Shown here: piece by piece, positions 1-64,000 of the stretch
How positions within the stretch are numbered: the stretch's first letter is position 1
How the letters are laid out: every line of letters begins with the position of its first letter
Assembly (NCBI GenBank): GCA_938015525.1
Contig: CALLPC010000007.1
Coordinates: 62,001-126,000 of the forward strand
Length of the DNA stretch: 64,000 nt
Direction: 5' to 3'
DNA from: an uncultured Dehalococcoidia bacterium
GTDB lineage: Bacteria; Chloroflexota; Dehalococcoidia; Tepidiformales; Tepidiformaceae
Made by a program: the position numbers and the translations under genes
The notes under the pieces: model-generated
Databases searched by the model: none
The model's input: the letters and a program-made list of their open reading frames with translations, nothing else
What the model was told of the DNA's origin: nothing

Positions 1-859
1 CCAGCTGGTAGCTGCCGGCAATAGTGGCGGGGGAAGAGGCCAAGAACTCGTACGAAAACCCGAAGGTCACACGGTCGCTCAGCCGCAGGAAGACTGGCTC
101 CCCGGTGCTGGCCCGCCCGGCGTCGTAGATACTGCCATCGGCAGCGGCGGCGTCGTAGGAAAACTCCCCGCGCTGGGTGTACTCCCATTCGCCCGGAACG
201 GCTTTTTCGAGACCGCGGCTGAAGCCGGCCCATGCGAGAGCGGCGAAACCAACGGCAACGGCGAGCAACAGCACGACGGTGTCCTGCCAGTTGCGATAGA
301 TGGTAGCCATGGGGTGTCCTCCTCCCCGTTGGTGATTGCGCCCGTCGGGACGGGGAGCCGTGGAGCGGGTCCCCGCGGCGCCCCCCAGGAGCCCGGCGAA
401 TGCAACGAACAGCACCAGACCTCCCCAAACGGGGTCCCGAAGGTGCCAGAGCAGCCGGCCGGCGCCGGGCACCCTGAACCAAAGCCGGCCGACGACCTCG
501 CCGCGCCCCGGCCGGTACGAATCGTCGAAATCGTTGTGGTCGCCTCGCAGCGTGTACCGGCCGCTATTCTCCTCGATGATGCGGTGGATGACGTAGCCGA
601 TGTCAGGGTGCCGGTAGGTCACGACGTCGCCGGGCCGATAATCGTCCGCCGGCCGTACGAGGGCGAGGTCGCCCCGTTTCATCCCGGGCTCCATCGAGTT
701 ACCGTTCACGATGACATAGGCGGTCTGTCCGCCCAGCTGTTGAGGAGCGAACAGGATCCATCCGGCGCCCGCCAGCAGGAACAGGAGCGCCGCAGCGGCG
801 GCATGGGGCAGCCGGCGGCAGGACCGGCGGGCAAAGGTCGCTGCAGCGCTCCCGCTCAT
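1..859 (-). CDS. Signal peptidase I (SipW/archaeal/ER type) fused in frame to a DUF5305-like membrane protein; truncated at the window edge
   Basis: Manual minus-strand translation from ATG at 859: MSGSAAATFARRSC...VNGNSMEPGMKRGDLALVRP...YRHPDIGYVIHRIIEE (Ser in NSMEP; His instead of Lys in the general-base region). It continues without a stop through 310 (MATIYRNWQDTVVLLLAVAVGFAALAWAGF...GEWEYTQRGEFSYDAAA) to the window start. Not in the ORF track because it runs off the edge. Confidence 0.75.
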   Translation of the reverse strand, partial: MSGSAAATFARRSCRRLPHAAAAALLFLLAGAGWILFAPQQLGGQTAYVIVNGNSMEPGMKRGDLALVRPADDYRPGDVVTYRHPDIGYVIHRIIEENSGRYTLRGDHNDFDDSYRPGRGEVVGRLWFRVPGAGRLLWHLRDPVWGGLVLFVAFAGLLGGAAGTRSTAPRPDGRNHQRGGGHPMATIYRNWQDTVVLLLAVAVGFAALAWAGFSRGLEKAVPGEWEYTQRGEFSYDAAAADGSIYDAGRASTGEPVFLRLSDRVTFGFSYEFLASSPATIAGSYQL

Positions 860-874
860 CGGTCCCTCCGTAGC

Positions 875-1246
875 CTACTGCGCCGCCACGACGCGCAGCC
901 CCAGGATGGACGAGACCGCGGCCGTCGAGGTGCAGGTGATGCTCGTGCCGGTACTGCATGGCGCCGTCCAGGTGACGCCGCCATCCGTGGAGACGCGAAC
1001 CGTGCCACCGCTCGGCACGGCGGGCGAAATGGTGAAGGTAATGGAACTGAGCTGCTGCGGGTTCACCGCATCGAGGTTGTAGTGGACGTTGGTGATGGTG
1101 TACCCGCTGACGGCAGCCGAGCCGTCGCCCGCCCGGCTCGCGGGAACCGTGTTGGCGGCAGCATACCCGTACACCGCCGCGCCGCTGACTGCCAGGAGGC
1201 CCGCCAGGAGGAGGCGGCGGAACGGAAGGGACAGGAGCCCGCGCAT
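875..1246 (-). CDS. Secreted SipW-dependent/TasA-like small protein, paralog 2
   Basis: MRGLLSLPFRRLLLAGLLAVSGAAVYGYAAANTVPASRAGDGSAAVSGYTITNVHYNLD...LRVVAAQ; N-terminal hydrophobic signal; strong similarity to the neighbouring ORF. Confidence 0.75.
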   Translation of the reverse strand: MRGLLSLPFRRLLLAGLLAVSGAAVYGYAAANTVPASRAGDGSAAVSGYTITNVHYNLDAVNPQQLSSITFTISPAVPSGGTVRVSTDGGVTWTAPCSTGTSITCTSTAAVSSILGLRVVAAQ

Positions 1247-1266
1247 CAGTGTCCTCCCTGCTGGTG

Positions 1267-1296
1267 GGCCGCCCGGGAAACCCGTCCCGGGCGGCC
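1267..1296 (-). other. Strong inverted repeat between the two tandem secreted paralogs (possible attenuator or mRNA stabiliser)
   Basis: ggccgcccggg(1267-1277)/cccgggcggcc(1286-1296): 11-bp perfect stem, 8-nt loop, no T-tract on the minus strand. Confidence 0.6.
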
Positions 1297-1349
1297 GTGC
1301 TGCGGTTCGCTCGGCGTGACCAGCGCCAGGCGCTCGGGGTCCTCGCGTG

Positions 1350-1730
1350 TTACTGGGCGGCGACGACCCGCAGGCTGGTGAACGCGGCGCCGATTGACTG
1401 CGGCGTCGAGAACGTGCACGTGATGGTCGACCCCGTGGAGCAGGCGTTCGACCAGGTCGTGCCGCCATCGAACGAGACGTGCGCCGTGCCGCCTGCCGGC
1501 AGCGCCGGCGAGATGTCGAAAGTGACCGAGTTCGCGGTCGCCGGGTTGGTCGGGTTCAGGTTGTAGTGGACGTTGGAAATCGTGTAGCCGGAGACGGTGT
1601 TGGTGCCATCGCCGGCGTTGGTGGCCGGCACGGTGTTCGTGGCGGCGAAACCAAGCGCCGAAACGGCGACGATGGAGAAGACCGCGATGGCGGCCAGCCG
1701 ACGCGGGCTCCTCAGGGAACGAAAGACCAT
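1350..1730 (-). CDS. Secreted SipW-dependent/TasA-like small protein, paralog 1
   Basis: MVFRSLRSPRRLAAIAVFSIVAVSALGFAATNTVPATNAGDGTNTVSGYTISNVHYNLNPTNPATANSVTF...LRVVAAQ; GGAGGAG Shine-Dalgarno upstream of ATG 1730. Confidence 0.75.
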   Translation of the reverse strand: MVFRSLRSPRRLAAIAVFSIVAVSALGFAATNTVPATNAGDGTNTVSGYTISNVHYNLNPTNPATANSVTFDISPALPAGGTAHVSFDGGTTWSNACSTGSTITCTFSTPQSIGAAFTSLRVVAAQ

Positions 1731-1736
1731 GGTGCA

Positions 1737-1802
1737 CTCCTCCAGGTTTGGTGACGGGAGCCAACGCCCCGTTCGAGGCTTTGGACCTCTCACTCGCTGG
1801 AG
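1737..1802 (-). promoter_or_regulatory. Structured 5' leader (candidate riboswitch or thermosensor) covering the SD of the first secreted paralog
   Basis: Minus-strand CTCCAG (1802-1797) pairs with CTGGAG (1745-1740), enclosing hairpin GAGG/CCTC (1789-1775) and hairpin ACGGGGC-GTTG-GC(T)CCCGT (1772-1754). The outer 3' strand overlaps GGAGGAG. Confidence 0.4.
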
Positions 1803-2001
1803 TCGGACAGCCGCCCCGGTCGCAACAGCGCCGCCGTGGCAATTATGGCTATTCGTCTTATGCGGTAAGGCTAAAGTGGTATTAAGTCGCGACGTCGGCT
1901 GTCGATATGAGCTCTGCGCACTGCCCCCGGGAAACCCCGGGGAAACGTGTGAAGACGGTGCCTCTTGCGGGACCGCTCCAGGCCGGCGCAGGATCTGGAG
2001 C

Positions 2002-2349
2002 GTGGATGCAGTGCTGTATCGCGAAATTGCACGCGCACTCGAAGCTGGGGAACCTGTCGCCCTCGCCACCGTGACCTGGACACGCGGCTCGACGCCCCGG
2101 AAGCCCGGCGCGAAGATGCTCATCCGCGCCGACGGAAGCTTTGCCGGCACCATCGGGGGCGGTTGTGGCGAGGCCGAGGTTTGGCAGGAAGCGATGGCGA
2201 CGCTCGAGGACGGTCGGCCGCGTACCGTGACGGTCGACCTCACGGAACCAACCGACGGCGAGGACAAGATCTGCGGCGGCGTAATGAACGTATTCGTTGA
2301 ACGGCTGGATGCGCAGGCTCGTGATGGTCGCGCGCTCCGGCCGACGTGA
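2002..2349 (+). CDS. XdhC/CoxI N-terminal domain protein
   Basis: REIARALEAGEPVALATVTWTRGSTPRKPGAKMLIRADGSFAGTIGGGCGEAEVWQEA; GTG start inferred at 2002. Confidence 0.75.
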   Translation: MDAVLYREIARALEAGEPVALATVTWTRGSTPRKPGAKMLIRADGSFAGTIGGGCGEAEVWQEAMATLEDGRPRTVTVDLTEPTDGEDKICGGVMNVFVERLDAQARDGRALRPT

Positions 2350-2400
2350 TAGCATCAGAGGAGCCGGCCCGGGCAGCCGGGCAGCAGGAAGAAGGTAGCC

Positions 2401-2697
2401 ATGTTCGGTTCGCTCGGAGCCCCGGAGCTCATCATCATCGCCCTCGTCATCATCCTCATCTTCGGTGTTGGCAAGATTTCCGGGCTTGGGCGGGAGCTCG
2501 GCACTTCAATCAAGGAGTTCCGCCGCGCGGTGAAGGACGAGGACGAGGCGGCCCGCCAGCAAGCGGCAGCGCCGCCGCCTCAGCACCAGCAAACGGTGCA
2601 GGCACCGCCCCCGCCGCCCGTCGCTGCCCAGCCGCCCGCTGCCGCGCCACCCCCGAACAGCGACCCGAACAAGCCGAATACGCCGAACGTCTTCTGA
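2401..2697 (+). CDS. tatA: Sec-independent (Tat) translocase TatA/E component
   Basis: MFGSLGAPELIIIALVIILIFGVGKISGLGRELGTSIKEFRRAVKDE: typical TatA N-terminal TM plus amphipathic helix. Confidence 0.9.
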   Translation: MFGSLGAPELIIIALVIILIFGVGKISGLGRELGTSIKEFRRAVKDEDEAARQQAAAPPPQHQQTVQAPPPPPVAAQPPAAAPPPNSDPNKPNTPNVF

Positions 2698-2715
2698 ACC
2701 GGCAGCGCGACCTCA

Positions 2716-2759
2716 TCAAATGCCCCGCCCCCGCTCATGAGCGGGGGCGGGGCATTTGA
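2716..2759. terminator. Bidirectional hairpin, perfect 44-bp palindrome
   Basis: tcaaatgccccgcccccgctcatgagcgggggcggggcatttga: 22-bp self-complementary arms between tatA (+) and the EamA gene (-). Confidence 0.85.
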
Positions 2760-2897
2760 CGGCAAACGCGGAATCGGCGTGCGGGGATGCGTTCTCCGTT
2801 CCGCGGCGCGACTCCGACCGCGAAGGTGCGCTCCAGTGAAATTCAGCGGATGAACCTGGCCGCCGGGTATCGTCGCGGGCCTGGCCCCGCTTCGCGG

Positions 2898-3935
2898 TCA
2901 CACGCTCTCGGCAGGAGCCGGGCCAAGAACACCCGGGGGACGGGTACGCTCCGTACGGACAGTGCGGAAGCTGACAGCGGCGATGATGACCGCTCCGCCG
3001 ATGACGGCATACCAGCCAGGCGTTTCCCCGAGCGCGACGTACACCCACACCGGATTGAGCACCGGCTCGAGCATACCGATGAGCGAGGCTTCGAGCGCAC
3101 CAACGGTCCGCATGGCATAACCGAACAGCAGGTAGGCGAACCCGATCTGCACGACGCCCAGGAAGATGAGTCCGCCGAGGTCGCGGAGCCCCGGGGCGAA
3201 AATGCTCAGCTCACCACGGGCGAGGTTGATGGGGATGAGGGCGTACACAAGGAGAGCATTGCCGAGGAGGATGGCCCGCGGCCGCGTCTCTGCCGTGCAG
3301 CCCGGCGCCCTGAGCAGAAGGAACATCGCCGCGAGCGTGACGCCCGAGGCCGCCGCGAGCAGGTTGCCGCCCAGCGCATTGCTGTCAAGCCGGCCGGCGA
3401 AAAAGAGCGTCATACCAGCAAAGGCCGCAGCGACGGTCGCAGCGTCCAGCCGGGTCACCCGTTCGCGGAGAAGGAGGGGACCCGCAAAGACCAGGTACAA
3501 CGGTGCCGTGTACTGGAGGAATATCGCGCTGGCGGCGGTGGTGAGCTTCGTCGCTGCGACAAACATTACGAGCGTGAGCGCATAGACAGCAGCGATGGCC
3601 CACGTAAGTCGGGGGAGCTTCCACGGGGCTGCCGGGCGGGGCCGCACGAGGACCGCGATGGTCAGCCCAGCGAAGAGCGACCGCCACATCGTGACCCCGA
3701 GCGCGTCGAGTGAGACCCACTTGATGAAGAGACCGCCCGTACTCCACAGCACGGCTGCTCCGAGGACGGCAAGCAGCCCCCGCTGGCGGGCGGTGAGCGC
3801 GGCGACGCGACCCCGGGCGGCGGCAACGTCCACACCGGGAAGTGTGCGGCCCGCCGGCGCACGTGGAAAGGCCGCATGGACGCGGCTCCCGCGAATGGCT
3901 ATGATCTCGATAGTGCAAGGGATGGGCAAGCTCAT
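2898..3935 (-). CDS. EamA/DMT-family transporter
   Basis: Hydrophobic protein with two EamA-like halves (GAAVLWSTGGLFIKWVSLDALGVTMWRSLFAG; LEPVLNPVWVYVALGETPGWYAVIGGAVII). True start may be internal. Confidence 0.85.
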   Translation of the reverse strand: MSLPIPCTIEIIAIRGSRVHAAFPRAPAGRTLPGVDVAAARGRVAALTARQRGLLAVLGAAVLWSTGGLFIKWVSLDALGVTMWRSLFAGLTIAVLVRPRPAAPWKLPRLTWAIAAVYALTLVMFVAATKLTTAASAIFLQYTAPLYLVFAGPLLLRERVTRLDAATVAAAFAGMTLFFAGRLDSNALGGNLLAAASGVTLAAMFLLLRAPGCTAETRPRAILLGNALLVYALIPINLARGELSIFAPGLRDLGGLIFLGVVQIGFAYLLFGYAMRTVGALEASLIGMLEPVLNPVWVYVALGETPGWYAVIGGAVIIAAVSFRTVRTERTRPPGVLGPAPAESV

Positions 3936-3967
3936 CCCGAGCCTGCCACCATCGAGGAGGTCGTCGA

Positions 3968-4354
3968 ATGTCCGCAGATTCCGGCGCGTCGGTCGCGCTC
4001 GTCAACATCACCGAACGTGCGGCAGAGAAGGCCCGCGCCCTGCTGGAAGCCCGCGAGCTCCCCAATGGGGCGCTGCGTGTCTTCGTTGCCGGCGGCGGCT
4101 GCTCTGGCTACCAGTATGGCATGGCGCTCGCCCGCTCCTCGGAGGAGGACGACATCGTCATCGAGCAATTTGGGGTCCGCATTCTCGTCGACCCGGAGAG
4201 CGCCCGCTACCTGGAAGGCGCGGAGATTGACTATGTCGACGACATCATGAAGAGCGGGTTCAGCATCTACAATCCGAACGCGGTAAAGAGCTGCGCCTGC
4301 GGCTCGAGCTTCCAGACGGCGGACGGCAGCGGACAACCCCGCGCCTGCTGCTAA
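3968..4354 (+). CDS. HesB/IscA/ErpA iron-sulfur cluster insertion protein
   Basis: NITERAAEKARALLEARELPNGALRVFVAGGGCSGYQYG...SCACGSSFQ: conserved Cys residues. Confidence 0.9.
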   Translation: MSADSGASVALVNITERAAEKARALLEARELPNGALRVFVAGGGCSGYQYGMALARSSEEDDIVIEQFGVRILVDPESARYLEGAEIDYVDDIMKSGFSIYNPNAVKSCACGSSFQTADGSGQPRACC

Positions 4355-4388
4355 GGCGCCGGGGCCGAGAGCCGACGGAGACTGCTAC

Positions 4389-4420
4389 AGGGAGGCGTTT
4401 GAACGCCTCCCTGTTTTTTT
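4389..4420 (+). terminator. Rho-independent terminator
   Basis: agggaggcgtt-tg-aacgcctccct followed by gttttttt. Confidence 0.9.
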
Positions 4421-4481
4421 CATTTACCCCCGATCTCCGTGGCCCCCTGGCGCACCTCGCCGGGGCCCGGCCGGATGCCGA

Positions 4482-5135
4482 TTACATGAGCCTGCGGAGC
4501 AGATTTGTTTTTGTCGTGAGGAAGACCATCGAAGCGCGCGTCGCAGCGCGCAGCCGCGCGAACTCTGCATCGGTGACTGCCATTTCATCAAACTTCTCCA
4601 GTTCGGCCAGCGAATCGAACTCGGCGACGATCGCGACCCCGCTGGTGTGTCCCGTCATCGCGCTCCACACGCTAGTCGTCGCGTCGATGCCGCGCTGCTT
4701 TTGGTAATCGAGCGCTTGCGAAACAGAAAGGACGAACTCACGGTGGTGGCCGGGCTGGACTTCCCCAGTGAGCACCCGCATGAACTTGCGCGGTGCCGTC
4801 GCCTCCTCCGAGGTCATCAGACCTTCGGAGTGGTAGGCGAGCCGGTGGATGGAGACCTCCACGTCGTCATAGACCATGTGGGTGCGGACGGCACGGCGCA
4901 CCTGGGCGAAGCGGGCATCCTCGGCGGCCATGTCGGTCCACCGCTCGAGGTCTTCGAGCGTGTTGAAATCGGCAGCGATGAGGACGCCGTTGTTGCGCCC
5001 CGTCATCGACCCCCAGACGGCCGTGCGGGCGCGGATGCCGCGCTCGAGCTGGTAGTCGGTCGCGATACGCATCGCGTCGAGGAACTCTCGCGTTTTGCCC
5101 TGGGCAACGATGCCCGAGAGAAGGCGTCGGTACAT
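4482..5135 (-). CDS. Hypothetical protein with two tandem dimeric alpha/beta-barrel (ABM-like) repeats
   Basis: Two similar halves: TREFLDAMRIATDYQLERGIRARTAVWGSMTGRNNGVLIAADFNTLEDLERW / HREFVLSVSQALDYQKQRGIDATTSVWSAMTGHTSGVAIVAEFDSLAELEKF. Confidence 0.7.
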   Translation of the reverse strand: MYRRLLSGIVAQGKTREFLDAMRIATDYQLERGIRARTAVWGSMTGRNNGVLIAADFNTLEDLERWTDMAAEDARFAQVRRAVRTHMVYDDVEVSIHRLAYHSEGLMTSEEATAPRKFMRVLTGEVQPGHHREFVLSVSQALDYQKQRGIDATTSVWSAMTGHTSGVAIVAEFDSLAELEKFDEMAVTDAEFARLRAATRASMVFLTTKTNLLRRLM

Positions 5136-5231
5136 GGCACGTCTCCGGGCGCCCCGGCTCGGGGGCCGGCACGCGCGGCAAGTCTACCAGAGGGACGGGC
5201 TTCGGTCGGCGGTACGGGTATAATCACCGCG

Positions 5232-5540
5232 ATGCCGCTGTACGTGGCCTACTTTACGTTCAAGCCAGGGACGAACGTCCTGCGGGGGCTCGAAGCGTTC
5301 GAACGGCGGAAAACGTTCCAGCACCCGCGGGGCGCCGAAGTCTTGGCCGAGCTCTGGGTGAATGCGCCCGAGGGGTTGCCGCAGGTCGTGCTCGCGTGGG
5401 AGGCTGCCGACGAAGGGCCCGGCGACTACTATGAAGCGGCTTGGGGCGACATTTTCGACATCACCATCGCGCCGGCGACGCGGCCAGTGATGGAGCTCCC
5501 GGCCGAGCTGCCGCCGTCGGTCCAGCAGCGGCTCCCGTAA
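5232..5540 (+). CDS. DUF3303-like hypothetical protein
   Basis: MPLYVAYFTFKPGTNVLRGLEAFERRKTFQHPRGAEVLAELWVN... Confidence 0.55.
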   Translation: MPLYVAYFTFKPGTNVLRGLEAFERRKTFQHPRGAEVLAELWVNAPEGLPQVVLAWEAADEGPGDYYEAAWGDIFDITIAPATRPVMELPAELPPSVQQRLP

Positions 5541-6069
5541 TCGATGGACACCGAGGAGCGGTCGCCCGGGCCGGCGGGCAAGCGGATGGTGATCGTTGGC
5601 CTGAGCAGGTCGGGAACTCGGAGCCCGGCCTGGAACCGGGGCAACTGCTCGGTTTGCCGCTCATCGTGCGGTGCGCGCCTCTTTTGTTTCAGAACTGGGG
5701 CCGGTTCCGCCTTGATGACCGCTGCCGCCTGCCGCGGGGACGCACAGGAGGAGCGATGCGCAGGTCGGCCCGGGGAATTGACTTAGCCACGTCTCCCTTT
5801 TCACGCGGCCCGTTGCTGATGCCTCGACCCGGCTCGACGCCGGCCGGCCGGTGGACAACGTAGCCCGTTCTGCCCCATCCGAAAGCCGCTGCCTGAGTCC
5901 GGAGCTGCCCGGAGCACGCGCAGCGGAAGGTCGTGCGCCGGCCTGCTCTGCGAGGCGAGCACCGCTTGCTATGCCCTACGTCGCTGCCCGGCAGACGAGG
6001 TTGCGCGAAATGTCACCGGTTCCGCGGGAACGTCCTGCCTGCAGCTTCGGCTGCGTCGCAGGGTCTAAC

Positions 6070-6098
6070 CCCCTCCCGGCACAAGCCCGCGGGAGGGG
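6070..6098 (-). terminator. Hairpin at the 3' end of the enoyl-CoA hydratase gene
   Basis: cccctcccg(6070-6078)/cgggagggg(6090-6098), just downstream of stop at 6103; no strong T-run. Confidence 0.45.
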
Positions 6099-6102
6099 TC
6101 GG

Positions 6103-6918
6103 CTAGCGGCCCTTGAAGACCGGCTCCCGCCGCTCCGCGAACGCTGCGAGGCCTTCACGGAAGTCTTCGCTCTGGAAGAGCGGCAGGAGCTGCAGGTAGA
6201 TATGGTCGACAGCAGCCTCGAACGTTTCTTCCATCCCGAGGCGCATCATGCGCTTGGTGGCCTGCACGCTGAGGGGCGCGTTGTTGGCGATTTTCTTCGC
6301 CCAGGCGCGGGCTTCGGTCATCAGCTCGTCGTGCGGCACCACTTTGTTCACGAGACCGAGCTCGAGCGAGCGCTGCGCATCGAGCACGTCGCCGAGGAAA
6401 GCAACCTCGGCGGCGCGGGCCCAGCCGATGAGCCGCGGGAGATACCAGCAGCCGCCGCTCTCGGGCAGGACGCCGCGCTTGGCGAATACAGCACCGAGTT
6501 TTGCGTGCTCGCTGGCGATGCGGATGTCGCAGCCGAGCGCGAGGTCCATTCCGTAGCCCGCAGCAGCCCCGTTGAGGGCGCAAATCATCGGTTTGTCCAT
6601 CCGGTTGATGACGATGGGCGGCGAGTTGTGGAGGTCGAACAGCTGATATCCGCCGCGGCCCGGCTGGATTGCGCCTTCGCTACCGCCGTTCGACATCTGG
6701 TCTTTGAGGTCGAGCCCGGCACAAAACCCGCGGCCGGCACCCGTGAGGATGACGCAGCGGACATCGCGGGTAATGTTCGCTTCCTGGAGCGTCTTCGAGA
6801 GCGCGCTGAGCATCGGCCCGCTGATGGCGTTGAGCCGGTCGGGTCGGTTTAGGGTAACGGTGAGGATGTAGTCGCTGTGCTCGACGAGCAGGTCCGGGGT
6901 CGGGGAAGGCGAAACCAA
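6103..6918 (-). CDS. Enoyl-CoA hydratase/isomerase family protein
   Basis: VTLNRPDRLNAISGPMLSAL...GAGRGFCAGLDLKDQ...NGAAAGYGMDLALGCDIRIASEHAKLGAVFAKRG; TTG start 6918 preceded by a GGAG SD. Confidence 0.9.
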   Translation of the reverse strand: MVSPSPTPDLLVEHSDYILTVTLNRPDRLNAISGPMLSALSKTLQEANITRDVRCVILTGAGRGFCAGLDLKDQMSNGGSEGAIQPGRGGYQLFDLHNSPPIVINRMDKPMICALNGAAAGYGMDLALGCDIRIASEHAKLGAVFAKRGVLPESGGCWYLPRLIGWARAAEVAFLGDVLDAQRSLELGLVNKVVPHDELMTEARAWAKKIANNAPLSVQATKRMMRLGMEETFEAAVDHIYLQLLPLFQSEDFREGLAAFAERREPVFKGR

Positions 6919-6994
6919 GAAAGAACTCCTGCAGGGGCGATGAGGTTGCTGCCGGAGTGTGGCACCCGGGGAAGCGGCCGGCAAGGGCCGGGGC

Positions 6995-7867
6995 TCAGCG
7001 CTGAAGCAGGAACTCCCGGAGCGTGAGGCCGGAGCGGTGGACCTCAGCCGCAACGTCCTTGCCGACATAGCGGATGTGCCACGGCTCGTAGGCATAGCCC
7101 GTGATGTGCTCTTTGCCCTCCGGGTAGCTGACGATGAAACCGTACTTCCAGCTGTTGGCCGCGAGCCACGCGGCCTCCGGGGTGCCCGCGAAGTTCTCGA
7201 GGAAGAGGCCCCGCGCACCGATATCCGCCGTCGTACCGAGTTGATGCTCGGAATGCCCCGGGCGTGCGCTCGTCCGGTCGGCATACTCCTGCCCGTTCAG
7301 CCGAACCCAGGTTGCGTACGTTTGCGCCTGGGTGTCGTAGCTGCGGTAACTGCTGTTAACGACGAGGATGAAGCCATCCTCCCGGGCAGCTTCGAACAGC
7401 TCGAGCAGCGCGTCGAGCGCTTCGCGGCGGAGGTACTGGGCGCCGCCGAAGCTGATTTCTGCCGGGAGCTGGACGAGGTCCGACGGTTCGCAATCGGCAG
7501 GCAGGCGGTGCTGCTTGTCGAGTGGCACGAGGATGTCGCCGCAGGCAACGATGACGGTGCCGTCAGCTCCTCGCGTTGGACTCGGAGTGGATGAAGCCGC
7601 CCCGCTCGGCGTCGGGGAACCTCGGCCGAGTTCGGCCGGTGAGGCGGCTGGCTCCTCAGCCGGGTCGGCGGGCGCTCCGCCTGGGGGCGAAGCGGGACCC
7701 TGGCCGAGGCTGTCGGCGGCGACGACGAGCAGGACGATGATGCTGACGACGACGGCCATCATTGAGGCGAAAAACACCGGCCGCCAAGCATCACCGCCCC
7801 TGCTCCGGCCGACGGTCTGCCCGTTCCGGGCCGGGGTTTGCTTCCGCGTCCGCGACCCTGCCATCAC
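6995..7867 (-). CDS. M15-family D-alanyl-D-alanine carboxypeptidase (VanY-like), membrane-anchored
   Basis: SSYRSYDTQAQTYATW...SARPGHSEHQLGTTADIG...PWHIRYVG: VanY zinc-binding motifs; N-terminal TM. Confidence 0.88.
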   Translation of the reverse strand: MMAGSRTRKQTPARNGQTVGRSRGGDAWRPVFFASMMAVVVSIIVLLVVAADSLGQGPASPPGGAPADPAEEPAASPAELGRGSPTPSGAASSTPSPTRGADGTVIVACGDILVPLDKQHRLPADCEPSDLVQLPAEISFGGAQYLRREALDALLELFEAAREDGFILVVNSSYRSYDTQAQTYATWVRLNGQEYADRTSARPGHSEHQLGTTADIGARGLFLENFAGTPEAAWLAANSWKYGFIVSYPEGKEHITGYAYEPWHIRYVGKDVAAEVHRSGLTLREFLLQR

Positions 7868-7915
7868 GGCTACCTTACCGCGGATGCCTCGAAGGGCCTA
7901 CGAGGGCCGCCTGCG

Positions 7916-8692
7916 TCACCGGAGGCGCGGGTCGGCAGCCACGTCGTCGAGGAAGGCACGCAGGAGCGCATTCGTCCGTTCGGGCTGCTCCAGTTGGAAG
8001 AAATGGCCGGCGCCGGGGATGGGCTCCTGCCTCGCGAACCTCGTCGTGTTGCGCAGCCAGGACGGGTCACCGAGCGGGCGTTCCGCCCAGATGGCCATGA
8101 ACGGCTTCTCGTCAGCTTTGCGCACGAGGTCGCCCATTCGGCTCATCACCTCCGGAGCATCCTCGAGCATGCCCGCTGCGACTTCTGCCGGGCAGTCATA
8201 CATGACGCTCTCCGCGTATTCGCGGGCGGCGGCCGGAGTTTCCGGAGTGAAGAAGGTGTCAACCAGCGGGCGAAGGCCCTCCCTGGTGCCGAGCTCTCGG
8301 ATGCGCTGGACGAGAGGGTTCGCCCCGTCTCCCCGTGGCGCTGAAATGGGCGAGTCGCCCGTCACGATGCCGAGGACGAGGTCCGGGCGCTGTTCGTTGA
8401 GGACGAGCGCGGTGATTCCCCCGAGGCTGTGGCCGACGATGACAGACGGCCCGAGCCGGAGCTGTTCAGCCAGGGCAGCGACGTCCTGGGCAGCCCGGGC
8501 GATGCCGAACGGCGGCACCGCGGGTGTGTCGCCGCGCCCCCGGAGGTCTACGGCGATGCAGCGGTGGTCGCGGGCGAGGTCTTCGAACTGGGGCTGCCAG
8601 GCCTTGCGGTCGCAGCAGAGGCCATGGATGAAGACGATCGCCGGCCCACCGGAGCCGGCGGACGCATGGGCGAGGGCGACGTCCATCGTCAC
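7916..8692 (-). CDS. Alpha/beta hydrolase
   Basis: IVFIHGLCCDRKAWQPQ...VIVGHSLGGITAL...PIPGAGHFFQLEQP: GxSxG nucleophile elbow and catalytic His context. Confidence 0.88.
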   Translation of the reverse strand: MTMDVALAHASAGSGGPAIVFIHGLCCDRKAWQPQFEDLARDHRCIAVDLRGRGDTPAVPPFGIARAAQDVAALAEQLRLGPSVIVGHSLGGITALVLNEQRPDLVLGIVTGDSPISAPRGDGANPLVQRIRELGTREGLRPLVDTFFTPETPAAAREYAESVMYDCPAEVAAGMLEDAPEVMSRMGDLVRKADEKPFMAIWAERPLGDPSWLRNTTRFARQEPIPGAGHFFQLEQPERTNALLRAFLDDVAADPRLR

Positions 8693-10101
8693 GCCAGCCA
8701 GCCGAACCGTCGAGCTTTGCGGCGGCGCACCCGGTGTGGCAGCAGGGCGAGCACGCGGTGACCGATGCCGCGCTTTGCGGGGCGCCGGGCCGCCGGGGCG
8801 ACCAGCTGCACGGTCCCCCGGAGCACTTCGGGCGCATGACGGCCCGTTTCGCCGAGTGCTGCGAGCACTTCCGCCGCTGCCGCACGGGCACGCGCCAGGT
8901 CGACCTCATCGACAGCCTGCCGGGCGCGCTTCGTTCCGCGGGCTGCCGCTTCGGCGAGGCGCGCCACGGTCTCGGTGGCGCGGGCACGGGCGAGTTCGAG
9001 GTCGACTGGCGGCATAGGGGGAGCTGAAGTTTTGACAGCCTCGGTGAGCCGCCGCGCCGGAGCCCGCCGCTGGCGCCGGCGTTCTGAGGCTTTTCGGGCG
9101 GCAAAGCCGACCCCGGCAAGGGCGATAACCGCACCGGCACCGACGATGACGAGCGCGATCATCCCCGGTCCCCGATGCCGGGCCTCGCTTTGCTCCTTCA
9201 CCAGGCGGTCCAGCGGGGGCTCGGCTGCAGCTGCGGACGGCGGGAACTCGCCTCGCTCGACTTCAGCGAGGAAGCTCGCGACGGCTTCGGTGAACGCATC
9301 GGGGTTGTCGCCCGGCACACTGTGCCCGGCCCCTGGGATGGTGACGAGCCGGGCTGCCGGCATCTCCTGGGCGCAGCGCTCGGCGACTTCCGGGGACAGG
9401 ACATCGCTCTCCGCTCCGCGGACGAGGAGGGTCGGGACCTCGATGGTGCGAAAGAGCTGCCAGAGTTCGTCGCTGCTGAGCTGCCAGCCGATGGTGAGCC
9501 CGCTCTCGGGCTCGCGGAAGCGCCTGTCGAACTTCCAGGTCCATTTCCCGCTTCCGGTAGGCTTCAACCGATGCCGCATCCGCTCGCGAATGTTCTCCAG
9601 CGTTCGCCGGGGGTTGAACCGGTGGGCCATCTCGACGAACTCTTCGAACTCCAGCTCATCCGGCCCGCGGGTGAAGCGGACGATATTGTCGACGCCCTGC
9701 TTCGACGCTTCGGGCCCGACATCGACGAGCACGAGAGCCGTGACGTGTCCGGGGTAGCGGTTCACGTAGGAGACCGCATTGAGGCCGCCCATCGAATGGC
9801 CGATGAGGACGAACTTCTCGAGGCCGAGCGCCTGGCGGAACCCCTCGAGGTCTTCGACGAACGCGTCGCGGGAGTAATCGCCGCTTTCCGACCAGTCGCT
9901 GTCGCCGTGCCCGCGCTGGTCGAGGGCGAAAAGGCGATACCTATCCTGCATGCGCTCGGCGAATTCATCGAACATGTGGCCGGAGACGCCGAAGCCGTGC
10001 AGCATGACGATGGGCGGAGCCGAAGGGTCGCCCCATTCCTGGTAGGCGAGCTTCAGCCCATTGACGGTGACGGAGCGCTCGATATAGCCGGCCGTTACCA
10101 C
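8689..10101 (-). CDS. Alpha/beta hydrolase with C-terminal TM and helical/basic extension
   Basis: PPIVMLHGFGVSGHMFDEF...LIGHSMGGLNAV...IPGAGHSVPGDNP, then MIALVIVGAGAVIALAGVGFAARKASERRRQRR...RVRRRKARRFGWLA. Confidence 0.8.
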   Translation of the reverse strand: MVTAGYIERSVTVNGLKLAYQEWGDPSAPPIVMLHGFGVSGHMFDEFAERMQDRYRLFALDQRGHGDSDWSESGDYSRDAFVEDLEGFRQALGLEKFVLIGHSMGGLNAVSYVNRYPGHVTALVLVDVGPEASKQGVDNIVRFTRGPDELEFEEFVEMAHRFNPRRTLENIRERMRHRLKPTGSGKWTWKFDRRFREPESGLTIGWQLSSDELWQLFRTIEVPTLLVRGAESDVLSPEVAERCAQEMPAARLVTIPGAGHSVPGDNPDAFTEAVASFLAEVERGEFPPSAAAAEPPLDRLVKEQSEARHRGPGMIALVIVGAGAVIALAGVGFAARKASERRRQRRAPARRLTEAVKTSAPPMPPVDLELARARATETVARLAEAAARGTKRARQAVDEVDLARARAAAAEVLAALGETGRHAPEVLRGTVQLVAPAARRPAKRGIGHRVLALLPHRVRRRKARRFGWLA

Positions 10102-10175
10102 AGGTCACCTCCCGGTTCGGCGCGTAGGGACACGCCCGTTCCGATGATACCACCCGAGGATGGCCGCAGCGGGTT

Positions 10176-10811
10176 TCAGGAAAGCGGTAGAAGTCCCTGC
10201 TCGGCGAGAAGCCGGTTGTAGGTGCGGACGAGGGCGTCGCCCTGGTGAGCGAAGCCGCCGCCAGGGTTGAACGTGTCGTCGTAGGCCGCGCGGACGGCAT
10301 ACTCGCCGGTGTAGCCTGCGTCCCGGACCTTCCGCCAGGAGGCGGCGAGCCCGCGGGCTGCCCGGTCGGCGTTTGCCTCCGGGTCGAACCGGAGGTCGCC
10401 CATCCCGTGGCCGTAGCCCTGGTCGTGGAGCTGAAAGAGGCCGACGGAATGTCCGCCGTCGCCGATGGCATCCGGGCGGCCGCCGCTTTCGATGAGCATC
10501 ACGGCCTTGAGGAAGAGCGGCGGGACGCCGTACTTCTGGCCGACCCGGTTGAGCAGCCCGTCCCAGCGGTCGGCGTCACCTCCCTCCGACCGAGACGCGA
10601 TGGGCATCTGCGGCTCCGCCGTTCGGCCGCGCGCCGGGGAAACCTGCCGACTGGCACGGGGTGGCAGTGGAGTGTCGCTGGCTTGCACCCCGGCAGCTTC
10701 GAGGGCGCGGGAGAAACTGTTGCCCCGCAGCGCCCGCGCATGCTGGCCTGCCACGGGCAGGGCGACGTGGAGCGGCGAAGGCACGCCGTCTGCGAGCGGG
10801 TCGATCGCCAC
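10176..10811 (-). CDS. Lytic transglycosylase (SLT domain) protein
   Basis: GQKYGVPPLFLKAVMLIESGGRPDAIGDGGHSVGLFQLHDQGYGHGMGDLRFDPEANADRAARGLA; GTG start inferred. Confidence 0.8.
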   Translation of the reverse strand: MAIDPLADGVPSPLHVALPVAGQHARALRGNSFSRALEAAGVQASDTPLPPRASRQVSPARGRTAEPQMPIASRSEGGDADRWDGLLNRVGQKYGVPPLFLKAVMLIESGGRPDAIGDGGHSVGLFQLHDQGYGHGMGDLRFDPEANADRAARGLAASWRKVRDAGYTGEYAVRAAYDDTFNPGGGFAHQGDALVRTYNRLLAEQGLLPLS

Positions 10812-10899
10812 GTTTCGATAGTAGTACGCTCGCCTTGCCCTGCCTCCGCGGGTTTTCCCGGAAGCGGAGGCGGGACGACACCAGTTCCGAGGTGCTGCG

Positions 10900-11415
10900 A
10901 TGGAACGACGCATCCCCGACCCGACCCTCATGGCCCGCCTCCAGCTCAGCGTGAAGGGGGTGGACTGGGCGGCGGGGCTCGTTCGGCGCTGGCAGCACGA
11001 GACGCCGCCCGGGGGCGGCTGGACTCCCCATCAGCACGTGGCGCACCTGCTTGCTGCTGAGCGGCAGGTCTTCCATGATCGCGTCCCGCGAATCCTCGCC
11101 GAGGAGCGGCCGGCCTTCGAGGACTGGGACGAGGAGAAGCACATGGCCCAGGACTACCGGCCCGAGGGCGACATCGACGTGCTGGCCGAGGCGTTCATGA
11201 AAGCGCGGGAGCATACGGTGAGCTACTTCAAAGACCTCACCCCGGAACAATGGACGCGTACGGCGGTATGGCCGGGAGCGGGCGAGGTCGACCTCGGGTG
11301 GGTGGCCGAGCGGGCGCTCGCGCACGCGCTCGAGCATTTCGTGGCGCTGCTGAACCTGCACCAGCAATTCGACCGACACCACGCGCGGAGGTGGCTCGGC
11401 GATGCGGGAGGCTGA
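10900..11415 (+). CDS. DinB-superfamily protein
   Basis: GGWTPHQHVAHLLAAERQVFHDRVPRIL...ERALAHALEHFVALLNLHQQF: DinB-like His pattern. Confidence 0.75.
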   Translation: MERRIPDPTLMARLQLSVKGVDWAAGLVRRWQHETPPGGGWTPHQHVAHLLAAERQVFHDRVPRILAEERPAFEDWDEEKHMAQDYRPEGDIDVLAEAFMKAREHTVSYFKDLTPEQWTRTAVWPGAGEVDLGWVAERALAHALEHFVALLNLHQQFDRHHARRWLGDAGG

Positions 11416-11427
11416 CGATCCGAGCGG

Positions 11428-12018
11428 TCAGGGGCTGAGCTGGACGGCCTCGTAGGCGCCCGCCCGGAGGGCATCGATGAGGTCGCGGGCAGACCGCAGG
11501 GGCGCGGTGAATCGGGTTGCTGCCCGGCCAACCTCGTTGGCGGTGTGCGCATCCGACCCGCCGATCCCCGGGAGACGAAAGCCTTTTGCGAGCCCGGCCG
11601 CAGCGATGTTCTGCAGCCGGGAATCGGAGCCATTCGCGGCCTCGACGGAAACGAAGTACTCGACTGTCTCACGGGTGACCCGCAGGAGGCCGTCCCGAGC
11701 AGGGTGGGCCAGGTAGAGCAATGCGCCGTGACGCTCGGCTGCAGCTGCAAGCTCGCCGGCGTCGGCTGAGAACGCCGTCGCGGGAAGTCCGAAGGCGAGC
11801 ACGTGACCGAAGTTCGTCGTGAGTTCGGCGGCGCCGAACACGGCGATTGGCGCGGCGCGGCCAAGCGCATCGAGCGCATCGGCATCCCACGCCCTGTCGT
11901 GTTCGGTCAGGCAGACGCCGTCGAGCCCGCGGTCCGCCGCAAGCCGGACCAGCTCCAGCGGCTCCAGCGCGCTGCAGGCGGAGAACGGGAACGTATGGCA
12001 ATGGAGGTCGATAAGCAC
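11428..12018 (-). CDS. PHP-domain metal-dependent phosphoesterase
   Basis: MLIDLHCHTFPFSACSALEPLELVRLAADRGLDGVCLTEHD...GGSDAHTANEVG. Confidence 0.85.
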   Translation of the reverse strand: MLIDLHCHTFPFSACSALEPLELVRLAADRGLDGVCLTEHDRAWDADALDALGRAAPIAVFGAAELTTNFGHVLAFGLPATAFSADAGELAAAAERHGALLYLAHPARDGLLRVTRETVEYFVSVEAANGSDSRLQNIAAAGLAKGFRLPGIGGSDAHTANEVGRAATRFTAPLRSARDLIDALRAGAYEAVQLSP

Positions 12019-12021
12019 GGC

Positions 12022-12921
12022 TCAGCGCGGCAGGCGGACGCCGTAGATTTCGCCAAGGAGGTCGAGGAACCCGGCCATCGGGCCGGACTGCGGCTTGTTG
12101 CGGCGGTACATCACGGCGATGTCCCGCTGGACCGGCTCCGCGGACTCGATGTGGACTTTGTGAAGCGTGCCAAGCCGAATCTCTCGTTCGACGGAAACCT
12201 CAGGCAGCAGCGCGATGCCGAGATTCGCCTCGACCATCTTCTTCGTCGCTTCGATGGAATCGAGCTGCATCTGCTGGTGAGGCACGACCCCGAGGTCCCG
12301 GAAGAGCCCCATGATCATTCCGTAATAGCCAGAATCTCGGTCAAACAGAATGAGCGAGTCTTCGGCCAAATCTTCGACGCGGACGGACCCCCTTTTCGCG
12401 TACCGGTGCTGGGCTGACACGACGAGCACCAGCTCGTCGCGGTAAAGCACAACCGTGCGGACATCGGGATGGTTGATGGGGCGTCCAAGGCCCACCTGGA
12501 CGTCATCGTCGAGGACGAGCTGAAGTATTTCGTCGCTGTGGCCAGTGCGGACGAGTACGTCCACGCCCGGGTGGGTATCGCAGAAGACCTTGAGGAGGCG
12601 CGGGAGGACGTACGTGCCGACGGCCGGGGCAGTACCGATGAGCAGGCGGCCGGCCGTGCCATCCCGCGTCCCTTCGAGCATCATGAGGCCATCACTGAGG
12701 GTGCGCATCACACGCTGGGCGTAAGGGAGGAAGGCTCGCCCGGCATCGGTGAGCTTGACGCCGCGGCCCATCCGTTCGAAGAGGGGCTGGCCAACTTCCC
12801 GCTCGAGGGCCTGGATTCGGTTGCTGAGCGAGGGCTGGGCGACGTTGAGCAGCTCAGCAGCCCGGCTGAAACTGCCGCAATCTGCCGCCGTGATAAAGGC
12901 TTCCAGCTGGGCGAGTTCCAT
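12022..12921 (-). CDS. LysR-family transcriptional regulator
   Basis: MELAQLEAFITAADCGSFSRAAELLNVAQPSLSNRIQALEREVGQPLFERMGRGVKLTDAGRAFL: LysR HTH. Confidence 0.93.
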   Translation of the reverse strand: MELAQLEAFITAADCGSFSRAAELLNVAQPSLSNRIQALEREVGQPLFERMGRGVKLTDAGRAFLPYAQRVMRTLSDGLMMLEGTRDGTAGRLLIGTAPAVGTYVLPRLLKVFCDTHPGVDVLVRTGHSDEILQLVLDDDVQVGLGRPINHPDVRTVVLYRDELVLVVSAQHRYAKRGSVRVEDLAEDSLILFDRDSGYYGMIMGLFRDLGVVPHQQMQLDSIEATKKMVEANLGIALLPEVSVEREIRLGTLHKVHIESAEPVQRDIAVMYRRNKPQSGPMAGFLDLLGEIYGVRLPR

Positions 12922-13038
12922 ATGGCTCTGCCCCTACCGATAGAGTGTGACTATGGAACGAGCATACGCTCCCCGTGAGCCATACGCGAGTCCCATGAAT
13001 CCATCGATGGCAAGCAGAGCTGGGGCTGAGCCGCTACC

Positions 13039-13569
13039 TCAGTCGAAGTACCGGCCCATCACCCAGCTGAGGACGTCTCGCCCGGTGAGGATGCCGACCA
13101 GCTCTCCATCCCGCACGACGGGGATGTGGCGGAAACCCCCGACACCCATCTTGTTCAAGGCGTAGGCCATCATGTCGTCTTCGCGGAGGACGACGGGGTC
13201 GGGCGTCATCACCGTCTCCACGGGCCGGTCGAGCGCTGCCGGGTCCAGCGCGACCCTGGTCAGCACGTCGCGGTCGGTGAAGATGCCCGCGATAGCGCTG
13301 CCGCGGAGGACGACGACGGCGCCGCTCCGTTGCAGCTGCATCAGCCGGACCGCCTCACGGACGGTGGCGCCGACCTGGGTGGTGGCGGGCTTGCTCCAGC
13401 GCACGGCAGAAATCGGCAGGGTCAGGTCAGACTCCCCGAGGACCTGGGCCGCCTCCGGCACGTCGATGCTGCTGAGGTCCATCAGGCAGCGCTCGCAGTA
13501 GTCGGCTCCCTCGATGTTCTCGGCTCCGCAACTGGGGCAGACGATGACGTTAGCAGGCTCGGTCGCCAC
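13039..13569 (-). CDS. CBS-pair protein with N-terminal zinc ribbon
   Basis: VCPSCGAENIEGADYCERC plus two CBS motifs (GAVVVLRGSAIAGIFTDRDVLTRV; HIPVVRDGELVGILTGRDVLSWV). Confidence 0.88.
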   Translation of the reverse strand: MATEPANVIVCPSCGAENIEGADYCERCLMDLSSIDVPEAAQVLGESDLTLPISAVRWSKPATTQVGATVREAVRLMQLQRSGAVVVLRGSAIAGIFTDRDVLTRVALDPAALDRPVETVMTPDPVVLREDDMMAYALNKMGVGGFRHIPVVRDGELVGILTGRDVLSWVMGRYFD

Positions 13570-13671
13570 GGCGCATCCCTCCTCCGATGGGCCCCAAGAA
13601 CGCCGCCGGGGCCTCTTGCGAGACCCCGACGATAGCAGATTCTCCGGAACGGCGAGGCAGGCCAGTGCGTG

Positions 13672-14712
13672 TTACTCGACGACCCACGTCTCGCCGGAGC
13701 GGAGCACTTCCTCGAGGGAGCCGCGGCCCTTCGCAATCGCCTCATCGACCTGCTGCTGGACGAGCTGATCAAAGGTTGGCGCATCGACGTCGCGGAAAAC
13801 GCCAACCGGCACCGGGAATTCCGGGTAATCCATGCCCACGAGAATGTTGGCCAGGGTGATGTTCTCGGCGTGCGCGTCGTGTACGAGCAGGCCTTCGTCG
13901 CTTTCTGCATTTTCGACGACTTCTGGCGTGAAGCCGTTGAGACGGATGCCGTGCTCGTTGTTCTTGCCGAAGCGGAGGGGCTTGCCGTGCTCGAGGTAGA
14001 CCATCCGCTCGGCGCGGACTTCCTTCTCAGCAAACGCCGCGAAGGCGCCGTCGTTGAAGATGTTGCAGTTCTGGTAGACCTCGACGAACGAGACGCCGCG
14101 GTGTTTCGCGGCCCGGTACAGCATCTCCTCGAGGTGCTTCGTGTCGCGGTCGACGGAACGGGCTACGAAGGTCGCCCCGGCGGCAAGTGCGATGCGGATC
14201 GGGTTGAGCGGGCGCTCCGTGGTCCCGTACGGGGAGGATTTCGTGATTTTGCCGAATTCGGACGTAGGCGAATACTGACCTTTCGTGAGCCCGTAGATGC
14301 GGTTGTTGAAGAGGATGATATTGAGATCGACGTTCCGGCGCATGGCGTGCAACAGGTGGTTGCCGCCGATGCTGAGACCGTCGCCGTCACCCGTAATCAC
14401 GAAGACGGTGAGCTCGGGCCGGGCCGTCTTCAAGCCCGTCGCGATCGTCGGAGCGCGGCCGTGGATGCTGTGGAAGCCGTAGGTGTTGACGTAGTAGGGG
14501 AACCGGCTGGAGCAGCCGATACCGCTGATGAAGACGATGTTCTCGCGAGCAATCCCGAGCTCGGGGAGCATCTTTTGCATCTGGGCGAGGATGGAGTAGT
14601 CGCCACAGCCCGGGCACCAGCGGACCTCCTGGTCAGTGACGAAGTCCTTCCGGGTGAGCACGGGGAGGTCGGCGGAGATGAGCCCGTCGTTCGGTACGGT
14701 TGGTGCGGTCAT
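13672..14712 (-). CDS. korB: 2-oxoacid:ferredoxin oxidoreductase, beta subunit
   Basis: VRWCPGCGDYSILAQMQ...GIGCSSRFPYYVNTYGFHSIHGRAPTIATGLK...ITGDGDGLSIGGNHLLHAMRRNVDLNIILFNNRIYGLTKGQYSPTS. Confidence 0.92.
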   Translation of the reverse strand: MTAPTVPNDGLISADLPVLTRKDFVTDQEVRWCPGCGDYSILAQMQKMLPELGIARENIVFISGIGCSSRFPYYVNTYGFHSIHGRAPTIATGLKTARPELTVFVITGDGDGLSIGGNHLLHAMRRNVDLNIILFNNRIYGLTKGQYSPTSEFGKITKSSPYGTTERPLNPIRIALAAGATFVARSVDRDTKHLEEMLYRAAKHRGVSFVEVYQNCNIFNDGAFAAFAEKEVRAERMVYLEHGKPLRFGKNNEHGIRLNGFTPEVVENAESDEGLLVHDAHAENITLANILVGMDYPEFPVPVGVFRDVDAPTFDQLVQQQVDEAIAKGRGSLEEVLRSGETWVVE

Positions 14713-14713
14713 A

Positions 14714-16624
14714 TCAGCCTCCACTGACGCCGGCGCTGCGGGTGAATTCGAGGACGTATTCATCGCGGAGGCCGAGCACCTCATCGATTTTGCCCTCGAT
14801 TTCGGCGATTTTGAACGGCTGGCCGGAGATTTTGTTGAAGCCTATGGCATCGACGAGGAAGCGGCCGCGGATGAGGAGGGCGAGCTGACCCGTGTTGAGC
14901 TCGGGGATGAGCACCTTCCTGTACCGCTTGAGCACGTCGCCGAGGTTCGCAGGGAAGGGGTTGAGGTAACGGAGGTGGGCGGATGCCACGCTAAGGCCGC
15001 GCTTCCTGGCGTTTTCGCAGGCACTCGTGATCGAACCGTACGTGCCGCCCCAGCCGAGTACGAGGAGGTCGCCCTCTTCAGGGCCGATCACCTCAAGGGG
15101 CGGAATGTCGTCGACGATGCGGTCCACTTTCGCCTTGCGGGCGAGCGTCATCTCATGGTGGTTGCGTGGGTCATAGCTGATGTCCCCGGTTTCACCGGAT
15201 TTTTCGAGGCCGCCGATGCGGTGCTCGAGCCCCTTCTGCCCGGGAACCGCCCACGGCCGGGCAAGCGTCTTCGGGTCGCGGAGGTACGGATTGAACTTGC
15301 CTTCCTGCGGGTCGGCGTATTTCCACTCGATGCGCGGGAGTTCGGAGATATCGGGAATGCGCCACGGTTCCGAGCCGTTACCGAGGTAGCCATCGGAGAG
15401 AAAGACGACCGGGACCATGTGCTTGAGGGCGATGCGGAAGGCCTCGATGGCCATGATGAAGCAGTCCGAGGGCGTGCACGGTGCAACGATGGCGACGTAG
15501 CTGTCGCCATTGCGCCCGAACATCGCCTGGAGGAGGTCGGCCTGCTCCGTCTTCGTGGGCATGCCGGTCGAGGGACCGGCGCGCTGGACGTCGATGACGA
15601 CGATGGGCAGCTCGGTCATCACGGCCAGGTTCAGCGCTTCGCTCTTGAGCGCCAGACCGGGCCCGCTGGTGCCGGTGAGACCGAGATGGCCGCCGTAGGC
15701 CGCGCCAATAGCCGCCCCGATAGCCGCGATTTCGTCCTCCGCCTGGAATGTCTTGATGCCGAAGTTCTTGAGCTTCGAAAGCTCGTGGAGGATGTCGCTG
15801 GCCGGGGTAATCGGATAGCTGCCGTAGAAGAGCGGGAGGCCGCTCAGCACGGAGGCCGCGACGAACCCGAGCGCCGTCGCTTCATTGCCGCTGATGTGCC
15901 GATAGGTCCCGGGTGGGACCTTGGCCGGCGGAACGCGGTACTGGACACGGAAGAGCTCGGTGGTTTCGCCAAAGTTGTAGCCGGCACGCAGGGCGCGGAG
16001 GTTCGCCTCCAGAATATCGGGCCGACGCTTGAACTGCTCCGTTGCCCATTTGATGGTGGTATCGAGGGTACGCCCGTAGAGCCAGAGGATGAGCCCGAGG
16101 GCGTAAAAGTTGCGGCAGCGGAACTTGTCCTTGGCACTGAGGGGAAGGCCCTCGAGGGCGAGCTCGTTTTGGCGCGTGATGGAAATGGGTACGACCTGGT
16201 AGCCGGCGAGGGAGCCATCCTCGAGGGGGTTCGTATCGTACGCCGCCTTTTTCAGGTTGGTGGGCTCGAATTCGTCCTTGTCGACGATGAGAAGGCCTCC
16301 CGGCTTCAGGTCGCCGAGGTTCGTCTTCAGGGCGGCGGGGTTCATCGCGACGAGCACATCAGGCCGGTCGCCGGGGGTGTAGATTTCGGTACTCGCGAAG
16401 GAGATCTGGAAGCCGGAGACCCCGGGAAGGGAGCCGGCGGGCGCGCGAATCTCGGCCGGGAAGTCGGGCAGGGTCGCCAGGTCGTTGCCGAAGACGGCAG
16501 CAGTGCGGGTGAACTGCGTCCCGGTGAGCTGCATACCGTCGCCGGAGTCACCGGCGAAGCGGATGGTGACGCGTTCGAGCTCTTCGACGCTGTGTTCGGA
16601 TTTGAGCTGCGTTTCGGTAGTCAT
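14714..16624 (-). CDS. korA: 2-oxoacid:ferredoxin oxidoreductase, fused gamma-alpha subunit
   Basis: VTIRFAGDSGDGMQLTGTQF...GSYPITPASDILHELSKLKNFGIKTFQAEDEIAAIGAAIGAAYGGHLGLTGTSGPGLALKSEALNLAVMTELPIVVIDVQRAGPSTGMPTKTEQADLLQA. Confidence 0.92.
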   Translation of the reverse strand: MTTETQLKSEHSVEELERVTIRFAGDSGDGMQLTGTQFTRTAAVFGNDLATLPDFPAEIRAPAGSLPGVSGFQISFASTEIYTPGDRPDVLVAMNPAALKTNLGDLKPGGLLIVDKDEFEPTNLKKAAYDTNPLEDGSLAGYQVVPISITRQNELALEGLPLSAKDKFRCRNFYALGLILWLYGRTLDTTIKWATEQFKRRPDILEANLRALRAGYNFGETTELFRVQYRVPPAKVPPGTYRHISGNEATALGFVAASVLSGLPLFYGSYPITPASDILHELSKLKNFGIKTFQAEDEIAAIGAAIGAAYGGHLGLTGTSGPGLALKSEALNLAVMTELPIVVIDVQRAGPSTGMPTKTEQADLLQAMFGRNGDSYVAIVAPCTPSDCFIMAIEAFRIALKHMVPVVFLSDGYLGNGSEPWRIPDISELPRIEWKYADPQEGKFNPYLRDPKTLARPWAVPGQKGLEHRIGGLEKSGETGDISYDPRNHHEMTLARKAKVDRIVDDIPPLEVIGPEEGDLLVLGWGGTYGSITSACENARKRGLSVASAHLRYLNPFPANLGDVLKRYRKVLIPELNTGQLALLIRGRFLVDAIGFNKISGQPFKIAEIEGKIDEVLGLRDEYVLEFTRSAGVSGG

Positions 16625-16636
16625 GAATCTCTGCTT

Positions 16637-17110
16637 CTATCCACCCTCTGGTTGCTCCATCACCTGGTGAGGGCGAGGAGGCAGGTTCAGGACGTCTTCG
16701 GGATAGGCCTCCGCGAGGTCGCGGAGGAGGTCGCCGAGCCGCAACACCCCAACCACCCGGCCGCCCTCCACCACGGGCAGGTTCCGGTAGTGATGCTGCT
16801 GCATCAGGGCGATTGCTTCGGCCACCGTCCCTGTGGAGGCAATCACCCGGGGCTGCTTCGTGAGGACCGAAGCACCGAGCGGCTGGTCCCAATCGAACCC
16901 ATCCACCATGCATTTCGTAAGGACGTCGCGTTCCGTGAAGATGCCGCGCAGCTCGCCCTGCTCCATAGCGAGCACGCAGGTGGTGCCGACTCGGTTCATG
17001 GTGGCGACGGCCTGGCGAACGGAGATGAATGGCGAAACGGTGGCTGGCTCGCTGAGGGTCAGCTCGGAGAGGCGTTGGTTGACGAACCGGCTGAGCCGGG
17101 TGCGGTCCAT
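16637..17110 (-). CDS. CBS-domain-pair protein
   Basis: TTCVLAMEQGELRGIFTERDVLTKCMVDGFDW...RNLPVVEGGRVVGVLRLGDLLRDL. Confidence 0.88.
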   Translation of the reverse strand: MDRTRLSRFVNQRLSELTLSEPATVSPFISVRQAVATMNRVGTTCVLAMEQGELRGIFTERDVLTKCMVDGFDWDQPLGASVLTKQPRVIASTGTVAEAIALMQQHHYRNLPVVEGGRVVGVLRLGDLLRDLAEAYPEDVLNLPPRPHQVMEQPEGG

Positions 17111-17354
17111 CTGCGCTGTCGTTCGCCTGGATGGAATGGTGCGGTCCGGCCTCGCCGGGCGCCACGAAACAAGTGTACGCCCTTTCGCAAAGTCGTGCAG
17201 GCCGGACGGGATGCAGAGGACCTCTCGTACTCCCCCGATACGGACTACGACGCTTCCCTATTTCCCGTGCCCGTCACCTGCCCATCCCTGCAGGTCCACA
17301 CAGCCGGGGCCGATATTCCGAATACGCCCTGCAACCTGCGGGATTCGGGGAATC

Positions 17355-18698
17355 ATGGCTTCCAAGGCGCAGATCCAGACGGTCAAGGCGGACTTTCTCG
17401 ATCCCTCGCTGTACGAAGACACGGGCCTCTCCGGCGTGCCCCGGCTGAGCCGCGGCGCCGTCATCGGGGCGCTCAGCCGCGCGTTCGACCTCGCGGAGGG
17501 CCGAAAACCGGGCCACGCCCAGCGGGTCGCCTACATCGGCGTCTATCTCGCAAGTGACCTGGGGCTCGAGGCCGGTCGGATCGAAGAGGTTTTCTTCGCC
17601 AGTCTCCTCCACGACATCGGCATGGCGGTGATGGACCCGGTCGCCGTGCCGATGGTGAAACCTTCCCGCCACTGGGGCAGTAACGTGCGCCGGTCGAAAC
17701 CGGCTGACGTCACGTCGCGGAGTGGCTGGGTGGAGGTCATCGATGCGATCGCCCGGCATTGTGAGACCGGCGCCGAGGTAGCCCGGCGGATGGGCTTCGC
17801 CGAAGCCGTCGCCCGCGCGGTGCTGGGCCACCATGACTGCTGGGACGGGTCCGGACGTCCGGGCGCCACGCCGGGGCCGGCAACGCCGCTCGTCAGCCGT
17901 ATCGTCGCCCTCGCTGACCGGTTCGAGACCCTGCTCGACGGGGATGCGCCACCCCTCGTGCTCCGCCGGAGCGGGCCAGACCTCCTGCGCGACATGGCCG
18001 GGCAGGAACTGGACCCCGAATTGGCTGAACGAATGGCGGCTATCGCTTCACGCGATGACTTCTGGCTCGGACTGTATGACCACGACCTCGGCGCCGGGCT
18101 GATGGCCCTCAACTACGGGGGAGTGCTGGCCAGGGACGAGCTGTTCGACCTGCTCGGCGTCCTTGCGGACGTCATCGACGTGCGCAACGGGCGCTCCGAG
18201 GGGTCCGGACGCCGCGTCGCCGACCTCGCGCGGAAAGTTGCATTGCACTGCGACATGACGGAGCGCCGCGCTGACCTCCTGAAGGTGGCCACGCTGCTCC
18301 ACGATATCGGGACGCTTGGTGTGCCAGCCCGGTATCTGCGTAAGCCGGACATCCTGAGTGTGGACGAGATGTCGGCTGTGCAGATGCACCCGGTCTATGC
18401 CCGCGACATCCTGGGTGAGATTCCTGGGCTCGGTGCGGCGGCCTGGTGGGTCGGCTGCCACCACGAACGGGTCGACGGTAAAGGTTACCCCGGCATGCTC
18501 GAGGGCAGCGAAGTGCCGGCCGAGGCCCAGATCATCGGCATGTGCGAAACCTTCGACGCACTCACCAACGACCGGCCATACCGGCGGGCGCTGCCCCGGT
18601 CGGAGGCCTTCGAAATCATGCGGGGGCTGGCCGGGAACCGGTTCGACCCCTACCTGCTTGCGCGCTTCGAAAGCGTCGCGGGCCCGTTCGACGCCTGA
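17355..18698 (+). CDS. Tandem HD-domain protein, C-terminal HD-GYP (putative c-di-GMP phosphodiesterase)
   Basis: HAQRVAYIG...LLHDIGMAVMDP...HHDCWDGSGRP and second LLHDIGTLGVPARYLRKP...HHERVDGKGYPGML. Confidence 0.88.
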   Translation: MASKAQIQTVKADFLDPSLYEDTGLSGVPRLSRGAVIGALSRAFDLAEGRKPGHAQRVAYIGVYLASDLGLEAGRIEEVFFASLLHDIGMAVMDPVAVPMVKPSRHWGSNVRRSKPADVTSRSGWVEVIDAIARHCETGAEVARRMGFAEAVARAVLGHHDCWDGSGRPGATPGPATPLVSRIVALADRFETLLDGDAPPLVLRRSGPDLLRDMAGQELDPELAERMAAIASRDDFWLGLYDHDLGAGLMALNYGGVLARDELFDLLGVLADVIDVRNGRSEGSGRRVADLARKVALHCDMTERRADLLKVATLLHDIGTLGVPARYLRKPDILSVDEMSAVQMHPVYARDILGEIPGLGAAAWWVGCHHERVDGKGYPGMLEGSEVPAEAQIIGMCETFDALTNDRPYRRALPRSEAFEIMRGLAGNRFDPYLLARFESVAGPFDA

Positions 18699-18736
18699 GA
18701 CGGGCGCCATCCCGTCCGGAAGGCACTTCCCGCTGA

Positions 18737-18766
18737 GCCGGGGCCGGCGAAATCGCCGGCCCCGGC
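18737..18766. terminator. Hairpin downstream of the HD-GYP gene
   Basis: gccggggccggcg-aaat-cgccggccccggc: perfect 13-bp stem, 4-nt loop; no T-tract. Confidence 0.6.
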
Positions 18767-18835
18767 AGCATTCATCCGCGGTTCGAACGGGCGGCGCTAC
18801 AATGCCGGCCACGACCCTTTCGGTGGAGCGCATGT

Positions 18836-19483
18836 ATGGCGACGCGGGTCATCTCTATCTCCCGGCAGGTCGGGACGGCGGGCGAAGAAGTGGCGCGGGG
18901 AGTCGCCGACCGGCTGGGCTTCCGATACGTCGACTACCAGGTAATCCAGGAGGCAGCAGCGGAAGCCGGCGTCTCACCGGAGACCGTCTCCGAAGCAGAG
19001 CACACCCCATCGCTCCTGACACGCATCCTCGAGTCCCTGGCCAGAAACCCAGCGATGCCCGCCGCGGGGTGGGCAGACCCGGTGCCGCTGACCACCAGCC
19101 CGCTCCACACCTCGGCTGATTATCGCCGGTTCCTCGAGCAGGTCATCCGCGACCTCGCCGACCGGGGTGAATGCGTCATCGTGGGCCATGCGGCCCAGGT
19201 CATCCTTCGGGACCGGAGTGACGCTGTCCGTGCACTCATCACGGGCTCGCCCAAATACCGCGCCCGGCGCATCATGACCGGTATGGGCGTCGACGAGAAG
19301 GAGGCGCTCAAAATCATCGAAAGGACCGATAACGAACGGTTGGAGTATTTCCGCCGCTTTTACGAAACCGGATGGCTGACTCCGAGCACCTACGACCTGT
19401 GCATCAACACGGACCACCTCTCACCCGGGCAGGCGGCCGAGGTCATCGTGCATTTCGCCTCGCTGCCGCGGGGATTCTCCTGA
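18836..19483 (+). CDS. Cytidylate kinase-like family protein
   Basis: ATRVISISRQVGTAGEEVARGVADRLGFRYVDYQVIQEAA...FRRFYETGWLTPSTYDLCINTDHLSP. Confidence 0.82.
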   Translation: MATRVISISRQVGTAGEEVARGVADRLGFRYVDYQVIQEAAAEAGVSPETVSEAEHTPSLLTRILESLARNPAMPAAGWADPVPLTTSPLHTSADYRRFLEQVIRDLADRGECVIVGHAAQVILRDRSDAVRALITGSPKYRARRIMTGMGVDEKEALKIIERTDNERLEYFRRFYETGWLTPSTYDLCINTDHLSPGQAAEVIVHFASLPRGFS

Positions 19484-20019
19484 TCGCCGCAGGGACGGCG
19501 AGCTGCGGAAGAGGGGACGAGGGCCACCGTAAAACAACCGCGACCGTTGCCCCGGCGTCGACCGCTGCCGACCTCGTGCCGGACCTTTCCGCCGAGGGAT
19601 TCCGACTGGAGGCCAGCGGTAAGCTCCCGGCAATTACGCCGGGTCAGGACGCTTTTATCGCGATTTTTGCCGGTTCGAAGTCTGCCGTCTCGAGCATCCG
19701 GGTGGAGGTCAATCTGCTGCCGGCCGCCGATGCCGCGAAGGCGCAGTTCGGCGCCATTGCCGATGCCCTCCGCAATCCTCCGCCCGACCTTTTCGGACCG
19801 GGGACTACCCAGGCCGATGGTATTCCCGTTTACCAGGCGGACGAGGCGCGCAGTTACGTCACCTCGAAACCAGATGCACAGGGAAATCTCGTCTACTCTG
19901 ACGCGTACCGGATGGGCCGCGCGATCGTCATCGTGTACACACTGGGAAATGACCCAGCAATCGCGAACGCCGCCCGGGAGCTGGTCGCGAAACGCATCGA
20001 CAGCCGGGCACCGCGATAG
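19372..20019 (+). CDS. Putative lipoprotein, unknown function (true start uncertain; overlaps the upstream gene)
   Basis: FRLAAAGILLIAAGTASCGRGDEGHRKTTATVAPAST: lipobox-like AGTASC, then a soluble domain LSAEGFRLEASGKLPAITPGQDAFIAIF. Confidence 0.55.
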   Translation: MADSEHLRPVHQHGPPLTRAGGRGHRAFRLAAAGILLIAAGTASCGRGDEGHRKTTATVAPASTAADLVPDLSAEGFRLEASGKLPAITPGQDAFIAIFAGSKSAVSSIRVEVNLLPAADAAKAQFGAIADALRNPPPDLFGPGTTQADGIPVYQADEARSYVTSKPDAQGNLVYSDAYRMGRAIVIVYTLGNDPAIANAARELVAKRIDSRAPR

Positions 20020-20048
20020 CCTGCCGGCCCACACTGGGCAGTGCTAGG

Positions 20049-21344
20049 ATGCCGGGCATGTCCCACGCACTCGAAGCCCGCGGCCGCCGCCTCCCTTTTT
20101 CGTTCACCGCGCTCGACGCTGCCGTCCGACGCGAGGTCGTCTACCTCGAAGCCAGTGACACCGCGCAGAGCTTCGGCATCCTCTACCTGCCTCCGAATCA
20201 CCAGCCGCGAACCGTCGTGTACCTGATGCACCCCCGGGGCGAATTCACCCGCCACTACGTCGTACCCGGGCTTGTCGCCCGCGGTTACGCAGTCTTTGGG
20301 CAGAACAGCCGCTACCTAAACAACGACACGGACATGGTCCATGAGCGGATTCTGCTGGACATTGCCGCCGGGATGCGGTGGCTGCGGGAGCGGGCGTTTG
20401 AACACATCGTGCTGCTCGGGAACTCGGGCGGCGGCTCGCTGCTCGCCTTCTACCAGTCGCAGGCCTCGCGGCCGCCAGCCGAACGGCTCACCTCGACCCC
20501 CTCGGGCGAGGCGATCGACCTCGCATCGGAGGTGATGCCCGCGGGCGACCTGTACATCGCCGTAGCAGCTCATCTCGGCGAGGGGCGATTCATGCTGAAC
20601 GTCCTCGACCCGAGTGTCACGAACGAATCGGACCCGGCGAGCTACGACCCTGCGTGGGACATGTACAACCCGGAGAACGGCTACCGGCCCTATCCGGAGC
20701 CGAGCCGCTATGACCCCACCTGGCTGGCCGAATACCGGCGGCGCCAGCGCGAGCGAAGCCTTCGCCTCGACGCAATCGCGCGTGAGTACCTCGCTGAACA
20801 TCTCTTTTTCCGGGGCGAGCTCCGCTCCGACCGGTTCGCGACGCTTCCGGCCGCCACGCGGGGCCTCATCGCCCGGCGGGCACGCCTCGGGCGGTATATG
20901 GTCATCTACCGCACCCTGGCAAACCCGGCGTATCTCGACCCGTCTCTCGACCCCAGCCGGCGGCCGCTAGGCAGTATCTTTTCGCCCGGGGACCCCATCA
21001 TCGGGAACTACGGCTACGGCGGTCTCGCTCGGGTGATGACACCCCGCGGCTGGCTGAGCACCTGGAGCGGCACCAGCTCCCAGGCCGACCTCCCGGACAC
21101 GATCCGCTACGTGCAAGTGCCGACCCTCATCGTTTACGCGGACGGCGACTGCGACATCTTCCCATCCGAACAGCAGGAGATCCTGGAGCGGAGCGGTGCT
21201 GCCGATAAGCAGCTGGTGACGCTGGAGTGGGCCGACCACTACCTGAACCCGGTCGGAGAGGAGGGGCGAAAGCTCGCGGACCCGAGGGAGCGGCTACTCG
21301 ACATCATCGTGCCCTGGGTCGAGGCGCGCATCGGGGACCCGTAG
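20049..21344 (+). CDS. Alpha/beta-fold hydrolase
   Basis: RTVVYLMHPRGEFTRHYVVPGLVARGYAVFGQNSRYLNNDTDMVHERILLDIAAGMRWLRERAFEHIVLLGNSGGGSLLAFYQ: GNSGG elbow. Confidence 0.8.
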   Translation: MPGMSHALEARGRRLPFSFTALDAAVRREVVYLEASDTAQSFGILYLPPNHQPRTVVYLMHPRGEFTRHYVVPGLVARGYAVFGQNSRYLNNDTDMVHERILLDIAAGMRWLRERAFEHIVLLGNSGGGSLLAFYQSQASRPPAERLTSTPSGEAIDLASEVMPAGDLYIAVAAHLGEGRFMLNVLDPSVTNESDPASYDPAWDMYNPENGYRPYPEPSRYDPTWLAEYRRRQRERSLRLDAIAREYLAEHLFFRGELRSDRFATLPAATRGLIARRARLGRYMVIYRTLANPAYLDPSLDPSRRPLGSIFSPGDPIIGNYGYGGLARVMTPRGWLSTWSGTSSQADLPDTIRYVQVPTLIVYADGDCDIFPSEQQEILERSGAADKQLVTLEWADHYLNPVGEEGRKLADPRERLLDIIVPWVEARIGDP

Positions 21345-21757
21345 GCAGGGGCTCCCGCCGGAGGCCAGGACAAAGAGTCGCCAGGTCTGCCGGGGCAGCC
21401 TTTGCATACCCGGCCCGCGGCGGGTATTGCGGAGGCTAACCGCGGTGCTCCCAGCCCTGGGCCGGACAGTGGCCCGCCTGGGTCGGCGCAGCCGCAGCAT
21501 CGACTGCTACGCTGAAGACCTCGTCATCGGCAACGGTGCCATCCGGGCGCAGGACCTGGCAGGGCTACGCGTGGAGCCGGAGGACGTGGCCATGATGGAC
21601 AAGCCCGGGGCAGCCGGCGCGCGAGCCGTCCGGTGCGGAGATTGTGCCCGTTTGCGTCGGCGAAAGGTCAGGGCGCTGCCCGGCCGGACCGCGGAAATCC
21701 GGATATGCCCTTCGCGCCAGTTGACCCCTGCGCCGGGCGGCTGGCTACAATCCGGCG

Positions 21758-23287
21758 ATGCTCGCCCGCGTCCTGAGCTGTGCGGTCGTCGGGCTCGATG
21801 GCGAGCTCGTCGAAGTCGAAATCGATATCACCCGGGCCCAGCTCCCGGCGATGACCGTGGTGGGCCTGCCGGATACGGCGGTGCAGGAGTCGCGGGAGCG
21901 CGTCCGGGCCGCCATCCGGAACAGCGGACTGGCCTGGCCGGCGAACAACCGCATCACCGTGAACCTGGCCCCTGCGGACCTGCGGAAAGAAGGTCCTGCC
22001 TACGACCTGCCCATCGCCGTCGGCATCCTGCTCGCCTCCGGCCAGGTCGCGGCCGAGCCCCATGACGCGGTGTTTCTCGGCGAGCTGGCGCTGACCGGGG
22101 ACGTTCGGCCGGTGCGAGGCGTGTTGCCGATGGCGATGACCGCGGCGGCGCGCGGGATACGCCGCGCTTTCGTGCCGGCCGAGAATGCCGCCGAGGCGGC
22201 CCTGGTGGAAGGCCTCGACGTCTTTCCGGTGCCCTCATTGAGCGCACTGGCCGCCCACCTCAACGGGGTGTTGGACCTCGCGCGGTTCGTGTCGAGCGGC
22301 GAGCCGACCGACGACCCGCTCGCGGCGGCGGTGACGGATTTCGCGGACATCGTCGGGCAGGAGCATGTGAAGCGCGCGCTCGAGGTCGCGGCGGCGGGCG
22401 GTCACAACCTCGTGATGAAGGGGCCGCCCGGCAGCGGGAAGACGCTGCTGGCGCGCGCCGTGCCGGGCATCCTCCCGCCGCTCACGGCTGCCGAGGCGAT
22501 GGAAGTGACCCGCATCTATAGCGTGGCGGGGCTGCTGCCACCGGGCGCCGGCCTGGTAGGGAGCCGGCCGTTCCGATCGCCGCACCACACCATTTCGAAC
22601 GCCGGGCTCGTGGGCGGGGGTTCGGTGCCGCGGCCCGGCGAAATCACCCTCGCCCACCGCGGCGTGCTGTTCCTCGATGAGCTTCTGGAGTTCGACCCGC
22701 ATGTGCTGGAGATGCTTCGCCAGCCGCTGGAGGACAAGACGGTCACCATCAGCCGGGCGAAACAGGCGGTCACGTTCCCGGCGAGCTTCATGCTCTGCGG
22801 AGCGCTCAACCCGTGCCCCTGCGGCTATCTCGGCGACCCTGAGCGGCCGTGCACCTGCCCCCCGGCCGTGGTCGGGAGGTATCAGCGCCGCCTCAGCGGC
22901 CCCCTCATGGACCGTATCGACATCTTCGTCGACGTGCCCCGCGTCCCGCTCGAGAAGCTGACGGCTGCCGCGCGGGGCGAACCCTCGTGGGCCGTGCGGG
23001 AGCGGGTAGCCAGGGCGCGCGAGGTCCAGGCTGAACGCTTCGCCGGGACCAGGACCGCAACGAACGGCGAGATGTCGCCAGCACAGGTGCGCGATTTTGC
23101 GCAGGGGGCACTCGAACCGGCAGCAGCAGAGCTGCTGAAGCGGGCAGTGGAGCGGCTGAATCTTTCTGCCCGGGCGTTCCACCGGGTGCTGAAAGTGGCG
23201 CGAACGATTGCCGACCTGGCCGGGTCGGCGCAGATCGGCCCGGCGCACATGGCCGAGAGCATCCAGTACCGGGCGCGGCTGGACTAA
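21758..23287 (+). CDS. YifB/ComM-family Mg-chelatase-like AAA ATPase
   Basis: LARVLSCAVVGLDGELVEVEIDITRAQLPAMTVVGLPDTAVQESRERVRAAIRNSG...GPPGSGKTLLARAVPGILPPLTAAEAMEVTRIYSVAGLL. Confidence 0.95.
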   Translation: MLARVLSCAVVGLDGELVEVEIDITRAQLPAMTVVGLPDTAVQESRERVRAAIRNSGLAWPANNRITVNLAPADLRKEGPAYDLPIAVGILLASGQVAAEPHDAVFLGELALTGDVRPVRGVLPMAMTAAARGIRRAFVPAENAAEAALVEGLDVFPVPSLSALAAHLNGVLDLARFVSSGEPTDDPLAAAVTDFADIVGQEHVKRALEVAAAGGHNLVMKGPPGSGKTLLARAVPGILPPLTAAEAMEVTRIYSVAGLLPPGAGLVGSRPFRSPHHTISNAGLVGGGSVPRPGEITLAHRGVLFLDELLEFDPHVLEMLRQPLEDKTVTISRAKQAVTFPASFMLCGALNPCPCGYLGDPERPCTCPPAVVGRYQRRLSGPLMDRIDIFVDVPRVPLEKLTAAARGEPSWAVRERVARAREVQAERFAGTRTATNGEMSPAQVRDFAQGALEPAAAELLKRAVERLNLSARAFHRVLKVARTIADLAGSAQIGPAHMAESIQYRARLD

Positions 23288-23571
23288 TCGCTCGGCGGCT
23301 CCTTGCCGGGGGAAGTCCCAAGAGATTCCATGAACCTCTGAAACGCCTCGGGGCTCGCCCACGCAAACGGGGCCTCACGGGCGCGCTGGAGCCAGGCCTC
23401 GAAATCGGCCGCAGCCTCCGCCGCGAGTTCGCCGAGCCGCACGTTCGCTTCCACCAGCAAACTCGCCGAAGCGAACAGGTCGGACCAGCGCTGGAGAACG
23501 ACGGCATACTGGCGGCCAAACTCGAGCGCGCGGTCCGAGGGAGCGAGGAACGGCGAGCGCCCGCGTGCCAT
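23284..23571 (-). CDS. Phasin-like/hypothetical helical protein
   Basis: MARGRSPFLAPSDRALEFGRQYAVVLQRWSDLFASASLLVEANVRLGELAAEAAADFEAWLQRAREAPFAWASPEAFQRFMESL. Confidence 0.5.
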   Translation of the reverse strand: MARGRSPFLAPSDRALEFGRQYAVVLQRWSDLFASASLLVEANVRLGELAAEAAADFEAWLQRAREAPFAWASPEAFQRFMESLGTSPGKEPPSD

Positions 23572-23611
23572 GGGGGGAGTATACGCCGGCGGCGGCGTCA
23601 CCTGCTGACGA

Positions 23612-23682
23612 TGTTCGAACATTTGTGTTGACACCAGCACATCCGTTCGCCTAGGCTCTGTTCCACGTTTCGAACGGATGTG
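23612..23682 (+). promoter_or_regulatory. Promoter/operator region with 12-bp inverted repeat and repeated CGAAC half-sites
   Basis: TTGACA (23628-23633), 18-bp spacer, TAGGCT; CACATCCGTTCG (23638-23649) versus CGAACGGATGTG (23671-23682); TGTTCGAACA palindrome 23612-23621. Confidence 0.55.
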
Positions 23683-23688
23683 CGCATC

Positions 23689-23901
23689 ATGGCGAACCCT
23701 CTTCTCACCGTCCTCGTCGACCTCGCCCTCATCGGTTCCGCGCTGGGCATTCTCAGCGCAATGCTGGCGGAAGCGTGCATCGACCGTCGGCCGCGCATCG
23801 GCACCCACCGGCCTCGACCGGTCCATCGGCCGCTCAGCTCGGCCGCACCAAAGCGGGACCGCGGGCTTCAGCTCACGGTGGGAGGCCGCCGCATTGCCTG
23901 A
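23689..23901 (+). CDS. Small single-TM protein, unknown function
   Basis: MANPLLTVLVDLALIGSALGILSAMLAEACIDRRPRIGTHRPRPVHRPLSSAAPKRDRGLQLTVGGRRIA; good upstream promoter elements. Confidence 0.45.
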   Translation: MANPLLTVLVDLALIGSALGILSAMLAEACIDRRPRIGTHRPRPVHRPLSSAAPKRDRGLQLTVGGRRIA

Positions 23902-23902
23902 G

Positions 23903-26161
23903 TCAGGTGGCCGTGCGGCGGAGCGGCAAGGGCGCCTCTTCGGGGAGCGGTTTTCGCCGGCGTTCCTGCACCCGTTCGACGGAGCGGATACCGCGGACGA
24001 TTTCGATCCGGGCCAGGAGCCGGGAAAGCTGCTCGACTCCGGTCGTCTCGAGCGTCGTGGTGATCGTGACCGAGCCGTCACCATTCTCCACGGTTCGCAC
24101 GCCGACCATGTTGACCTTCTCATCGGTCACCACGGTGGTGATGTCGCGGAGGAGCCCGACGCGGTCCCACGCATCGATGCGGATGGAGACCGGATAGGTG
24201 CGCGTGACGGTTCCCCACTCGACTTCGACGATTCGCTCACGCTCCGCTTCGTTGAGGATGTTGAGACAATCGGCCCGGTGAACCGTGACCCCGCGGGAGC
24301 GGGTGACATATCCGATAATCTGGTCGCCGGGGACAGGGTTGCAGCAGCGGGCCATCGTCGTCAGCAGGTTGCCCACGCCGAGCACCCGCATGCCCGGACC
24401 GCCGAGCTTCGCGGGCTCCTGCTTCTGCGGGAGCTCGGGCGGTTCCTCGGCCTCCTCCCGCTCGATGACGGCGGCGACTTTGCGGGCGATGCTGTTCGTG
24501 CTCACCCCGCCGTAGCCGATGGCCGCGAGGAAATCGTCCCAGTTCGAATAGTTGAAGAGCTGGAGGAGCTGCTCCTGCCTCTCGGCAACGTCCCATCCAA
24601 GACGCTTGAGCTCCTTCTCGAGCATCTCGCGGCCGCGCTCGATGTTCTCGGCCCGTTCCTGCTTTCGGAACCACTGCCGGATCTTTTCGCGCGAATGCGC
24701 GGTCCGGATGTACCCGAGATTCTGGTTGAGCCAGTCTCGCGAAGGCCCTTTGCTGGTCCGACTGCGGAGAATTTCGACGACATCGCCCGTTTTGAGCGGC
24801 GAGTTGAGTGCGACCATCCGGCCGTTCACCTTCGCGCCGACCGTCTGGTGGCCGAGGTCGGTGTGGATGCGGTAGGCGAAGTCGAGCGGAGTCGCGCCCG
24901 CGGGCAGATCGAGCACGTCCCCTTTGGGGGTATACACAAAAACCTGGTCGTGGAAGATGTCGGTTTTGACTGATTCGACGAACTCGTCGGCGCCGGCGAG
25001 GTCGCGCTGCCATTCGATGAGCTGGCGCAGCCATGCGATTCGCTCCTCGTCGCGGCCAGCCTGCTTCCCGCCCTCCTTGTACCGCCAGTGGGCCGCGATG
25101 CCGTACTCGGCGACGCGGTGCATCTCCCACGTCCGGATCTGGATTTCGAGAGGACGCCCGCCCGGCCCGACGACCGTGGTGTGGAGCGACTGGTACATCG
25201 AGTCCTTCGGGTTGCCGATGTAGTCGTCGAACTGACCGGGTATCGGCCGCCAGAGCGCGTGGATGACGCCGAGCGCGTGGTAGCACTCTGAGACGGTATC
25301 GACGAAAACGCGCATGGCGAGCAGGTCGTAAATCTGGTCGAAGCTCTTCGACTGTGCCGAATAGCGCCGCATCTTCTGATAGATGCTGTAGATGTGCTTC
25401 GCCCGGCCTGTGACTTCGGCTTTTATCCCGGCTGCGGCGAGGTGTTCTTTGAGAATGGCCGAGGCCTCCGCGATGACCCGCTCGCGAGTGACACGCTTGG
25501 AGGCCAGGAGCTCGGCGATCTCGCGGTACTTCTCGGGCTCGAGGTAGCGGAAAGCGAGGTCTTCGAGCTCCCATTTGATCTGCCAGACGCCCAGGCGGCT
25601 GGCGAGCGGGGCGAAAATCTCCTGCGTCTCGAGGGCGATACGCCGCTGCTTCTCCGGCGGAAAGGCCCAGAGCGTACGCATGTTGTGGAGCCGGTCGCAC
25701 AGCTTGATGAGGACGACGCTCAGGTCCTCCGCCATAGCGAGGAACATCTTCCGGAGGTTTTGCGCCTGGGTGGTCCCCCGCATCGGGTCGAGGTCGGCCA
25801 CGTTCATCGGCAGCTTATCGAGTTTGGTGAGCGCTTCGACGAGCTTTGCGACCCGGGGACCGAACCGTTCCGCGATCTCCTCGTTGCGGACTCCGCAATC
25901 TTCCTGGACGTCATGGAGCAGGGCGGCGGCAATCGCGAGGTGGTCAAGCTCGAGGTTGGCAACGAGTTCAGCGACCGCCACGGGGTGGGTAATGTACGGG
26001 TCGCCCGTTTTTCGGAATTGCCCTTCGTGATGTCGGGCCGCGAAGGCGAAGGCGTCGCGGATGATGTCGAGGCGTTCCGCCGGGAGGTACTGGCTGGCGC
26101 GCGTGAGCACGGCATCGATGGTGACGCTGGCTACGGCGGGCTCTCCGGGGCTTACGGACAT
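23903..26161 (-). CDS. RelA/SpoT bifunctional (p)ppGpp synthetase/hydrolase
   Basis: HHEGQFRKTGDPYITHPVAVAELVANLELDHLAIAAALLHDVQED (HD) + synthetase YKEGG...W + TGS (VYTPKGDVLDLPAGATPLDFAYRIHTDLGH) + ACT domain. Confidence 0.95.
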   Translation of the reverse strand: MSVSPGEPAVASVTIDAVLTRASQYLPAERLDIIRDAFAFAARHHEGQFRKTGDPYITHPVAVAELVANLELDHLAIAAALLHDVQEDCGVRNEEIAERFGPRVAKLVEALTKLDKLPMNVADLDPMRGTTQAQNLRKMFLAMAEDLSVVLIKLCDRLHNMRTLWAFPPEKQRRIALETQEIFAPLASRLGVWQIKWELEDLAFRYLEPEKYREIAELLASKRVTRERVIAEASAILKEHLAAAGIKAEVTGRAKHIYSIYQKMRRYSAQSKSFDQIYDLLAMRVFVDTVSECYHALGVIHALWRPIPGQFDDYIGNPKDSMYQSLHTTVVGPGGRPLEIQIRTWEMHRVAEYGIAAHWRYKEGGKQAGRDEERIAWLRQLIEWQRDLAGADEFVESVKTDIFHDQVFVYTPKGDVLDLPAGATPLDFAYRIHTDLGHQTVGAKVNGRMVALNSPLKTGDVVEILRSRTSKGPSRDWLNQNLGYIRTAHSREKIRQWFRKQERAENIERGREMLEKELKRLGWDVAERQEQLLQLFNYSNWDDFLAAIGYGGVSTNSIARKVAAVIEREEAEEPPELPQKQEPAKLGGPGMRVLGVGNLLTTMARCCNPVPGDQIIGYVTRSRGVTVHRADCLNILNEAERERIVEVEWGTVTRTYPVSIRIDAWDRVGLLRDITTVVTDEKVNMVGVRTVENGDGSVTITTTLETTGVEQLSRLLARIEIVRGIRSVERVQERRRKPLPEEAPLPLRRTAT

Positions 26162-26238
26162 CGGCGGCGGCCTCTTTGCCGGGGCAATCCTTCTCCTTAT
26201 CCTAACATGCTGTCACCCCCGCTCGTCAGGACAGCGCC

Positions 26239-27516
26239 ATGCCCCGTTTCCAGGCCCCCCGCGGCACGCAGGATGTCCTGCCCGCGATGCAGCCCTACTG
26301 GCATGCCGTCCTCGATGCCGTGCGCGAGGTGGCGCGGCTCCATGGGTTCCAGCGCATCGATACGCCGATGTTCGAAGATGCCGGCGTCTTCGAAAAAGGG
26401 AGCGGCGACACGACCGACATCGTCGAAAAAGAGATGTACGTCTTCGAGGACCGGGGAGGCGACCGGCTCGCGCTGACACCCGAGGGCACCCCGGCCATCG
26501 TCCGCGCCTATCTCGAGCATGGGATGGGCAGCTGGCCGCACCCTGTGCGGCTTTACACCACCCACCCGATGTTTCGCTACGACCGGCCGCAAAAAGGCCG
26601 CTACCGCCAGCACACCCAGTTCGATGCGGAAGTGCTCGGCTCGGCCGACCCGCTCGTCGATGCCGAAGTCATTTCGATGCTCTGGCGGCTGTACGGGATG
26701 CTCGGCATCCGCGGCATCACCGTGCGCCTCGGGTCACTCGACGACCTCGAACCCCGCCGGGCTTATGTCGAGCGCCTGAAGGAGTACTACCGGCCTGTCC
26801 TCAGCCGCCTATCGGAGGATAGCCAGCGGCGCTTCGAGCGAAACCCGCTGCGGCTGCTCGACAGCAAGGACGAGCGGGACCAGGCATTCAAGGAAGCGGC
26901 GCCGAAGCTGGTTGACCAGCTCAGCCCAGCTGCCCGGGAGCACCACGAAGCCGTGCAGGCGGCTCTCACGGCTGCCGGCGTCAGGTTCATCGTGGACCCG
27001 CTGCTCGTGCGAGGACTCGACTACTACAACCGAACCGTGTTCGAAGTGGTGCCAGACGACGACGACCGGGCCCAGGGCACGATCGGCGGTGGCGGCCGGT
27101 ACGACGGGCTCGTCGAATTGCTCGGCGGTCCGCCCACCCCGGGCATCGGGTTCGGGACGGGCATCGAGCGTGTCATCCTGGAAATGCAGAAAAACGGCGT
27201 CGTCTTCGAACCGGCGCCAACGGCCGAGGTCTTCATCGTCCACAGGGGCGAGGGCTCAGGGCCGGCCGCCATCCGCCTCGCGGCTGCTCTCCGGGACCGC
27301 GGTGTCGCAGCGGTCATCGGCGAGGGCAGCCGTTCGTTCAAGGCGCAGCTCCGCTCGGCGAATGCCGCCGGAGCGAGGCTGGCGCTCATCCTCGGCGAGG
27401 AGGAGCTGGCCAAGGGCGCTGTGCTGCTGAAGCTGCTCGACCGGGAGGGAGAGCAGGCACCAGTGCCGCTGGACCGCGCCGCAGCCGAGGCGACGGAGCG
27501 GCTCCGGGCCGGCTGA
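26239..27516 (+). CDS. hisS: Histidyl-tRNA synthetase
   Basis: MPRFQAPRGTQDVLPAMQPYW...LTPEGTPAIVRAYLEH...VRGLDYYNRTVFEVV...GGGGRYDGLVELLGGPPTPGIGFGTGIERVI. Confidence 0.95.
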   Translation: MPRFQAPRGTQDVLPAMQPYWHAVLDAVREVARLHGFQRIDTPMFEDAGVFEKGSGDTTDIVEKEMYVFEDRGGDRLALTPEGTPAIVRAYLEHGMGSWPHPVRLYTTHPMFRYDRPQKGRYRQHTQFDAEVLGSADPLVDAEVISMLWRLYGMLGIRGITVRLGSLDDLEPRRAYVERLKEYYRPVLSRLSEDSQRRFERNPLRLLDSKDERDQAFKEAAPKLVDQLSPAAREHHEAVQAALTAAGVRFIVDPLLVRGLDYYNRTVFEVVPDDDDRAQGTIGGGGRYDGLVELLGGPPTPGIGFGTGIERVILEMQKNGVVFEPAPTAEVFIVHRGEGSGPAAIRLAAALRDRGVAAVIGEGSRSFKAQLRSANAAGARLALILGEEELAKGAVLLKLLDREGEQAPVPLDRAAAEATERLRAG

Positions 27517-27565
27517 AACCGGGTCTTTCCGTTCCGCTTTACGGCCCCGCCGGTACGATTGAGCA

Positions 27566-28303
27566 ATGCCGGGGGAAAATGGCGGCGCGCAGCCCGACTG
27601 GTACGAAGTCCTCGAGGTTTCGCCCAACGCGAGCCCTGAGGTGATAGACGCAGCCTATCGAAGCCTCTCGGCACGATGCGCCGCAGACCCTGACCCGGCC
27701 GTTCGAGAGCGGCGTCAGTTGCTGGATGCCGCATGGGAAATCCTGGGTGACGCGAGGCGGCGGGCCGAGTACGACGCCCGCAGGAACGGAGGTTTCGCGC
27801 AGCCGGCCGTCGAGGCGCCGCCCCCCGGCGCCCTGGTGGCGTGCCCGCGCGACCCCGGCGTCGAGACGGGGCTCCGCTGCAGCCGCTGCGGCACACCGAT
27901 CTGTCCCCGGTGCCTCGTCCAGACGCCCGTCGGGGCCCGCTGCCGCGACTGTGCAAGGATTGCGAAGAACCCCATCTATACACTGACGGCCGGGGGAATG
28001 GCACGGGCCGCCGCTGCGTCTCTGGTCGGCGGAGTGGCGATGGGACTCATCTGGGGCCTCGTGCTGCTACCGTTCACCTTCGGGTTCTTCGCGATTTTCG
28101 TCGGCGCCGGGCTGGGGTATGCATTCACCCGCGTGCTGGAGTTCGCGACCGGGCGAAAGCGCGGACCCGCCGTCGTCAGCTTTGCCATCGCGGGGATCCT
28201 GGTCGCCTGGGGCGTGATGGCACTGCTCGTTCCCCAGGTATGGCTGTACGGCGCCCTGCCGGCAGGAATCGCCGCATACCTCGCGTACGCAAGCCTGCGC
28301 TGA
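27566..28303 (+). CDS. DnaJ-like N-terminal domain, B-box-like zinc finger and membrane domain protein
   Basis: DWYEVLEVSPNASPEVIDAAYRSLSARCAADPDPAVRERRQLLDAAWEILGDARRRAEYD; CSRCGTPICPRCLVQTPVGARCRDCA; C-terminal TM helices. Confidence 0.75.
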   Translation: MPGENGGAQPDWYEVLEVSPNASPEVIDAAYRSLSARCAADPDPAVRERRQLLDAAWEILGDARRRAEYDARRNGGFAQPAVEAPPPGALVACPRDPGVETGLRCSRCGTPICPRCLVQTPVGARCRDCARIAKNPIYTLTAGGMARAAAASLVGGVAMGLIWGLVLLPFTFGFFAIFVGAGLGYAFTRVLEFATGRKRGPAVVSFAIAGILVAWGVMALLVPQVWLYGALPAGIAAYLAYASLR

Positions 28304-28335
28304 CAGGCGAGCATTCAGGGGATGGCGGGAGGGTG

Positions 28336-28584
28336 CTACTGGACGATGAAGCTCATCACACCGATGAAGCCGAGGCTGATGAGACCGACGACGAGGATGC
28401 CGAGGAGGTCGCGGCGAACGTAGCCGTAATCCCGCGTGATGTGGTGCGCACGGACCTGGGGGTGGTGCGGCCGGGATCGGCGGGCAGCGGGCGCCGGAGG
28501 AGCGTCAGCGGCAGCGGGCCGGGGGAGGGTGGAGGCCGGGGCATCGACGCGCCGGCGCCGGCGGGGACGTTCGGTGCTGCTCAC
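28336..28584 (-). CDS. Small hypothetical protein with C-terminal TM helix
   Basis: ...ITRDYGYVRRDLLGILVVGLISLGFIGVMSFIVQ. Confidence 0.5.
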   Translation of the reverse strand: MSSTERPRRRRRVDAPASTLPRPAAADAPPAPAARRSRPHHPQVRAHHITRDYGYVRRDLLGILVVGLISLGFIGVMSFIVQ

Positions 28585-28627
28585 GGACGTGATAGTACCC
28601 CCGGCATGAGCAACGCTCTAGGCAGAC

Positions 28628-29149
28628 TCAGACCTCTTTGATCGCGATGTCGATATTGAATTCACCGAAAGACACCACGAGGGGGATGACGAGACGCGTG
28701 AGGTTGAGCGTGGCGATGCTGCTGCCCCTCCCGAGGAGAAGGACCGGCGGCGACATATCGCTCGGGAACCCGTTCTTTTCGAGCGCGATGCCTGCCTGGC
28801 CGGTGATCATGTTGGCCAGCTCGGCGATGGCACTCTGGGGCAGTGCATCGAACTCGCCCACCGGCTCGCCGATCATCCGGGAAGCGAATTCCTTCGCCGT
28901 CTGCTCTGACATCGAGTAGATGACGAGGCCAGCGACTCCGCCCGTGATGGCGATGAGCACGGAGACCTCGTTTGACGTCTGGGGTGAGCGGACGCGGTGG
29001 AGCTGGCCGCGGGTGACCCGCTCGCCGCATTCCTGCTGGATGACCCGGGCAGCCGCCTCGACGAACGGGGCGATGAGTTCGACCCTGGCCTTTTCCCCGG
29101 CTTCGGCGGCGGCCTGGGCGGCCTCGGCGACGGTGATCCTGGCGTGCAT
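28628..29149 (-). CDS. cheX: Chemotaxis protein CheX
   Basis: MHARITVAEAAQ...FVEAAARVIQQECGERV...AITGGVAGLVIYSMSEQTAKEFASRMIGEPVGEFDALPQSAIAELANMITGQAGIALEKNGF. Confidence 0.85.
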   Translation of the reverse strand: MHARITVAEAAQAAAEAGEKARVELIAPFVEAAARVIQQECGERVTRGQLHRVRSPQTSNEVSVLIAITGGVAGLVIYSMSEQTAKEFASRMIGEPVGEFDALPQSAIAELANMITGQAGIALEKNGFPSDMSPPVLLLGRGSSIATLNLTRLVIPLVVSFGEFNIDIAIKEV

Positions 29150-29199
29150 GGCTTCCTCCTGGCGGTGCGCCCGAACAGGTTGCAACAGTGCCCGCGCCG

Positions 29200-29550
29200 T
29201 CAACCGACCTGGAGCGTGCGCCCGAGGTCGGAGGCGTAGGCGCCGAAATCGTCGATATCCCGTGAGGTAATGGTCACCGTCGCCGGGAGGATACCGTGCT
29301 CTTCGAGGCGCATCGCCAGCTCCCAGCGCGCCCACGTCTTGAGCAGTGTCGCTCGCTCGACCGGGGCGAAACGGGCGCGGGCCATCTGCTGCACGATTTT
29401 CCGGTGCGCGTCCTGGGAGATGAGGACCGTGACGGTGCTCATGCCCGCCCGGCCCCCGTCGACCTTGAAGACGAGCCGGTGGAACCCGGACCCGCCGTTC
29501 ATGAACTCCGAGGACATGAGAACCGCGCGGATGGGAATCGTGCTAGCCAT
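29200..29550 (-). CDS. Hypothetical protein, translationally coupled to fliM
   Basis: MASTIPIRAVLMSSEFMNGGSGFHRLVFKVDGGRAGMSTVTVLISQDAHRKIVQQMARARFAPVERATLLKTWARWELAMRLEEHG...; overlaps the end of fliM. Confidence 0.6.
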   Translation of the reverse strand: MASTIPIRAVLMSSEFMNGGSGFHRLVFKVDGGRAGMSTVTVLISQDAHRKIVQQMARARFAPVERATLLKTWARWELAMRLEEHGILPATVTITSRDIDDFGAYASDLGRTLQVG

Positions 29551-30592
29551 CGGCAACATCCTCGAACGGTTTCACCCAACCATCATCGTCAACGATACCC
29601 GTCACCTGTAGGGCCAGCCGCCTCCCGCGGGTGCCCGGAACGCCGGCGAAGCGCTCGCAGTTGCCGACCAGAAGCCGAAGGGGCTCATCGACCTCCCGGT
29701 CGAGGACGATGACGTCACCCGGTTCCAGCCGCGCGAGGTCGACGGCGGGCACCTTCGCCGAGCCGAGGATCGCGCGCAGGAGGACGCTCATCGGCAGGAC
29801 CTGCTCCTCGCGAACACGTTCATCCTCCTTGGCCTTTCGCGCCGGCCGGTTATCAAACAGACTCTGGCCGGTGAGCTTGGGGAGAATCTGCTCGAGGATG
29901 GTGAGCGGGAAGCAAAGCGAGATGCCGCCCGTCTGCTCCGCCAGGCGGATTTCGTACCAGGCGGTGATGACGAACTCAGACGGGGGAATGGCGTGCATCA
30001 CCTGGGGACCGAGCGCCAGCTCGGAGACGTCGGGGGTGAGCTCGACGATTCGCGCCCATGGCTCGATTAGCGAGCGGGCCACGTCCATCCCGATGTGGCG
30101 GATGAGGGCAATCTCGATATCGGTCAGGTCACGGTTGAGCACCCGGGGGGCCCGCTTTCCTTTGCCGCCGAGGAGCCTGTCGATGATGCCGAAGGCGACA
30201 TCCAGGCCGAAGGCCGTGACGGCGTAGCCCTGCAGCGGGGACATATCGATGATGATGACGACGGACTGGGTGCCGAGCTGGCTAACGTACTCCTCGTAGA
30301 TGCCCCGCTCGAGGGCGCTGAGGCGAGATTCGACCGGGGCCCGGAGCCGGGCGGAGAAGTTCGCCGCCATGGAGCTGGCGACGCCCTGCTGGATGATCTG
30401 GAGACCGCGCAGCTGTTCCTTGGAAAGTTTCTCAGGGTGACGGAAGTCGTACGGTTTTACCCTTCGGCCGCCGGAGTCTTTCCGGGAAGGCGGCGGCATG
30501 GCGACGATCGTGTCGGCGTCGAGCTGGCTCACGTCGGCGCTGAGCAGCGCATCGATTTCGCGCTGGGTGAGGACGGCGTTCTCGGATGCCAT
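29543..30592 (-). CDS. fliM: Flagellar motor switch protein FliM
   Basis: LTQREIDALLSADV...PYDFRHPEKLSKEQLRGLQIIQQGVASSMAANFSARLRAPVESRLSALERGIYEEYVSQL. Confidence 0.93.
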   Translation of the reverse strand: MASENAVLTQREIDALLSADVSQLDADTIVAMPPPSRKDSGGRRVKPYDFRHPEKLSKEQLRGLQIIQQGVASSMAANFSARLRAPVESRLSALERGIYEEYVSQLGTQSVVIIIDMSPLQGYAVTAFGLDVAFGIIDRLLGGKGKRAPRVLNRDLTDIEIALIRHIGMDVARSLIEPWARIVELTPDVSELALGPQVMHAIPPSEFVITAWYEIRLAEQTGGISLCFPLTILEQILPKLTGQSLFDNRPARKAKEDERVREEQVLPMSVLLRAILGSAKVPAVDLARLEPGDVIVLDREVDEPLRLLVGNCERFAGVPGTRGRRLALQVTGIVDDDGWVKPFEDVADG

Positions 30593-30647
30593 CGGCTGCC
30601 TGCCTCCTCCCGCAGTGTCCCTGTAGTCACTATCGGCACGAAATCCG

Positions 30648-30710
30648 CGGATCCCCTACCCCGGGAGTGACGATTCCCCCACCTCGGGGAGACGGGTTAG
30701 GGGAGATCCG
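30648..30710. promoter_or_regulatory. Imperfect inverted repeat in the divergent fliM/cheW intergenic region
   Basis: CGGATCCCCTA (30648-30658) versus TAGGGGagATCCG (30698-30710), with nested CCCCGG/CTCGGGG. Confidence 0.4.
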
Positions 30711-30811
30711 GAGGCGCATCGGGGGAGCCGCCGATGCCCGGGGTTCGTCGTCGACTCGTAGCTTTTTGTAGCGCCCCGGCTGTGAGCCGGGATCCCTGAG
30801 GAGGACCGACC

Positions 30812-31312
30812 GTGGCCAGGTTCGAAGCTGCCCCTGAATCGACCGCGTTCCCAGCGAGCGAGGAACACGTCGTCATTTTCAAGCTCGCCGACGAGTATTA
30901 CGCGCTCGATATCCAGGCGGTACAGGAAATCGTCCGCATGCAGACGATCACGAGCATCCCCGGTGCCGACTTCTGGGTGGAGGGCATCACCAACCTCCGC
31001 GGCCGGGTCGTGCCGGTCATCGACCTGCGCAAGCGATGCGGCGTACCCGCGAGCGAGTACACGCCGGAGACGCGCATCGTGGTCGTCAGCAGTTCCACCG
31101 GGATGGTTGGGCTCATCGTGGATGCCGTGAGCGAGGTGATGCGCATCCCGGGCGACCAGGTGGAGCCGCCGAGCGCCATCGTTGCCGGGCCGGAGAACGG
31201 CTATCTCCGCGGGGTAGCGAAGCTCGAAGACCGACTCGTCTCGCTGGTCGACCTCGAGGGTGTGCTGCCGGCATCGGCGGACGAGTATGGCAGTTTCTCC
31301 CGGGCAGCCTGA
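30812..31312 (+). CDS. cheW: Chemotaxis coupling protein CheW
   Basis: EHVVIFKLADEYYALDIQAVQEIVRMQTITSIPGADFWVEGITNLRGRVVPVIDLRKR. Confidence 0.95.
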   Translation: MARFEAAPESTAFPASEEHVVIFKLADEYYALDIQAVQEIVRMQTITSIPGADFWVEGITNLRGRVVPVIDLRKRCGVPASEYTPETRIVVVSSSTGMVGLIVDAVSEVMRIPGDQVEPPSAIVAGPENGYLRGVAKLEDRLVSLVDLEGVLPASADEYGSFSRAA

Positions 31313-31381
31313 AAGGGCACGGCAGAAGCGCGCGGGTACACCGCCGGAACCTGATTCCTTGACCGCGAGGAGTGCCGCCGC

Positions 31382-33487
31382 ATGACCAGCACGAAGGGAA
31401 CTCCCCTCCAGTTCGACCTCGACGACGAGGATTTGAAGCTCTTCCTCGAAGAAGCAGAGGAGCAAATCGAACTGCTCGACCAGTCGCTCGTCCAGCTCGA
31501 AGGCGAGCCCGACCCGGCGCTCGTCCAGCGAATCTTCCGGGCTGCGCATACCCTGAAGGGCTCGAGCGCGACCATCGGCCACAAGAAGATGGCCTCCCTG
31601 ACGCATGCAATGGAGACCGTGCTGGATGCGGTGCGCCAGGGCCGGCGCGCTCCGACCTCGGAGGTCGTCGATGCGCTGCTGGCCGGGCTCGATGCACTCC
31701 GCGTGCTCGCGAACGAAGTGGTCACCCGGGTGGATTCGGGCATCGTGACGGAGCGCCTCGAAGCCGACCTCATGGCAGTCCTCGATAGTGAAGGCCCGGC
31801 AGCTGCCTCGCCGGAGGCGCAGGACGTCCCGGTCTACGTCGTCCCGGCCGGCGCGCTCGAATGCTGCTGGGAGGAAGTCGAGCAGGGGCACGGCATCTTT
31901 TTCGTCGACGTCGTGGTCGCATCCGACTGTCAGCTGCCATCGATCCGCTGCTACCAGGTGCTCCAGGAGATGGAAAGCATCGGCCGGCTGGCCGCTTGCT
32001 GGCCGGAGCGGGACGTCATCGAGGCTGGCGGCGGCGAATATCGGATGGCGGGCCTCCTCGTGACGCGCCAGACCGAGGAACAAATCGCCGCCGCGCTCAA
32101 GGCTGTGAGTGATGTGGCAGCGGTGCGTTTGCGCGCGGTCCCACCCTCGGAGGCGACCGGGCCAATCGAGGGCTTCCGCGACGAGCCGCAGCAACCCGCG
32201 GCCTCCAGTTCGGAGGCGGCCGAAGCGCGAGACGAAGCCCCGCCGGAGACGCTGCGCGGCGGCAGCGCCCGGAAGGCCTCGCAGTCCGTTCGCATCGACG
32301 TCGAGCGACTGGACGGGCTGATGAATCTCGTGGGTGAACTGGTCATCGACCGCACCCGACTCCAGCAGGTTCGCGAGCAGCTCAGCAGTGTGCTCCGAGA
32401 CGCCAGCCTGAGTGAGTTGATGGATAACTTCGAAGAGACGACCTCCCACCTCGCCAGGGTGACCGACGAGCTCCAGGAGCAGATCATGCGCAGCCGCATG
32501 CTGCCGGTGCGTTCCGTACTCTCTCGGCTGCCCCGACTGGTGCGCGACGTCGCCGTGAAGTGTGGGAAGAAGGTGGACCTCGTCACGGCCGGCGAAGAGA
32601 CGGAGCTCGACCGGTCCGTCATCGAGGAGATTTCTGATCCTCTGGTCCACATCCTCCGCAACGCCGTCGACCACGGCATCGAATCACCGGAAGAGCGGCG
32701 GGCCGCCGGCAAGCCGGAAACCGGCACCATTTCAGTCACCGCATGGAATCAGGAGACCTACATCTACCTGGCAGTGCGCGACGATGGACGCGGGATCGAT
32801 ACTGCAGCACTCCGCCGAAAGGTCGTGGAGAAGGGCTTGATGACGCGCGAAGCCGCCGAAGCTGCGCCCGACGAACAGGTCGTCCAGTGGATCTTCATGC
32901 CCGGCCTCTCGACGGCGAAACAGGTCACCGACGTCTCGGGCCGCGGCGTGGGGATGGACATCGTCCGGACCAACATCGAGCGGCTGAACGGCCAAATCAC
33001 CGTGAGCAGCGTGCAGGGGAAGGGCACGGAGGTCATCATCCAGCTGCCGCTCACACTGGCAACGACGAAAGCGCTCATGGTCTCGGCTAACGGGACCGTC
33101 TATGCGATCCCGCTCGTCTCGGTGACGGAGGCGCTGGCGGACCACGAGGCGGACATCCACACCGTCGGCGGGCGGAAGACGCTGCGGCTGCGCCACCGGC
33201 TGCTGCCGATGATTGACCTCGCGGCGGCGCTGGGTGATGCGCGGCCGCGGATGCTACCGACCGACGGCTACTTCGTCGTCGCGGCACGCCACGGCGACCG
33301 ACAGGCCGCGTTCATCGTCGACCGGCTGCTCGGTGAGCAGGACGTCGTCGTCAAGTCGCTGGGCGACATGCTCGGCGCACGGAAGGGGCTCACGGGTGCC
33401 ACCATCCTGGGCGATGGCACCCTCGGGCTCATCGTCGACATCGCCAGCCTGGTGACCGAGCAGGCGGCGGTTTCTGTCCCCGCGTAG
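31382..33487 (+). CDS. cheA: Chemotaxis histidine kinase CheA
   Basis: FRAAHTLKGSSATIGH (P1 His); SVRIDVERLDGLMNLVGELVIDRTRL; HILRNAVDHGIESPEER; RDDGRGID; GRGVGMDIVRTNIERLNG. Confidence 0.97.
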   Translation: MTSTKGTPLQFDLDDEDLKLFLEEAEEQIELLDQSLVQLEGEPDPALVQRIFRAAHTLKGSSATIGHKKMASLTHAMETVLDAVRQGRRAPTSEVVDALLAGLDALRVLANEVVTRVDSGIVTERLEADLMAVLDSEGPAAASPEAQDVPVYVVPAGALECCWEEVEQGHGIFFVDVVVASDCQLPSIRCYQVLQEMESIGRLAACWPERDVIEAGGGEYRMAGLLVTRQTEEQIAAALKAVSDVAAVRLRAVPPSEATGPIEGFRDEPQQPAASSSEAAEARDEAPPETLRGGSARKASQSVRIDVERLDGLMNLVGELVIDRTRLQQVREQLSSVLRDASLSELMDNFEETTSHLARVTDELQEQIMRSRMLPVRSVLSRLPRLVRDVAVKCGKKVDLVTAGEETELDRSVIEEISDPLVHILRNAVDHGIESPEERRAAGKPETGTISVTAWNQETYIYLAVRDDGRGIDTAALRRKVVEKGLMTREAAEAAPDEQVVQWIFMPGLSTAKQVTDVSGRGVGMDIVRTNIERLNGQITVSSVQGKGTEVIIQLPLTLATTKALMVSANGTVYAIPLVSVTEALADHEADIHTVGGRKTLRLRHRLLPMIDLAAALGDARPRMLPTDGYFVVAARHGDRQAAFIVDRLLGEQDVVVKSLGDMLGARKGLTGATILGDGTLGLIVDIASLVTEQAAVSVPA

Positions 33488-33537
33488 CCCGCGCGGGACT
33501 GGCGGCCCGAAATCGGGAGCATGAGGAAGGAGCGCAA

Positions 33538-34131
33538 ATGGCTGTCGACGACTTGATTCCATTGCTGCAGGAGGTGGCTTCCGATGGTGCCGCCCGGGCC
33601 GGCCGGGGGCTCAGCGGGCTCATGGGCCAGGAGATTGCCATCCACGTCCCCAACATCCGGGTCGGTACGAAAAACGATGCCTGTGATGCCGTCGGCGGTG
33701 AAGAGGCAGTCGTCATCGGCTCCTACCTGTCTATCTCGGGCGACATCACCGGCCATGTCATGCTCCTGTTCCCGGAGCCGCGGGCGCTGGAGTGCGTAGA
33801 CCTCATGATGGGGCAGGACCCGGGCACGACGACTGAACCGGATGAAATGGCCTGCTCAGCTATTTCGGAACTCGGGAACATCGTCGGGTCGGCCTTCGTG
33901 AATGCGCTCGCCGACCAGCTGAACCTCGTGCTTCACCCGAGCCCCCCGGAAGTCCTCCACGACATGGCGATTGCGCTCGTCGAGTCCGTCTACGCGGAGG
34001 TGCTGTCGCAGGGGAGTGACGTCGTGATGATGGACGCCGTCTTCGAGGACCAAAAGGGACGCGCTGCCGGCCTCCTCATCGTAGCCCCGGACCCGGCGTC
34101 GCTCGGGGCGCTGCAGAGGGTGGCAGCGTGA
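33538..34131 (+). CDS. cheC: CheC-family CheY-P phosphatase
   Basis: EMACSAISELGNIVGSAFVNALADQLNL; located between cheA and cheD. Confidence 0.85.
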   Translation: MAVDDLIPLLQEVASDGAARAGRGLSGLMGQEIAIHVPNIRVGTKNDACDAVGGEEAVVIGSYLSISGDITGHVMLLFPEPRALECVDLMMGQDPGTTTEPDEMACSAISELGNIVGSAFVNALADQLNLVLHPSPPEVLHDMAIALVESVYAEVLSQGSDVVMMDAVFEDQKGRAAGLLIVAPDPASLGALQRVAA

Positions 34132-34634
34132 CGACCACGACTGCCGAGGCCCGGCGAATCTCTGTGGGCATCGGCCAGCTCGCCGTCAGCCGCGATGCAC
34201 GGGATGTGCTCGTGGCCTATGGACTCGGCTCGTGCGTCGGCATCGCCTGCTTCGACCCCGAGGCGAAGGTAGCGGCACTCGCCCACATCCTGCTGCCTTC
34301 GTCGGAGGGAAAGCGAGTCGACGACCGCGAGCCTGCCAGGTTCGCCGATACGGGAATCGACCTGCTTCTGCAGCGGCTTGCCGAAGCCGGGGCAGTGAAG
34401 CGGCGGCTCATCGTGAAGGTGGCGGGCGGTGCGGCAGTCCTCGGCGCTGCCAACGCCGAGAAATTCAAGATCGGCGTCCGAAATGCCGAAGCCATAACCG
34501 AACGGTTGAAGCACCACGGGCTCCGCGTTGCCTCCGCCGACCTCGGCGGCACCAGAGGGCGCACGATGGAGCTTCACGTAGCGACCGGCAAGACCTTCGT
34601 CCGAACGGCCGCATCACCGGCCAGCGAACTGTAG
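34128..34634 (+). CDS. cheD: Chemoreceptor glutamine deamidase CheD
   Basis: VSRDARDVLVAYGLGSCVGIACFDPEAKVAALAHILLP...GGAAVLGAANAEKFKIGVRNAEAI. Confidence 0.93.
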   Translation: MTTTTAEARRISVGIGQLAVSRDARDVLVAYGLGSCVGIACFDPEAKVAALAHILLPSSEGKRVDDREPARFADTGIDLLLQRLAEAGAVKRRLIVKVAGGAAVLGAANAEKFKIGVRNAEAITERLKHHGLRVASADLGGTRGRTMELHVATGKTFVRTAASPASEL

Positions 34635-34644
34635 GAGACACACG

Positions 34645-35001
34645 ATGGCAACCATTCTCGTTGTCGACGATGCCGCCTTCATGCGCATGAGGATGTCCAA
34701 GATCCTCACGGAGGCCGGGTACGAAGTCATCCAGGCCGAGAACGGCCTCGAAGCGGTCGAGAAATACCGGTCGGCGAAGCCTGATGCGGTGCTGATGGAT
34801 ATCACCATGCCCGAGATGGACGGCCTTACCGCGCTCAAGGAGATCCGAAAAGTGGACCCGAACGCCAAAGTCGCGATGGTGACCGCGCTCGGGCAGCAGC
34901 AAATCGTCCTCGAGGCCGTGAAGAGCGGGGCGAAGGACTTTCTCGTGAAACCTGCCGAAGCCGACCGCGTCCTCGCCGCCGTCAGCAAGCTCTGCAACTG
35001 A
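34645..35001 (+). CDS. cheY: CheY response regulator
   Basis: MATILVVDDAAFMRMRMSKILTEAGYEVIQAENGLEAVEKYRSAKPDAVLMDITMPEMDGLTALKEI. Confidence 0.95.
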   Translation: MATILVVDDAAFMRMRMSKILTEAGYEVIQAENGLEAVEKYRSAKPDAVLMDITMPEMDGLTALKEIRKVDPNAKVAMVTALGQQQIVLEAVKSGAKDFLVKPAEADRVLAAVSKLCN

Positions 35002-35016
35002 GGGGGAGGCGCGACG

Positions 35017-36102
35017 ATGGCGTTGCCGGCCCAGTCCCCCGCTCGCCCTTTGCGGGTCCTGATCGTCGACGATTCCGCGTTCATGCGGCGGGCGATCGAG
35101 CGGCTGCTCACCGTCCACCCTGGCATCACCATCGTAGGCCAGGCCGCCGATGGCATGGAGGCCGTGCAGAAGGCGCTCCAGCTCCGTCCGGACGTCATCA
35201 CGATGGACGTGGAGATGCCGAGGATGGACGGCGTCTCTGCAGTGACCGAGATCATGCAGACGGTTCCCACACCGATCGTAATGGTCTCGACCCTCACTCA
35301 CGAGGGCACCACCACGGCCATCCGGGCACTCGAAGCCGGGGCCGTCGAATGCGTCGGGAAGCCATCCGGGCTGAGCGCCGACCTTGTCAACGTGGGCGAG
35401 AAGCTGTTCGAAGCCGTCCAGCGAGCGAGCCAGGCGCGGCTCGTCCGGCGGCGGCCCGCCGCGGCGAACCCGGCCCCGTCCGTCGTGCGGCTTCCGGAAC
35501 GCCCGGTCATGCCCTCCAGCCGGCAGCCGGCGAAATACGCCGTCATCATCGGCTCGTCGACGGGCGGTCCTCCGGCCCTCACCCAGGTCGTTCCCCACCT
35601 GCCGGCTGACCTGAACGCGGCCGTGGTCGTGGTCCAGCACATGCCGCCGGGCTTCACGGGCGCCCTCGCCCGGCGGCTCGATGGCCTTTCGCCGCTTCCC
35701 GTAGCCGAGGCCAGGGAGGGGGACCTCCTCGTACCGGGCCGGGTGCTCATCGCACCTGGGGATTACCACCTGATAATCGGGAACGATCGGCGGGTTCGCC
35801 TGGACCATGGGCCCACCGTCCACGGGGTGAGGCCGAGCGTGGACGTAACCCTGTTCTCGGCCGCGGAAGCCTTCGGCGGCGCCCTGAGCGTTGCCATCCT
35901 TACGGGCATGGGGCGCGACGGGGCCGACGGCGCGGCACGCGTCGAAGCCGCCGGCGGTCAGATATTCGCGCAGGACGAGGCAACGAGCGTGGTGTACGGC
36001 ATGCCGCGCGTCACGGTCGAACGAACGAAGTCGGCACGCCAGCTGCCCATCGAGCGCATCGCCGCGGCCCTGGCGGCGAGCGTCCCCGGAAGGCGCGTAT
36101 GA
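35017..36102 (+). CDS. cheB: Chemotaxis response regulator methylesterase CheB
   Basis: REC domain + IIGSSTGGPPALTQVVPHLPADLNAAVVVVQHMPPGFTGALARRLD...LTGMGRDGADG. Confidence 0.95.
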   Translation: MALPAQSPARPLRVLIVDDSAFMRRAIERLLTVHPGITIVGQAADGMEAVQKALQLRPDVITMDVEMPRMDGVSAVTEIMQTVPTPIVMVSTLTHEGTTTAIRALEAGAVECVGKPSGLSADLVNVGEKLFEAVQRASQARLVRRRPAAANPAPSVVRLPERPVMPSSRQPAKYAVIIGSSTGGPPALTQVVPHLPADLNAAVVVVQHMPPGFTGALARRLDGLSPLPVAEAREGDLLVPGRVLIAPGDYHLIIGNDRRVRLDHGPTVHGVRPSVDVTLFSAAEAFGGALSVAILTGMGRDGADGAARVEAAGGQIFAQDEATSVVYGMPRVTVERTKSARQLPIERIAAALAASVPGRRV

Positions 36103-36899
36103 CGATGCAAGACACCGCTTCAGACCCGCAGTGGCTATCGTTCCGACGGGCGCTCGAGGCCGCCATCGGCGTGCCCCTCGGCCAGTACAAAGAGCCGCAG
36201 ATGAAGCGGCGGCTCGGCAGCCTCATGACCCGTCGCGGCATCGGTTCCTGGACGGCCTTCTCCCGCGCCATCGCGAATGACCCAAAGCTGCTCGAGGAGG
36301 TGCGGGACACGCTGACCATCAATGTCAGCGAATTCTTCCGCCAGCCGGAACGATTCCGTGAATTGGAGACGCGCTGGTTTCCTCAGCTGCTGAAAGAGCG
36401 GCGCAGCCTGAAGATTTGGAGTGCCGGCTGCTCCATCGGCTGCGAGCCGTACACCATCGCGATGATTCTCGACCGGCTCGACCCCATGGGCCGCCACAGC
36501 ATCCTCGCCACGGACGTCGATATGCCTGTCCTCTCGCGCGCGAAGGACGGCTCCGGCTACCTGGCCTCCGAAGTGCGGTCGGTGCCTCCGGAGTATCTCC
36601 GGAAATACTTCATACACGAGGACGGCACATACCGCGTCGTCGACGAGATTCGCCGCAGGGTCACGTTCCGCCGGCACGACCTCCTGAAGGACGCGTACCC
36701 CTCGGACCTGGACCTTATCGCCTGCCGCAACGTGGTCATCTACTTCACCGACGAGGCGAAATCGCACATCTACGCCGGCTTCAGCAAAGCGCTGCGGCCG
36801 GGGGGCGTCCTCTTCGTCGGCGGGAGCGAGATGATCATGCGCTCGGGAGAGCTCGGGCTCAGGACGGCCGGCGTGAACCTGTATCAGCGAGCCGCGTAG
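36099..36899 (+). CDS. cheR: Chemotaxis protein methyltransferase CheR
   Basis: LTINVSEFFRQPERFRELE...LKIWSAGCSIGCEPYTIAMIL...IACRNVVIYFTDEAKSHIYAGFSKALRPGGVLFVGGSE. Confidence 0.93.
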   Translation: MTMQDTASDPQWLSFRRALEAAIGVPLGQYKEPQMKRRLGSLMTRRGIGSWTAFSRAIANDPKLLEEVRDTLTINVSEFFRQPERFRELETRWFPQLLKERRSLKIWSAGCSIGCEPYTIAMILDRLDPMGRHSILATDVDMPVLSRAKDGSGYLASEVRSVPPEYLRKYFIHEDGTYRVVDEIRRRVTFRRHDLLKDAYPSDLDLIACRNVVIYFTDEAKSHIYAGFSKALRPGGVLFVGGSEMIMRSGELGLRTAGVNLYQRAA

Positions 36900-37893
36900 C
36901 CGCCTCGGGAATCTCCGGCGCGAAACGGCTCGCGGCGACCCAGGCCGCCGCTGCGCAGGCGACCCCCACGAGCAGGTCAGACACGTAGTGTTCGCCGAGA
37001 TAGACGAGCGACACCGCCATGACGGCCGAGTAAGCGAGCAGCCACGATGCGAGCGCCGGGATGTGGCGCCGCGCCCAGAGGTACATGGCAAACGTCACCG
37101 CCATGTGGATCGAGGGCATCGCGGCAACGGAATTAGGTTCGCCTAGCGCAGCGTACAACGACGAATAGGCGCTCCCGTGGATAGAGCCGCCCACGTAGTC
37201 CATAATCCGGCGAACACCCGCGAGCGCGCCGAGTTCGCCCGCGAGCCACGGAGGGGCGGTGGGCACCACGAAGAACAGCACCAGCCCGAGCCACATCGTT
37301 CCGACCATGAGAAGCGCAAAGCGCGGAAAATGACGGCGGTCCATCAGGAACACGCCCAGGGCGAGCGCGTGAGGTGCGATGAAAAACGACCAGTGGGTGG
37401 CGACCGCTGCATAGTCGACGAACCCGATGCCGCGGGGGTCAAAGGCCTCCCGCTGGAGCCAGAGCGTCGGGTCCGTGCCGAGGAAAAGCCAGCGGTCCAA
37501 ACGAATCGGGTAGTCGATGCGGATGGGCACGCCGGTTTCGTCGGCGTAGGCCCTGAGCAGGGTGTACACGAAGATCCCGGCGACGTACACAAACCACCAG
37601 CGGCGGACCCTGTGCTGCCGGGCCTCCGGAGCCCAGAGGAGAACGGCCACGCCAACGAGAAGGAAGCCGAGCCAGAGGTGGTCCTGCCAGGTCCGCGTGG
37701 CCACCGACAGAGTCATGGCCAGCAGGATACCGGCCTGTGCGGCGAGGAGGAGGCGTCCCCGCCCGGTGGCCGGGGGCTCTGGAAGAGGCGGGAACCGCAG
37801 ACGGGCCCATCCACGGGAGCGGCCTGATTCGGCGATCACCGACACGACATCCAGCGTATCCCGGGCGTTCCCCTTGGGGAAGGCTTGTGGCAC
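36859..37893 (-). CDS. PAP2-superfamily membrane phosphatase-like protein (N-terminus uncertain)
   Basis: Multi-TM; GSAYSSLYAALGEPNSVAAMPSIHMAVTFAMYLWARRHIPALASWLLAYSAVMAVSLVYLGEHYVSDLLVGV. Confidence 0.8.
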   Translation of the reverse strand: MPQAFPKGNARDTLDVVSVIAESGRSRGWARLRFPPLPEPPATGRGRLLLAAQAGILLAMTLSVATRTWQDHLWLGFLLVGVAVLLWAPEARQHRVRRWWFVYVAGIFVYTLLRAYADETGVPIRIDYPIRLDRWLFLGTDPTLWLQREAFDPRGIGFVDYAAVATHWSFFIAPHALALGVFLMDRRHFPRFALLMVGTMWLGLVLFFVVPTAPPWLAGELGALAGVRRIMDYVGGSIHGSAYSSLYAALGEPNSVAAMPSIHMAVTFAMYLWARRHIPALASWLLAYSAVMAVSLVYLGEHYVSDLLVGVACAAAAWVAASRFAPEIPEAATRLADTGSRRPS

Positions 37894-37916
37894 GCTGGTG
37901 GTGAAGGGACTGAGCC

Positions 37917-38930
37917 GTGATTCGTTCGCTCGCCAGCTCAGCGCCCGGGTTCGTCGTCACCGCAACCTCGGTGGCACTCCTGTGGCAGCTGATCCCGTGG
38001 ACGCCCACGGTCGCATCGCTGCGCACCGCGGACCCGCTGTTCGTTGCCCTCGCCATCGCCTGTCTCGTCGCTTCGCTCATCGCGAAAACATTGCGCTGGC
38101 GGCTGCTGTTACCCGATTCGGCGCCGGTTACTACGAGGCGGCTCTACCGCATCCTCCACATCAGCTTCCTTCTGAACAACGTGCTCCCGGCCCGCCTCGG
38201 CGATGTGGCGCGCATCGCGATGACCGCACGCCAGCCGGGCATTCGCCTGGGACACGTCATCTCGTCGATGCTGACTGAACGGGTTACGGACACGATCACG
38301 CTGCTCCTGTGCTTCCTTGCGGTCAGCCCGTTCCTGCCCATCCCCGCGCGGTATGAGGGGTGGAAGACGGTTGCGTGGGGAATAGTCGCCGCGCTCGCGG
38401 CGGCGGTCGTGCTCGGCGCGCTCTTCCGGGCACGGCTCGAGGCGGTCGCACGGTCCGAGCGGCTCCACCGGAGGCTGCCCGCCAATCATCGCGTCCGGGC
38501 GGAAGCCGCATCCTTTGCCGACGGCCTCGGCAGACTTTTCCGCCGGGAGCGGGTCGTGCACATCTGGGGCTGGTCATGGACCGCCTGGGCGGGCGCGTTC
38601 GCCATCAACTACCTGCTCATGCGGGCCCTTGCCATCGATGCGCCGCTGGCGGTGGCCGTTCTGCTGACCTGCACCACGAACCTGGCGATGCTGCTGCCGA
38701 GCTCACCGGGCGCCATTGGCGTCTTCCACATCGCAGCAACCGCCTCGCTGCTGCCCTTCGGCGTGCCCGAGACCCGGGCACTGAGCTTCGCCATCCTCGC
38801 GCATCTCGTGAACGTCGTACCCGTGAGTCTCATCGGTGCCGCTCTGCTGCTCGCAAGTCGGGAAAGGCTCTCCCCCGCGGTCCTGCGCCGCGGGGCGAGC
38901 CCTGCGGCGCAGCCCATCCGCGACGACTGA
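37917..38930 (+). CDS. UPF0104/lysylphosphatidylglycerol synthase TM-region-like flippase-type protein
   Basis: LHISFLLNNVLPARLGDVARIAMTARQPGIRLGHVISSMLTERVTDTITLLL...LLPSSPGAIGVFHIAATASLLPFGV. Confidence 0.85.
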   Translation: MIRSLASSAPGFVVTATSVALLWQLIPWTPTVASLRTADPLFVALAIACLVASLIAKTLRWRLLLPDSAPVTTRRLYRILHISFLLNNVLPARLGDVARIAMTARQPGIRLGHVISSMLTERVTDTITLLLCFLAVSPFLPIPARYEGWKTVAWGIVAALAAAVVLGALFRARLEAVARSERLHRRLPANHRVRAEAASFADGLGRLFRRERVVHIWGWSWTAWAGAFAINYLLMRALAIDAPLAVAVLLTCTTNLAMLLPSSPGAIGVFHIAATASLLPFGVPETRALSFAILAHLVNVVPVSLIGAALLLASRERLSPAVLRRGASPAAQPIRDD

Positions 38931-38940
38931 CGCTCTCGCC

Positions 38941-40410
38941 TCACCCCCAGAGCTCTTTCGCCTCTCGCCGGAGCTCCGCCCGGAAATCCGGGTGGGCAAT
39001 GGAGATGAGCTCCTCCGCCCGCTGGCGGTGGTTCTTGTCCAGCAGCCTCGCCACCCCGTACTCAGTGATGATCGTATCAGCGAGATAGCGCGGAATCGTG
39101 ACCAGCGTGCCGGCGTCGTGGCGGGCAACGACTTTCGAGATGGTGCCGTCCATCGCCGTCGAGCGCATGACGGTAACGGCGCGGCCGTTCTTGCACATCG
39201 CCGCTGCCATGTGCGCGTCCGGCTGGCCGCCGGTGCCGTTGACCATATGGCCCCCGAACCGGTCCTCGCTTGCAATCTGCCCCAGGAGATCAACGGCGAT
39301 TGCGCTATTGATCGCCGTCATCTGGTGGTTCTGAGACATGAACGCAGGGTTGAGGATGACGTCGTGCTGATGAAGTTCGAAGGCCGGGTTGCCGGCAATG
39401 ATTTTCAAGTCCTCCCCGTCGCAGCCTGTCCAGGCTACAGCCACGCACTTGCCCGGGAAGAGGGTCTTCTTCGACCCGTCGATGATGCCGCGGGCCCAGA
39501 GTTTCGCAAGGCCGGGCGACCCGAGCTCGGTGTGGACGCCAAGATGTTTGGCATCGTCGAAGGCACCGGCGAGGAACATCAGCTGACTCGGCTGGCCCAC
39601 GCCGACCTGGATGGTATCGCCGTCGCGGATGATCTGCCGGAGGTTATCGGCGATAGCCTGCGCCGCCGGGTCGACTTCCTGGATGCCGAGGGCGGCACCG
39701 AGCAGGGAGGGCGGGAAGGTGTGAAAGGTGTGTTCGACGAGCGCGAGCTGGTCCGGCGTGGCACGCTTCATGATGTCGAGCAGGGCTTGCCGGTCCTCCT
39801 CTTTCGCCAGGGTGCGAACCCGCTCCTCCATCGCCGGGATATCGACCGGTTTTAGCACCCCATCGATGAACGTCTCGATTTCGGAAACGTGCATCCAGAC
39901 GTCGCCGTACACCGGCGTGATGTTTGGGTCGACAATCGCGATAGTGTGCTTGCAGCGCTTTGCGTAACTCTTCCGCTGCCACATGTGGGGACCAAAGTGG
40001 ACGTAGCCGTGCTCGTTCGGCGGGCTGCAGGGCGTAAGGAAGACATCGGGGATACGGGCCTCAGGCCGGCCGTTGTCGAATGCCTTCATCCCGAGCATGA
40101 AGGTGTTCGGGAGATAGGTGGCGATTTTCGCATCGTGTGCGGGGCGCATCGCATCGCCAATGAAGAGCTCGATCTCGCGCTCGCCCCGGAAGAGTTCCGG
40201 GTTGAACAGGTCCGGGTAGTTCGGTGCCAGGGTGCGGACAGAGACATTGCCAAGCTGCCTTGCCCGGTCGACGAACGCCTGAACGAGCGGCGCAGGGCAG
40301 AGGATGGTGACGCCGACGAGGTCGCCCTCCTGGATGACCTCCATCGCCTCGGCGAGGGACTTCTGCCGGGATTCGTACTCGTCGCGCCAGTTCTGATAGC
40401 GGATTGCCAC
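38941..40410 (-). CDS. Acetyl-CoA hydrolase/transferase family (4-hydroxybutyrate CoA-transferase-like)
   Basis: MRPAHDAKIATYLPNTF...VFLTPCSPPNEHGYVHFG...DGDTIQVGVGQPSQLMFLAG...HTELGSPGLAKLWARGIIDGSKKTLFPGK; GTG start. Confidence 0.85.
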   Translation of the reverse strand: MAIRYQNWRDEYESRQKSLAEAMEVIQEGDLVGVTILCPAPLVQAFVDRARQLGNVSVRTLAPNYPDLFNPELFRGEREIELFIGDAMRPAHDAKIATYLPNTFMLGMKAFDNGRPEARIPDVFLTPCSPPNEHGYVHFGPHMWQRKSYAKRCKHTIAIVDPNITPVYGDVWMHVSEIETFIDGVLKPVDIPAMEERVRTLAKEEDRQALLDIMKRATPDQLALVEHTFHTFPPSLLGAALGIQEVDPAAQAIADNLRQIIRDGDTIQVGVGQPSQLMFLAGAFDDAKHLGVHTELGSPGLAKLWARGIIDGSKKTLFPGKCVAVAWTGCDGEDLKIIAGNPAFELHQHDVILNPAFMSQNHQMTAINSAIAVDLLGQIASEDRFGGHMVNGTGGQPDAHMAAAMCKNGRAVTVMRSTAMDGTISKVVARHDAGTLVTIPRYLADTIITEYGVARLLDKNHRQRAEELISIAHPDFRAELRREAKELWG

Positions 40411-40568
40411 GGGCACTCCTTGAAGGGGATTCGGCCGGGTGCGGCGCCCGGCAGCCTGAGGCCGGATTCTACATTCCTGAATCGGAAGGGGCAGTTCACC
40501 GACCTCCTGCCCTCTGGTAGAGTTCCGCGATGCCGCCGGGCAGGCGGGATGAGCAGGAGGTGGGACGA

Positions 40569-41774
40569 ATGCAGGCGCTGGATGACCTCTGCATCCTCGA
40601 CCTGACGCACCATATCGCGGGCCCCTACGCGACACGGCTGCTCGCCGACCTCGGGGCCGACGTCATCAAGGTCGAACCGCCGGGCGGCGATATCGCTCGC
40701 CAGCTGCCTCCGTTCAAAGGAGGAGTTCCGCACGCCGAGCGAAGCGGTCTGTTTTTCTATCTCAATTGCAACAAACGGTCCGTCGTCCTCGACCTGAAGC
40801 AGCCGGCCGGCAAAGCCGCATTGGAAGCGATCGCGAAGCGGGCCCACGCCGTGGTGGAGAACTTTGCCCCGGGAACGCTCGACCGGCTGGGCGTCGGGGT
40901 CGAATTCTTCCGGCGCATCAACCCGGCGCTGCCCGTCATCTCCATCTCGAATTTCGGGCAGACGGGACCGTACCGCGACTATCGGCTGAGCGAGCTGACG
41001 CTGTACGGCTTCGCCGGCGAGATGTATTCGATGGGGCTGACGGAGCGCGAGCCGGTCAAAATGGCGGGGACAGCGGCCCTCTTCGAATCCGGGGCCGCAG
41101 CGTCCGTGGCGATCATGGCTGCACTCTGGGCGTCGAAGCGGTTCGGGATTGGACAGCACGTCGACGTCTCCCTTGCGGAGACCCATTTCGGCGGGGTCGA
41201 CCGACGCCACGCGACCGCAATCGCCTATCAGTTCAGCGGGCGGAAAACCATCCGGGCGGCCGGCGGCGGTGCCGGGATGCCGCAGGGCATCTACCCCTGC
41301 GCGGATGGCTACGTCGAGTTCACGAACGCCGCTCTGCGGCCCGACCGCGTCGACGATATGCTCGGGCACCCGGAGTGGAACCAGGACCCTCGCTTCAACG
41401 ACCCGGTTCAGCGACTCGACCCGGCCGTCATCGAAGAGTGGAACGTCTACTTCCTGACCTGGTGCCTCGAGCGGACGAAGCGCGAAATCTGGGCCGAGGC
41501 TCGCCGGGCGAAGGTGCTCTGCGGACCGCTTTTCAGCATGGAAGACCTCTTCGAAGACCGCCACTTCCGTGATCGGGGTTTCTGGGCACGAGCAGAACAC
41601 CCGGAGCTCGGGGAGGTCGAGTTCCCGGGCCGGCCGTTCATCATGGGCAAGGGTGGGTGGCAGCTGCGCCGAGTCGCTCCCCTGCTCGGTCAGCATACGG
41701 AAGAGGTACTCCGCGAGGCCGGCCTCGATGACGACACCATGAGGCAGGTGCTCGCTGCCGGAGGTGCGCAATGA
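40569..41774 (+). CDS. CaiB/BaiF (class III) CoA-transferase
   Basis: DLTHHIAGPYATRLLADLGADVIKVEPPGGDIARQLPP...NKRSVVLDLKQPAGKAALEAI. Confidence 0.92.
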   Translation: MQALDDLCILDLTHHIAGPYATRLLADLGADVIKVEPPGGDIARQLPPFKGGVPHAERSGLFFYLNCNKRSVVLDLKQPAGKAALEAIAKRAHAVVENFAPGTLDRLGVGVEFFRRINPALPVISISNFGQTGPYRDYRLSELTLYGFAGEMYSMGLTEREPVKMAGTAALFESGAAASVAIMAALWASKRFGIGQHVDVSLAETHFGGVDRRHATAIAYQFSGRKTIRAAGGGAGMPQGIYPCADGYVEFTNAALRPDRVDDMLGHPEWNQDPRFNDPVQRLDPAVIEEWNVYFLTWCLERTKREIWAEARRAKVLCGPLFSMEDLFEDRHFRDRGFWARAEHPELGEVEFPGRPFIMGKGGWQLRRVAPLLGQHTEEVLREAGLDDDTMRQVLAAGGAQ

Positions 41775-43096
41775 CTCACAAGCCGCTCGAAGGCGTCCGT
41801 GTCGTCGACCTTTGCGTCGTCTGGGCCGGTCCGTTCGCTACCATGTTGCTCGGCGACCTCGGCGCAGAAGTCATCAAGCCGGAAAACCCGTTCGTCTTCC
41901 AGCCGATGACCCGCGGCGCCATGGCCCGCCCGCCGCAGCTCCTGCTCGAGCGGTCAATCGCCTGGAGCGGCGGCTTGCCCCGCAACGAGGTCGGCCCGCG
42001 GCCGTGGAACTACAATCCCACGTTCGTCAGCCTCTACCGGAACAAGAAGAGCTTTACTGTCGATTTGCGCCGGCCCGAAGGGAAGGACATCCTCCGGCGC
42101 CTCGTAGCCATCTCGGATGTGGTCTACGAGAACAATGCCGTGGGCACGCTCGAGAAGCTGGGCATCACCGAGAGCTGGCTCCGGGATGCGAACCCCCGCA
42201 TCATCCTCGTCCGCGTGCCGGCCTACGGGCTGACGGGCCCGTATCACGACGCCCGCGCGCTCGGCGTGCACCTCGAAGCGGTGATGGGGCACACCCTCCT
42301 CCGTGGCTACGAGGATGCCGACCCCTCGGCTAATACGGCCATTTACTCCGGCGACTACATGGCCGGCGCGCAGGGCGCCCTCGCCGTGATGGCTGCGCTC
42401 TGGTATCGGGAGCGAACGGGCGAGGGTCAGACGATTGAAATCGCCCAGGCAGAGAACGCCGCCGCGATGTTCACCCACGCCATCATGGACTACTCACTCA
42501 ACGGGAACGTGCAGGGCGCCATCGGCAACCGGGACGTCCACGGCCGCGCTCCCTGCGGTGTCTACCCCGCCCGGTCGCCTGGCGATGCCACGACGATGGA
42601 CGACCGCTGGATCGCCATCCACATCGAGGACGACGCCCAGTGGCAGCGGTTCGTCGAAGCGATGGGGTCGCCCGCATGGGCCCTCGACCCGCGGTACGCG
42701 ACCAACGAGGGCCGGGCCGAGCATTACCGCGAGATTGACGCCCGCATTGCGGAGTGGACTCGAGAGCGGGACGACTACGAGCTGATGCACGAGCTCCAGG
42801 CGCTCGGCATCGCCGCGGCTCCGGTCCTCGAAGCATCCCGGATGTTCGACGACCCGCACCTCCGGGCGCGGGACTTCTTCAAAACACAGACCGTTCGCGA
42901 TGCCGGGACCCACGAATACGTCGGGCCGCTCTGGAAGTTCGAGCAGACGCCAGTCGAGTTCTATCAGCCGCCCGTCTGCTTCGGAGAGCACAACACGTAC
43001 GTTTACCGCGAGTTGCTCAAGGTCAGCGATGAGGAATACTCCGCCCTGCAGGCCGCCGGCCACATCGCAGAAGAGTACGACCCGAGCGTGCCGTAA
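41771..43096 (+). CDS. CaiB/BaiF (class III) CoA-transferase
   Basis: GVRVVDLCVVWAGPFATMLLGDLGAEVIKPENPFVFQP...NKKSFTVDLRRPEGKDILRRL; ATGA overlap with the upstream gene. Confidence 0.92.
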   Translation: MTHKPLEGVRVVDLCVVWAGPFATMLLGDLGAEVIKPENPFVFQPMTRGAMARPPQLLLERSIAWSGGLPRNEVGPRPWNYNPTFVSLYRNKKSFTVDLRRPEGKDILRRLVAISDVVYENNAVGTLEKLGITESWLRDANPRIILVRVPAYGLTGPYHDARALGVHLEAVMGHTLLRGYEDADPSANTAIYSGDYMAGAQGALAVMAALWYRERTGEGQTIEIAQAENAAAMFTHAIMDYSLNGNVQGAIGNRDVHGRAPCGVYPARSPGDATTMDDRWIAIHIEDDAQWQRFVEAMGSPAWALDPRYATNEGRAEHYREIDARIAEWTRERDDYELMHELQALGIAAAPVLEASRMFDDPHLRARDFFKTQTVRDAGTHEYVGPLWKFEQTPVEFYQPPVCFGEHNTYVYRELLKVSDEEYSALQAAGHIAEEYDPSVP

Positions 43097-43169
43097 GAGG
43101 GCGGATTTCGCCCGCCGGCACCGGTAGAATGCGCCGCAACACCTGAGCCCCTGCACTGGAGGAAGTGGC

Positions 43170-45134
43170 ATGGCCGACGTTGGCCTTCCCGTCGACGAGC
43201 GCTACGACCCGCCCGCGCGCGTCCGCGAGGGCGCACTCGTCGCCGACATGGAGACGTACCGCGAGATGTATCGCCGGTCGGTCGAGGACCGGGAGAACTT
43301 CTGGCGGGAGATGGCGGAGCAGTTCCTCACCTTCTCGAAGCCGTTCGAGCGCATCGTTGATGAGGACCTGCGCGCCGGGAAAATCGCCTGGTTCATCGGC
43401 GGCAAACTCAACGCTTCGGTGAACTGCGTCGATCGTCACCTCGCCAGCCGAGCGGAAAAGACGGCCATTCTCTGGGAGGGCGACGAGCCTGGCACGAACC
43501 GGCGGGTCACCTACCGCGAGCTCTCCGGTATGGTCAACCGCCTGGCCAACGCGCTGCGGCGGAAGGGCGTGAAGAAAGGCGACCGCGTCGCCATCTACAT
43601 GGGGATGGTGCCCGAGCTGGCAGCCGCGATGCTCGCCTGCGCCCGCATCGGCGCCATCCACTCCGTGATTTTCGGCGGTTTTTCGCCTCGCTCTATCCGC
43701 GACCGCGTGGACGATTCGAGCTGCAAGGCGGTCATCACCCAGGACGAAGGCCGGCGCGGCGGGCGCCCGGTCCCGCTCAAGGCGAACGTCGACGAGGCGC
43801 TGGCCGCACCGGGGCACACGGTCGAATTCGTCATCGTCTACCGGCACACCGGGACGCCGGTGAACATGGTCGATGGCCGCGATACGTGGTGGCACGACGA
43901 ACTCGCCGGGGAATCGGACGGGTGCCCGCCCGAGGAGATGGACAGCGAGGACCCGCTCTTCATTTTGTACACCTCCGGTTCGACCGGTAAGCCGAAGGGC
44001 GTCCTCCACACCCATGCCGGCTACTTGCTCCATGTGACCATGAGCCACCGGTACGTCTTCGACGTGCGCGAAGACGACGTTTACTGCTGCGCGGCGGACG
44101 TCGGCTGGATCACCGGTCACAGCTACATCGTCTATGGGCCGCTCGGGAATGGCTCCACGAGCGTCATGTTCGAATCGGTGCCGACCTACCCCGACGCCGG
44201 GCGCTACTGGGACATGGTGGACCGGCTCGGCATCAACGTCTTCTACACCGCTCCGACCGCCATCCGGGCCATCGCGCGCGAGGGGAACGACTACGTCACG
44301 AAGTACCGGCGCACGTCGCTCCGCGTGCTCGGCACGGTCGGCGAGCCGATTAACCCCGAGGCCTGGCGCTGGTATTTCAACGTGGTCGGCGAAGGTCGGT
44401 GTTCTATCGTCGATACCTACTGGCAAACGGAAACGGGCGGGCACATGATTACCGGGCTGGCGGGCTGCACGCCGATGAAACCAGGCTCCGGCTCCCTCCC
44501 GTTTTTCGGCGTCCAGCCGTGCGTCGTTGACGAGAACGGCAACGAACTCGAAGGGAACGGGGTCACGGGCCGGCTCTGCATGAAGGCCTCGTGGCCGGGG
44601 ATGATGCGGACGGTCTACGGGGACCATCAGCGGTTCGTGGAGACGTACCTCACCACCTACCCGGGCAAGTACTTCACCGGCGATGGCTGCCACCGGGACC
44701 AGGACGGCTACTACTGGATCACGGGCCGGGTGGATGATGTGCTCAACGTCGCGGGGCACCGGCTGGGGACCGCCGAGATCGAAGGAGCTCTCGTCGGACA
44801 CCCGGCCGTCGCCGAGGCGGCAGTCGTGGGCTACCCGCACGAGGTGAAGGGCACGGGCATCTACGCATACGTGCTGCTGAAATCCGGGTTCACCGGCTCA
44901 CCGGAGCTGGCGAAGGAGCTCCGGGACGCGGTGCGGAAAGAGATTAGCCCGATCGCGACCCCGGACCGGATCCAGTTCGTGGAAGGGCTCCCGAAGACGC
45001 GGTCGGGCAAGATCATGCGCCGCATCCTCCGCAAAATCGCCGAGGGCGAGCCGGAAAACGTGGGCGACGTGACGACGCTGGCCGACCCGGCGGTCGTCCA
45101 GGACATTATCGCGGGGGCCGCAAAAGCAGACTGA
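43170..45134 (+). CDS. acs: Acetyl-CoA synthetase (AMP-forming)
   Basis: [26 protein letters not shown]...[18 protein letters not shown]...[24 protein letters not shown]...[13 protein letters not shown]. Confidence 0.95.
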
Positions 45135-45150
45135 CCCGCCCGCGGGCCGG

Positions 45151-45238
45151 TTCGCACCGTGCGAAACATCCTGTTACAATCCGGGCCGCAACAGGACGCC
45201 AGCCCGAACCGGGTTCGGCAGACCGCGAGCTTGCGGTC
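45151..45238 (+). promoter_or_regulatory. Promoter with operator-like repeat and structured leader upstream of the acyl-CoA dehydrogenase
   Basis: TTCGCA-ccg-TGCGAA 45151-45165; -10 TACAAT 45175-45180; hairpins CCGAACC-g-GGTTCGG 45204-45218 and GACCGC/GCGGTC 45221-45238. Confidence 0.45.
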
Positions 45239-45266
45239 ACGACACATCGAAAGGGACGCAGAACGA

Positions 45267-46376
45267 ATGGACCTTGGCCTCAGCGAAGAACAGGAACTGC
45301 TGAAGAACTCCGCCCGCGAATTCCTCGAGAAGGAGTGCCCGGAAGAGCACGTCCGCGCCATGGAGGACGACGAGAAGGGCTACAGCCCTGAGCTGTGGAA
45401 AAAGATGGCCGATCTGGGCTGGCAGGGCCTCATGATTCCCGAGGAGTACGGCGGCGCCGGGTTCTCGTTCCTCGACCTGTGCATCCTCGTGGAGGAATTC
45501 GGCCGGGCGCTGGTGCCGGGTCCGTTCATCCCGAATGCGGTGTGCGCCGCGGAGCTCATCCTCGCGGGCACGGAGGAGCAGAAAAAGAAATACCTGCCAA
45601 ACATCGCCAACGGCACCGCCATTCACACCTACGCCATCACGGAGCCGTCCGGGCGCTGGGACCGTGAAGGCATCGAAATGAAGGCGACCCAGAGTGGCAG
45701 CGATTTCGTCCTCAACGGCACCAAGCTCTTCGTGCCCGATGCGCACGTCGCCGATTACCTCCACGTCGTCGCCTGGAAACCGGACGGCCGGTTGAGCACC
45801 TTCATCGTGCCCCGCACCGCAGAGGGCATCAGCATCACCGTCCTGAAGACCATCGCCAGCGACAAGCAGTGCGAGGTCGTCTTCAAGGACGTGAAAGTGC
45901 CGGCCGCTGACGTCATCGACATGGACGACAAGACGGCCGCGCGCCTGCGGAACATGGCCACCTGCCTCGAGTGCGCGTATCTCGTCGGCCTCGCCCAGCG
46001 GGACTTCGAGATCTCCGTCAACTATGCCAAGGAGCGCGTCCAGTTCGGCCGGCCGATCGGTTCCTTCCAGGCCATCCAGCACAAGGCCGCCGATATGGTG
46101 ACCGACGTCGACGGCATGCGGTTCATCATGTACAAGGCTGCCTGGGCGACCAGCGAAAACGAAGACTCGCAGGACATGGACACGGCCATGGCGAAGGCCT
46201 GGTGCAGCGACGCCAGCCGGCGGGTGGTGGCCCATGGCCAGCAGATCCACGGCGGCATCGGCTTCACCAAGGACTACATCATCCAGCTCTACTTCCGCCG
46301 CCAGAAGCGGGCGGAGCTCTTCTGGGGCGACGGCGATTACCACCGCGAGCGGGTCGCACAGATGCTGGAGATCTAG
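45267..46376 (+). CDS. Acyl-CoA dehydrogenase
   Basis: MDLGLSEEQELLKNSAREFLEKECPEEHVRAMEDDEKGYSPELWKKMADLGWQGLMIPEEYGG...QIHGGIGFTKDYIIQLYFRR. Confidence 0.93.
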   Translation: MDLGLSEEQELLKNSAREFLEKECPEEHVRAMEDDEKGYSPELWKKMADLGWQGLMIPEEYGGAGFSFLDLCILVEEFGRALVPGPFIPNAVCAAELILAGTEEQKKKYLPNIANGTAIHTYAITEPSGRWDREGIEMKATQSGSDFVLNGTKLFVPDAHVADYLHVVAWKPDGRLSTFIVPRTAEGISITVLKTIASDKQCEVVFKDVKVPAADVIDMDDKTAARLRNMATCLECAYLVGLAQRDFEISVNYAKERVQFGRPIGSFQAIQHKAADMVTDVDGMRFIMYKAAWATSENEDSQDMDTAMAKAWCSDASRRVVAHGQQIHGGIGFTKDYIIQLYFRRQKRAELFWGDGDYHRERVAQMLEI

Positions 46377-46400
46377 GACACTGGCCATCAGCCGAACAAA

Positions 46401-46432
46401 CGAGGCCCGCGGTCGCGGGCCTCGTCGTTTTT
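46401..46432 (+). terminator. Rho-independent terminator
   Basis: cgaggcccgcg-gt-cgcgggcctcg followed by tcgttttt. Confidence 0.88.
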
Positions 46433-46553
46433 CCACGGCTGCGGGCACGCCGAGTCGAGGCGGACCCGCGACGCCAGCCCGACCGGCCGGGCGATTGCAC
46501 GTACGACGAGCGAGGGTCAGGATTGGCCCGGCGGGAGCCATCTAAAGGAGAAC

Positions 46554-47027
46554 ATGTCCATGCGATTCCAACGGTTGAAGTTCGGGGCGGCCCTGCTCCC
46601 CGCCGTGCTGGCCGCCAGCCTGCTCGTTGCGTGCGGGGGGAGCAGCGAGGGCGGTGGAACCGGCTCCGACGAAAAGTTCGTCGCCGATGTCTGCAAAGCC
46701 GGCGCCAAGTTCCAGGATGACCTGACCGGGCTGATTGCGAAGCTTGCGACCATCCAGAGCGAAACAGATGCGGCCAAGGAAGTTGCCAGGCCGTTCGAGG
46801 AGTTTGCCGTGTCGTTTAAGAAAGCGAAGCCGCCGGCCGACCTGAAGGAGTGGCACACCGAGGCGGGCAAGTCGCTGGACCGGGCGGTCGCAGCGCTCAA
46901 GAAGGGCGACACCTCCGCGTTCGACGGCGACCCGTTCCCTGAGCCGCCCTCGGGGGCTGCCGACCGGTTGAACAAGGTCGCCGAGAAGAACGCGGACTGT
47001 CAGAAGGCTCAGCTTTTTTCCGAGTAA
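46554..47027 (+). CDS. Putative lipoprotein, unknown function
   Basis: LLPAVLAASLLVACGGSSEGGGTGSDEKFVADVCKAG: lipobox LLVAC. Confidence 0.7.
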   Translation: MSMRFQRLKFGAALLPAVLAASLLVACGGSSEGGGTGSDEKFVADVCKAGAKFQDDLTGLIAKLATIQSETDAAKEVARPFEEFAVSFKKAKPPADLKEWHTEAGKSLDRAVAALKKGDTSAFDGDPFPEPPSGAADRLNKVAEKNADCQKAQLFSE

Positions 47028-47060
47028 CCTTCCACGAGACACGTCTTTGCCCGCCGACAG

Positions 47061-47085
47061 GGGCCGGCTGATGGCCGGCCCTTTC
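47061..47085 (+). terminator. Terminator-like hairpin
   Basis: gggccggc-tgatg-gccggccc followed by tttctc. Confidence 0.65.
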
Positions 47086-47153
47086 TCGTCGACCCGCGCC
47101 GTCCCCGCGGGCATTCGTAGCCCCGTTCGCGGCGGTCGGGCATAGTGTCCTCC

Positions 47154-47990
47154 ATGCGGCGCGCTGGCGCGGCCCCGCATCTCCCATCGACCCGGGCCCT
47201 CGCCTGGTCGGTCGGGCTCGCGCTGCTCGTGCTGGCGGGCGTCTTCGCCATGCCCGGGGTCGCCGGGCCCGCGCCACACACATCGCTTGGGGATTACGAG
47301 GTCCGCATCCACGTCCTGACCTGGGACGGGAGCGACCCGGAGCTGGCGCCGGCCGCCGATGCAGGGGCCGCGTTCAAGCTCAACGCCAACCGCTGGGCGC
47401 CATCGGCGATACCGGTGCGGGTGTGGCTCAACCCCGCCGGCGGCCCACCCGCCCTGCCCATTGAGGAGCTGGTCGAGAGCGCTCTCGGCCAGTGGAACGG
47501 CATCGAGGGCTCGGCGTTCCGGTTCGCATACGCCGGGGTCACCACGGCCGAGGCGGGCGCGTGCAACTTCACCAGCCGGGAGCTCGACGGGCGGAACACC
47601 GTTGCGTTTACGACGTCCCTGCCGCCGGGGACGCTCGGCATCACCTGCAGCGTCTGGGGCAGCGACGGCAACCTGCGAGAGTTCGACATTCACCTGAACG
47701 CCAGCGTGAACTGGGGCCCGAGCGGGAGCCTCGGCGCCGGGCAGTTCGACCTCGCCTCGACGATTCTTCACGAACTGGGCCATGGAGCCGGGCTCGGCCA
47801 CCCCTGCGAGAGTACCAGCCGGTGTACCGACGACGAGCGGCGGGCCGTCATGTACCCCTCGCTCAGGCCGCGGGAAGAGCGGAACGTGCTCCAGGCGGAT
47901 GACCGGGCGGCGATGGTCGAAGCGTACCCGGCGCCGGGCGGCCAGGTCAGCGGCTTCCGACTGGTCCTGCCCATCGTAAGCCGGGACTGA
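47154..47990 (+). CDS. Secreted matrixin-like zinc metalloprotease
   Basis: N-terminal signal; FDLASTILHELGHGAGLGHPCESTSRCTDDERRAVMYP (HExxHxxGxxH). Confidence 0.78.
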   Translation: MRRAGAAPHLPSTRALAWSVGLALLVLAGVFAMPGVAGPAPHTSLGDYEVRIHVLTWDGSDPELAPAADAGAAFKLNANRWAPSAIPVRVWLNPAGGPPALPIEELVESALGQWNGIEGSAFRFAYAGVTTAEAGACNFTSRELDGRNTVAFTTSLPPGTLGITCSVWGSDGNLREFDIHLNASVNWGPSGSLGAGQFDLASTILHELGHGAGLGHPCESTSRCTDDERRAVMYPSLRPREERNVLQADDRAAMVEAYPAPGGQVSGFRLVLPIVSRD

Positions 47991-47995
47991 GAAGT

Positions 47996-48319
47996 TCAGT
48001 CGTCTCCCAGGTCGAGGTCGTCCCAGCTGTGGGAATGTGAATGGCCGCCCGGCCCATGGCTGTGCCCGTGCGAGTGTCCGCCCCATTCGTGGCTATGCCC
48101 GTGGCCGCCCTCATCGACATCGCCTCCGCTCTCCTCCCACGGCGCGGGGCCGTCTTCGACGCCCGGCTGGGCCCGGCCGACGAGAACGAAGCGACCGAAC
48201 GACTTCTGCGCCTGCTTGCCGCACGCCGGGCAGGGGACGAACTGGAGGACATCGGACATCGGCATCCGCTTCTCGATGCGGGTGCCGCAGGAAGCACAGA
48301 CGTATTCGTACAGCGCCAT
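47996..48319 (-). CDS. FmdB-type zinc-ribbon protein with His-rich C-terminal tail
   Basis: MALYEYVCASCGTRIEKRMPMSDVLQFVPCPACGK...GHGHSHEWGGHSHGHSHGPGGHSHSHSWDDLDLGDD. Confidence 0.85.
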   Translation of the reverse strand: MALYEYVCASCGTRIEKRMPMSDVLQFVPCPACGKQAQKSFGRFVLVGRAQPGVEDGPAPWEESGGDVDEGGHGHSHEWGGHSHGHSHGPGGHSHSHSWDDLDLGDD

Positions 48320-48350
48320 GACTCAATCGTCGGCCGGCGAAGCGCGGCCG

Positions 48351-48998
48351 TCAACGTGGGGCGAGGTGCGGACGATACGCCCAGTCGCGGAGCTCCCAGG
48401 GTTCGGGCGGCACCACCGCCCAGCCTCGGGGCAGCTCCGGAATCGTCCACCTGGACGGCGGCTGCCAGCGGGACCACTCCCCCTCAAACACGCCGGTGCG
48501 CCGCTCGAGTTCAGACAGGACGAGTTCCGATTCGGCGCGCACCGCGCGCGCGAAGGCCTCGGTAAAAACCCCCTGCCTGGCCAGCGCCTCGAATTCGTCG
48601 AGGTCCTTCCATTCCCAGCGATAGTCGGGCCAGACGACGATGTCGAGGGCGTGGTCGTTGGTGTCGAACCCGATGGCCGTCCGCCGAAAGGGCTCCTCGA
48701 AGTTGATGTAGTACATCCGAAAGGTCCGAGACGGTCCCTCCCAGGAGCACCAGACAGAGTGTGCCCGCCCCGGGAACATGAGCCGCAGCGTTTCACGCCG
48801 CCAGCGGGCCGGGGCGAGGCGGCGAGCCCCCCCGGGCAGCCGCTCCCAGGCCCGGTATTCGGCGCCCTCGGGAATCCAGAGCGCAACCAGCTCCTCCTGG
48901 TCGCACACGATGCGTGCCGGCCAGGTCATCCCGACCGCGCTTTCGGCGCGGGTGATGTAGCGCAGGGCAACGGTTTGCCCGGGCTCGAATCGGCGCAT
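48351..48998 (-). CDS. DUF402-family protein
   Basis: TFRMYYINFEEPFRRTAIGFDTNDHALDIVVWPDYRWEWKDLDEFEALARQGVFTEA: DUF402-like (FomD/Ntdp-like) pattern. Confidence 0.75.
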   Translation of the reverse strand: MRRFEPGQTVALRYITRAESAVGMTWPARIVCDQEELVALWIPEGAEYRAWERLPGGARRLAPARWRRETLRLMFPGRAHSVWCSWEGPSRTFRMYYINFEEPFRRTAIGFDTNDHALDIVVWPDYRWEWKDLDEFEALARQGVFTEAFARAVRAESELVLSELERRTGVFEGEWSRWQPPSRWTIPELPRGWAVVPPEPWELRDWAYRPHLAPR

Positions 48999-49040
48999 CC
49001 GTCACCGATCGTCGGGGTAGGGCCGCCCGGCCGCAAGTCG

Positions 49041-50054
49041 TCAGTACGCTCGGGGCAGCGGCGTCGGCGTCGCCTTCGGCGGGATGGGTGTCCGCGTCGG
49101 CGTGGGTGTGCGGGTCGGGGTCGGCGTGACGGTCGGTGTCGGAGTTGGGGGTTCAGGTGTCGGCGTCGCCGTCGGCGGAACCGGGTCGGGGGTATTCGGC
49201 TCGGGCGGCGGGCTGCCGCTGCCATCGTCGCGGGGCGCGCTGCCTCCGGGTCGCGGGATGGCCGTCGTGACGGGCTCGGGCGTCGGCGTATCGTCGGGCT
49301 TCGGCGTCGGGGTAGGGGTCGGTGTCCACGGGATGACCTCGCGCCCGGGCACCTGGACGAAGTCGGCAGGGTCGACTGGCACGCCGAGATACCTGATCTC
49401 GAAGTGGAGGAAGCCGCCGGGCTCGCCGGTGCCAATGACGGTTGACTTGCTGACGAGGTTACCCTTCGCGACGCGCAGGCCCTGGAGCCATCCGTAGACC
49501 GTCTCGAAGCCGCCGCCGCAGTCGATGACCACGTGGGTGCCATACCGCTCATCGGTGCCCGTTGCCGTGACTTCGCCGTCGCAGGCCGACTGGACAGGAA
49601 TGTTCTTGAGACCGACGAGCGAAAAATCAACGCCGGCATGGCGGAGGCCATTGCCGCGGTTCGTGCCGAAGTAGTCCTCCACGCCGGCGTGTGCCGAAAG
49701 GGGAAGGGCGAACCGCCTGCCGCCAGCGATGAGGTACTCGCGGATGTCGGGCTTCGGCGGATTCGCCGGGGGCCGGTACGTTCCTTCTTCCACGCCGCCG
49801 GCACGAGAGGAAGGGTGGCGAGTCGGGGCTGGGGCGAACGGGGGCGCGCTTTCCGGCCTTCCCTCGGCATCGGTGGCCGCAGGGGGTGCGCTGGCTGGCG
49901 CCGGAGCCCCGGCCCCGCCGCCGGCCAGCAGCATGCCCGCAGCCGCGAACAAGGCCAGGACCGGCACGGCCGCGAGCAGGTAGAACGGCGCCATGCGACG
50001 CTCGTTGCGCCGGGAGCGAAATTCTTTCCCATAGAAACCGCGACCGGGCGGCAT
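49041..50054 (-). CDS. M23-family (LysM/NlpD-like) peptidase domain protein with Thr/Pro-rich C-terminal tail
   Basis: GNGLRHAGVDFSLVGLKNIPVQSACDGEVTATGTDERYGTHVVIDCGGGFETVYGWLQGLRVAKGNLVSKSTVIGTGEPGGFLHFEIR; tail TPTPTVTPTPTRTPTPTRTP. Confidence 0.85.
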   Translation of the reverse strand: MPPGRGFYGKEFRSRRNERRMAPFYLLAAVPVLALFAAAGMLLAGGGAGAPAPASAPPAATDAEGRPESAPPFAPAPTRHPSSRAGGVEEGTYRPPANPPKPDIREYLIAGGRRFALPLSAHAGVEDYFGTNRGNGLRHAGVDFSLVGLKNIPVQSACDGEVTATGTDERYGTHVVIDCGGGFETVYGWLQGLRVAKGNLVSKSTVIGTGEPGGFLHFEIRYLGVPVDPADFVQVPGREVIPWTPTPTPTPKPDDTPTPEPVTTAIPRPGGSAPRDDGSGSPPPEPNTPDPVPPTATPTPEPPTPTPTVTPTPTRTPTPTRTPIPPKATPTPLPRAY

Positions 50055-50493
50055 GGGTCCCCCTCGTCGGTGGGCGCGACCAGCGCAGGCGCCTTGGCCT
50101 GGAGCGCCTCCTGTAAGAGAATCTCGGCTGTCCGGTCCCGGGCGGACAGGGGCGCACCCGGGGGTAAAGGCAGCACGCGCCTCAGGGACGACATCGCAAG
50201 ACGGCGAATCGCGGTGACCATCGGACGCCGGGATAGTTCGGGTTCGCACGCCTGCTCGTCAGAGGGACTCTGCCCTGGCCCCGCCACGGCCTGAACCGGA
50301 GCCTGAGGCCTGCTTTCCGCCCGGCCGGTCCGACCCCCCAGCCAGCCGAGAGCTGACGTGTGTCGCGGGCCGATGGGGATGACCCCGGAGCGGCAGGTGA
50401 GGCGGAAGTAGCGCGCACACGGGCCATTTCGGCTACTATTTCGGCCGACGCTAATGACCGCCTCGCAGGGCGGCGCAGCGGAGGGACAGCACC

Positions 50494-51687
50494 ATGACCT
50501 ACCGGCCCGCGCGCATGCGCTTCGGCATCTTCCTCGCTCCATTCCATCGCCTCGGTGAGAACCCGACGGTCGCCCTCCAGCGCGACCTCGAGCTGGTCGA
50601 CCACCTCGACCGGCTGGACTTCGACGAGGCCTGGTTCGGTGAGCACCACAGCGCCGGCTGGGAGCTGATCGCTTCGCCCGAGCTGATGATCGCGGCCGCA
50701 GCTCAGCGGACGAAACACATCAAGCTCGGCACGGGCGTGAGCTCGCTCCCATACCACCACCCCTTCATGCTCGCTGACCGGATGGTGCAGCTCGACCACA
50801 TGACGCGCGGCCGCGCCATGTTCGGCGTTGGGCCGGGCGCGCTCACATCGGATGCCTACATGCTGGGCATCGACCCGCTCACGCAGCGCCCACGGATGGA
50901 CGAAGCCCTGGGCGTCATCCTGCGGCTGTTCCGCGGTGAGACGATCACGATGGAGACCGAGTGGTTCACGTTGCGGGAGGCTCGGCTGCAGCTGGCGCCG
51001 TACACCCATCCCCACATGCCGGTCGCAGTCGCCAGCACCTTCTCTCCGGCCGGCCCGGTAACGGCCGGGAAGCACGGAGTTGGCATCCTGAGTGTGGCCG
51101 TCTCCCAGCCGGGCGGGCTCATCTCGCTCTCGAAGACCTGGGAGATGGCGGAGGAAGCTGCAGCCAAGGCCGGGAAGACGATCAGCCGCGACGACTGGCG
51201 GCTCGTCATGCCCATCCACCTCGCTGAGTCCCGCGAGCAGGCCTTCGCCGATGTCGCCGAGGGGATGTTCAGGTGGAACAAGGAGTACTTCGAAGAGACA
51301 CTCGGGCGCCCGGCTGACCCCTCAAACCCGGGCGACGTCGAATCAACGGTCGCGCGCGGCGGCGCGATCATCGGGACGCCGGATGATGCCATCGCAGCGA
51401 TCGAGCGGCTCCTCGAGCTCTCCGGCGGATTCGGCTGCCTGCTCGGGCTCGCGCACGAATGGACCACGTGGGAGAAAACCATCCATAGCTACGAGCTGTG
51501 GGCCCGGTACGTCGCGCCGCGTTTCCAGGGCCAGTACGAGCGGCTCGCCGCCAGCCAGAAGTTCGTTTCCGACAACCGCACGACCATCTTTGGCCCGAAC
51601 GCCGCGGCAATCGGCAAAGCGTTCATCGACGCCGGCGTGCAGCTCCCGGCCGAGATGCTGAACCGGATGCAGCGCGGCAACGTCTGA
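50494..51687 (+). CDS. LLM-class flavin-dependent oxidoreductase
   Basis: FGIFLAPFHRLGENPTVALQRDLELVDHLDRLDFDEAWFGEHHSAGWELIASPELMIAAAAQRTKHIKLGTGV. Confidence 0.93.
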   Translation: MTYRPARMRFGIFLAPFHRLGENPTVALQRDLELVDHLDRLDFDEAWFGEHHSAGWELIASPELMIAAAAQRTKHIKLGTGVSSLPYHHPFMLADRMVQLDHMTRGRAMFGVGPGALTSDAYMLGIDPLTQRPRMDEALGVILRLFRGETITMETEWFTLREARLQLAPYTHPHMPVAVASTFSPAGPVTAGKHGVGILSVAVSQPGGLISLSKTWEMAEEAAAKAGKTISRDDWRLVMPIHLAESREQAFADVAEGMFRWNKEYFEETLGRPADPSNPGDVESTVARGGAIIGTPDDAIAAIERLLELSGGFGCLLGLAHEWTTWEKTIHSYELWARYVAPRFQGQYERLAASQKFVSDNRTTIFGPNAAAIGKAFIDAGVQLPAEMLNRMQRGNV

Positions 51688-51726
51688 CCCCCGCGGCGGT
51701 TGCCCCTCCCGGAGCGCCCGGCCAAG

Positions 51727-52461
51727 ATGCCGGGTGTGATGCGCCGTCTCCCGTCCATCATCCGGGGACTGGCGGCCGCCGCCTTCGCTGCCGCCCTTCC
51801 CCTGCTCATCGTGACCAGCACGGTCCGCTGGGTCGCAGGCGACGCGGCCTACTACCGGCACGGCTTCCGTGCCTTCGACGCGGCGGAACGGACAGGCCTG
51901 CCGCTGGCGGAGCTGGACCGCGCCGGCCGGCAGATTATCGACTACTTCGAAAACGACGCCGATGCCCTCCGCATCATCGTGACCATCGACGGCGCGGAGG
52001 AGCCGCTCTTCGGCGAGCGGGAGGTGGCCCACATGCGCGACGTGAAGACACTCATGCGGGCGCTCTTCCGCGCGCACGAGCTGTCGCTGGTCGTGGTGCT
52101 CGGCTATCTTGCTCTGCCCGTGCTCTGGGCCGGTGAGCGTTCCGTCAGGAGCCTCGCAAAGCTCGTCCTCGCCGCACTGGCAGCCGGTGCAGTGGTTGTT
52201 GGCGTCATCGCAGGCTTCGCCGTCGTCGGGTTCGACCGGGCCTGGACGACGTTCCACGAGGTCGCCTTTCGGAATGAGCTCTGGCGGCTGGACCCAACGA
52301 CCGACCGGCTCATCCAGATGTTTCCCGAGCCGTTCTGGCAGCAGACGACGTACCTGGTGGGGGCACTCATCGCCGTGCAGGCAGCGGCCGTTGCCGCCGC
52401 CGCCGGGATTTTCCTCCTCCGGACCCGGCGCGCCGGCGAGGAGCCACCTTCAGTTCGCTGA
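51727..52461 (+). CDS. DUF1461/TIGR01906-like integral membrane protein
   Basis: ADALRIIVTIDGAEEPLFGEREVAHMRDVKTLMRALFRAHELSLVVVLGYLALP; multi-TM. Confidence 0.75.
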   Translation: MPGVMRRLPSIIRGLAAAAFAAALPLLIVTSTVRWVAGDAAYYRHGFRAFDAAERTGLPLAELDRAGRQIIDYFENDADALRIIVTIDGAEEPLFGEREVAHMRDVKTLMRALFRAHELSLVVVLGYLALPVLWAGERSVRSLAKLVLAALAAGAVVVGVIAGFAVVGFDRAWTTFHEVAFRNELWRLDPTTDRLIQMFPEPFWQQTTYLVGALIAVQAAAVAAAAGIFLLRTRRAGEEPPSVR

Positions 52462-52668
52462 CCCGCAGGCGCAGCCGCCGCCTCCGCAGCAGCCCCCGGC
52501 GGGTGCTTCGGCCACGGCTGCCGAGCTCTTCGGCGCTGCGAACATGGAAAGAACGCGCTCGGCACGGTGCCCGCGAGCGCAGGTGGCAGGCTCAGCGGCA
52601 CTCGCCATTGGGCGACGCTGTTCGAACTTCTCACGGCATGTCGGGCAGTAGAATTCGTAGATCGCCAT
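52450..52668 (-). CDS. FmdB-type zinc-ribbon protein with Cys/Gly-rich tail
   Basis: MAIYEFYCPTCREKFEQRRPMASAAEPATCARGHRAERVLSMFAAPKSSAAVAEAPAGGCCGGGGCACGSAN. Confidence 0.85.
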   Translation of the reverse strand: MAIYEFYCPTCREKFEQRRPMASAAEPATCARGHRAERVLSMFAAPKSSAAVAEAPAGGCCGGGGCACGSAN

Positions 52669-52698
52669 GCCCCAAGTATACGGCGGCCCGCAGATGCG

Positions 52699-52959
52699 TC
52701 AGGCGGCCCGGCTGGCGCGGCGGCGGCGAATCCGCTGAGCTGTCCTCGTCGGCGGCTGCTGCCGGGCGTTGAGCGCGATGATGCCCGCAGCGCGGTGCTT
52801 CCGACGGACCGGCGGTTCGACGGGAGGCAGGCAAATCGAGGCCGGCGCGGTGAGCACGGCGCGGGTAATCGCGTTCGACGGCTCGACCCACGCATCCTCG
52901 TTCGAACGCCGCAGGAGGGCATCGAGCAGCGACCGGAAGAGTCGGATGAACCACGCCAT
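52699..52959 (-). CDS. Small hypothetical protein
   Basis: MAWFIRLFRSLLDALLRRSNEDAWVEPSNAITRAVLTAPASICLPPVEPPVRRKHRAAG... Confidence 0.4.
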   Translation of the reverse strand: MAWFIRLFRSLLDALLRRSNEDAWVEPSNAITRAVLTAPASICLPPVEPPVRRKHRAAGIIALNARQQPPTRTAQRIRRRRASRAA

Positions 52960-53018
52960 GGGAGGTAGACCATAACCGGGCCGTTCACCTACTGGCAACG
53001 GCTCATCTCCTCAGCCAT

Positions 53019-53795
53019 TTACCCGGCGGCCGAGGCGAGAAATTCGCTGACGACTGCGTTCCACTCCGCCGCGCGTTCGAAGTAGCAGGAATGCCCGGCG
53101 CCAGCGATGACGTGCACCCGGGCGCCGCGAACGAGAGAAGCGGCCTCCCGGATCATGGCAGGCGGGGTGATGGCATCGTGTTCACCGACGATGTAGAGGA
53201 CCGGCACCCCGAGGCCTCCTAGCACCTCGTGCATCGATCCCCGGTAGGTCGGCGGGGGCGGTCCGAGGAGCCCCGGCGGCCGCGGCGGGTTGAGCGCATT
53301 GATCTGCCGGTAAAGCAGCGCCAGCCCGGGCTCCTCGGCTTCGAAGCCGGGCGCAAGCGCCTGTTCACGGAGGCTGGTATCGCCGCGCTCTGCCCGGAGC
53401 GCAGCCTGCATCGCACGGATGCGGTCATTCGTCGCGCCAGCGGTCGTCCCGCAGAGGACCAGCGAGGCGACCCGGCGGGGTGCCAGCCGGGCGAGCCCGG
53501 CCACCGCTCGGCCGCCCATCGACTGTGCAACGAGGTGAGCTTGGCCAATGCCAAGATGGTCGAGCAACGCAAGGAGGTCCGTCCCGAGCGTCGTGCGCCC
53601 CACTGCCATCTCGCCCCGGGAGAGGCCCCAGCCTCGTGCATCGTAGACGGTGACCCGGTAGGACCTGGCAAAGAAGGCCGTCTGCTGCCACCATGCGAGG
53701 TGGTTGCCTCCCGCGCCGTGGATGAAGACGAGGTCCGGCCCCGAACCGTGCTGCCGGTAGTAAAGACGGGCTCCGTTGATGGCGGCATAAGGCAT
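53019..53795 (-). CDS. Alpha/beta hydrolase
   Basis: LVFIHGAGGNHLAWWQQ...LVAQSMGGRAVAGLA...VIAGAGHSCYFERAAEWN. Confidence 0.88.
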   Translation of the reverse strand: MPYAAINGARLYYRQHGSGPDLVFIHGAGGNHLAWWQQTAFFARSYRVTVYDARGWGLSRGEMAVGRTTLGTDLLALLDHLGIGQAHLVAQSMGGRAVAGLARLAPRRVASLVLCGTTAGATNDRIRAMQAALRAERGDTSLREQALAPGFEAEEPGLALLYRQINALNPPRPPGLLGPPPPTYRGSMHEVLGGLGVPVLYIVGEHDAITPPAMIREAASLVRGARVHVIAGAGHSCYFERAAEWNAVVSEFLASAAG

Positions 53796-53881
53796 GGGCG
53801 GAAGTCTACCGCGCCTCTCCGCTTCACCGGAGTGCTGCGGTTGCGTAGTCTGCTCTGCCGGGAGAGAGGAGGTCGAACAGC

Positions 53882-54808
53882 ATGAAGATCGGCATCGGCA
53901 TCGGGGTCACCGGCAGTGAAGGGCTGCCTGAGGTCATACGGCAAATCCAGCGGGCGGAGGAGAACGGATTCGATGCTGCCTGGCTGCCCAACATTTTCGG
54001 GCTCGACGCTGTGACGACACTGGCGCTCGCAGGGCGCGAGACGTCCCGGATCGAGCTGGGGACGTTCGTGGTCCCGACGTACCCGCGCCACCCGATGGCG
54101 CTGGCTCAGCAGGCGCTCACGGCCTCCGCAGCGGCCAGCGGCCGATTCACCCTCGGCATCGGACTGAGTCACCGCATCGTCATCGAGGGAATGTTCGGCC
54201 TCGACTACTCGAAGCCGGTGCGGCACATGCGGGAGTACCTCTCGGTCCTCGTTCCGCTCCTCGATGGGAAACCGGTCCAGTTCCACGGCGAGGAGTACCG
54301 CGTCCAGGGCCAGGTCACGGTCCCGGGAGCCGGCCGGGTCCCTGTCATCGTCGCCGCGCTCGGGCCGCAGATGCTGAAGGTGGCCGGACGGCTTGCCCAC
54401 GGCACGGCGACGTGGATGGGCGGCCCGGTCTACCTGCGCGACATGGCCATCCCTGCAATCCGGGCGGCTGCGGCGGAGGCCGGCCGGCCCGCCCCGCGCA
54501 TCGTGGCCGGGTTCCCGGTCGCGGTTACCCGCAACGCCTCGGCGGCGCGGGCTTCGGCAGCAAGCGTGTTCGCCGTGTACGGAACGCTGCCCTCCTACCG
54601 TGCGGTGCTCGATGCAGAGGGAGCCGCGGGACCTGCCGACGTCGCGATCGTCGGCACTGAGGACGAGGTCGCCGAGCAGCTGCGAAGCCTCGCCGCGGCG
54701 GGCGTGACGGACCTCAACGCCTCGCCCTTCCCTGTCGAGGGGGACTCGGCCGCCATCGGCCGGACATTCGAGTTCCTCGCAGCGTTCCGACACACCGCAG
54801 GAGCCTGA
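53882..54808 (+). CDS. LLM-class (F420-dependent type) oxidoreductase
   Basis: MKIGIGIGVTGSEGLPEVIRQIQRAEENGFDAAWLPNIFGLDAVTTLALAGRETSRIELGTFVVPTYPRHPMALAQQALTAS. Confidence 0.9.
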   Translation: MKIGIGIGVTGSEGLPEVIRQIQRAEENGFDAAWLPNIFGLDAVTTLALAGRETSRIELGTFVVPTYPRHPMALAQQALTASAAASGRFTLGIGLSHRIVIEGMFGLDYSKPVRHMREYLSVLVPLLDGKPVQFHGEEYRVQGQVTVPGAGRVPVIVAALGPQMLKVAGRLAHGTATWMGGPVYLRDMAIPAIRAAAAEAGRPAPRIVAGFPVAVTRNASAARASAASVFAVYGTLPSYRAVLDAEGAAGPADVAIVGTEDEVAEQLRSLAAAGVTDLNASPFPVEGDSAAIGRTFEFLAAFRHTAGA

Positions 54809-54851
54809 CGGGGTTCGCCTGCGGTCCCGGCGTCCGATACGCTGGATTCGA

Positions 54852-57209
54852 ATGAACGACCACACGCTGCGGGTCCTCGAGTTCGACCGGGTCCTGGAGC
54901 TGCTGGCGGCCGAGGCAGCATTCAGCCTCGGCGCGGAAAAGGCGCGCGCCCTGCGGCCGGCGACGGACTTCGCCGCGGCGAGCCAGCTCGCCGCAGAGAC
55001 GGCAGAAATGCGGCTGCTGGACCGGCTGGGCATCGATATCCCGTTCTCCGGGGCGCGCGATATCCGGGCTCACCTCAGGGCAGCTGCCATTGGCCAGGTG
55101 CTCGAGCCCGGCGCCCTGCTCGAATGCGCACAGGTGCTGACTACGGCGCGGCGCGCCCGGCTCGTCCTCGACAAAGTGCGGGACCGGGTCCCTGTCCTCG
55201 CCGCCATCGCTGAACGCATCGGGGATTTTCGGGCCTTCGCCGGCGATGTCGACGCCGCAATCTCTCCCCGCGGCGAGGTGCTGGACAGTGCGAGCGACCA
55301 GCTGGCGCTCGTGCGCCGCGAGCTGCGCGCGGCCGAGGCCCGGCTCGAACAGCGGGCGCAGGCCGCCCTGGCCGAGGCGGTCCGGCGCGGAGCCGCACAG
55401 GAAGGGCTGCTGACGGAGCGGAACGGCCGAAAGGTCATCCCGGTCAGGTCCGACAGCCGGTCGCTCGTCCCCGGCATCGTCCACGATGTTTCCTCGAGCG
55501 GGGCAACGCTTTTCATCGAGCCGTTCGCCGTCGTGGAAGCGGGAAACGCGGTCCGGGAGCTTCGGCTGGCGGAAGAGCGGGAGGTCCGCCGCGTGCTCCA
55601 GCGGCTCACTGACCAATTGGGGAGCCGGGCGGACGAAGCGTTCCGCTCGCTCGACGCCCTCGCCGAGCTCGACCTTATCAACGCCCGGGCGCGGCTCGCG
55701 CGGAAGATGCGTGCAGCGCTCCCGCCGCCCGGCGACGCCCAGAGCTGGCTCGGCGAACAGGGGCCGACGCGGCTGATTCGCGCCCGTCACCCGCTCCTCC
55801 GGGGCGAGGTGGTGCCGATCGACGTCGAGGTCGGCGAATCACCGCAGGGCATCCTCATCACGGGGCCGAACACTGGCGGCAAGACGGTCGCCCTCAAGAC
55901 TGTCGGCCTGCTCACGCTGATGGCCCAGGCCGGCCTGGGAGTCCCCTGCGACGAGGGCAGCCGGATGCGGTTCTACCCCAGGGTCTTCGCCGACGTCGGC
56001 GACGAACAATCGATCGAGCAGAGTCTTTCCACCTTCTCGTCGCACCTCCGGAACATCATCGGCATCCTGCGGGAGGCAGACGGCTCGACGCTCGTCCTGC
56101 TCGATGAGCTCGGCGCGGGGACCGACCCCGCGGAGGGCGCTGCCCTGGCCCGCGCGGTCATCGAGGAGCTGCTCGACCGGGGAGCGACACTGGTGGCGAC
56201 GACGCACCACGGCGAGCTGAAGGTCTTCGCCCACGGAGACCCGCGGCTGGCGAATGCCTCGGTGGAGTTCGACCTCGAAACCCTGAGCCCAACCTTTCAT
56301 CTCGTCGTCGGGCTGCCGGGCCAGTCCAACGCGCTCGCGATCGCGCGCCGGCTCGGGCTCGATGAGGGCATCGTTGCGCGTGCGGCCGAAAAGCTGACGC
56401 CAGGGCATTTCGAGCTCGAATCGCTGCTCCAAGAGATCCGTGCGCAGCGCCGGGAGGCGGAGGCCATCCGCGCCGCAGCCGATGCCGTGCTGGAGGAGGC
56501 GGAGCGAACCCGGCGGGAGCTCGCGGTGGAGCGGGAGCGCATCGAGGAGGAGCGGGCGGCTGTCCTGGCCGAGGCGAGGCGAGATGCGGAGGATACGCTC
56601 GCACAGATGCGCCGGGAGATCGAGCGTCTGCGCCGGCAAAGTGCAGAGCGGCAGTTCGACCTGCAAGCAGCGCAGGAGGCGCTTCGTAAGGCGGCCCGGG
56701 AGAGTGAGCGCCTGGCGCGGGCCGCCGTCCCGCGCCGGGCTGCGGCTGCGTCGCCGGTCATCACCCGAGAGGTCGAGCCCGGCGACTTGGTGCACGTGCG
56801 GGACATCCCCCAGCTCGGGGAAGCGCTCACCGCACCGGGCGAAGACGGCCGGCTCGAGGTGCAGTTCGGGAGCATCCGAATGAAAGTCAGCATCGACCGA
56901 ATCGACCGCATCGAGAAGCCGAAGCCCGGCGGCGGGAGCGTCGTCGTGCCGGCCGGCCCGCCGGTGAGCCACGAAATCGACCTCCGCGGCCAGCGTGCCG
57001 AAGCGGCGCTCGAACGGTTCGAAAGTTTCCTCGATGCGGCCTTTCGCGCCGGGCTGCCGTATGTCCGCATCATCCACGGCAAGGGCACGGGCGCGCTCCG
57101 CGCGGCGGTCCGCGAGGCGCTCACGCGCCATCCGCTCGTCCGGGGCTACGAATCGGCTCCGGCAGCCGAAGGCGGCGACGGCGTGACCATCGTCCTGCTC
57201 GCGGGTTGA
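54852..57209 (+). CDS. mutS2: MutS2-family ATPase/endonuclease
   Basis: LEFDRVLELLAAEAAFSLGAEKARAL...ITGPNTGGKTVALKTVGLL...LVLLDELGAGTDPAEGAALA...C-terminal Smr EIDLRGQRAEAALERFESFLDAAFRAGLPYVRIIHGKGTGALR. Confidence 0.96.
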   Translation: MNDHTLRVLEFDRVLELLAAEAAFSLGAEKARALRPATDFAAASQLAAETAEMRLLDRLGIDIPFSGARDIRAHLRAAAIGQVLEPGALLECAQVLTTARRARLVLDKVRDRVPVLAAIAERIGDFRAFAGDVDAAISPRGEVLDSASDQLALVRRELRAAEARLEQRAQAALAEAVRRGAAQEGLLTERNGRKVIPVRSDSRSLVPGIVHDVSSSGATLFIEPFAVVEAGNAVRELRLAEEREVRRVLQRLTDQLGSRADEAFRSLDALAELDLINARARLARKMRAALPPPGDAQSWLGEQGPTRLIRARHPLLRGEVVPIDVEVGESPQGILITGPNTGGKTVALKTVGLLTLMAQAGLGVPCDEGSRMRFYPRVFADVGDEQSIEQSLSTFSSHLRNIIGILREADGSTLVLLDELGAGTDPAEGAALARAVIEELLDRGATLVATTHHGELKVFAHGDPRLANASVEFDLETLSPTFHLVVGLPGQSNALAIARRLGLDEGIVARAAEKLTPGHFELESLLQEIRAQRREAEAIRAAADAVLEEAERTRRELAVERERIEEERAAVLAEARRDAEDTLAQMRREIERLRRQSAERQFDLQAAQEALRKAARESERLARAAVPRRAAAASPVITREVEPGDLVHVRDIPQLGEALTAPGEDGRLEVQFGSIRMKVSIDRIDRIEKPKPGGGSVVVPAGPPVSHEIDLRGQRAEAALERFESFLDAAFRAGLPYVRIIHGKGTGALRAAVREALTRHPLVRGYESAPAAEGGDGVTIVLLAG

Positions 57210-57215
57210 CGGGTC

Positions 57216-58619
57216 ATGGCAAACGACGCGCTGCAGGGCGGGTTCGACTTCAGAGACAGGCCGTCCGGGCCGGTATCCCCGGACGCGCCACTGGCAGCGC
57301 GGATGCGCCCCCGCACGCTCGACGAGGTGGCGGGACAGGAGGCAGCTCTCGGCCCCGGGTCGCTGCTGCGGGAGCTGGTACGGCGCGGCCGTCTTCCTTC
57401 CATCATCCTTTGGGGGCCGCCGGGGTGCGGGAAGACCACGACCGCCCGTCTGCTGGCCGCCTCGGTCGGTGCTGCCTTCGTCCAGCTCTCCGCCGTCACG
57501 TCCGGCATTCCCGACCTTCGGCGGGTGATCGACGAGGCTGCACGCAACCGCCGCGGCGGCCGGCGGACCGTCCTGTTCGTCGATGAACTCCACCGGTTCA
57601 ATCGCGCGCAGCAGGACGTCATCCTTCCCCACGTCGAGGAAGGGACATTCACGTTCATCGGCGCGACGACGGAGAATCCCTCGTTCGAAGTGGTCGCGCC
57701 GCTGCTGAGCCGGGTCCGGGTTGTGCGCCTGCAGCCGCTGAGCGAGGACGCGATTCGCCGGCTCGTGGAGCAGGCGCTCCAGGATGCCGAGCGCGGGCTC
57801 GGTACGCTCGGGCTATGTATCGACGAGGATGCGGCAGCCTATCTCGCCCGGGCTGCAAACGGCGACGCCCGGGCCGCGCTTACCGTGCTCGAGGTCGCGG
57901 CCGAATTCGTGGCCGCCTGCGGCCGCGACCGGATAGAGCCCGGCGATATCGCGGCAGCGCTGCAGGACCGGAGGCCTCCCTACGACCGCGCGGGTGATGC
58001 CCATTACGACACCATCTCGGCGTTCATCAAGTCCGTCCGAGGGAGCGACCCCGATGCCGCGCTCTACTGGCTCGCCCGGATGGTCGAGGCGGGAGAGGAC
58101 CCGGTGTTCATCGCCCGCCGGCTGGTCATCCTCGCTGCCGAAGACATCGGACTGGCAGACCCGGAGGCGCTTGTCCTCGCTACCGCCTGCCAGCAGGCAG
58201 TGCATCTCGTCGGCATGCCAGAAGGTGCCATCCCGCTGGCAGCGTGTGCCGTCTACCTCTCACTGGCGCCAAAGAGCAACAGTGTCTACGCGGCGCTCGG
58301 TCGGGCGCTCGCCAGCGCACGCGAATCGGCTGGCGAACCCGTGCCGCTCCACCTTCGGAATGCCGCCACAGGGCTGATGGCTGCCTTCGGCTACGGCCAG
58401 GGGTACCGATACGCGCACGATGAGCCTGGGCATGTCGCCGCGAACCAGGATTATTTGCCCGAAGCGCTGCGCGGCGCCGAGTATTACCGGGCAGGCACGC
58501 TCGGGGCTGAAGCTTCCCTGGCCGCTCGCTGGCGCGAGGCGCTGGAGGCCGCCCGGAGGCGAGCCGGCCGCCCCATTCCTGAACACGAGGAGGACGGCAG
58601 CAGTGGCCGTGAAAATTGA
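57216..58619 (+). CDS. rarA: RarA/MgsA AAA+ replication-associated recombination protein
   Basis: LAARMRPRTLDEVAGQEAALGPGSLLRELV...ILWGPPGCGKTTTARLLA...LFVDELHRFNRAQQDVILPHVEEGTFTFIGATTENPSFEV. Confidence 0.95.
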   Translation: MANDALQGGFDFRDRPSGPVSPDAPLAARMRPRTLDEVAGQEAALGPGSLLRELVRRGRLPSIILWGPPGCGKTTTARLLAASVGAAFVQLSAVTSGIPDLRRVIDEAARNRRGGRRTVLFVDELHRFNRAQQDVILPHVEEGTFTFIGATTENPSFEVVAPLLSRVRVVRLQPLSEDAIRRLVEQALQDAERGLGTLGLCIDEDAAAYLARAANGDARAALTVLEVAAEFVAACGRDRIEPGDIAAALQDRRPPYDRAGDAHYDTISAFIKSVRGSDPDAALYWLARMVEAGEDPVFIARRLVILAAEDIGLADPEALVLATACQQAVHLVGMPEGAIPLAACAVYLSLAPKSNSVYAALGRALASARESAGEPVPLHLRNAATGLMAAFGYGQGYRYAHDEPGHVAANQDYLPEALRGAEYYRAGTLGAEASLAARWREALEAARRRAGRPIPEHEEDGSSGREN

Positions 58620-58944
58620 GTTCCTGTACTCCAAGGCGACCGGGAGAAGTCCGGAGGCGGAGGAGGCCCTTCGGCTCGCTCTCGAGGCAACCGACCCATC
58701 AATCGAAGTCGTTTACACCGAGGTGGACGGGATGGAGGACGCGCGGGCGAAGCGGTTCCTCGGCTCGCCCTCGATTCGGGTAAACGGGGTCGATGTGGAG
58801 TACGGCGAGCGCGAGCCAGACGAGTACCAGAGCGGGACGCGATACTACAACACGCCGCAGGGCTGGAAGCCGTACCCGCACGCCCGCCTCATCGCGAACG
58901 CAATTCTCGAGCAGCAGGCCCGGGAGGGAGCGACGCGGAGCTGA
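58603..58944 (+). CDS. Thioredoxin-like (DUF2703/MerB-associated type) small protein lacking the N-terminal Cys motif
   Basis: VAVKIEFLYSKATGRSPEAEEALRLALEATDPSIEVVYTEVDGMEDARAKRFLGSPSIRVNGVDVEYGER; GTG start with gaggagg SD. Confidence 0.65.
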   Translation: MAVKIEFLYSKATGRSPEAEEALRLALEATDPSIEVVYTEVDGMEDARAKRFLGSPSIRVNGVDVEYGEREPDEYQSGTRYYNTPQGWKPYPHARLIANAILEQQAREGATRS

Positions 58945-59577
58945 GCCCGGGCGGGGCCGGTCATCGCCCTCTTGCGGCGAAGGTGGGCAGCCTGACCGGG
59001 TGACAGCAGCCCCCGTGGAGACTTGTCCCTAGCCGGCCGCGGCCCTCGAGTACGGCCTCGATGGCAGAGCAGTGCCGACACGCATTGGCCCGCAGCGAAA
59101 GAGGTCGGCACCGAGCACGGGGTGGCCTGCGGTCGAAGTCGCGCCGCCCTCGCTGAGGGCGAAGGTCATACGCTCGAGCTGCACGGCCCGTTCGAGCCGG
59201 GCCGGCGCGTGAGCAGCGACGTTCTTGCGGCGCTCTTCGCCGGGAAACTGACAGGGTACCCGCGGGGCCGGGGGCGAAGGGGCACCTGGAACCGGGTACG
59301 GACGTCCGCGGGCACGAAGTCGTCGCACCTCTGCCGTCCTGGAAGGAGTCCGGCCCCCGTCGGAACGCGGCGGGCCGCGCCACCGGGCGTGGCGGCCATC
59401 TCGAATGCGCCGCTAAGCGCTCGACCGCAGGCAGTCGACCCGCGCACTTGCGAGGAGGGGTGCGCGGAGCTTCGCCTGCCAGCCGCCCGCGCGCGGCGAG
59501 CCCGGGATTGAGCGCCCCTGGAAGACGCCGGCGTTCCTTTCGATGCGCCGCCTGGCGAACGAGCCTGAGCCGTCCCG

Positions 59578-62500
59578 CTACTCGGTGAGCCGCCGGTAGA
59601 GCGTCGGCAGGCGGCTCGGCAGCGATTCGATGTCAGCCACGACCTCGTACCCCATGTCCTCACACATCGTCTTGAGGTAGTCGTGCCCAGCCCGGTCGAC
59701 GGTAAGCGCGAAGGGCGTGATGCCTTCGCGCTTCGCCTCATTCAGCGCCTGCTTCGTATCGTGGATCGCGTACTCCTTTTCGGTGCGGTCACGGCCGTAA
59801 CCGTGGTCCTGCGGACGTCCGTCGCTGAGGAGGAACAGGATTTTTACCTTGGCGTCCGTCTGCATGAGCTTGAAGGTGGCGTGTCGGATGGCGGGGCCCA
59901 TGCGGGTCGACCGGATCGGGGTAATCTTGTCGAGACGGTTCTTGATTTTTTGGTCGAGCGTCTCATCAAAATCTTTGATGACAAAGAACTCGACGTTGTC
60001 GCGGCCGTATCCCGAGAAGCCGTAGATCCCGTACTGGTCGCCAATGGTCTCGAGTGCGGTCATCAGGAGAACCGTCGACTCCTTTTCGAGATCGATGATC
60101 CGCTTCGGGGGCGAAGTGAGCTCCTGGCGGCGCTTCGAGACCCACCAGCTCAGGTACTTCCTCGGGTCGTCGTCATAATCGTCATCATCATGCTTCTTGT
60201 CGCGCTTGTTGATTTCCTCATCCGTGCTGGCCGACATATCGATGAGGAAGGCGACAGCAACGTCACGCTCGATCTTATTCCGCCGCCAGTAGATTTTTTC
60301 GGTTGGATTGGCCCCGGCCCGCTTTTCGACCATCCACTCGATGGCGGAGTCGAGGTCGAAATCCTCGCCGTCGGGAAGCCGCTTGATCTTGCGGAACATC
60401 TCCGGCTTCATCAGCTCGAACTGCTTGCGCGTCTGGGCAACGAGCCCGGCGTGCTCCTTGAGCGCTTTTTCATAGAACCCTTCGTCGCCTTCTTCGAGCT
60501 TGGCTTCCTTGACGGCGCACCAGCGGGGCTTGTAGTCCTGGGCGCGGAAGTCCCACTCGTCGTAGTAGTACACAGTGACGACGGGCTTGAGCGGTTCCTC
60601 TCCTTCCCCTTCACCGGTCGAATTGTCGCTGGTGGGCTGTCCGCCCTGGTCACCCTTCTCGGAGGCCGGTGTACCGGCCTCTTTCATGAGGTTGGAAAGG
60701 AACATGCCGGTCGAGGCATCGAGGTCCCCCTCGTCCATGGCGCCGAGGTCGATTTCGACGCTCTTCGCGAGGAGCTCAGCGAGCTGCTCGGGGGTGAGCG
60801 GCATCGTCTGCTGCTGGCCGGCCTGTCCACCCTGGGCGTTCTCGCGCAGCTTCATGAGGAGGTCGACGAGTTCGGGTTTGAAGTCGCCGCGGAAGTCGAT
60901 TTCCTGGGGGCTTTCGTACTCTTCTTCGCCTGGCCCCGAACCGCCGAGCTGGGCCTGAGAACCCGCAGCGCCTTCGTCGCCGGCCACCTCCATCGGCATC
61001 GCCTGGCCGGCCTCCATCGGCTCCACGGCGCCCCAGGAGCCCGGGTCGACGTCGTCGTAGATGTTGGGGATGGAGACAGCAATTTCGTACAGCGCAAGCG
61101 CGGCCTCAGCAGCGTCTTCGACCGTGGCACCGGGCGCCTGGAGGGCATTGAGGATACCGAGCGCGCGGCTCATGGCTTCCGCGCGGTCGCGCGGCCAGCG
61201 GACGAGGTGGAGACCGTCGAGGCTGGCGCGGACGAGGTTCTCAACGAAGGCGTTGCGGAGCGGGAGCATTTCGACTGGCGGCCGCCGTTCCAGCTCCTCG
61301 GCCTGCATTCGCACCAGGTGGCGGCGGATGCCGCCGTATTCGGCCTTGATGCGGGCGTCGATTCGGGCGTCTTCGGCGATGGTGAACAAATCGCTGGCGA
61401 GCTGCCGGTCCGGGAAGAGGTCGAAGAACGCCTCCATATCGGTAGTGGCCGGCCGCTCTCGCTCGCGGGCAAACGCGTGCCGCCGGGTGGGGAAGATGCT
61501 TCCGGCCCGGTCGAAATCGAACATGAAGCTGCCGAATTCGATGTGCGCCGCCTGGTGGGTCGCGAACACCTTCATCGCCGCGAAGTTCTCTTCTTTATTC
61601 GGGAAGCGCTCCATCAGCTCCGGCAGGAAGATCGTCGAGCCGTCGGTGCTCGCGCGATGCTCATCGACCCAGCCGATACCCTTTTCGGCCAGCGACTCGG
61701 CGGTCTGGATGCTGACGTTTCGGCCCGTCAGCGCTTTGCAGTACAGGCGGAGCACTTCGCCCACCCGGGAGAGTTCGACCCGCGAGGAGAGGTTTTCGAG
61801 GATATCCTCGGCACGGGTGGACTGGAGGCGGAAGTACGCCTCTCCGCCCTCGGCCGAGGCCTGCAGGATACGGAGGCCGGCCTGTTGCCAGGCCTCCAGT
61901 TCGTCGATGCGGATGCGCTGGAGGACGGTCGGCATCGCCGTGAGGAAGTCCATGGCCGCGAACGGCGAATAGGGCGCGAGCTGCTCTGCGAGCATGATGA
62001 CCTGCTGGTGGTCGTTTGGGTCGACCTCGCCCAGCGCGTTGGCTGCTTCCTCGAAGTATTGATAGGCGGACCGCTGGTGGTGGCCGCGGGCGGCCTGCGC
62101 CGCGAGGAGGAGAAACCGCTCGCGGAGGGCCGAGTGGACTTTTTCGATGAGCGGGACGCCGCGGTCGAAGTAGAGGCGCGAATCGGCCCAGGAGGTCTGC
62201 GCCAGCTCGGTCGCGAACGTAATGAAGGGCAGCCGGTCGTCTTCTTCGAGCCGCGAGAGGACCGCCGGCGCGGAGGCAAGGCAGGCGCTCGCAAGTTCGT
62301 AGCTGTGCCGGGCGAGCTCATCGATGAAGATAACGAGCCGCGTCGCCTGCCCGATGCGCAGCACGCGAAACAGCTCTGGGGCGACTTCGTAGAACTGTGC
62401 TGCGAGGGAGGAGCTCTTCCAGTTCCCTTTGTAGAGTCTGCGGCCGAGCTCGGCCCAGGCGTGGACGTTGGTCGGCCCGATGACCTCCATCGCGCCGGGC

Positions 62501-62826
62501 GCGGCCCGGAGGAAAGAAACGGCCAGCGGAGCCGACTCTGCAGCCATCTGGAGGGCGTCCCGGCCGACGGTTTCGATGGCGTCCCAGGCGGCCTGGGGCG
62601 GGTAGCTCGTCCCGGCTCTGAAGTATTCGACGGCGGCTTCCCAGGAGCGGAGGCTGAGAGCGGTGAGCTCGACTCCGGTCTCCGCCCACGCCTGGAGCTG
62701 GGAGGGCGTCAGCCGGTTCGCGAGCGCCCGGAGACCGGCTTCGAACTGCTGCCCGAGCGGCGCGGGGAAGCCGGAGAGACGCTCGTGGTAGCGAGCGAGG
62801 AGTTCGGTCACGATGGACACAGGCAT
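59578..62826 (-). CDS. Large VWA-domain protein, CbbO/NorD-like
   Basis: 1082-aa ORF; C-terminal VWA with MIDAS VAVAFLIDMSASTDEE; KILFLLSDGRPQDHGYGRDRTEKEYAIHDTKQALNEAKREGITPFALTVDRAGHDYL; long N-terminal helical region. Confidence 0.88.
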   Translation of the reverse strand: MPVSIVTELLARYHERLSGFPAPLGQQFEAGLRALANRLTPSQLQAWAETGVELTALSLRSWEAAVEYFRAGTSYPPQAAWDAIETVGRDALQMAAESAPLAVSFLRAAPGAMEVIGPTNVHAWAELGRRLYKGNWKSSSLAAQFYEVAPELFRVLRIGQATRLVIFIDELARHSYELASACLASAPAVLSRLEEDDRLPFITFATELAQTSWADSRLYFDRGVPLIEKVHSALRERFLLLAAQAARGHHQRSAYQYFEEAANALGEVDPNDHQQVIMLAEQLAPYSPFAAMDFLTAMPTVLQRIRIDELEAWQQAGLRILQASAEGGEAYFRLQSTRAEDILENLSSRVELSRVGEVLRLYCKALTGRNVSIQTAESLAEKGIGWVDEHRASTDGSTIFLPELMERFPNKEENFAAMKVFATHQAAHIEFGSFMFDFDRAGSIFPTRRHAFARERERPATTDMEAFFDLFPDRQLASDLFTIAEDARIDARIKAEYGGIRRHLVRMQAEELERRPPVEMLPLRNAFVENLVRASLDGLHLVRWPRDRAEAMSRALGILNALQAPGATVEDAAEAALALYEIAVSIPNIYDDVDPGSWGAVEPMEAGQAMPMEVAGDEGAAGSQAQLGGSGPGEEEYESPQEIDFRGDFKPELVDLLMKLRENAQGGQAGQQQTMPLTPEQLAELLAKSVEIDLGAMDEGDLDASTGMFLSNLMKEAGTPASEKGDQGGQPTSDNSTGEGEGEEPLKPVVTVYYYDEWDFRAQDYKPRWCAVKEAKLEEGDEGFYEKALKEHAGLVAQTRKQFELMKPEMFRKIKRLPDGEDFDLDSAIEWMVEKRAGANPTEKIYWRRNKIERDVAVAFLIDMSASTDEEINKRDKKHDDDDYDDDPRKYLSWWVSKRRQELTSPPKRIIDLEKESTVLLMTALETIGDQYGIYGFSGYGRDNVEFFVIKDFDETLDQKIKNRLDKITPIRSTRMGPAIRHATFKLMQTDAKVKILFLLSDGRPQDHGYGRDRTEKEYAIHDTKQALNEAKREGITPFALTVDRAGHDYLKTMCEDMGYEVVADIESLPSRLPTLYRRLTE

Positions 62827-62902
62827 GGCGCGGCGGCGACCTCCTTGCCGTAGCTTGGCGCCGTAAAGGCGCCGATAGCGGTCGGCGGATGCGGGGCCCG
62901 GC

Positions 62903-63514
62903 TCACTGCTCCCCCGAATGTCGGACGAAGTGACGGGTCGGATCGGGATAATCGTAGAAGACGACTTCTCCGGTTGTCGTGTCCCAGGTCGCGCAGGAGA
63001 GCTGGAAGTCATTTCGGTGGTCGCGCGGGTCGCCGGCCGAGCCGGGATTGATGATGAGAACCCGTCCAACCCGGAGCGCCATCTTGTAGTGGGTGTGGCC
63101 GACGATGAGGGCGTCGCAATCCAGCTCGGCGGCCCGCGACCAGACTGCCTCGTGCGGGTAGTGGTACTCCTTCCAGGGCTCCCACGGGGACCCGTGGGTC
63201 ATCACGACCTTTTTCCCATCGACCTGTCGCTCCACCCGGTAGGGCTGCTGCCGGAGCCAGGCAACGAGCTCCTGGTCGACCTTAGGATTCGAGAGGGCGC
63301 GCTGGCCGTCCGGCCCGAAGAGGGTCTCTTCGTGGTTTCCGAGGACGACGACGGCTTCGAGCTCCCGCAGGCGGCGAACGACGTCATTCGACCAGCGGAA
63401 CTGGAAGACGCTGTCGCCGGCGCACCAGAGCTGGTCGAACGGGGCCATGAGGTCGAGGGCCCGTTCGAGACCCTGGATATTGCAGTGGATATCGGAGACG
63501 ATGCCGAGGCGCAC
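62903..63514 (-). CDS. Calcineurin-like metallophosphoesterase (YfcE/MJ0936-like)
   Basis: MRLGIVSDIHCNIQGLERALDLM...CAGDSVFQF...VLGNHEETLFG...VMTHGSPW...LIVGHTHYKMALRVGRVLIINPGSAGDPRD. Confidence 0.92.
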   Translation of the reverse strand: MRLGIVSDIHCNIQGLERALDLMAPFDQLWCAGDSVFQFRWSNDVVRRLRELEAVVVLGNHEETLFGPDGQRALSNPKVDQELVAWLRQQPYRVERQVDGKKVVMTHGSPWEPWKEYHYPHEAVWSRAAELDCDALIVGHTHYKMALRVGRVLIINPGSAGDPRDHRNDFQLSCATWDTTTGEVVFYDYPDPTRHFVRHSGEQ

Positions 63515-63523
63515 CCGCGCTCC

Positions 63524-64000
63524 CTATTCGAAGATGCTCGTCACCACCTCTTCGATGGAGCGCTGCACTTCGGAGTCGTCGGTCAGGGCCCAGGTGATGG
63601 CGACCTGGCAGGCGCGGCGGGCGGGGATGCCCTGCGCGATGAGGCGGCCGGCATACACGAGGAGCCGGGTGCTGACCCCTTCGCCGAGGCCGTGCTCCTT
63701 CAGGTTACGGACCTTCTCGCCGAGGCGGGCGAGGTCCATCGCGGTACGGTCATCACAGCCCGATTCATGCGCGATGATCTGTGCTTCGGCATCGCGCGGA
63801 GGGTAGTTGAACTCGATGGCGATGAAGCGCTGTCGGGTGGAGTGCTTCAGGTCCTTCAGGGCGCTCTGGTAGCCGGGGTTATAGCTGATGACGAGGAGGA
63901 AGCCCTCGGCCGCTTCGATGACCTGGCCCAGCTTCTCGATTGGGAGGAGGCGGCGGTAGTCGGTGAGCGGGTGGATGAGGACAGTGGTGTCCTTCCTCGC
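63524..64000 (-). CDS. MoxR-type AAA+ ATPase, CbbQ/NirQ/NorQ-like (C-terminal part; truncated at the window edge)
   Basis: Manual minus-strand translation: ...[124 protein letters not shown]. Confidence 0.85.

Follow-up and report, generated by a model that had tools for sequence, protein, structure and literature searches.

Signal peptidases of the archaeal type occur in bacteria as dedicated enzymes beside the ordinary signal peptidases. In Bacillus subtilis, for example, SipW is encoded in one operon together with its small set of secreted beta-protein substrates, TapA-TasA (PMC9674648). In the eukaryotic signal peptidase complex, the catalytic subunit is SEC11A or SEC11C (7p2p, 7p2q). Haloarchaeal plasmids carry genes annotated as signal peptidase I next to genes for DUF5305.

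The locus described here, from an uncultured bacterium of the Tepidiforma group (Dehalococcoidia), encodes an archaeal-type signal peptidase and a DUF5305 domain in one frame. As a kind of system, an archaeal-type signal peptidase dedicated to substrates from its own operon is already known from SipW. SipW is not fused to DUF5305, unlike the peptidase here, and the small secreted proteins of this operon gave no match to a TasA or SipW-substrate family of Pfam or NCBIfam and are characterized by the motif A-[AT]-N-T-V-P. The new elements are the scale on which the fusion occurs, a dedicated operon marked by a motif, and a probable dual product.

The Fused Gene

The window, the whole stretch of 64,000 nucleotides analyzed, corresponds to bases 62001–126000 of contig C7 of the 2.49 Mb genome (G000). 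As its placement on the contig is known, the frame cut at the window edge could be completed leftward. A preliminary description of the window, made from the sequence only, reported an uninterrupted minus-strand frame from ATG 859. The extension of the contig confirmed it: the frame encodes 528 residues without an internal stop and ends with a stop codon at C7 61273–61275, and within the window ATG 859 and ATG 310 belong to a single open frame up to the edge. The profile search proposed there, when performed on the full frame, matched both the S26B-type and the DUF5305 profiles. The features are listed in Table 1.

Table 1. Features of the fused gene and the two genes upstream of it, in window coordinates.
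Feature	Position	Strand	Remarks
Fused gene, 5' part (residues 1–286 of 528)	1..859	-	Runs on left of the window to C7:61273
Moiety predicted as archaeal/ER-type signal peptidase, from N-terminal TM helix and peptidase domain to second TM helix and Arg-rich linker	311..859	-	TIGR02228; phmmer and Foldseek matches to SEC11; modelled for the T. flava homologue
Predicted catalytic Ser55 codon (NSMEPGM)	695..697	-	Invariant in A1 and A2; aligns with SEC11
Predicted catalytic His92 codon (VIHRI)	584..586	-	Invariant in A1 and A2; aligns with SEC11
Internal Shine-Dalgarno GGGGAGGAGG, 7 bases 5' of ATG 310	318..327	-	Stronger than synonymous expectation, here and in relatives
Internal in-frame ATG	308..310	-	Corresponds to the codon at which DUF5305 starts in G009 and G018, relatives with two genes
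N-terminal part of the DUF5305 moiety (TM helix, first part of beta-rich ectodomain)	2..310	-	PF17231 on the full protein, models; remainder left of the window
Small secreted protein, AAANTVPAS after the signal helix; likely substrate	875..1246	-	
Second small secreted protein, AATNTVPAT; likely substrate	1350..1730	-	

The Peptidase Half

By its sequence, the N-terminal half is an archaeal/ER-type signal peptidase (S26B, Ser-His), and cleavage activity is predicted for it. Among the NCBIfam profiles, TIGR02228 (archaeal signal peptidase I) matches the 528-residue protein with 67.5–70.6 bits against a cut-off of 51.85, while the score for the bacterial SPase I model TIGR02227 is under its cut-off. 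The Peptidase_S24 match covers residues 43–115. In the phmmer alignment, Ser55 and His92 (in the motifs NSMEPGM and YVIHRI) correspond to the Ser and His of human SEC11A/C, and both are invariant in the alignments A1 and A2, which include 14 and 25 relatives, respectively. The His in VIHRI replaces the catalytic Lys of bacterial SPase I, which places the protein in S26B. SEC11A/C is the best match of the peptidase half in both sequence and fold; for the DUF5305 ectodomain, no SPC accessory subunit of the eukaryotic complex turned up in the top 50 fold matches.

The preliminary description had assigned this half to the Ser-His peptidases of the SipW, archaeal, and ER type. The archaeal and ER part of this assignment holds, but the protein is not a member of the SipW equivalog NF046067, reaching 30–33 bits against a cut-off of 190. 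Ordinary bacterial SPase I genes are present elsewhere in the genome, and the TIGR02228 search of the genome recognized the fusion as its sole archaeal-type signal peptidase.

The DUF5305 Half and Structure Models

The resemblance of the C-terminal half to DUF5305, noticed in the preliminary description, is supported by Pfam. PF17231 scores 30.3 bits with the full protein and 32.1 bits with the C-terminal part, above the gathering cut-off of 29; the match spans residues 310–432, and it is close to the cut-off here and scores higher in relatives. No mention of DUF5305 was found in the collection of papers searched.

Modelling of the homologue from T. flava (mean pLDDT 77, pTM 0.46) gave the following order: a TM helix, the peptidase beta domain, a TM helix, a disordered linker (pLDDT <50), a TM helix, a beta-rich ectodomain, a TM helix, and, in the cytoplasm, a small alpha/beta domain. 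With the peptidase domain outside, the linker would be inside, and the DUF5305 ectodomain would be outside on the face of the active site. At this pTM, the model gave no reliable placement of DUF5305 relative to the peptidase. The ectodomain modelled alone reached a pLDDT of 90. The fold search with it revealed no close solved relative and only generic beta-sandwich matches, such as ApaG (TM 0.39), and therefore the role of DUF5305 is not readable from structure.

Distribution of the Fusion in Chloroflexota and Haloarchaea

The same fusion is present in each of the five further genomes searched from this genus (six of six with this one), including the complete chromosome of T. flava, with 57–78% identity in the DUF5305 half. 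It was also found in most matches from the family, with members of three further genera among them, in G011, and in G057 of another family. A scan of GTDB representatives, which relied on peptidase patterns, revealed 28 loci; every one is fused and belongs to Chloroflexota, and their GC ranges from 42% to 71%. A survey of fused versus adjacent pairs, as the preliminary description had suggested, was performed with the DUF5305 profile (PF17231) alone on 399 Chloroflexota genomes. Among its 30 loci, 23 are fused, five are directly preceded by a separate peptidase gene, one (L061) has no peptidase gene within 1.5 kb of DUF5305, and one (L079), located in a carB-like frame, is spurious and was left out. 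In Chloroflexota, DUF5305 loci are commonly fused, and the fusion is no oddity of this genome.

A frameshift between the two halves, which the preliminary description had named as a refutation if present in the reads, is rejected, and so is an assembly artefact, as the frame is fused in many independent assemblies, the complete T. flava chromosome among them. A chance open frame is rejected because both halves are conserved across the phylum.

The tblastn search of plasmids with the DUF5305 of this genome gave no match, and a haloarchaeal DUF5305 was used as the query instead. In haloarchaeal plasmids, a signal peptidase gene precedes the DUF5305 gene in four of five cases, either directly or one gene apart, and no signal peptidase gene was found near the DUF5305 gene of Haloferax larsenii. 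Upstream hypothetical proteins in three of the plasmids were considered as DUF5305 and rejected by Pfam. The haloarchaeal pair represents the same two protein families with the peptidase gene first, as here, but as two separate genes, sometimes with one gene in between. These results agree with the statement in the preliminary description that DUF5305 is mainly a neighbour of archaeal signal peptidases. They also support its proposal that DUF5305 is a dedicated partner, with the fusion as Rosetta-stone evidence: fused and adjacent loci in Chloroflexota and the haloarchaeal pairs keep the same order.

Two arrangements outside the usual one were observed. In the Dehalococcoidia loci L052–L055, a tandem DUF5305-like protein directly follows a separate signal peptidase gene; the genomes are outside the 29 with a small secreted protein (see below), and thus their substrates must differ. 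In L061, the C-terminal part of DUF5305 leads into a further stretch that presumably resembles the N-terminal domain of the type II secretion ATPase.

Domains Added to the Fusion

In some relatives the polypeptide continues beyond DUF5305. It runs on into an EAL domain in L037, L038, and L041, and by reading in L039 and L062; it is followed by an HD (HD_5) domain in L036 (3989–6115) and by an FGE-sulfatase (formylglycine-generating) domain in L034 (1048–3612). The EAL- and HD-type extensions hint at a link of the system to c-di-GMP control in those lineages.

These EAL and HD domains, together with the small cytoplasmic alpha/beta domain of the model, would fit a different and unlikely role of DUF5305: that it is mainly a sensor or output module, whose ectodomain senses a surface signal and whose cytoplasmic end relays it, for example, to c-di-GMP turnover. 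The peptidase would then be what is regulated. Most members, including the one in this genome, are without such output domains, and the tight link is to the secreted proteins of the operon.

A Probable Internal Start at ATG 310

The Shine-Dalgarno before ATG 310 is perfect. The relatives G009 and G018 encode the two proteins in separate genes; there, this ATG and the stop of the peptidase gene overlap in ATGA, and a similar Shine-Dalgarno precedes it. In 14 fused members of the family, the ATG and the Shine-Dalgarno are kept while the linker varies in residues and, by whole codons, in length; the ATG follows the active-site motif by 130, 131, 135, or 138 codons, always in register. Of the 32 Gly codons within seven codons upstream of the ATG, 27 are GGA or GGG, compared with 36% elsewhere in the same genes. 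The anti-Shine-Dalgarno binding at the site exceeds that of synonymous recodings in eight lineages, two of which are not significant alone, with a combined P of 7e-6 that is optimistic because the lineages share ancestry. In the control, 1% of 86 ATGs were below 0.05.

As the Shine-Dalgarno is kept beyond synonymous expectation, free DUF5305 is probably also made from the internal start in Tepidiforma and its family, and the fusion is probably not the sole product. A C-terminal product translated in frame from inside the gene, as proposed here, would be similar to Cas11b, which is made from cas8b; the internal start of Cas11b was shown experimentally (PMC11899642), while that of DUF5305 is predicted from a sequence signature.

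The maintained Shine-Dalgarno and the separate frames of G009 and G018 could also be taken to mean that there are two genes in this family, with DUF5305 starting at ATG 310, the missing peptidase stop incidental, and little or no fused protein that matters. We regard this as quite unlikely, because the 14 family members keep an open frame without loss of register despite four different distances, and because most fusions outside the family are without such a start at the junction, at GC as low as 42%. In the tree, moreover, the two split forms are placed beside the fused clade of the family, inside a larger fused group. Of the two signs that the preliminary description had named against the fusion at this position, a strong Shine-Dalgarno at ATG 310 is indeed present; the frame to 859 is nonetheless open and conserved.

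The Operon and the Candidate Substrates

Two small (~120-residue) secreted proteins are encoded upstream of the fusion on the same strand. An RTX-like secreted protein is encoded downstream, outside the window, and its GTG overlaps the stop of the fusion. All three proteins have A-[AT]-N-T-V-P directly behind the signal helix. At the DNA level, the A[AT]NTVP pattern has three matches in the 2.49 Mb genome, all at most 2.5 kb from the fusion gene, and the reversed pattern used as a control has none. In 61 genomes, 22 of 44 motif matches adjoin DUF5305 genes, and the others look like background. A TatA/TatE-like export gene, recognized by reading, is located divergently at 2401–2697 (+) of the window, ~0.7 kb past the 5' end of the operon.

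The order of the operon is conserved: one to three secreted proteins of ~120 residues, the fusion, and usually an RTX-like protein. It recurs in Dehalococcoidia, Anaerolineales, Caldilineaceae, and Levilinea, and the motif is common to the small proteins and the RTX-like protein across the phylum. Small-protein genes were found in 29 of the 399 genomes, and all 29 also carry the peptidase and DUF5305, either fused or, in G018, split; 27 of 28 measured pairs of small protein and peptidase/DUF5305 lie within about 2 kb.

The small proteins share invariant cysteines and a conserved N-terminal stretch. By analogy, one may guess that this stretch could act as a donor strand as in TasA. An assignment of the small proteins to TasA/camelysin or another SipW-dependent substrate family was rejected, as none of 24 members matched such a family in Pfam or NCBIfam, and no PDB match was obtained.

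S26 peptidases often process many exported proteins, but it is very improbable that this one is a general signal peptidase fused by happenstance to a membrane domain and without dedicated substrates, given the ordinary SPase I genes in the genome, the confinement of the motif to this operon, and the lack of the system in most Chloroflexota genomes searched.

Proposed Working of the System

The conserved operon, the restriction of the motif, and the co-occurrence in 29 of 29 genomes point to a dedicated processing system with DUF5305 as a partner. It is likely that the locus encodes a SipW-like system for the secreted proteins of its own operon, in which DUF5305 is a built-in partner coupling cleavage to surface assembly, and in which the internal start adds free DUF5305. 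The protein would have four TM helices, with the second TM helix of the peptidase leading through a short cytoplasmic Arg-rich linker to DUF5305, which would consist of a TM helix, an outward beta-rich ectodomain, a further TM helix, and a small alpha/beta domain in the cytoplasm. The peptidase would be dedicated to the two small proteins upstream and the RTX-like protein downstream, and may cut at the A-[AT]-N-T-V-P motif. DUF5305, located beside the active site on the same membrane face, may receive or present substrates or assembly intermediates; held in this position, it would couple cutting to surface assembly. The internal ribosome-binding site in Tepidiforma and its family would add free DUF5305.

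It is tentatively suggested that DUF5305 may belong, as a genuine subunit, to a bacterial/archaeal signal peptidase complex of two parts, which passes newly cleaved ANTVP proteins on to surface assembly. In the relatives of Tepidiforma, one gene would supply DUF5305 in two doses, within the fusion and as the free subunit, the latter from the conserved internal start.

A concrete and testable role for DUF5305, a domain of unknown function, is suggested by the fusion, by the matching order of genes in haloarchaea, and by the strict co-occurrence with a single family of putative substrates. With a recognition motif of its own, the operon represents an apparently undescribed export system of Chloroflexota, which in some relatives is joined to c-di-GMP-type domains. 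If the internal start is used, as is likely, this would be an unusual membrane enzyme whose fused partner is also produced alone.

Follow-up and report, generated by a model that had tools for sequence, protein, structure and literature searches.

A four-gene export operon of Tepidiforma-related Chloroflexota as an apparent, independently arisen counterpart of the Bacillus tapA-sipW-tasA operon

Results

Gene content of the locus

We analysed a 64-kb stretch of DNA (G000:C7:62001-126000; hereafter the window) from a genome of 2.49 Mb, whose nearest named relatives belong to Tepidiforma (Chloroflexota). The left edge of the window is occupied by a predicted four-gene operon, A-B-C-D, which lies on the minus strand and is conserved across Chloroflexota. 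Gene A, the first of the operon (1350..1730, minus strand; ATG at 1730, stop codon at 1350-1352), encodes a 126 aa precursor of what family alignments and an AF2 model indicate to be a small secreted beta-sandwich protein; in T. flava YIM 72310 the sequence is 94% identical over this gene. Gene B (875..1246, minus strand; ATG at 1246, stop codon at 875-877) encodes a paralog of A with 123 aa, and a Shine-Dalgarno-like sequence of the GGAGG type precedes the start codon of both. The start of gene C (position 859) follows the stop codon of B after 15 nt on the same strand. Gene C encodes a fusion of an S26B signal peptidase with a DUF5305 domain; it crosses the left edge of the window, so that the first 286 of its 528 codons are found within it (1..859, minus strand), while the full-length gene extends over G000:C7:61273-62859.

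The first-pass annotation of this DNA had placed A and B, with their strand, their shared motifs and the 15-nt gap to the peptidase gene, exactly as we found them, and it had also suspected further components beyond the left edge. Gene D was found there, after C on the minus strand (G000:C7:60830-61276, equivalent to window positions -1170 to -724), and encodes a mini-RTX protein of 148 aa. D begins with a GTG codon that shares bases with the stop codon of C, and the two genes overlap in this way in most of the loci that we compared. It was this comparison that revealed D past C, and we therefore dropped a reading of the locus as a three-gene cassette. Past D, a prephenate dehydratase gene runs in the convergent direction. 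On the opposite strand, upstream of the cassette, we observed a short ORF close to A that resembles the N-terminal part of XdhC/CoxI-type proteins (2008-2349) and a small TatA/MttA-like protein whose tail is rich in Pro and Ala (2401-2697).

The substrate proteins A and B

A and B are 51% identical over their length. Their resemblance is not due to chance, since a search of their own genome with A matched, apart from A itself, B alone (E 1.6e-34). Signal peptides and cleavage sites were placed from the register-aligned consensus of 116 family members. In A, the predicted signal peptide comprises residues 1-29 (1644..1730, minus strand), with a putative cut at G-F-A / A-T-N-T-V-P that was located by the A/G-x-A box and has an aromatic residue at P2; it is followed by the conserved mature N-terminus ATNTVPATNAGDG (residues 30-42; 1605..1643, minus strand), the first half of which is common to B and D. 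The corresponding features of B are a predicted signal peptide (residues 1-29; 1160..1246, minus strand), a putative cut at G-Y-A / A-A-N-T-V-P and the conserved mature N-terminus AANTVPASRAGDG (residues 30-42; 1121..1159, minus strand). Phe or Tyr was found at P2 in 96% of the family members.

Two cysteines were present in 107 out of the 116 members, none in 8, three in 1 and a single one in 0. The cysteines are thus nearly invariant and are kept or lost as a pair, and the disulfide that had been guessed at from the paired cysteines of A and B is well supported by the alignment.

The AF2 monomer model of A consists of a five-strand beta sandwich of about 80 residues (block-mean pLDDT 78-91, and 84-91 in most blocks), while residues 22-46 have a pLDDT below 50, leaving the conserved N-terminus unstructured in the monomer. 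A Foldseek search of the PDB with this model gave nothing significant, the best match being an Ig-like protein (E 0.23), and a profile search of the PDB with the A family returned neocarzinostatin-like matches only (E 0.19). A TasA or pilin fold is accordingly not demonstrated for A by fold search of the predicted model. Neither A nor B scores above the cut-off of any Pfam or NCBIfam family. We also considered a BNR/Asp-box (S-x-D-x-G-x-T-W) in both proteins and rejected it as incidental, since its score of 15 bits lies below the cut-off of 27 and most relatives have lost it.

The peptidase C

The S26-fold signal peptidase domain of C spans residues ~40-137 and an extracytoplasmic DUF5305 beta domain residues ~217-413; four transmembrane helices were predicted (16-37, 143-163, 187-214 and 417-444), together with a small cytoplasmic domain. 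C passes the gathering score for PF00717 and scores 69 bits against TIGR02228 (cut-off 51.85). The DUF5305 match (PF17231) reached 30.3 bits with a gathering cut-off of 29, or 31.7 bits for the C-terminal part alone, and the scores of its relatives range from 19 to 70 bits. Catalytic Ser55 (GNSMEP; 695..697), catalytic His92 (VIHR; 584..586), which is the S26B/ER-type general base that replaces Lys, and the conserved S26B acidic residue Asp107 (RGDHND; 539..541), all on the minus strand, were each present in 83 out of 83 C proteins that include the respective stretch. The best PDB fold match was human SEC11A (E 2.5e-5). These features identify C, by its motifs and profile matches, as a Ser/His signal peptidase of S26B, of the SipW/SEC11 class and of archaeal/eukaryotic type. 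Against the equivalog model of Bacillus subtilis SipW (NF046067) it scored 31.9 bits, below the curated cut-off of 190. Three ordinary P-type (LepB-type) signal peptidases are encoded elsewhere in the genome, so the S26B enzyme is an extra one. A search of open-access papers retrieved none mentioning DUF5305.

Two variants of the peptidase gene were observed among the relatives. In one locus (L116:874-3612) the cassette peptidase ends in an FGE-sulfatase-like domain (PF03781), after an extra hydrophobic segment, and in two others (L037, L040) peptidase and DUF5305 are found in separate overlapping frames, which may be a split fusion or a sequencing frameshift.

Conservation of the cassette and dedicated processing

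We collected 97 distinct loci using the A/B-type substrate gene as the only query, so that adjacency to a peptidase was not selected for. C adjoins an A/B-type gene on the same strand in 92 of these loci, and both C and D are present in 85, several of the remaining loci stopping at contig ends. The hosts are mostly Chloroflexota, namely Tepidiforma and its relatives, Anaerolineae and other groups. A few loci are from Actinomycetota (L102, L119, L124, L140), and in three of these C gave no match to DUF5305. Orphan substrate genes away from a peptidase were found in four cases (L039, L047, L048, L090); their neighbours are metabolic genes and uninformative, and three of the four genomes carry the cassette elsewhere. 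The paralogs therefore do not occur widely without an adjacent signal peptidase. The first-pass annotation had proposed a minimal module of two substrates and their own S26B peptidase, and the pairing of substrate and peptidase is indeed a conserved unit; its composition is different, however, as the unit consists of one or more substrates, the peptidase-DUF5305 fusion and the RTX protein.

In two loci (L125, L129) a single contig carries two cassettes in tandem, which suggests that the entire module was duplicated. In another (L038:11539-13999), the genome region of the main cassette also holds a second S26B-like peptidase with a further RTX-like protein beside it, and this second pair gave weak matches to the full-length cassette profiles (34 and 35 bits).

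We consider it highly probable, from the gene linkage and the motifs, that A, B and D are processed by C as their dedicated peptidase. The proteins could instead be ordinary secreted proteins cleaved by LepB, with C linked to them by happenstance or surviving as an inactive relic; A/G-x-A boxes are acceptable to LepB in principle, three LepB-type enzymes are at hand, and some of the substrate paralogs lie away from the peptidase gene. Such a reading is very improbable given the invariance of the catalytic residues (83/83), the preservation of the linkage in 92 of 97 loci, both within the phylum and outside it, and the aromatic P2 residue in 96% of the substrates. In TasA, whose cleavage site TWA-AFND resists LepB, it is partly the Trp at P2 that hinders this enzyme (PMC10269814).

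Gene D and the shared N-terminal tag

D matches the RTX nonapeptide repeats GGxGxDxLx (PF00353) with 28.5 bits (gathering score 23), and copies in relatives reach 36.5 bits (L073) and 108.9 bits (L076). The N-terminus of D is an AATNTVPxT segment as in A and B, with a predicted cut at ASA / ATNTVP, while its mature domain is unrelated to theirs. An N-terminal pattern is common to A/B (116 sequences) and D (88 sequences), formed by a hydrophobic stretch, A/G-x-A and A-x-N-T-V-P-x-S/T, and the consensus has the same register in both families (A27 A28 x N30 T31 V32 P33 x T/S35). In profile-profile comparison of A/B with D, residues 1-44 alone aligned, with E 4e-12 and a probability of 97.6%, as against 0.3% for the mature parts.

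When a profile of this tag was searched against the own genome (2.5 Mb) at E<=10, it matched A, B and D only; these three had been included in building the profile, and the informative part is that no other genes matched. Among 22 other genomes, 51 of the 56 matches were cassette genes, 2 were orphan paralogs and 3 were marginal. The tags of A/B and D from the same locus were more similar to each other (0.541) than those from shuffled loci (0.469), a value that 0 of 5000 permutations equalled, but this comparison is confounded by phylogeny and shared ancestry contributes to the difference.

c-di-GMP domain fusions

C carries a C-terminal, cytoplasmic EAL domain in 9 loci (10 proteins, 153-210 bits; L112, L113, L121, L125, L131, L132, L164, L076, L078) and an HD-GYP domain in another 4 (L096, L097, L109, L114; HD_5 with 118-135 bits and an intact HHExWDGxGYP motif). 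The C of the window has neither domain; the fusions were found in these 13 relatives, and the C of Ornatilinea apprima is one that has an EAL tail. Several EAL copies look degenerate, lacking the LKID/EGVE catalytic motifs, and may act as sensors only. In a tree built from the C core, at least 6 changes between the three states (none, EAL and HD-GYP) are required, and the EAL and HD-GYP proteins are not grouped. The fusion of two unrelated phosphodiesterase families to the same protein suggests that the cassette is coupled to c-di-GMP. A search of the open-access literature for fusions of a signal peptidase with EAL or HD-GYP yielded nothing on this system.

Relation to the TasA and camelysin families

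The first-pass annotation had described A and B as TasA-type proteins, a view that did not hold. We compared 28 members of the A/B family with PF12389, TIGR04088 and NF046066 and obtained no match at E<=1, and D had no match to TIGR04088 at E<=0.1. Genomes of the own genus gave no match to PF12389 or NF046066 (TasA/camelysin). Two genomes from the same family in which the A/B type is absent (G006, G008) provided a positive control: they carry true TasA-type proteins (PF12389), and these score 22.0 and 21.8 bits against TIGR04088 (cut-off 19). Profile-profile comparison (hhalign) of A/B with these sister-genome proteins gave a probability of 0.8%, and we rejected homology between them on this basis. 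Since the same models match the sister-genome proteins and do not match A, B or D, the cassette is a parallel system whose substrates, as far as profiles can tell, lie outside the TasA/camelysin and TIGR04088 families. In two loci of sister genomes without the A/B type (L179:8110-11602, L180:2286-3953) we observed TasA/camelysin-type substrates (TIGR04088) directly ahead of a short SipW-like S26B peptidase. Gene content thus indicates two parallel SipW-type systems within one Chloroflexota family.

A canonical TasA/camelysin-SipW system that has diverged until the similarity of A and B to TasA was lost would share with the cassette its peptidase superfamily, its tandem small beta proteins and a cleavage site (GFA-ATNT) that resembles TWA-AFND, and true TasA-type substrates do lie beside a short S26B peptidase in sister genomes. 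We regard this origin as improbable, because the models that recognise those sister-genome proteins failed on all 28 members and the profile-profile probability was very low. The predicted structure points the same way: the model of A has a five-strand core of ~80 residues, as opposed to the larger jelly roll of TasA, and TasA was absent among the fold matches listed.

Discussion

A model for export and surface assembly

The best explanation of these data, to which we give a probability of about 0.55, is a self-contained operon for export and surface assembly that works like tapA-sipW-tasA and is made from different proteins. A, B and D would be exported via Sec and cut by the dedicated peptidase C, in A between A29 and A30 (GFA / ATNTVP), so that all three mature proteins would start with AxNTVPx(S/T). 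The DUF5305 domain, which is likewise predicted at the outer face of the membrane, would most likely receive or position these clients. A and B would be disulfide-closed mini beta-sandwiches, and since the monomer model leaves their conserved N-terminus without structure, they would most likely polymerise or dock by donating this N-terminal strand. D, as a putative Ca-binding beta-roll that has the same N-terminal strand and no A/B-type sandwich, could serve as a TapA-like initiator, a cap or a calcium-dependent anchor. In some lineages, the EAL or HD-GYP domain at the cytoplasmic end of C would tie export or processing to c-di-GMP, in whichever direction, as would be expected of a biofilm-matrix system.

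Donor-strand assembly of fibres is a plausible part of this model, at somewhat less than even odds. Its main rival holds that C processes A, B and D and that the products stay soluble or surface-associated without polymerising, for example as calcium-dependent adhesins or parts of an S-layer-like coat, with AxNTVP serving as a recognition site of the peptidase and nothing else. The tag does include the cleavage site together with the start of the mature protein, it is confined to the cassette and sits on two unrelated mature domains, and no fibre fold was detectable for A by fold search. Signal peptidases, however, seldom depend on six or more conserved positions downstream of the cut, and the phosphodiesterase fusions point to a biofilm matrix. 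Moreover, in TasA and TapA the mature N-terminus that the major protein has in common with the accessory one is the donor strand: in B. subtilis, SipW processes both proteins, TasA polymerises via an N-terminal donor strand, and TapA, whose N-terminal residues resemble that strand, nucleates the fibres (PMC9674648). Taken together, we judge a recognition-only tag to be on the unlikely side. Donor-strand assembly may be extended to a new class of filament, in which the subunits and a Ca-binding RTX cap would share one exchangeable donor strand that is at the same time the tag of the peptidase, and in which EAL or HD-GYP tails would place export under c-di-GMP control at the cleavage step; this extended version is rather doubtful.

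Implications

If the model is true, it would provide a defined candidate matrix or filament system for Chloroflexota, a large phylum of monoderms most of which are uncultured, and the logic of tapA-sipW-tasA (a private peptidase, a subunit and a partner with a common N-terminus) would have been assembled on at least two occasions from different components. The fusions of signal peptidase and phosphodiesterase would suggest that matrix export is coupled to c-di-GMP at the processing step, and DUF5305, so far without known function, would gain a testable role. The cassette is present in cultured hosts, namely Tepidiforma flava, Ornatilinea apprima and Thermanaerothrix daxensis. Searches of the open-access literature on SipW in Chloroflexi and on surface structures of Tepidiforma returned no description of it.

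Comparison with known systems

The closest known system is tapA-sipW-tasA, with which we group its calY/BsaA-type relatives, and the cassette has the appearance of a counterpart to this Bacillus biofilm-fibre operon that arose independently. Both are small operons of monoderm surfaces with a dedicated S26B Ser/His peptidase, a small beta protein that is probably structural, an accessory protein with a subunit-like mature N-terminus and an aromatic residue near the cut. They differ in that no homology to TasA was detected for A and B, which moreover carry a disulfide pair, in that an RTX calcium-binding beta-roll takes the place of TapA as accessory protein, and in that the peptidase is fused to DUF5305, in some lineages also to EAL or HD-GYP.

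In the TIGR04088/PF12389 systems of related genomes (L179, L180), the substrates likewise precede an S26B peptidase that is homologous to C (65 and 41 bits with the C-family profile). The tag there is AxFSDTAT..GNxFSTGTLDL, whereas that of the cassette is AxNTVPxSxAGDG..VSGYT; moreover, their peptidases are short and without DUF5305, and no RTX-type D was found in those two loci.

The donor-strand filaments of archaea consist of Sec-exported beta-sandwich subunits that are processed by signal peptidase I and have an N-terminal tail (PMC9715654). The Sulfolobus threads (Saci_0406) and the bundling pili of Pyrobaculum thus resemble the cassette in their exported beta-sandwich with an N-terminal tail, and also in an adjacent gene that was proposed as a cap, but we found no sequence relation, and neither a DUF5305 peptidase nor an RTX partner is described there.

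Finally, D scores above the gathering threshold of the PF00353 RTX proteins and differs from them in its size of 148 aa, in its Sec signal with the AxNTVP tag and in having no catalytic or toxin domain; by its layout, D would be a client of the Sec pathway and not a type I secretion substrate.
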